NCBI GenBank assembly: GCA_016934535.1
Contig: JAFGSQ010000041.1
Location: forward strand, 1 to 13,430
Source: a candidate division WOR-3 bacterium
GTDB taxonomy: Bacteria; SDB-A
DNA length: 13,430 bases
Direction: 5' to 3'
Below the pieces are notes generated by a model that worked only from the letters and a program-made list of their open reading frames with translations, ran no database searches and was not told the origin of the DNA. Numbering within the stretch: the first letter of the stretch is position 1; each line of letters begins with the position of its first letter. Shown one piece after another: positions 1-13,430 of the stretch. Made by a program: the position numbers and the translations under genes.

Positions 1-104
1 CCGTAGTATCTCATAACCTCTTTATCAGCGCATATACCAATGAATCCGCCTGCATCTTCGATTTTGGGTTTTCTCAACGAGAATTCTTTGTAATAAAAAA
101 GCAT
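1..104 (-). CDS. GNAT-family N-acetyltransferase, N-terminal fragment
   Basis: Only the first 34 codons are in the window; the gene runs off the left edge. The reading starts at an ATG (102-104) and contains FSLRKPKIEDAGGFIGICAD followed by KEVMRYYG. This is the usual opening of RimJ/RimL-type GNAT acetyltransferases: a first beta strand with LRxPxxxDA, then a helix, then a D-x-EVMRYY turn. Members transfer acetyl from acetyl-CoA to an amine, but the substrate cannot be told from this piece. No strong SD is visible, only a weak GGATG-like stretch just upstream. It lies 82 bases downstream of the methyltransferase at 187-825 in the same orientation, so the two could be co-transcribed. The acetyl-CoA-binding motif A lies outside the window. 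Confidence 0.7.
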   Translation of the reverse strand, partial: MLFYYKEFSLRKPKIEDAGGFIGICADKEVMRYY

Positions 105-186
105 TTTTATCACATCCGTTTTTTTTAAGTTTTAATTTATTTTATTTCATCCGAATTTATTCAAGAAAAATATTTTCAGACGTAAG

Positions 187-825
187 TTAATAATGATTTC
201 GTAAAATGTAATAAATTGATTTTAGATTTTCAGCGTTTTTCTTTTGGTTTTCAATTAAGCTTAACTCTTTTTCCGCAATATTATTTTCTACGTACATTTT
301 TAGTTTTTTCTCCATACATGAAAAATAATCATTTAGCCATACATCTTCCGATATTTCAATGATCCCCAGCAAGCTCAAATGATTGTTTCTGAAATGTCTT
401 CTTTTCATAGGGTCGTCTCTGAATTCATCATGGATGATTAAAAAACCGCCATTTTTTAAATATTTCAGAAGAGTTTCAAGTCCTTTGTAAAAACCGATTG
501 CGTTCAACAATCCTTCCGCTAAAATAATATCGAATTTGAAATTGAACAATCCAGGTCTTAATATCGAGTTATCAATGATTTTTATCCTGTCATTCAGCTT
601 TTTTTCAGATACTATTTTTCTGAACCATTTTATACTTTCCTCATCATTGTCAACGGCATAGATTACTCCGTCTGTATATTCTATGATGGAGAGGGCGGGA
701 ACTCCGGTGCCTGATCCGGCATCCAATATCAGAGGTTTTTTAATTTCGGGTATTTTTTGGAATGCTTTTTTTGTATATTTGTTGAGGTTTTTTCTGCATT
801 CGTCTTTGATTTCAAATAAATTCAT
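187..825 (-). CDS. class I SAM-dependent methyltransferase
   Basis: A 212-residue Rossmann-fold methyltransferase that would use S-adenosylmethionine. Motif I is LDAGSGTGV at residues 34-42. The acidic residue ending strand 2 is in AVDNDEES (D59). FDIILAEG (98-105) fits the motif IV strand, and LKNGGFLIIHDEF (about 123-135) is the strand 5 region after the 'KPGG'-like turn. The C-terminal third is helical and lysine-rich and probably forms the substrate lid. The ATG is preceded by AAGGAAGGG about nine bases upstream, which fixes the start. The substrate is not evident; the small size resembles ubiE/rRNA-type or small-molecule methyltransferases. Its upstream gap (826-1006) is filled with inverted repeats, so it may be transcribed separately from the next methyltransferase. 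No clear terminator follows in 105-186. Confidence 0.8.
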   Translation of the reverse strand: MNLFEIKDECRKNLNKYTKKAFQKIPEIKKPLILDAGSGTGVPALSIIEYTDGVIYAVDNDEESIKWFRKIVSEKKLNDRIKIIDNSILRPGLFNFKFDIILAEGLLNAIGFYKGLETLLKYLKNGGFLIIHDEFRDDPMKRRHFRNNHLSLLGIIEISEDVWLNDYFSCMEKKLKMYVENNIAEKELSLIENQKKNAENLKSIYYILRNHY

Positions 826-915
826 CGCGTTTTTCCCTTCCTTTATCAGTTTTCATTTAAACAGAGCCTGAATGCTCGAAATCGTCGCCGGTAATCAGGT
901 GAGACCTTTGTTCAA

Positions 916-1012
916 TTGCTTTTATTCAACATGCAAAGCAAGTGAGTTTGTCGGTTTATGCATTTGAAGTCAAACAAACACATAATTGTCTTCAGGCAGT
1001 TTAAACTCACTT
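916..1012. repeat. cluster of inverted repeats (palindromic intergenic element)
   Basis: Three nested or adjacent inverted repeats sit between two methyltransferase genes. TTGCTTT (916-922) pairs with AAAGCAA (935-941). AAGTGAGTTT (940-949) pairs perfectly with AAACTCACTT (1003-1012). Inside the latter, TGAAGtCAA pairs with TTGtCTTCA with one mismatch. The outer right arm covers the stop codon of the minus-strand methyltransferase. There is no T-run, so a standard intrinsic terminator is not supported. The element could be a dispersed palindromic repeat, a recombination site or an mRNA 3'-end stabiliser. The minus-strand heptamer GTTGAAT at 924-930 matches the integron attC right-core consensus, but no properly placed perfect partner was found. 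Confidence 0.5.
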
Positions 1013-1894
1013 CATTATTGCGGACATGATAGTTACGGTTGATTCTTCGCCTTTGAGAGGGAAAAAATCACCGGCCATTCGTGCCAAACCTCTAAAAATA
1101 GTATTTGTTTTTATGTCTGTAAAGTCCGCTTCTGCAAAATGCCGGGTAATCCGATCAACTGTTGCTAAATCAGCGGTTCCCATTTTTTCGCTCAATCTAA
1201 CGGTCCGGCTGTTTTCCCCATACAGCAATTCAACTGCAGTAAATTTACCGGTACGTTTCAAAACCCGTTTTACTTCATATAAAACACTTTTCCCGTTTTC
1301 AGCGTTTCCGAATCCGGCAAAAGTCGAAATTAAATCTGCAGAATCATCTTTTACGGGTAAATTCCTAACGTCACAAACACAGTAAACAAAATCGCAGTCA
1401 GTTGCAATTTTGTTCAGTCTCTCCTGGTTTTTTGTTTGAGCCGTCCTGCTTAAATCAGTGAGGATAATGGTTTTATCCGATAATTTTGAATAGTCCATTT
1501 CGTCGTTGAACAAAGAACCTGTCCCGCAGCAAACATCAATTATTGTTTTATTATAAGGATTGTAATATCCATTCCGGATCATCGAAAGCCCTGTTCCTAT
1601 GGCTTTCATAAGTTGATCAACATTAAGATTACAACCTATATTTTCACAGTCTTCCCTTGTTAAATAATTTTCCGATATAAGCTGGTCGAACCATTTTTCA
1701 GTTCTTTCAGCTTCAGTTGATCCGCTCCAGTTGTTGAAATGCTCCTGTTCCCTGACATTAAAGTCTATGAGATTATCCTGATATTCGAACTTTTCTCCGC
1801 ATCCCCCGCACTGCAATTCTTGTTTGTTAATGATTTTTATTTCGTTTTTGCATTTGGGACAGCAAAGAATGCCAGTAGCCTTTTCAACATCCAT
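1007..1894 (-). CDS. SAM-dependent methyltransferase with N-terminal zinc ribbon
   Basis: A 295-residue protein. It opens with a Trm112-like zinc ribbon: two cysteine pairs, CPKC (C12, C15) and CGGC (C29, C32), inside the typical 'LxCPxC...LxCxxCxxxF' frame that ends NLIDF. A long linker (about 45-115) leads to a class I methyltransferase core: motif I IIDVCCGTGS (118-127), an acidic strand-2 end at D147 (LTDLSR), CDVRNLPVKDDSADLI (174-189) as motifs II/IV, and a strand-5 region at VLKRTGKFTAVELLY (211-225). This domain order is common in bacterial methyltransferases related to ubiE and RlmA, but the substrate cannot be assigned. The ATG has AAGGAG seven bases upstream. A promoter with a perfect 17-bp spacer lies in the gap upstream, so it can be transcribed independently of the genes before it. 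Confidence 0.82.
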   Translation of the reverse strand: MDVEKATGILCCPKCKNEIKIINKQELQCGGCGEKFEYQDNLIDFNVREQEHFNNWSGSTEAERTEKWFDQLISENYLTREDCENIGCNLNVDQLMKAIGTGLSMIRNGYYNPYNKTIIDVCCGTGSLFNDEMDYSKLSDKTIILTDLSRTAQTKNQERLNKIATDCDFVYCVCDVRNLPVKDDSADLISTFAGFGNAENGKSVLYEVKRVLKRTGKFTAVELLYGENSRTVRLSEKMGTADLATVDRITRHFAEADFTDIKTNTIFRGLARMAGDFFPLKGEESTVTIMSAIMK

Positions 1895-1949
1895 AGTGGT
1901 TTCTCCTTTTCATAAATCATAACCTTTATAGCTTTCTGTCACTAATACG

Positions 1950-1978
1950 ATTATTGTAATCGGAATTGTCTCTGCCAA
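1950..1978 (-). promoter_or_regulatory. sigma-70-type promoter for the zinc-ribbon methyltransferase
   Basis: On the minus strand a -35 box TTGGCA (1973-1978, five of six consensus bases) and a -10 box AATAAT (1950-1955, five of six) are separated by exactly 17 bases, about 56 bases ahead of the ATG. The -10 box is embedded in an inverted repeat, CGATTA (1948-1953) and TAATCG (1957-1962), which could be a small operator. The call rests on consensus matching only. Confidence 0.45.
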
Positions 1979-2005
1979 AATTGAAAATCACTTTCTCAAG
2001 ATAAA

Positions 2006-2158
2006 TCATTCGTGAAAAATATCCATTTCATATTGAATGATTTCAGGCACAATTTCGGCCTTGTATTTGCAATTATTAAGGGGTGAAAGCGCGTAAGCAT
2101 CGAGTAACAATTCATAGAGGATGCCTTTTTGGTGACGCTTAATGCCGATTAATTTCAT
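2006..2158 (-). pseudogene. truncated GNAT-like remnant, 50 codons
   Basis: A short open frame with protein-like composition begins MKLIGIKRHQKGILYELLLD and ends IIQYEMDIFHE. By eye this resembles the first 50 residues of one GNAT subfamily, whose members start with a similar 'KxLxNIxxYxKxILxxLLxxAYxF' stretch and reach an 'xxWKEFDDFFF' segment at this distance. The frame then stops, and neither other frame clearly continues the family through to the acetyl-CoA motif. There is no SD, and an in-frame TGA lies two codons upstream of the ATG. It follows the methyltransferase-like membrane gene by 31 bases in the same direction. I read it as a decayed or 3'-truncated acetyltransferase gene; a genuine small protein is the alternative. 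Confidence 0.38.
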
Positions 2159-2189
2159 GGTTCATGCAATTGTCTGATCTATTGTATTT

Positions 2190-2702
2190 TCAAAACCAGG
2201 TTTTATTTTTGTATTCACGGTATTTTGGATCTTTTTTTTCTAATTCATTCTCTTCCAATATTTTCCAGTGAATTATAAATGATATCCAGATTACTGAAGA
2301 TAAGAGAGTGATCGTGCTCTGAAGAAATAATGGAAAACCGACCAACCAAATAATAAAACCTAAATACATCGGATTCCTGATTTTTGAATAAATACCGCTT
2401 GTAACAGTTTTACCTGTTTTGTCTTCCTTTAATTTCATGTTTGAAAATAAAAATAGCAGAATACCCGTGATAAATAACAATAAACCGGTACACCTTAACC
2501 AAACCGGAACGTTAATTTTCAGAGGATCAAAAAAACACATTTGAAACCAGGAAAACCATAAAAAAGCCATAATTACATATATAAAAAAAATTATTTTTTT
2601 GTTCTGAGATAATGGATGATTCTTGTAATGCAAAATGTTGAATATTGTTCTCAATAGAAAACAGAAAAAACAAACTGAACTCAAAACAATAAATACAGAC
2701 AT
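2190..2702 (-). CDS. isoprenylcysteine/phospholipid methyltransferase-type membrane protein
   Basis: A 170-residue integral membrane protein of the ICMT/PEMT-like superfamily, which methylates lipid or prenyl-type substrates using SAM at the membrane. Hydrophobic segments lie near residues 2-22, 37-58, 69-87 and 113-146. The C-terminal SAM-binding signature is clear: TSGIYSKIRNPMYLGF (101-116), containing G-x-Y and RNPMY, then EENELEKKDPKYREYKNKT (150-168), the 'EExxL...YxxYxxxT' tail. The length is normal for bacterial members. The ATG has CGGAG seven to eight bases upstream. It lies 62 bases after the SnoaL-like gene on the same strand and probably shares its transcript. The exact substrate is unknown. 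Confidence 0.8.
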   Translation of the reverse strand: MSVFIVLSSVCFFCFLLRTIFNILHYKNHPLSQNKKIIFFIYVIMAFLWFSWFQMCFFDPLKINVPVWLRCTGLLLFITGILLFLFSNMKLKEDKTGKTVTSGIYSKIRNPMYLGFIIWLVGFPLFLQSTITLLSSVIWISFIIHWKILEENELEKKDPKYREYKNKTWF

Positions 2703-2764
2703 TATTCAACTCCGGAAAAAGACGGCGACGTGCGAGCTAAGTTTGAATAACTTGGGCAATTTTC

Positions 2765-3172
2765 CTAATTCCAGATAGACCTGTGGATTTTCCAGGATCC
2801 GTTTTTTTGACGTTTCAATATCCTCATTATCATGCCGCCGCTGGAGATTTCTTTTCCTTTAACTATTGGAACGGCTTTACCTCTGTAGGATCCCCATTCG
2901 AAGGCATAATCACCGATGACATTAATTTCTATAAAATCGTGATCGTATTCTGTTATTTTATAATCCTTTGATTGTTCAAAATTATAAACAAGCATTTTTT
3001 TAAGTTCTTCGATACCCTCAATTATTTTACCATCGGGCTGAATGAGAATACCGTCAACCGTAAAAAGAGACAAAAGAGTTTCCGCGTCCTTATTAATTGA
3101 AGCTGTCTTGTCTTTTTTATGAAGTAATTTTATGGCTTCAAAATCAGAATTCGTTAAATTATTTATTTTCAA
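2765..3172 (-). CDS. SnoaL/DUF4440-type NTF2-like protein
   Basis: A 135-residue soluble protein with the NTF2-like cone-shaped fold of the SnoaL/DUF4440 group. The N-terminal helix is followed by TASINKDAETLLSLFTVDG (24-42), the usual 'A...D...LxxLFxxDG' entry. Then come ILIQPDGKIIEGIEELKKML (43-62), the central sheet with GDYAFEWGSYRGKAVP (87-102), and a last strand RQKNGSWKIHRSIWN. Such proteins act as small-molecule isomerases or hydrolases, or simply bind ligands, so no reaction can be assigned. The start is a TTG with AAAGGAG six bases upstream, which supports it over any later ATG. A promoter with consensus spacing precedes it, divergent from the transporter promoter. It heads the presumed transcript with the membrane methyltransferase gene. 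Confidence 0.75.
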   Translation of the reverse strand: MKINNLTNSDFEAIKLLHKKDKTASINKDAETLLSLFTVDGILIQPDGKIIEGIEELKKMLVYNFEQSKDYKITEYDHDFIEINVIGDYAFEWGSYRGKAVPIVKGKEISSGGMIMRILKRQKNGSWKIHRSIWN

Positions 3173-3208
3173 AGTCTTTCTCCTTTTATTGTAGCCGAGT
3201 AATTTGAT

Positions 3209-3237
3209 ATTATACTATTTCGAAAGACACATTTGAA
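3209..3237 (-). promoter_or_regulatory. promoter for the SnoaL-like gene
   Basis: On the minus strand, TTCAAA (3232-3237) and a perfect TATAAT (3209-3214) are separated by 17 bases, 37 bases before the TTG start. The 13-mer AAATAGTATAATA around the -10 box is shared with the promoter upstream of the flavodoxin-like gene. It diverges from the transporter promoter at 3262-3290, with the two core regions 24 bases apart. Confidence 0.5.
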
Positions 3238-3261
3238 TATCTTCCAATATTAAAATTTTGC

Positions 3262-3290
3262 TTGTTCTTATATTGACTTAAATTTATAAT
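3262..3290 (+). promoter_or_regulatory. promoter for the tungstate transporter operon
   Basis: A perfect TATAAT -10 box (3285-3290) lies 17 bases after TTGTTC (3262-3267), a -35 box matching consensus in its first three positions. Transcription would begin near 3297 and give a leader of roughly 150 bases before the small leader ORF and about 225 bases before the permease gene. The weak -35 could mean activator dependence. Confidence 0.45.
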
Positions 3291-3330
3291 GAGCGCGATT
3301 GCATTTCATGCAAAACAAATCATAGATAGT

Positions 3331-3444
3331 TCCAACTCTTCGAGTCGCTTTGCCTAAAGAGTGATCCACGGCGGGCGACCGGCAGACGGAAGTCTCGAGG
3401 GTGCGGCCGGAAACGTCTTCACCTCCCGCGTTCGGAAAGGAGAG
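3331..3444 (+). promoter_or_regulatory. structured leader RNA, candidate Moco/Tuco-type riboswitch
   Basis: In an AT-rich intergenic region, 54 of the 80 bases at 3361-3440 are G or C, and several helices can be drawn. ACTCTT (3335-3340) pairs with AAGAGT (3357-3362). GCGGG (3371-3375) pairs with CCCGC (3425-3429). CCGGC (3379-3383) pairs with GCCGG (3406-3410). AGAC (3384-3387) pairs with GTCT (3392-3395) around a GGAA (GNRA) loop. A 3' hairpin pairs CTC and CCG (3423-3428) with CGG (3433-3435) and GAG (3440-3442), leaving AAAG bulged. That last hairpin contains AAAGGAG, the SD of the following ORF, and competes with the GCGGG/CCCGC helix. The Moco RNA motif and its Tuco variant regulate molybdate/tungstate transport and cofactor genes. 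The position and the 3' hairpin fit this class, but I matched it from memory and by hand-folding, without a covariance search. Confidence 0.45.
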
Positions 3445-3445
3445 A

Positions 3446-3526
3446 ATGTCAATATTTGATTCAATAATACTGCACTTAGTATCCTTGTGGTGCCTTTTTT
3501 CTTTTTTTAGCGGGAAAGAGTCGTGA
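3446..3526 (+). CDS. 26-codon hydrophobic leader ORF coupled to the permease gene
   Basis: An ATG at 3446 is preceded by AAAGGAG (3436-3442), a strong SD at rather short spacing (three bases). It opens a 26-codon frame starting MSIFDSIILHLVSLW and ending FFSGKES. Residues 5-21 form one hydrophobic segment that could span the membrane. The stop TGA (3524-3526) overlaps the GTG start of the permease gene in a GTGA arrangement, the same four-base overlap that joins the permease and ATPase genes. The SD lies inside the last hairpin of the candidate riboswitch, so ligand-controlled folding would control this ORF directly and the permease through coupling. It may be a leader peptide whose only role is coupling, or a tiny extra membrane subunit. 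Chance cannot be excluded for an ORF this short. Confidence 0.5.
   Translation: MSIFDSIILHLVSLWCLFSFFSGKES
3472..3508 (+). terminator. weak terminator-like hairpin with long U-tract in the leader
   Basis: GCACT (3472-3476) can pair with GGTGC (3489-3493, one G-U pair), followed directly by C, six Ts, C and seven Ts (3494-3508). The U-tract is long but the stem is only five base pairs with a 12-base loop. The same bases encode the hydrophobic stretch of the leader ORF. It could attenuate transcription ahead of the permease gene or simply reflect phenylalanine codons. Confidence 0.28.
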
Positions 3527-4344
3527 GCTTAAAGAAAAAAATGAAAAAAGCCGACATCATGACTCTTGTCTTTGTTGTACTTGGATTTTCAATGGCTATT
3601 TTCATCGCCGGACCGATTTTAAAATTATTGTTTTCATCTTCATTGGGAACCTTGCGCACCGCACTTTTGGAAAAATCAGTTTACAGTTCGATACTAATGA
3701 CGGCTTATTCCGCAGCTTTTGCGACAGTTATCGGATTGGTGTTCGGAGTTCCTCTTGCTTACCTGCTGGCGAGGAAGAATTTTATATGCAAAAGAATTGT
3801 CGAGGGACTTATTGACATTCCTGTCGTCATTCCCCATTCAGCGGCGGGAATAGCTCTCCTTTTCGTATTCGGAAGCAGATTCCTTACGGGCAGGTTTTTT
3901 AAATTTTTAGGCGTATCATTTTTCAACAGCATCGCAGGCGTAATTATTGCCATGTTGTTTGTCAGCATACCATTTCTCCTGAATGCCGCGAGGGAAGGTT
4001 TTGAGTCTGTTGACGTCAGACTCGAGAAAGTAGCGAGGACTCTCGGCGCGTCGCCCTGGCAGACATTTTTCAGGATATCTCTTCCGCTGGCGTGGAGAAG
4101 TATTTTGTCTGGCTCGATAATGATGTGGGCGAGAGGAGCAAGCGAGTTCGGTGCGGTACTCGTATTGGCTTATCACGTAAATTTTTTCGGAAATTACGCA
4201 TGCGTGACTCCGATTCTCGTTGCTGACAGATTTAATTCGTTCGGACTTGAATATGCCCGGCCTGTGACGGCGATAGTCATATTGATTTCTCTGCTCTGTT
4301 TTATTCTTTTGCGTGTTCTGGCTCGCCACAGGAAAACCAAGTGA
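3523..4344 (+). CDS. wtpB: tungstate/molybdate ABC transporter permease (WtpB-like)
   Basis: A 273-residue inner-membrane permease of the ModB/CysT/WtpB family. It would form a homodimer that passes tungstate or molybdate delivered by the binding protein encoded two genes downstream. Hydrophobic helices lie near residues 12-37, 54-82, 97-116, 133-153, 195-217 and 247-266. The cytoplasmic EAA loop that contacts the ATPase is at 168-190 (EKVARTLGASPWQTFFRISL), with its conserved G at 175. ARGASEFGAVLVLAY (203-217) and RFNSFGLEYARPV (236-248) match the archaeal WtpB type. The segment between them is a few residues longer than I recall for archaeal proteins. The start is GTG, overlapping the stop of the 26-codon leader ORF (GTGA). 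Only GGGAAAGAG precedes it, so translation may depend on coupling. The gene overlaps the ATPase gene by four bases. Confidence 0.88.
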   Translation: MSLKKKMKKADIMTLVFVVLGFSMAIFIAGPILKLLFSSSLGTLRTALLEKSVYSSILMTAYSAAFATVIGLVFGVPLAYLLARKNFICKRIVEGLIDIPVVIPHSAAGIALLFVFGSRFLTGRFFKFLGVSFFNSIAGVIIAMLFVSIPFLLNAAREGFESVDVRLEKVARTLGASPWQTFFRISLPLAWRSILSGSIMMWARGASEFGAVLVLAYHVNFFGNYACVTPILVADRFNSFGLEYARPVTAIVILISLLCFILLRVLARHRKTK

Positions 4345-5387
4345 TTGAAATAAAAGGATTGAAAATTGACTTGGGCAATTTCGTCCTGAGGGATATTGAT
4401 CTTCAGATAGAAAGAGGGGAATACTTCATTGTCCTCGGGCCGACGGGGGCTGGAAAATCGGTTTTACTCGAAGCGATAGCAGGCCTGTATCCGGTTCTCG
4501 AAGGAAAGATAATTATTGACGGCAGAGACGTAACGGAACTTTCTCCGGAAAAAAGAAAAATCGGTATCGTCTATCAGGATTATTCGCTTTTCCCTCACAT
4601 GTCCGCCGCGGAAAACATAGCCTTCGGACTTAAAGTCAGAAGAACTCCCGGAAAGAAGATAAAAGAAAAGATAAATAATATGGCCGCAATGACTCACATA
4701 AAAGATCTGCTCGATAGAAAGCCGGACACGCTGAGCGGAGGTGAAAAACAAAAAATCGCCTTGGCAAGAGCTCTCGTCACCGATCCGGACATTCTTCTGC
4801 TCGACGAACCTCTGAGCGCCCTGGACCCCAGCACACGCGAAAAAATGAGAGATTTTCTTGAAGAACTTCATGAAGAGCTCAAAGTCACTATTATTCACGT
4901 CACGCACGATTTTGAAGAGGCGGCAGTACTCGGCGACAGAGTGACTGTTATAAACAACGGTGTCATAGTTCAGACTGGCAGACCTGATTATATTATGCGT
5001 CATCCCAAGACGGAGTTTGTAGCTGATTTTGCCCTTTCAAGAAATATTTTCAGGGGAAAAGCGAGATTCAAGCAGGACGGTTTTGCCGAAATTGAAATAA
5101 ATGGCCATAAAATCAACGCAGTGACTGAAAAGACCGGCGATGTCAGAGTTACACTTAGGCCGGAAGAGATTATAATTTCAAGGGAAAAGCTCGTTTCAAC
5201 AGCCCGGAATTGCCTCAAGGGAATCGTCCGGGAGATTTCACACAGAGGCTCATACGCATATGTCACAGTGTCGGCTGGGCAGGATTTTGTGTGCATGGTA
5301 ACAAACACGGCTTTAGAAGAATTGGAGCTTAAAAAAAATAATGAAGCTTGGATAATCTTTAAAGCTTCAGCAGTTCATGTATTTTAA
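4341..5387 (+). CDS. wtpC: tungstate/molybdate ABC transporter ATP-binding protein (WtpC/ModC-like)
   Basis: A 348-residue ATPase that would drive the permease from the cytoplasmic face. All nucleotide-binding motifs are intact: Walker A GPTGAGKS (33-40), the Q-loop in VYQDYSLFPHMS (Q79), the signature LSGGEKQ (131-137), Walker B ILLLDEP (151-157, catalytic E156), the D-loop SALD (159-162) and the switch histidine in VTHDFEEA (H189). From about residue 240 a TOBE-like beta domain follows, including VTLRPEEIIISRE. In ModC-type proteins this region can bind oxyanion and shut transport down when the cell is replete, so self-regulation is possible. Start GTG overlaps the permease stop in a GTGA, giving strong translational coupling. 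The binding-protein gene begins 12 bases downstream. Confidence 0.9.
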   Translation: MIEIKGLKIDLGNFVLRDIDLQIERGEYFIVLGPTGAGKSVLLEAIAGLYPVLEGKIIIDGRDVTELSPEKRKIGIVYQDYSLFPHMSAAENIAFGLKVRRTPGKKIKEKINNMAAMTHIKDLLDRKPDTLSGGEKQKIALARALVTDPDILLLDEPLSALDPSTREKMRDFLEELHEELKVTIIHVTHDFEEAAVLGDRVTVINNGVIVQTGRPDYIMRHPKTEFVADFALSRNIFRGKARFKQDGFAEIEINGHKINAVTEKTGDVRVTLRPEEIIISREKLVSTARNCLKGIVREISHRGSYAYVTVSAGQDFVCMVTNTALEELELKKNNEAWIIFKASAVHVF

Positions 5388-5399
5388 AAAGGAGGTCAA

Positions 5400-6524
5400 G
5401 TGAAAGGGAAAATCGGAAAAGTCGCAACAATCCTGGCAGTGTTTGGATTGACACTTGCTTTTTTTCAGGGGTGCAGTAAACCGCAGCCCAGGGAAGCTGA
5501 AAACACCTGCACTGTTCTGAGTATTTATCACGCCGGTAGCCTTTCAGTACCATTTGAAGGACTAAAAGCTGAATTTTTAAACACTCATTCCGGCAAGGAA
5601 GTTCTCATTGAATCGGGAGGAAGCGCGGGTCTGATAAACAAGATAATATCCGTAATAGAAGCAGGGGAAACACCTCCGGATATTATTGCGTCTGCGGACT
5701 ACAATCTTATTCCCAAAAGGCTTTACGACAAAGGCTACGCCAGCTGGTACATAGCTTTCGCAAGGAATGAACTGGTTCTGTGTTACCGTGACGGAGCTCC
5801 AGGTTCCGAAGATATTATAAATGGAACCCGCACTTGGTACGACGTCCTAAGAAACGATGCTGTCACGTACGGTCACAGCAATCCCGATGACGATCCTTGC
5901 GGTTACAGGTCTTTGATGGTTATTCAGCTGGCAGAATTAGTCTATTTCGAGAATGCTTTCGATTTCGGCCTCGACGCAGATTCTAACGCCAACATGCTTT
6001 ATGATGTTTTGATAGCCGGTGACGATAGTCTTAAGGGAAGAGTCGGAGGTAAAAATGAGATTCTCAGACCCGGAGGGAGTGAGGAGGTTGTCAGATCAAA
6101 ATCAGTCGACCTGATAAGCTCACTGCAGTCCGGAGACCTCGACTATGCTTTTGAATACCGTTCAGTCGCAGTTCAGCACAGCCTAAACTATTTCGATCTT
6201 CATTCCGCTATAAATCTCGGTTCGATAGGCCAAGTCGAAGGTAACGAATTCACGTACGAAGATTTTTACAAAAAAGCCGTTGTAAAAATACTGACCCAGG
6301 TCGACCCGGAAATAGCCTATACCGAAATTGTCGGAGAACCTGTGGTTTACGGAATTTCAATAATCAAGGGCGGAAAAGGTGAATATCTTGCCGTCGAGTT
6401 TATAAAACTTCTTTTGTCTGAAAAAGGTCAGCAGTTGATGGAAGAGAGCGGTCAGCCGTTCCTGTCACCTTTTTTATGCGATCATCCTGAAAACCTGCCC
6501 GAAGATTTGAAAGACCTTTTCTAA
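5400..6524 (+). CDS. wtpA: tungstate/molybdate-binding lipoprotein (WtpA-like)
   Basis: A 374-residue periplasmic substrate-binding protein. The N-terminus has lysines, a hydrophobic core (residues 9-22) and a slightly off-consensus lipobox FQGC with C25 as the likely lipidated residue. The mature part matches the archaeal WtpA/ModA type: SIYHAGSLSVPFEGLKAEFL (41-60), DIIASADYNLIPKRLY (94-109) and SWYIAFARNELVL (115-127). DDDPCGYRSL (163-172) and DYAFEYRSVA (248-257) also match. In archaeal homologues an Asp and a Glu complete octahedral metal coordination. D165 and E252 are the probable equivalents, so this is that class rather than the tetrahedral ModA class. GTG start with AAAGGAGGT at a short four-base spacing. 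It is the last gene of the operon and is followed by a perfect hairpin. Confidence 0.9.
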   Translation: MKGKIGKVATILAVFGLTLAFFQGCSKPQPREAENTCTVLSIYHAGSLSVPFEGLKAEFLNTHSGKEVLIESGGSAGLINKIISVIEAGETPPDIIASADYNLIPKRLYDKGYASWYIAFARNELVLCYRDGAPGSEDIINGTRTWYDVLRNDAVTYGHSNPDDDPCGYRSLMVIQLAELVYFENAFDFGLDADSNANMLYDVLIAGDDSLKGRVGGKNEILRPGGSEEVVRSKSVDLISSLQSGDLDYAFEYRSVAVQHSLNYFDLHSAINLGSIGQVEGNEFTYEDFYKKAVVKILTQVDPEIAYTEIVGEPVVYGISIIKGGKGEYLAVEFIKLLLSEKGQQLMEESGQPFLSPFLCDHPENLPEDLKDLF

Positions 6525-6535
6525 GTGTTAAAACC

Positions 6536-6560
6536 GGGGATTGTCATGATGACAATCCCC
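6536..6560. terminator. perfect 11-bp hairpin between convergent transcripts
   Basis: GGGGATTGTCA (6536-6546) and TGACAATCCCC (6550-6560) form a perfect 11-bp stem around TGA, 11 bases after the wtpA stop. On the plus strand it is followed by CCATATTT, with no clear U-run. On the minus strand it is followed by GGTTTTAAC, a short U-run. It probably ends or protects the transporter mRNA and may act in both directions. Confidence 0.65.
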
Positions 6561-6566
6561 CCATAT

Positions 6567-6677
6567 TTAACTGACTACAGGTCTTCTTGCTGTGATTTTT
6601 TTCTTTAAAAGTTTCAGGCCATACTCGTCGTTTTCGACGGCGTAAATCAAACAGTCGCGATACCCGATAATTTCCAT
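6567..6677 (-). CDS. short coding-like ORF, 36 residues, possibly a gene fragment
   Basis: The minus strand of the 238-base gap holds an open frame. From its ATG it reads MEIIGYRDCLIYAVENDEYG, then a lysine-rich stretch and RRPVVS before the stop. The frame stays open 13 codons further upstream (including KPFNILLINL) to a TAA. Composition and codon choice look protein-like, and the hairpin at 6536-6560 with its U-run on this strand would serve as its terminator. There is no SD before the ATG. I do not recognise a family. It could be the surviving 3' end of a lost gene or a very small protein. Confidence 0.33.
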   Translation of the reverse strand: MEIIGYRDCLIYAVENDEYGLKLLKKKITARRPVVS

Positions 6678-6762
6678 CAGATTGATTAATAGAATATTAA
6701 ACGGTTTCTGATAAACTTATTGCTTATTTCTGAAAGACAATTTAAAAAAGCGAGCTGTAAGT

Positions 6763-7203
6763 TTGGAAATCATATCCATAGTAATAGGTCTGGTTTTGAT
6801 TTTGATAGGTTCAGTTCATTCAGTATTCAGTTTATGGGATTTTAATAAAGACAAAGAGCTTATGAGAAAGGGCAGGAAGATCGTCGGAAGAGTTAAAGAA
6901 TCGGTGACTTACCCTCAGGAAGATGATGTAAACACAGGACAGCATAAATTAATGGCGGAATTTCTGGACAGCGCCGGAAGGACACAATGGGTCAAATCGA
7001 GATTTGCCACCCATTCTCCGGAATTATACATTAATAAAGAGGTCTACATTGTCTGTGATCCGGACAATCCTAAAAAAGCACGTTTTCTTGTTGATACAAG
7101 CCTTGTAAGGGAAGTTGTCGAAAACCTTGTAATCCTCATAATCGGCGTCGGACTATTTTTGTTCGGTGTAATCAGAATAGTATTCTTTAACGCCAGACCG
7201 TAA
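6763..7203 (+). CDS. DUF3592-like two-helix membrane protein
   Basis: A 146-residue protein with a hydrophobic helix at each end (about 3-25 and 119-141) and a soluble domain between. The middle follows the DUF3592 pattern: GRKIVGRVKESVTYP (37-51), MAEFLDSAGRTQWVKSRF (64-81), then EVYIVCDPDNPKKARFL (93-109). The 'V.V.YDP.NP..A' box is the clearest hallmark. These proteins are membrane-anchored with an extracytoplasmic beta domain, and no biochemical role is established. The start is uncertain: the frame opens at a TTG with only a weak GCGAG about eleven bases upstream, but the first ATG would delete the first helix. It converges on the synthetase gene with only 13 bases between stop codons and no terminator there. 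Confidence 0.7.
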   Translation: MEIISIVIGLVLILIGSVHSVFSLWDFNKDKELMRKGRKIVGRVKESVTYPQEDDVNTGQHKLMAEFLDSAGRTQWVKSRFATHSPELYINKEVYIVCDPDNPKKARFLVDTSLVREVVENLVILIIGVGLFLFGVIRIVFFNARP

Positions 7204-7216
7204 TCAACTTTTGCAG

Positions 7217-9199
7217 TTATTTTTCGGCTATCTGACTCGGGTGTTTAATGAAAAAATCCACCCTCGGTTCAAGATGCTTGAGTTCATGGTTATTAGGGTC
7301 TCTCATAAAAGAATACACCGGTTCGAATATGCGGTCCCAGCTCCAGAAACTGTCGTCCATTCGGAGATACTCCCGGATCATTTCCGTGCCTATAGGTGCA
7401 ATAGGATGCATGAGTACTGTTGCGGTACGGACCATGTGAAATGCGTCTATCAGGGTCTGGATCCGCAGAGAGTCGTCGTTGTTTAATTCCGCTTCCTTCA
7501 TGTTTTTTGACCAGAATTTGTTTATTCCGTGCAGATATGAATCCATAAGGTTTATAACTAAATGTAATTCGCATTTATGCATTCGGTTTTCGTATTCGAT
7601 AATTAATGAATTGGCATCTTCCATAACCTGAGCGCTCACATCACCGACGGGTATTTTACCGGAACTGTATTTCTGCGCGCCGTAAAAGCAAGAACGGGCG
7701 GCTCTGTTGAAAACGTTCGAAAGAAGATTGCCTTCTTTTAAAACGGGATCGCCTGCCGATTCGTTGGCGGCGGGATTGAGAGGTTTCGGTTTGAAGCCCA
7801 CGCTTCTCAAACCGAGACCCAGGCTCAGAAAGTGTGCTCTGAGCTGTTCAGGCGTGTAATAATTGAGCAGGTCTTCGGCGCTTGGGGGTTTTACGGCTCC
7901 GCTGCTGCTTGCTTTCTTGTCCAGAAACAGAATGTGGCTGTTGGCGATAATGTCAGGCATTTGCAATTGACCTTCATTGGGTGAAAGCTCGGGTTTTTTG
8001 CCCTGCATCCCTAAAAATATTGCCGTTTCGACCGGGCCGTAGAAATAGACATTGTCCTCTCCTATGAACTGATACACTTTTGAATCTTTTGAGCACCACC
8101 AGTATTTCCAAAATTCTTTATCCTTGTTTTGATTTTCGAGGTGGGTCATTGTAAACGAAATAGGAGCCCACAGGGATTCAGGCCACACCCAGACGGTCAG
8201 ACCTTCGAGCCCCTCGATAATAGGCGCGGGGACTCCCCATTCTGTGTTCCCTGTAATTCTGAAAGGAACAAGGGTTTTGCCGGTTCTAAAACGTATCGAA
8301 TGATCCCTGAGTACCGAACAGGCTTTTTCCCTTTTGTCCAATTTTTTAAAGACAATTCGTACAGGAAATTTGTCCCCGTCGTCTATCAGGTTATGTTCCG
8401 GCAGTTTATCCAAAATCGGGTCAAGTTTTTCCTTCTGGTCGCGCTTGATGTAAATTATTGGCGGTTCCAGAAACTCTTTGATGCTTTTGTCTACAAAAGG
8501 CCGCGCGTTAGGCCGTTCTTTGATACTATCGGTCCATTTTTCCAGCAAATCTTTGAACGCGGCAAGATCAAAATACCAGTTTTCAACGCCTTTCATTTCA
8601 GGCTTTTTACCAGAGAGAGTACTTTTCGGATCGATAAGATCAGAGGGCATGTACTGGTGGCCTATAGAGCATTCATCGGCGTAGGCCTTTTCGGATGAAC
8701 AACCTTCAATGGGACATTTGCCAATTACCTGCCTGCCGTTCAGGAAAACTCCGAACTCGGTGTCGAAGAATTGTGAGGTCGTCATTCTGATAAGATAACC
8801 GTTTGAATAAAGGGTGTTTATTATATAATCCGAAAAAATTTTGTGATTGGCGCCGGATTTTCCGAAACTTGAAGCGGCGTAAAGATTCAGGCTAATGTTG
8901 TATTTTTCCAGAACGGTTTTTTGCTTTTCGTGATTTGATTTCACGAAATCTTCTATAGTGCCCCGGAATTTACCTTCAGAGGACAGGCGTCTGAAGTCTT
9001 CCAGAATCGGCGAACCATAGCAATCGGTTCCCGAAACAAAGATGACGTTATTTTTACCGATTCTGTCCCTGAGGAATCTGGCGTAACAGTCGGCGTGGAC
9101 AAAAACTCCACCGATATGACCAAGGTGGAGTTCCTTGTTGCCGTAAGGCATTCCGGCGGTTATGACCGCCCGTTTTGGGAATTCAGGCCTTTCTTTCAA
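7217..9199 (-). CDS. metG: divergent methionyl-tRNA synthetase homologue
   Basis: A 660-residue class I aminoacyl-tRNA synthetase. The HIGH motif is HLGH (25-28) after TAGMPYGN. GTDCYGSPI (58-66) replaces the usual 'DDxHGTP' box, and a zinc knob has C162, C167, C177 and H181. The catalytic domain resumes at EWGVPAP (320-326) after a roughly 70-residue insertion (about 247-318). KMSKS appears as KKASSS (428-433), lacking the second lysine. A helical anticodon-binding domain spans about 480-615, and there is no EMAP/Trbp111 tail. By eye, several methionine-pocket positions differ from E. coli MetRS: the WLDAP region reads WVWPE, and the FHxxFWPAM helix reads FYGPVETAI. The APW tryptophan of anticodon recognition is not at its usual place. 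Start TTG with GGAAAG eight bases upstream. It is either the cell's own divergent MetRS or a paralogue with altered specificity. Confidence 0.78.
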   Translation of the reverse strand: MKERPEFPKRAVITAGMPYGNKELHLGHIGGVFVHADCYARFLRDRIGKNNVIFVSGTDCYGSPILEDFRRLSSEGKFRGTIEDFVKSNHEKQKTVLEKYNISLNLYAASSFGKSGANHKIFSDYIINTLYSNGYLIRMTTSQFFDTEFGVFLNGRQVIGKCPIEGCSSEKAYADECSIGHQYMPSDLIDPKSTLSGKKPEMKGVENWYFDLAAFKDLLEKWTDSIKERPNARPFVDKSIKEFLEPPIIYIKRDQKEKLDPILDKLPEHNLIDDGDKFPVRIVFKKLDKREKACSVLRDHSIRFRTGKTLVPFRITGNTEWGVPAPIIEGLEGLTVWVWPESLWAPISFTMTHLENQNKDKEFWKYWWCSKDSKVYQFIGEDNVYFYGPVETAIFLGMQGKKPELSPNEGQLQMPDIIANSHILFLDKKASSSGAVKPPSAEDLLNYYTPEQLRAHFLSLGLGLRSVGFKPKPLNPAANESAGDPVLKEGNLLSNVFNRAARSCFYGAQKYSSGKIPVGDVSAQVMEDANSLIIEYENRMHKCELHLVINLMDSYLHGINKFWSKNMKEAELNNDDSLRIQTLIDAFHMVRTATVLMHPIAPIGTEMIREYLRMDDSFWSWDRIFEPVYSFMRDPNNHELKHLEPRVDFFIKHPSQIAEK

Positions 9200-9312
9200 T
9201 TTGATTTCTTTCCGTTTGATGTTTTAGCTGTTTTTCTTAGAATCAATGAATAAAAATAGCAAATTTTACCGGAATAATAAAGTTTATTTAGTGATTCAAT
9301 TATTCGGGATTT

Positions 9313-9663
9313 TCAATTATTAGAGTTATTTTTTATTGCAATAAGAAAAAGACCTGTTACGAGGAGCAATGACACTATGGGCAGAACAGTATAATCAATG
9401 TATGACCATCTTATCATGTTGCGGCCCAGTTCGATTGCAGGGACCCTTCTTGCGGCGTAAAAACCTCTGCAATAAATCGAAGGAAGATGATGAAGCAGAC
9501 CCAAAATTGCTGAGATCAAAACAACTATAAAACCCGGATTTTTCTTTTTCTTCCAGCCAAGCGCACAGGCGATGACAATTCCTGAATAAACAAGGATTCT
9601 GAATAAGTATTGAGTCCATGTAAGAATTATCATCGTCATCATGGCCTGAGTCAAATCGGGCAT
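9313..9663 (-). CDS. small three-helix membrane protein of unknown function
   Basis: A 116-residue protein starting MPDLTQAMM. I chose the ATG at 9661-9663 because AAGGAG lies five bases upstream; a TTG six codons earlier would put that SD inside the coding region. Hydrophobic segments lie near residues 10-36, 42-58 and 91-110. The second helix is followed by HHLPSIYCRGFYAARRVP, a polar, basic loop before the last helix. No family is recognised. The arrangement of histidines and arginines between helices vaguely recalls small cytochrome-b-like or DUF membrane proteins, but that is not evidence. It starts 33 bases after the flavodoxin-like gene ends on the same strand, so the two are probably co-transcribed. 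Confidence 0.62.
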   Translation of the reverse strand: MPDLTQAMMTMIILTWTQYLFRILVYSGIVIACALGWKKKKNPGFIVVLISAILGLLHHLPSIYCRGFYAARRVPAIELGRNMIRWSYIDYTVLPIVSLLLVTGLFLIAIKNNSNN

Positions 9664-9696
9664 AAAGACTCCTTGTTTCAAAAATTTATAGTTTTG

Positions 9697-10179
9697 TCAT
9701 TCCATTGTATTGAGTTTTTTTATCAGTTCAGCGACCCTCTGACCCAGCCTTCTGCACTGCTTCTCAGTCCTTTCATCAGGCGAATTAATCGCCACCGGTC
9801 CGTAGTGATCGCCTTTCCAGTCACCCTGTACAATCATTCCGTGTATGAGCATGGCGTTGATAATGTCCGTGATTGTAGTTTCGTTTCCGCCGGCAATATT
9901 GGCGCTCGAAGAAAAAGCCGCTCCGACTTTTCCGTCGAGTTTTCCGTGAAGTACGATAGAGTCGTCGAATAGTTTTTTGACCGGAGAAGCCATGGAGCCG
10001 TAATAAACCGGAGATCCGACTATTATTGCGTCGTAATTGACGAGTTCTTCAGCAGTGACTTCATCCACCGGTTTTATCTCAACCAATACACCGCCGTTTT
10101 TCAAACCTTCTTCGATGTAACCGGTCATATTTTTGGTGTTGCCGGTTCTGCTGTAATAGACGATAAGTGCTTTCGGCAT
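9697..10179 (-). CDS. flavodoxin/WrbA-like FMN protein
   Basis: A 160-residue flavodoxin-fold protein. The start MPKALIVYYSRTGNTKNM is set by GAGGAG six bases ahead of the ATG; a 14-codon upstream extension lacks such support. SRTGNT (10-15) is the FMN phosphate loop. DAIIVGSPVYYGSMASPVKK (50-69) and the region from GKVGAAFSSSA to GGNETTITD are the two further FMN-contact segments. The last, followed by HGMIVQGD, is characteristic of WrbA-type NAD(P)H:quinone oxidoreductases rather than electron-carrier flavodoxins. It would reduce quinones by two electrons or otherwise use FMN in the cytoplasm. It has its own promoter with a palindrome at the -35 region, and it precedes the small membrane protein gene. 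Confidence 0.83.
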   Translation of the reverse strand: MPKALIVYYSRTGNTKNMTGYIEEGLKNGGVLVEIKPVDEVTAEELVNYDAIIVGSPVYYGSMASPVKKLFDDSIVLHGKLDGKVGAAFSSSANIAGGNETTITDIINAMLIHGMIVQGDWKGDHYGPVAINSPDERTEKQCRRLGQRVAELIKKLNTME

Positions 10180-10230
10180 TTTTATCTCCTCAGGTTTTGT
10201 TTTTATACATGATTTTAACAACGATTCTGT

Positions 10231-10267
10231 ATTATACTATTTTAGTCTTAACTTGCCATCATGATGG
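10231..10267 (-). promoter_or_regulatory. promoter with palindromic operator candidate for the flavodoxin-like gene
   Basis: The minus strand has a perfect TATAAT (10231-10236), 16 bases from TGGCAA (10253-10258), a weak -35. The perfect 12-bp palindrome CCATCATGATGG (10256-10267) overlaps and extends upstream of the -35 box. This suits an activator or repressor dimer. Read as RNA it could instead form a weak hairpin (CTTCCAT with ATGGcAAG) ending the phosphotransferase transcript. The 13-mer around the -10 box also occurs at the promoter at 3209-3237. Confidence 0.42.
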
Positions 10268-10291
10268 AAGGCGGTTTGTTATGTGTAACAC

Positions 10292-11089
10292 TTACTTAAC
10301 GCTAAAGCTTTTTTCAGCATAGTCTATCAGCCAGGCCCTGATCTCTGAAATATTCTCCCGGAGTCTCGCCGAGGCCATAACGGGAAGCCATCGCATGTAC
10401 TCGGTCTCTCCGCCTGACCTAAGTTTAAAATAATGGCTTACGTATCTTTTATGAAAAATGTTTATCAAAGACCTTTTATATCCGTGCTGAGCGCAGTCTG
10501 CTTCTCCAAGAGCCATGACGCTTGTGCGCGCCAGATCTGCCAGAGGATTTCCTGTGGAGACGTCTATCCAGTCGATGATTGTCTCTCCGTTTTCGGTCGA
10601 AAGGATGTTACCGGGGTGGAAATCGCCGTGGCACAGCCTGTCGCCGTCGGGGAGAGAATCGAGAACCGAAAGAGCTTTGAATTTTAGTTTGTCAGGTAAA
10701 TCTTCTGTTTCTTTTATTCTGCGCGCAATATTATTCCGCTGTGAAGGCAGTTTTATTCCGGGTTTTATCTCGTGAATTTTTAGTTGAAGCTCGGCGCAAC
10801 GGTTGGTGTATCTGATAAAATTCCAGGGTTTTTTCATTATAATTTCAGAAATCGGTCTTCCGCAGACCTGACTGTAGAGAAGGCCGTTCCTTCCATTGAC
10901 GCGGATTATGTCGCCGACTTCCGGAATTGTGAATCCGGTTTTTCCGACTGCTCTGGAAACCGCGGCCTCGTGTTCGATATTTTCAAGATTAAACCAGTCG
11001 TAGAAAAGCTTTAGAATCCAGCCTTCATGCCACTGGTAAATCTCGGCGGTTCTGCCGTATGCGATAGGTTTTCCGAGATCGATTTTCAA
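10292..11089 (-). CDS. APH-type phosphotransferase (TIGR02172-like)
   Basis: A 265-residue protein kinase-like phosphotransferase of the aminoglycoside/choline kinase superfamily. The N-lobe reads KPIAYGRTAEIYQWHEGWIL then KLFYDWF, with K27 as the ATP-binding lysine. The catalytic loop is CHGDFHPGN (153-161; D156, H158, N161), and the metal-binding aspartate is in IIDWID (D173). This opening closely resembles the TIGR02172 group of APH homologues, whose substrates are mostly unknown; antibiotic resistance should not be inferred. The frame has only a TTG as a plausible start, since an in-frame TAA lies 14 codons upstream, and the nearest SD-like AGGA is a rather distant 12 bases away. It begins 34 bases after the PD40 protein gene ends, so translation may depend on that shared transcript. 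Confidence 0.8.
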   Translation of the reverse strand: MKIDLGKPIAYGRTAEIYQWHEGWILKLFYDWFNLENIEHEAAVSRAVGKTGFTIPEVGDIIRVNGRNGLLYSQVCGRPISEIIMKKPWNFIRYTNRCAELQLKIHEIKPGIKLPSQRNNIARRIKETEDLPDKLKFKALSVLDSLPDGDRLCHGDFHPGNILSTENGETIIDWIDVSTGNPLADLARTSVMALGEADCAQHGYKRSLINIFHKRYVSHYFKLRSGGETEYMRWLPVMASARLRENISEIRAWLIDYAEKSFSVK

Positions 11090-11123
11090 AGAATATTCTA
11101 GTCCTGATCCGGTCGGGAAACCG

Positions 11124-11987
11124 TCATTTTAATACCTCTGTCGAAACCCAGTAAATATCGCCGTTACCTGGTTCGCCGGAAGAAAAGAAAAGATATTTGC
11201 CGTCGTAAGTAACAAAAGGCTGACTCGCTCTCATCCCGAGGTCTATCGCTCTCGGTTCGCTCCAGATTCCGTTTCCGTCAAAAAATGAAATGAACAAAGA
11301 ACTGTTCATCGGCTCACCGGGATCAGATGATGAAAACAGTAAATATTTCCCGTCGGGTGAAATCCAGGGATACTGGCATATCATTTCCGAATTGAACTGA
11401 GCCGGTAATTTTTCCATAGTAGAGTATGCACCTTCGATAAGTTCGATCATGCCCAGGCATTCATTACCCATTCCCTCGGATATGTCAGTTGTGTATATTG
11501 TCCCGTCCAAGGTTGAAGAAATGTACATTGTTTTGTCCGGACTGAAAGGTTCTCCGAGTTCTATGGGTTCGCTCCATCCGTCGGATTCTCGATCTACACA
11601 CATTGTAAACATGTGAAGAGTTTCTTCGACGGTTCTTCCGGCTTGATAATATAATTTTTTGTTGTCTGGTGTGATCATCGCTTCAAACGTGAACGGTACG
11701 GAAAAAGGTGCAACTTCAGGCGGTATCCATGCACTGTCGGTGATTTTGCTGTACATGATGAATGTTTTATTTGTCTCTTTGAGCCTTCGTGTGAAGTATA
11801 TTTCTTCGCCGTCCGGGGATAAACAGAAGGAAAACTCGTGAGCGTCCGTTGAAACTACTCCCGGTGCAAAGATTTCAGGTATGTTATCTGGGGGTGTTTG
11901 CCCTAAGAAAGCATCTGTAGGCTGTGGATAAATATTGTTTTGAAAAATCAAATATATAAGAAATAATGATATCGTGAATATTTTCAT
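11124..11987 (-). CDS. secreted PD40/TolB-like beta-propeller protein
   Basis: A 287-residue protein with a cleavable-looking signal peptide (residues 1 to about 21, hydrophobic SLFLIYLIF core). PD40-type propeller blades follow: FSFCLSPDGEEIYFTRR (52-68), ITPDNKKLYYQ, STLDGTIYTTD, YPWISPDGKYLLFSSS and QPFVTYDGKYLFFSSGEP. The 'SPDGKxLxFSS' unit is the WD40-like repeat found in TolB and in many periplasmic or outer-membrane-associated proteins. It probably folds as a single propeller in the periplasm and binds a protein or glycan partner; no catalytic residues are evident. ATG with AAGGAG seven bases upstream. It leads the phosphotransferase gene in a probable two-gene unit. The 112-base gap upstream shows no clear promoter to me. 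Confidence 0.78.
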   Translation of the reverse strand: MKIFTISLFLIYLIFQNNIYPQPTDAFLGQTPPDNIPEIFAPGVVSTDAHEFSFCLSPDGEEIYFTRRLKETNKTFIMYSKITDSAWIPPEVAPFSVPFTFEAMITPDNKKLYYQAGRTVEETLHMFTMCVDRESDGWSEPIELGEPFSPDKTMYISSTLDGTIYTTDISEGMGNECLGMIELIEGAYSTMEKLPAQFNSEMICQYPWISPDGKYLLFSSSDPGEPMNSSLFISFFDGNGIWSEPRAIDLGMRASQPFVTYDGKYLFFSSGEPGNGDIYWVSTEVLK

Positions 11988-12099
11988 GTTTCTACTCCTT
12001 CTCTAAAAATGAAATCGCTCAAAATTCACAGCGAACGTTTTTAATTCATCCACACATTGAGATTTATATTAAAGCATTCAGGCATTTATGTTGAGCGTG

Positions 12100-12453
12100 C
12101 TAATCAGGTATATATTTCAAAAAATTCCCGTCAATTATAAGCAGTTTAACGCCGTTTTTTGTTGTAGAACGATGAGAGCTGACATCATCAGAAACTATAT
12201 ACGACATGCCTTTGGTAAGAGTAAATTCTGTACCATCCGATTGCACGCTGATAAAATTACCTTCCAGGCAATGTACTATGTGACCTTTTTTGCACCAATG
12301 ATCGGCGAGAAAACCTGGTAAATATTCGACAGTTCTAACCCTAAGACCTTCAAACTGAAGGGTTTGCCAGTACCCGGTCCCATTTTCACCCAAATGTTCT
12401 GTTTTTGGAATTTTTGACCAGTCAATGACTTGAAAAGGAATGTTTTTTCCCAT
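12100..12453 (-). CDS. DHCW-motif cupin-fold protein
   Basis: A 117-residue single-domain cupin. DHWCKKGHIVHCLEG (51-65) is the family's signature, holding H52, C54, H58, H61 and E64 as candidate metal ligands. The second cupin motif is reduced to HRSTT (H94). Length and layout match the small 'DHCW motif' cupins, whose function is not established. The ATG follows GAGGAGG, which itself overlaps the TGA stop of the upstream acetyltransferase (TGAGGAGG), so translation is likely coupled. It ends 112 bases before the PD40 gene. Confidence 0.8.
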   Translation of the reverse strand: MGKNIPFQVIDWSKIPKTEHLGENGTGYWQTLQFEGLRVRTVEYLPGFLADHWCKKGHIVHCLEGNFISVQSDGTEFTLTKGMSYIVSDDVSSHRSTTKNGVKLLIIDGNFLKYIPD

Positions 12454-12465
12454 ACCCGCACCTCC

Positions 12466-12915
12466 TCACATGTTGTTCTTGTCTAAAACCAGTTCGAAAA
12501 CTTCTTCTCCGTCTTCTATGACTCCGGTGTCCCGGAATCCGTATTTTTCGTATATCCTTATTCCGTCTTTATTTTTTGGGTTTGTGCTCAGAACTATTTT
12601 CTCGATTTCCTCGGTCTCAAGCGCGATTTTTTTCAAAAGATTGAGGGTCGCGACGCCGTAACCTTTGCCTTGATGGCTTTTGTCTATCATGAATCTGCAC
12701 AAGTACAATTCTTTTTTGCCTTGGTCAATCGTGTACATTACAAAACCTACCATTTGATCGCCGTGATAGACAGATTTTGTTGTCCATTGCGGGAATATTT
12801 TTGACTCAGCGACAGAAAAAGAGTTGGACGCGACGTAGGGCTGGTCGTCTCTGACTTCCATGTCCATGCAATCGTAGAAATTGCTCTGGTCAATGTCTTT
12901 GAAAATCACTTCCAT
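12466..12915 (-). CDS. GNAT N-acetyltransferase, spermidine-acetyltransferase-like
   Basis: A 149-residue GNAT enzyme using acetyl-CoA. EVRDDQPYVASNSFSVAES (20-38) resembles the start of BltD/PaiA-type polyamine acetyltransferases. Strand 4 and motif A are YLCRFMIDKSHQGKGYG (71-87), with the QGKGYG pyrophosphate loop (Q82-G87), and motif B is NKDGIRIYEKYGFRDTG (115-131). A polyamine is the best guess for the substrate, but this subgroup is broad. ATG with CGGAG six to seven bases upstream. It is the first gene of a tight pair with the cupin, and their junction shares the stop codon and SD. I found no convincing promoter in the 79 bases upstream. Confidence 0.85.
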   Translation of the reverse strand: MEVIFKDIDQSNFYDCMDMEVRDDQPYVASNSFSVAESKIFPQWTTKSVYHGDQMVGFVMYTIDQGKKELYLCRFMIDKSHQGKGYGVATLNLLKKIALETEEIEKIVLSTNPKNKDGIRIYEKYGFRDTGVIEDGEEVFELVLDKNNM

Positions 12916-12994
12916 TTTATTCTCCGGTATTTTTAGATTTTAACTCTTAATAGAGGATTCAGGAAAGTGAAACTTCTATTGACATATTGAAGAA

Positions 12995-13430
12995 TCAAAA
13001 CTTGTATTCCAATGCGGCTTGAGCCGGAATGAAAGTGCATTCGCCTTTGAATGCCGTCATCATTCCGCCTTCGATTTTCAAATGCAAACGCGATGTGATT
13101 TTTATGTCATAACCAAGAGACATTGAAAAGAAAGGCCTTAATTCATCGAAATAATATAAGTAATAGTATATCTTGCCGTATTCAAAATAACAAATTCCGC
13201 TTCTTAACGACGAGTATATGCCCGACATGTTTTCTGAATTATACATGTTCAATCCCACAGAAAAATCGTACATCCTTGTATCCTCGTCCTCAAATTTGTC
13301 GAATAACAAACTATTAGGCACTTGTTCTGGGGGGAGGTGAGCACTTTTGAACTTGAAGTAATGGTATCCTGCCCCGAAGGAAAGTTTGATTTGGGGGTGA
13401 ATTTTGTAGAGAAGCCCAAGACCTAAGGAC
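12995..13430 (-). CDS. outer-membrane beta-barrel protein, C-terminal fragment
   Basis: The frame stays open from the right edge of the window (first full codon at 13427-13429) to a stop at 12995, giving at least 144 residues with the start outside. Alternating hydrophobic/polar strands are clear: LGLGLLYKIHPQIKLSFGAG, YDFSVGLNMY, FSMSLGYDIKITSRLHLKIE and GGMMTAF. The protein ends AALEYKF, with the terminal aromatic residue expected for insertion by the BAM machinery. An internal GTG at 13319-13321 is not a start, since the barrel pattern continues upstream of it (FGAGYHYFKF). The barrel type and cargo cannot be determined from the fragment. Confidence 0.72.
   Translation of the reverse strand, partial: SLGLGLLYKIHPQIKLSFGAGYHYFKFKSAHLPPEQVPNSLLFDKFEDEDTRMYDFSVGLNMYNSENMSGIYSSLRSGICYFEYGKIYYYLYYFDELRPFFSMSLGYDIKITSRLHLKIEGGMMTAFKGECTFIPAQAALEYKF

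Follow-up and report, generated by a model that had tools for sequence, protein, structure and literature searches.

The gene at positions 7217-9199 on the minus strand of the window (the whole 13,430-nucleotide stretch of DNA that was analyzed) very probably encodes a glutaminyl-tRNA synthetase (GlnRS) that, judging from its sequence, arose from methionyl-tRNA synthetase (MetRS), with an origin separate from that of the known class Ib GlnRS. It likewise seems likely that GlnRS evolved twice, and that the MetRS-derived, class Ia form is widespread among bacteria of the gut and rumen, being in some lineages the sole source of Gln-tRNA-Gln. Glutamine is the proposed substrate because relatives of the gene have T-box leaders with glutamine codons, because the family replaces GlnRS, because certain genomes that carry it have no other visible route to Gln-tRNA-Gln, because it shares an operon with gltX, and because residues of the former methionine pocket have become polar. 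Most amino acids are served by a single synthetase lineage across life, lysine with its class I and class II LysRS being the textbook exception. No MetRS-derived GlnRS was reported in the open-access papers that we searched.

The open reading frame is genuine, with 660 codons from a TTG start and a stop codon in the same frame just upstream. Profile searches with MetRS models (TIGR00398, NF001100, PF09334) gave two matching blocks, with scores far under the curated equivalog cut-offs (219.7 versus 587 bits and 178.3 versus 336.35 bits). The AlphaFold2 model of the protein (mean pLDDT 90.8) nonetheless has the MetRS fold; its closest fold match is E. coli MetRS, with a Z of 35.3 and an rmsd of 3.1 across 524 residues. 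An insert of ~65 residues (about 247-312; positions 8264-8461), which went unnoticed in the original prediction, is missing from MetRS, as judged from a gap against Pyrococcus MetRS. It was modeled, with modest confidence (mean pLDDT 75.6), as a ferredoxin-like beta-alpha-beta-beta-alpha-beta domain; its fold matches were generic, the best (Z 8.4) being to a domain of DNA polymerase II, and it had no Pfam match.

Residues were compared in a multiple alignment of 30 family members with 21 canonical MetRS, E. coli MetRS included (whose numbering is used for MetRS residues), and in a second, profile alignment to Pyrococcus MetRS; conservation was counted over 66 aligned family loci, some of which are repeats of one genome. 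As originally predicted, the HIGH-type ATP motif and the zinc knob are kept. The former reads LHLGH in the window protein, and its HLGH (residues 25-28; positions 9116-9127) is family-invariant except for residue 26 (F/L) and one Ala at 27. The latter has the pattern C162-X4-C167-X9-C177-X3-H181 (positions 8657-8716), with all four ligands present in 66/66 loci. Tyr19, the catalytic Asp59 and Trp339 are, like the HIGH motif, invariant or nearly so.

The methionine pocket is a different matter. The original prediction had matched the WLDAP motif to WVWPE (residues 337-341), which is off by two residues: both alignments give WPESL (339-343) as the true counterpart, within a WPESLWAP segment (339-346; positions 8162-8185) that corresponds to WLDAPIGY of MetRS and is found in 66/66 loci. 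Careful alignment thus restores the pocket Trp (W253, retained as W339) and the acid following it (E341), while the other key residues stay changed. A256 is replaced by Ser342, P257 by Leu343 and Y260 by Pro346, and in the DNxYFYxxxE region (383-391; positions 8027-8053) Tyr387 stands for H301 and Glu/Gln391 for W305 (E in 56 loci, Q in 10). All 30 family members have Y, E/Q, P and S in place of H301, W305, Y260 and A256. Among the 21 canonical MetRS, A256, Y260 and H301 are conserved and only W305 varies, being Phe in four. The changes of P257 to Leu343 and I297 to Asn383 are seen in canonical MetRS too. What sets every family member apart from the 21 canonical MetRS is Gly for R233, Ser for A256, Pro for Y260 and Tyr for H301, together with Glu/Gln for W305 (Trp or Phe in canonical MetRS) and the loss of W461; Met for L13 does so with one exception. 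The R233 change is that of ITG (315-317; positions 8249-8257), where MetRS has ISR or ITR: as predicted, the third residue is Gly in 30/30 family members versus Arg in 21/21 canonical MetRS.

The other motifs named in the original prediction (the KASSS loop, ITG, Tyr387, Glu391 and, in the anticodon domain, INKFWSKN at 559-566) are all present where it placed them. KASSS (429-433; positions 7901-7915), the counterpart of KMSKS, is family-invariant apart from one Gly at 431, but the missing second lysine is not distinctive of the family: it is Thr in 10 of the 21 canonical MetRS, including the window organism's own metG (KVSTS). The anticodon site had also been called remodeled. Its Trp, W461, is indeed lost throughout the family, whereas the anticodon-binding N391 and R395 look kept, given a one-residue gap, as N498 and R502 of an NRxxR motif (498-502; positions 7694-7708) found in 64/66 loci. 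K429, A430, S432, S433, G317, P340-P346 and Y387 are invariant over the 66 loci, and motif changes kept on this scale are not sequencing noise. Overall, the family resembles class Ia MetRS in its near full-length fold, zinc knob, HIGH motif, catalytic Asp and helical anticodon domain, and differs from it in the methionine pocket, R233, the KMSKS loop, W461, the insert, the sub-cut-off scores and the presence of a canonical metG alongside.

That canonical metG is complete in the window genome (G000:C21, 598.8 bits) and was also found in 22 of the 24 paralogue genomes checked, which rules out the alternative raised at the outset, that the protein is the organism's sole MetRS or a lineage-wide divergent one. 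Two 0.9-Mb Clostridia assemblies (L114 in G068 and L118 in G310) carry the paralogue without a canonical metG having been found; this absence is probably due to incompleteness, yet three other assemblies of the same size carry metG. The family has no name in any curated protein-family library searched, and the NCBI annotation of copies in a plasmid collection goes no further than 'class I tRNA ligase family protein'. One of the two other genomes of the window's genus has a relative at 86% identity; relatives at 48-68% occur in Ruminococcus (WP_013483668.1 being the copy of Ruminococcus albus 7), Lachnospiraceae, Monoglobus, Collinsella and other Clostridia. In an even draw of species, the paralogue was present in 51 of 392 Clostridia (~13%). 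In a tree built by a quick method and containing long branches, the family occupies one side, with full support, and canonical MetRS lie apart from it.

Viral carriage was rejected: IMG/VR held no relatives, and phage matches were partial, at ~30% identity, the annotated ones being MetRS. Sampled matches on E. coli plasmids were mostly annotated metG (e.g., NZ_CP031136.1:20842-21459), on replicons of ~110 kb that resemble phage-plasmids (cf. Escherichia phage Cyrano). A private tRNA was likewise discounted, there being no tRNA gene adjoining the synthetase either in the window or in the 11 related loci examined. So was an odd tRNA in the window genome, where the tRNAs found have ordinary anticodons.

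Each T-box leader contains a codon matching the tRNA that it senses. Thirteen lie beside family genes, 11 of them in the family gene's orientation and two facing divergent genes. With the specifier read at the position set by the Rfam alignment, the 11 same-orientation leaders, two of which are near-identical (leaving ~10 distinct sequences), all specify glutamine (CAA in seven, CAG in four). The two others face thrS (a gene cluster, c13, assigned by eye to threonyl-tRNA synthetase) and have the specifier ACC, for threonine, which provides a built-in control on the reading register. In a genome-wide survey of T-boxes upstream of tRNA-ligase genes, the codon always matched the amino acid of the ligase (PMC2494555). 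Glutamine-specific regulation is thus seen in relatives of the window gene; an Rfam scan of the window itself gave no T-box at gathering score.

The recurrent neighbor of the family is gltX, which is adjacent or one gene away in 19/59 loci (~18 distinct). In most of these it lies upstream, with many gaps of 25-72 bp; in L145 it lies downstream. Two kinds of GluRS occur among the neighboring gltX genes (that of L120 versus the others), and the operon gltX is the sole one found in each such genome checked. The arrangement fits a co-supply of Glu- and Gln-tRNA. No neighbor cluster besides gltX occurred in more than nine loci, and no recurrent one was possibly a cupin or lysine monooxygenase. The window has a DHCW cupin gene (positions 12100-12453), and none of its scanned genes was identified as a monooxygenase. 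Elsewhere in the window, a Moco (molybdenum/tungsten) riboswitch (positions 3326-3458, 65.5 bits) lies directly 5' of a wtpB-wtpC-wtpA tungstate transporter operon (positions 3523-6524).

Gene distribution points the same way as the T-boxes. In Clostridia, GlnRS was present in 5/55 genomes with the paralogue versus 34/47 without it (Fisher p = 2.8e-11, relatedness ignored), so that only five genomes had both; within the window's family, the paralogue occurs in G000 and G001, which lack GlnRS, and GlnRS in G002 and G003, which lack the paralogue. Ten paralogue genomes lack GatB, all of them having AsnRS, and eight (G068, G103, G154, G181, G195, G220, G370 and G393) have neither GatB nor GlnRS and hence no other visible route to Gln-tRNA-Gln; G370 is a single 3.12-Mb contig. 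Among genomes lacking both GatB and the paralogue, 18/19 have GlnRS. A published division of bacteria into five groups by GluRS, GlnRS and GatCAB contains no group lacking both routes (PMC3927822).

The direct route is sometimes accompanied by another, since GatB occurs in 44/54 paralogue-bearing Clostridia, many of which also have AsnRS. Of the paralogue-free Clostridia checked, 8/11 have GlnRS, GatB and AsnRS together. That the GatB of paralogue genomes serves only asparagine is possible for about nine of them, which lack AsnRS, and is unsupported for most. In four loci (G060:C128, G203:C1, G208:C112 and G328:C6), GatB lies beside or near a second Asp/AsnRS-type synthetase (~225-250 bits to asnS), which suggests that GatCAB may serve Asn-tRNA there. 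The window genome does have another visible route: an archaeal-type gatE with an adjoining gatD (L249:951-4288 on G000:C67; TIGR00134, 375 bits; TIGR02153, 497 bits). The direct glutamine route may therefore be redundant in the window organism, or at least not the sole one; each of the four genomes in its family has gatE, and two of them have GlnRS as well. No bacterial gltX was found in G000, either through an assembly gap or because its GluRS is divergent; its genus-mate G001 has one. Given this, and that most of the genomes are drafts, single absences carry little weight.

In the mechanism that we propose, the protein has kept the catalytic fold of MetRS along with its zinc knob and helical anticodon domain, as sequence and model both show, and the amino acid would be activated by ATP as the adenylate and then moved to tRNA; adenylate formation and transfer are suggested by the conservation of Asp59, Tyr19 and the HIGH motif. 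Ser342, Leu343, Pro346, Tyr387 and Glu/Gln391 would form a remodeled pocket that binds the side-chain amide of glutamine instead of a thioether, with a predicted polar lining of Tyr387, Glu/Gln391, Asn383 and Ser342. Glutamine is similar to methionine in length, and its amide would sit at about the same distance as the methionine sulfur. A precedent is the related MetRS-like protein PyrN, which has come to activate glutamate (PMC8664883), so that the MetRS pocket is able to change in such a direction. The anticodon domain, without W461, would recognize tRNA-Gln anticodons. In many Clostridia, the gene is, as its sequence shows, turned on by a T-box leader sensing uncharged tRNA-Gln, and gene presence and absence show the paralogue in place of canonical GlnRS and, in some genomes, of the GluRS + GatCAB route too. 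The reduced KMSKS loop and the loss of R233 count against the enzyme being a GlnRS. Such an enzyme would resemble class Ib GlnRS (glnS, TIGR00440) in its product, Gln-tRNA-Gln, in the glutamine-codon T-box and in alternating with it across genomes, but belongs to another subclass with another anticodon domain, and similarity is undetectable beyond the HIGH stretch: the window protein had no TIGR00440 match, and BLASTP against class Ib GlnRS gave an E of 0.32 over 26 residues.

The main rival still standing, which we consider unlikely, is a GluRS of MetRS origin specific for tRNA-Gln, which like GluRS2 would mischarge this tRNA with glutamate for amidation by GatCAB (GatDE in the window's genus). 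A role on tRNA-Gln is compatible with the glutamine T-boxes and the gltX operon, most paralogue-bearing Clostridia have GatB, the window genome has GatDE, and the related PyrN activates glutamate. However, Glu-tRNA-Gln would be a dead end in the eight paralogue genomes without GatB and GlnRS, and the pocket is identical family-wide. Moreover, the paralogue substitutes for GlnRS instead of tracking GatB, and the acidic residue 391 of most members appears ill-suited to a glutamate carboxylate. The GluRS2 + GatCAB or GatDE systems serve the same codons and share the gltX neighbor, but the family is not a GluRS homologue and is present without GatB in ten genomes.

Of the three options in the original prediction, another amino acid and another tRNA are both supported, and can be named as glutamine and tRNA-Gln; the third, a role outside translation, here as a tRNA-independent ligase or metabolic enzyme under glutamine-supply control (cf. 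the cupin-linked hydrazine synthetases and the CysRS paralogue MshC), is disfavored and very improbable. T-boxes do also regulate amino-acid enzymes and transporters, and there is the cupin gene in the window. Other MetRS paralogues have taken such a path (PMC2922099, PMC8664883): the cupin-linked, MetRS-like hydrazine synthetases (PyrN, the RHS1 partner and the group of Aravind 2010), which share with the family a MetRS ancestry and an altered pocket, work with N6-hydroxy-lysine and a cupin rather than with tRNA (PMC8664883), in a strict neighborhood with cupin and lysine N6-monooxygenase genes (PMC2922099). But the present family has a complete anticodon domain with a conserved NRxxR, has gltX and no cupin/lysine monooxygenase cluster as its recurrent neighbor, is retained in 0.9-Mb genomes and alternates with GlnRS. 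Gene context and the tree, where the hydrazine synthetases form a separate branch, rule out that specific identity. On the conjugative Pantoea ananatis plasmid pOC5aB, a SidA monooxygenase gene is clustered with cupin and MetRS-like genes (L030), in the manner of the hydrazine synthetases; unlike the family, the MetRS-like protein of this cluster does not keep the anticodon-site residues. Still less probable is a second MetRS, serving for instance inhibitor resistance or a variant tRNA-Met. MetRS is the top fold and family match, yet the scores are far under MetRS cut-offs, H301, W305, Y260 and A256 are all replaced family-wide, and the T-boxes specify glutamine and none methionine. We give least credence of all to a paralogue that has lost catalysis and serves GluRS as a regulator or tRNA chaperone: this reading would accommodate the reduced KMSKS loop, the lost R233 and the operon with gltX, but not the conservation of Asp59, Tyr19, Trp339 and HIGH, and it leaves genomes without GlnRS and GatB unexplained; the second KMSKS lysine, besides, is often missing from canonical MetRS.

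If the family is indeed a MetRS-derived GlnRS, it would represent a rare natural switch of both amino acid and tRNA by a synthetase, and a direct route to Gln-tRNA-Gln that is absent from the list of known ones. It would call for a corrected annotation in the many gut species that have the gene, and would supply a glutamine enzyme on a MetRS scaffold, of use in genetic-code engineering. It would also account for bacteria that seemingly have no means to charge tRNA-Gln.
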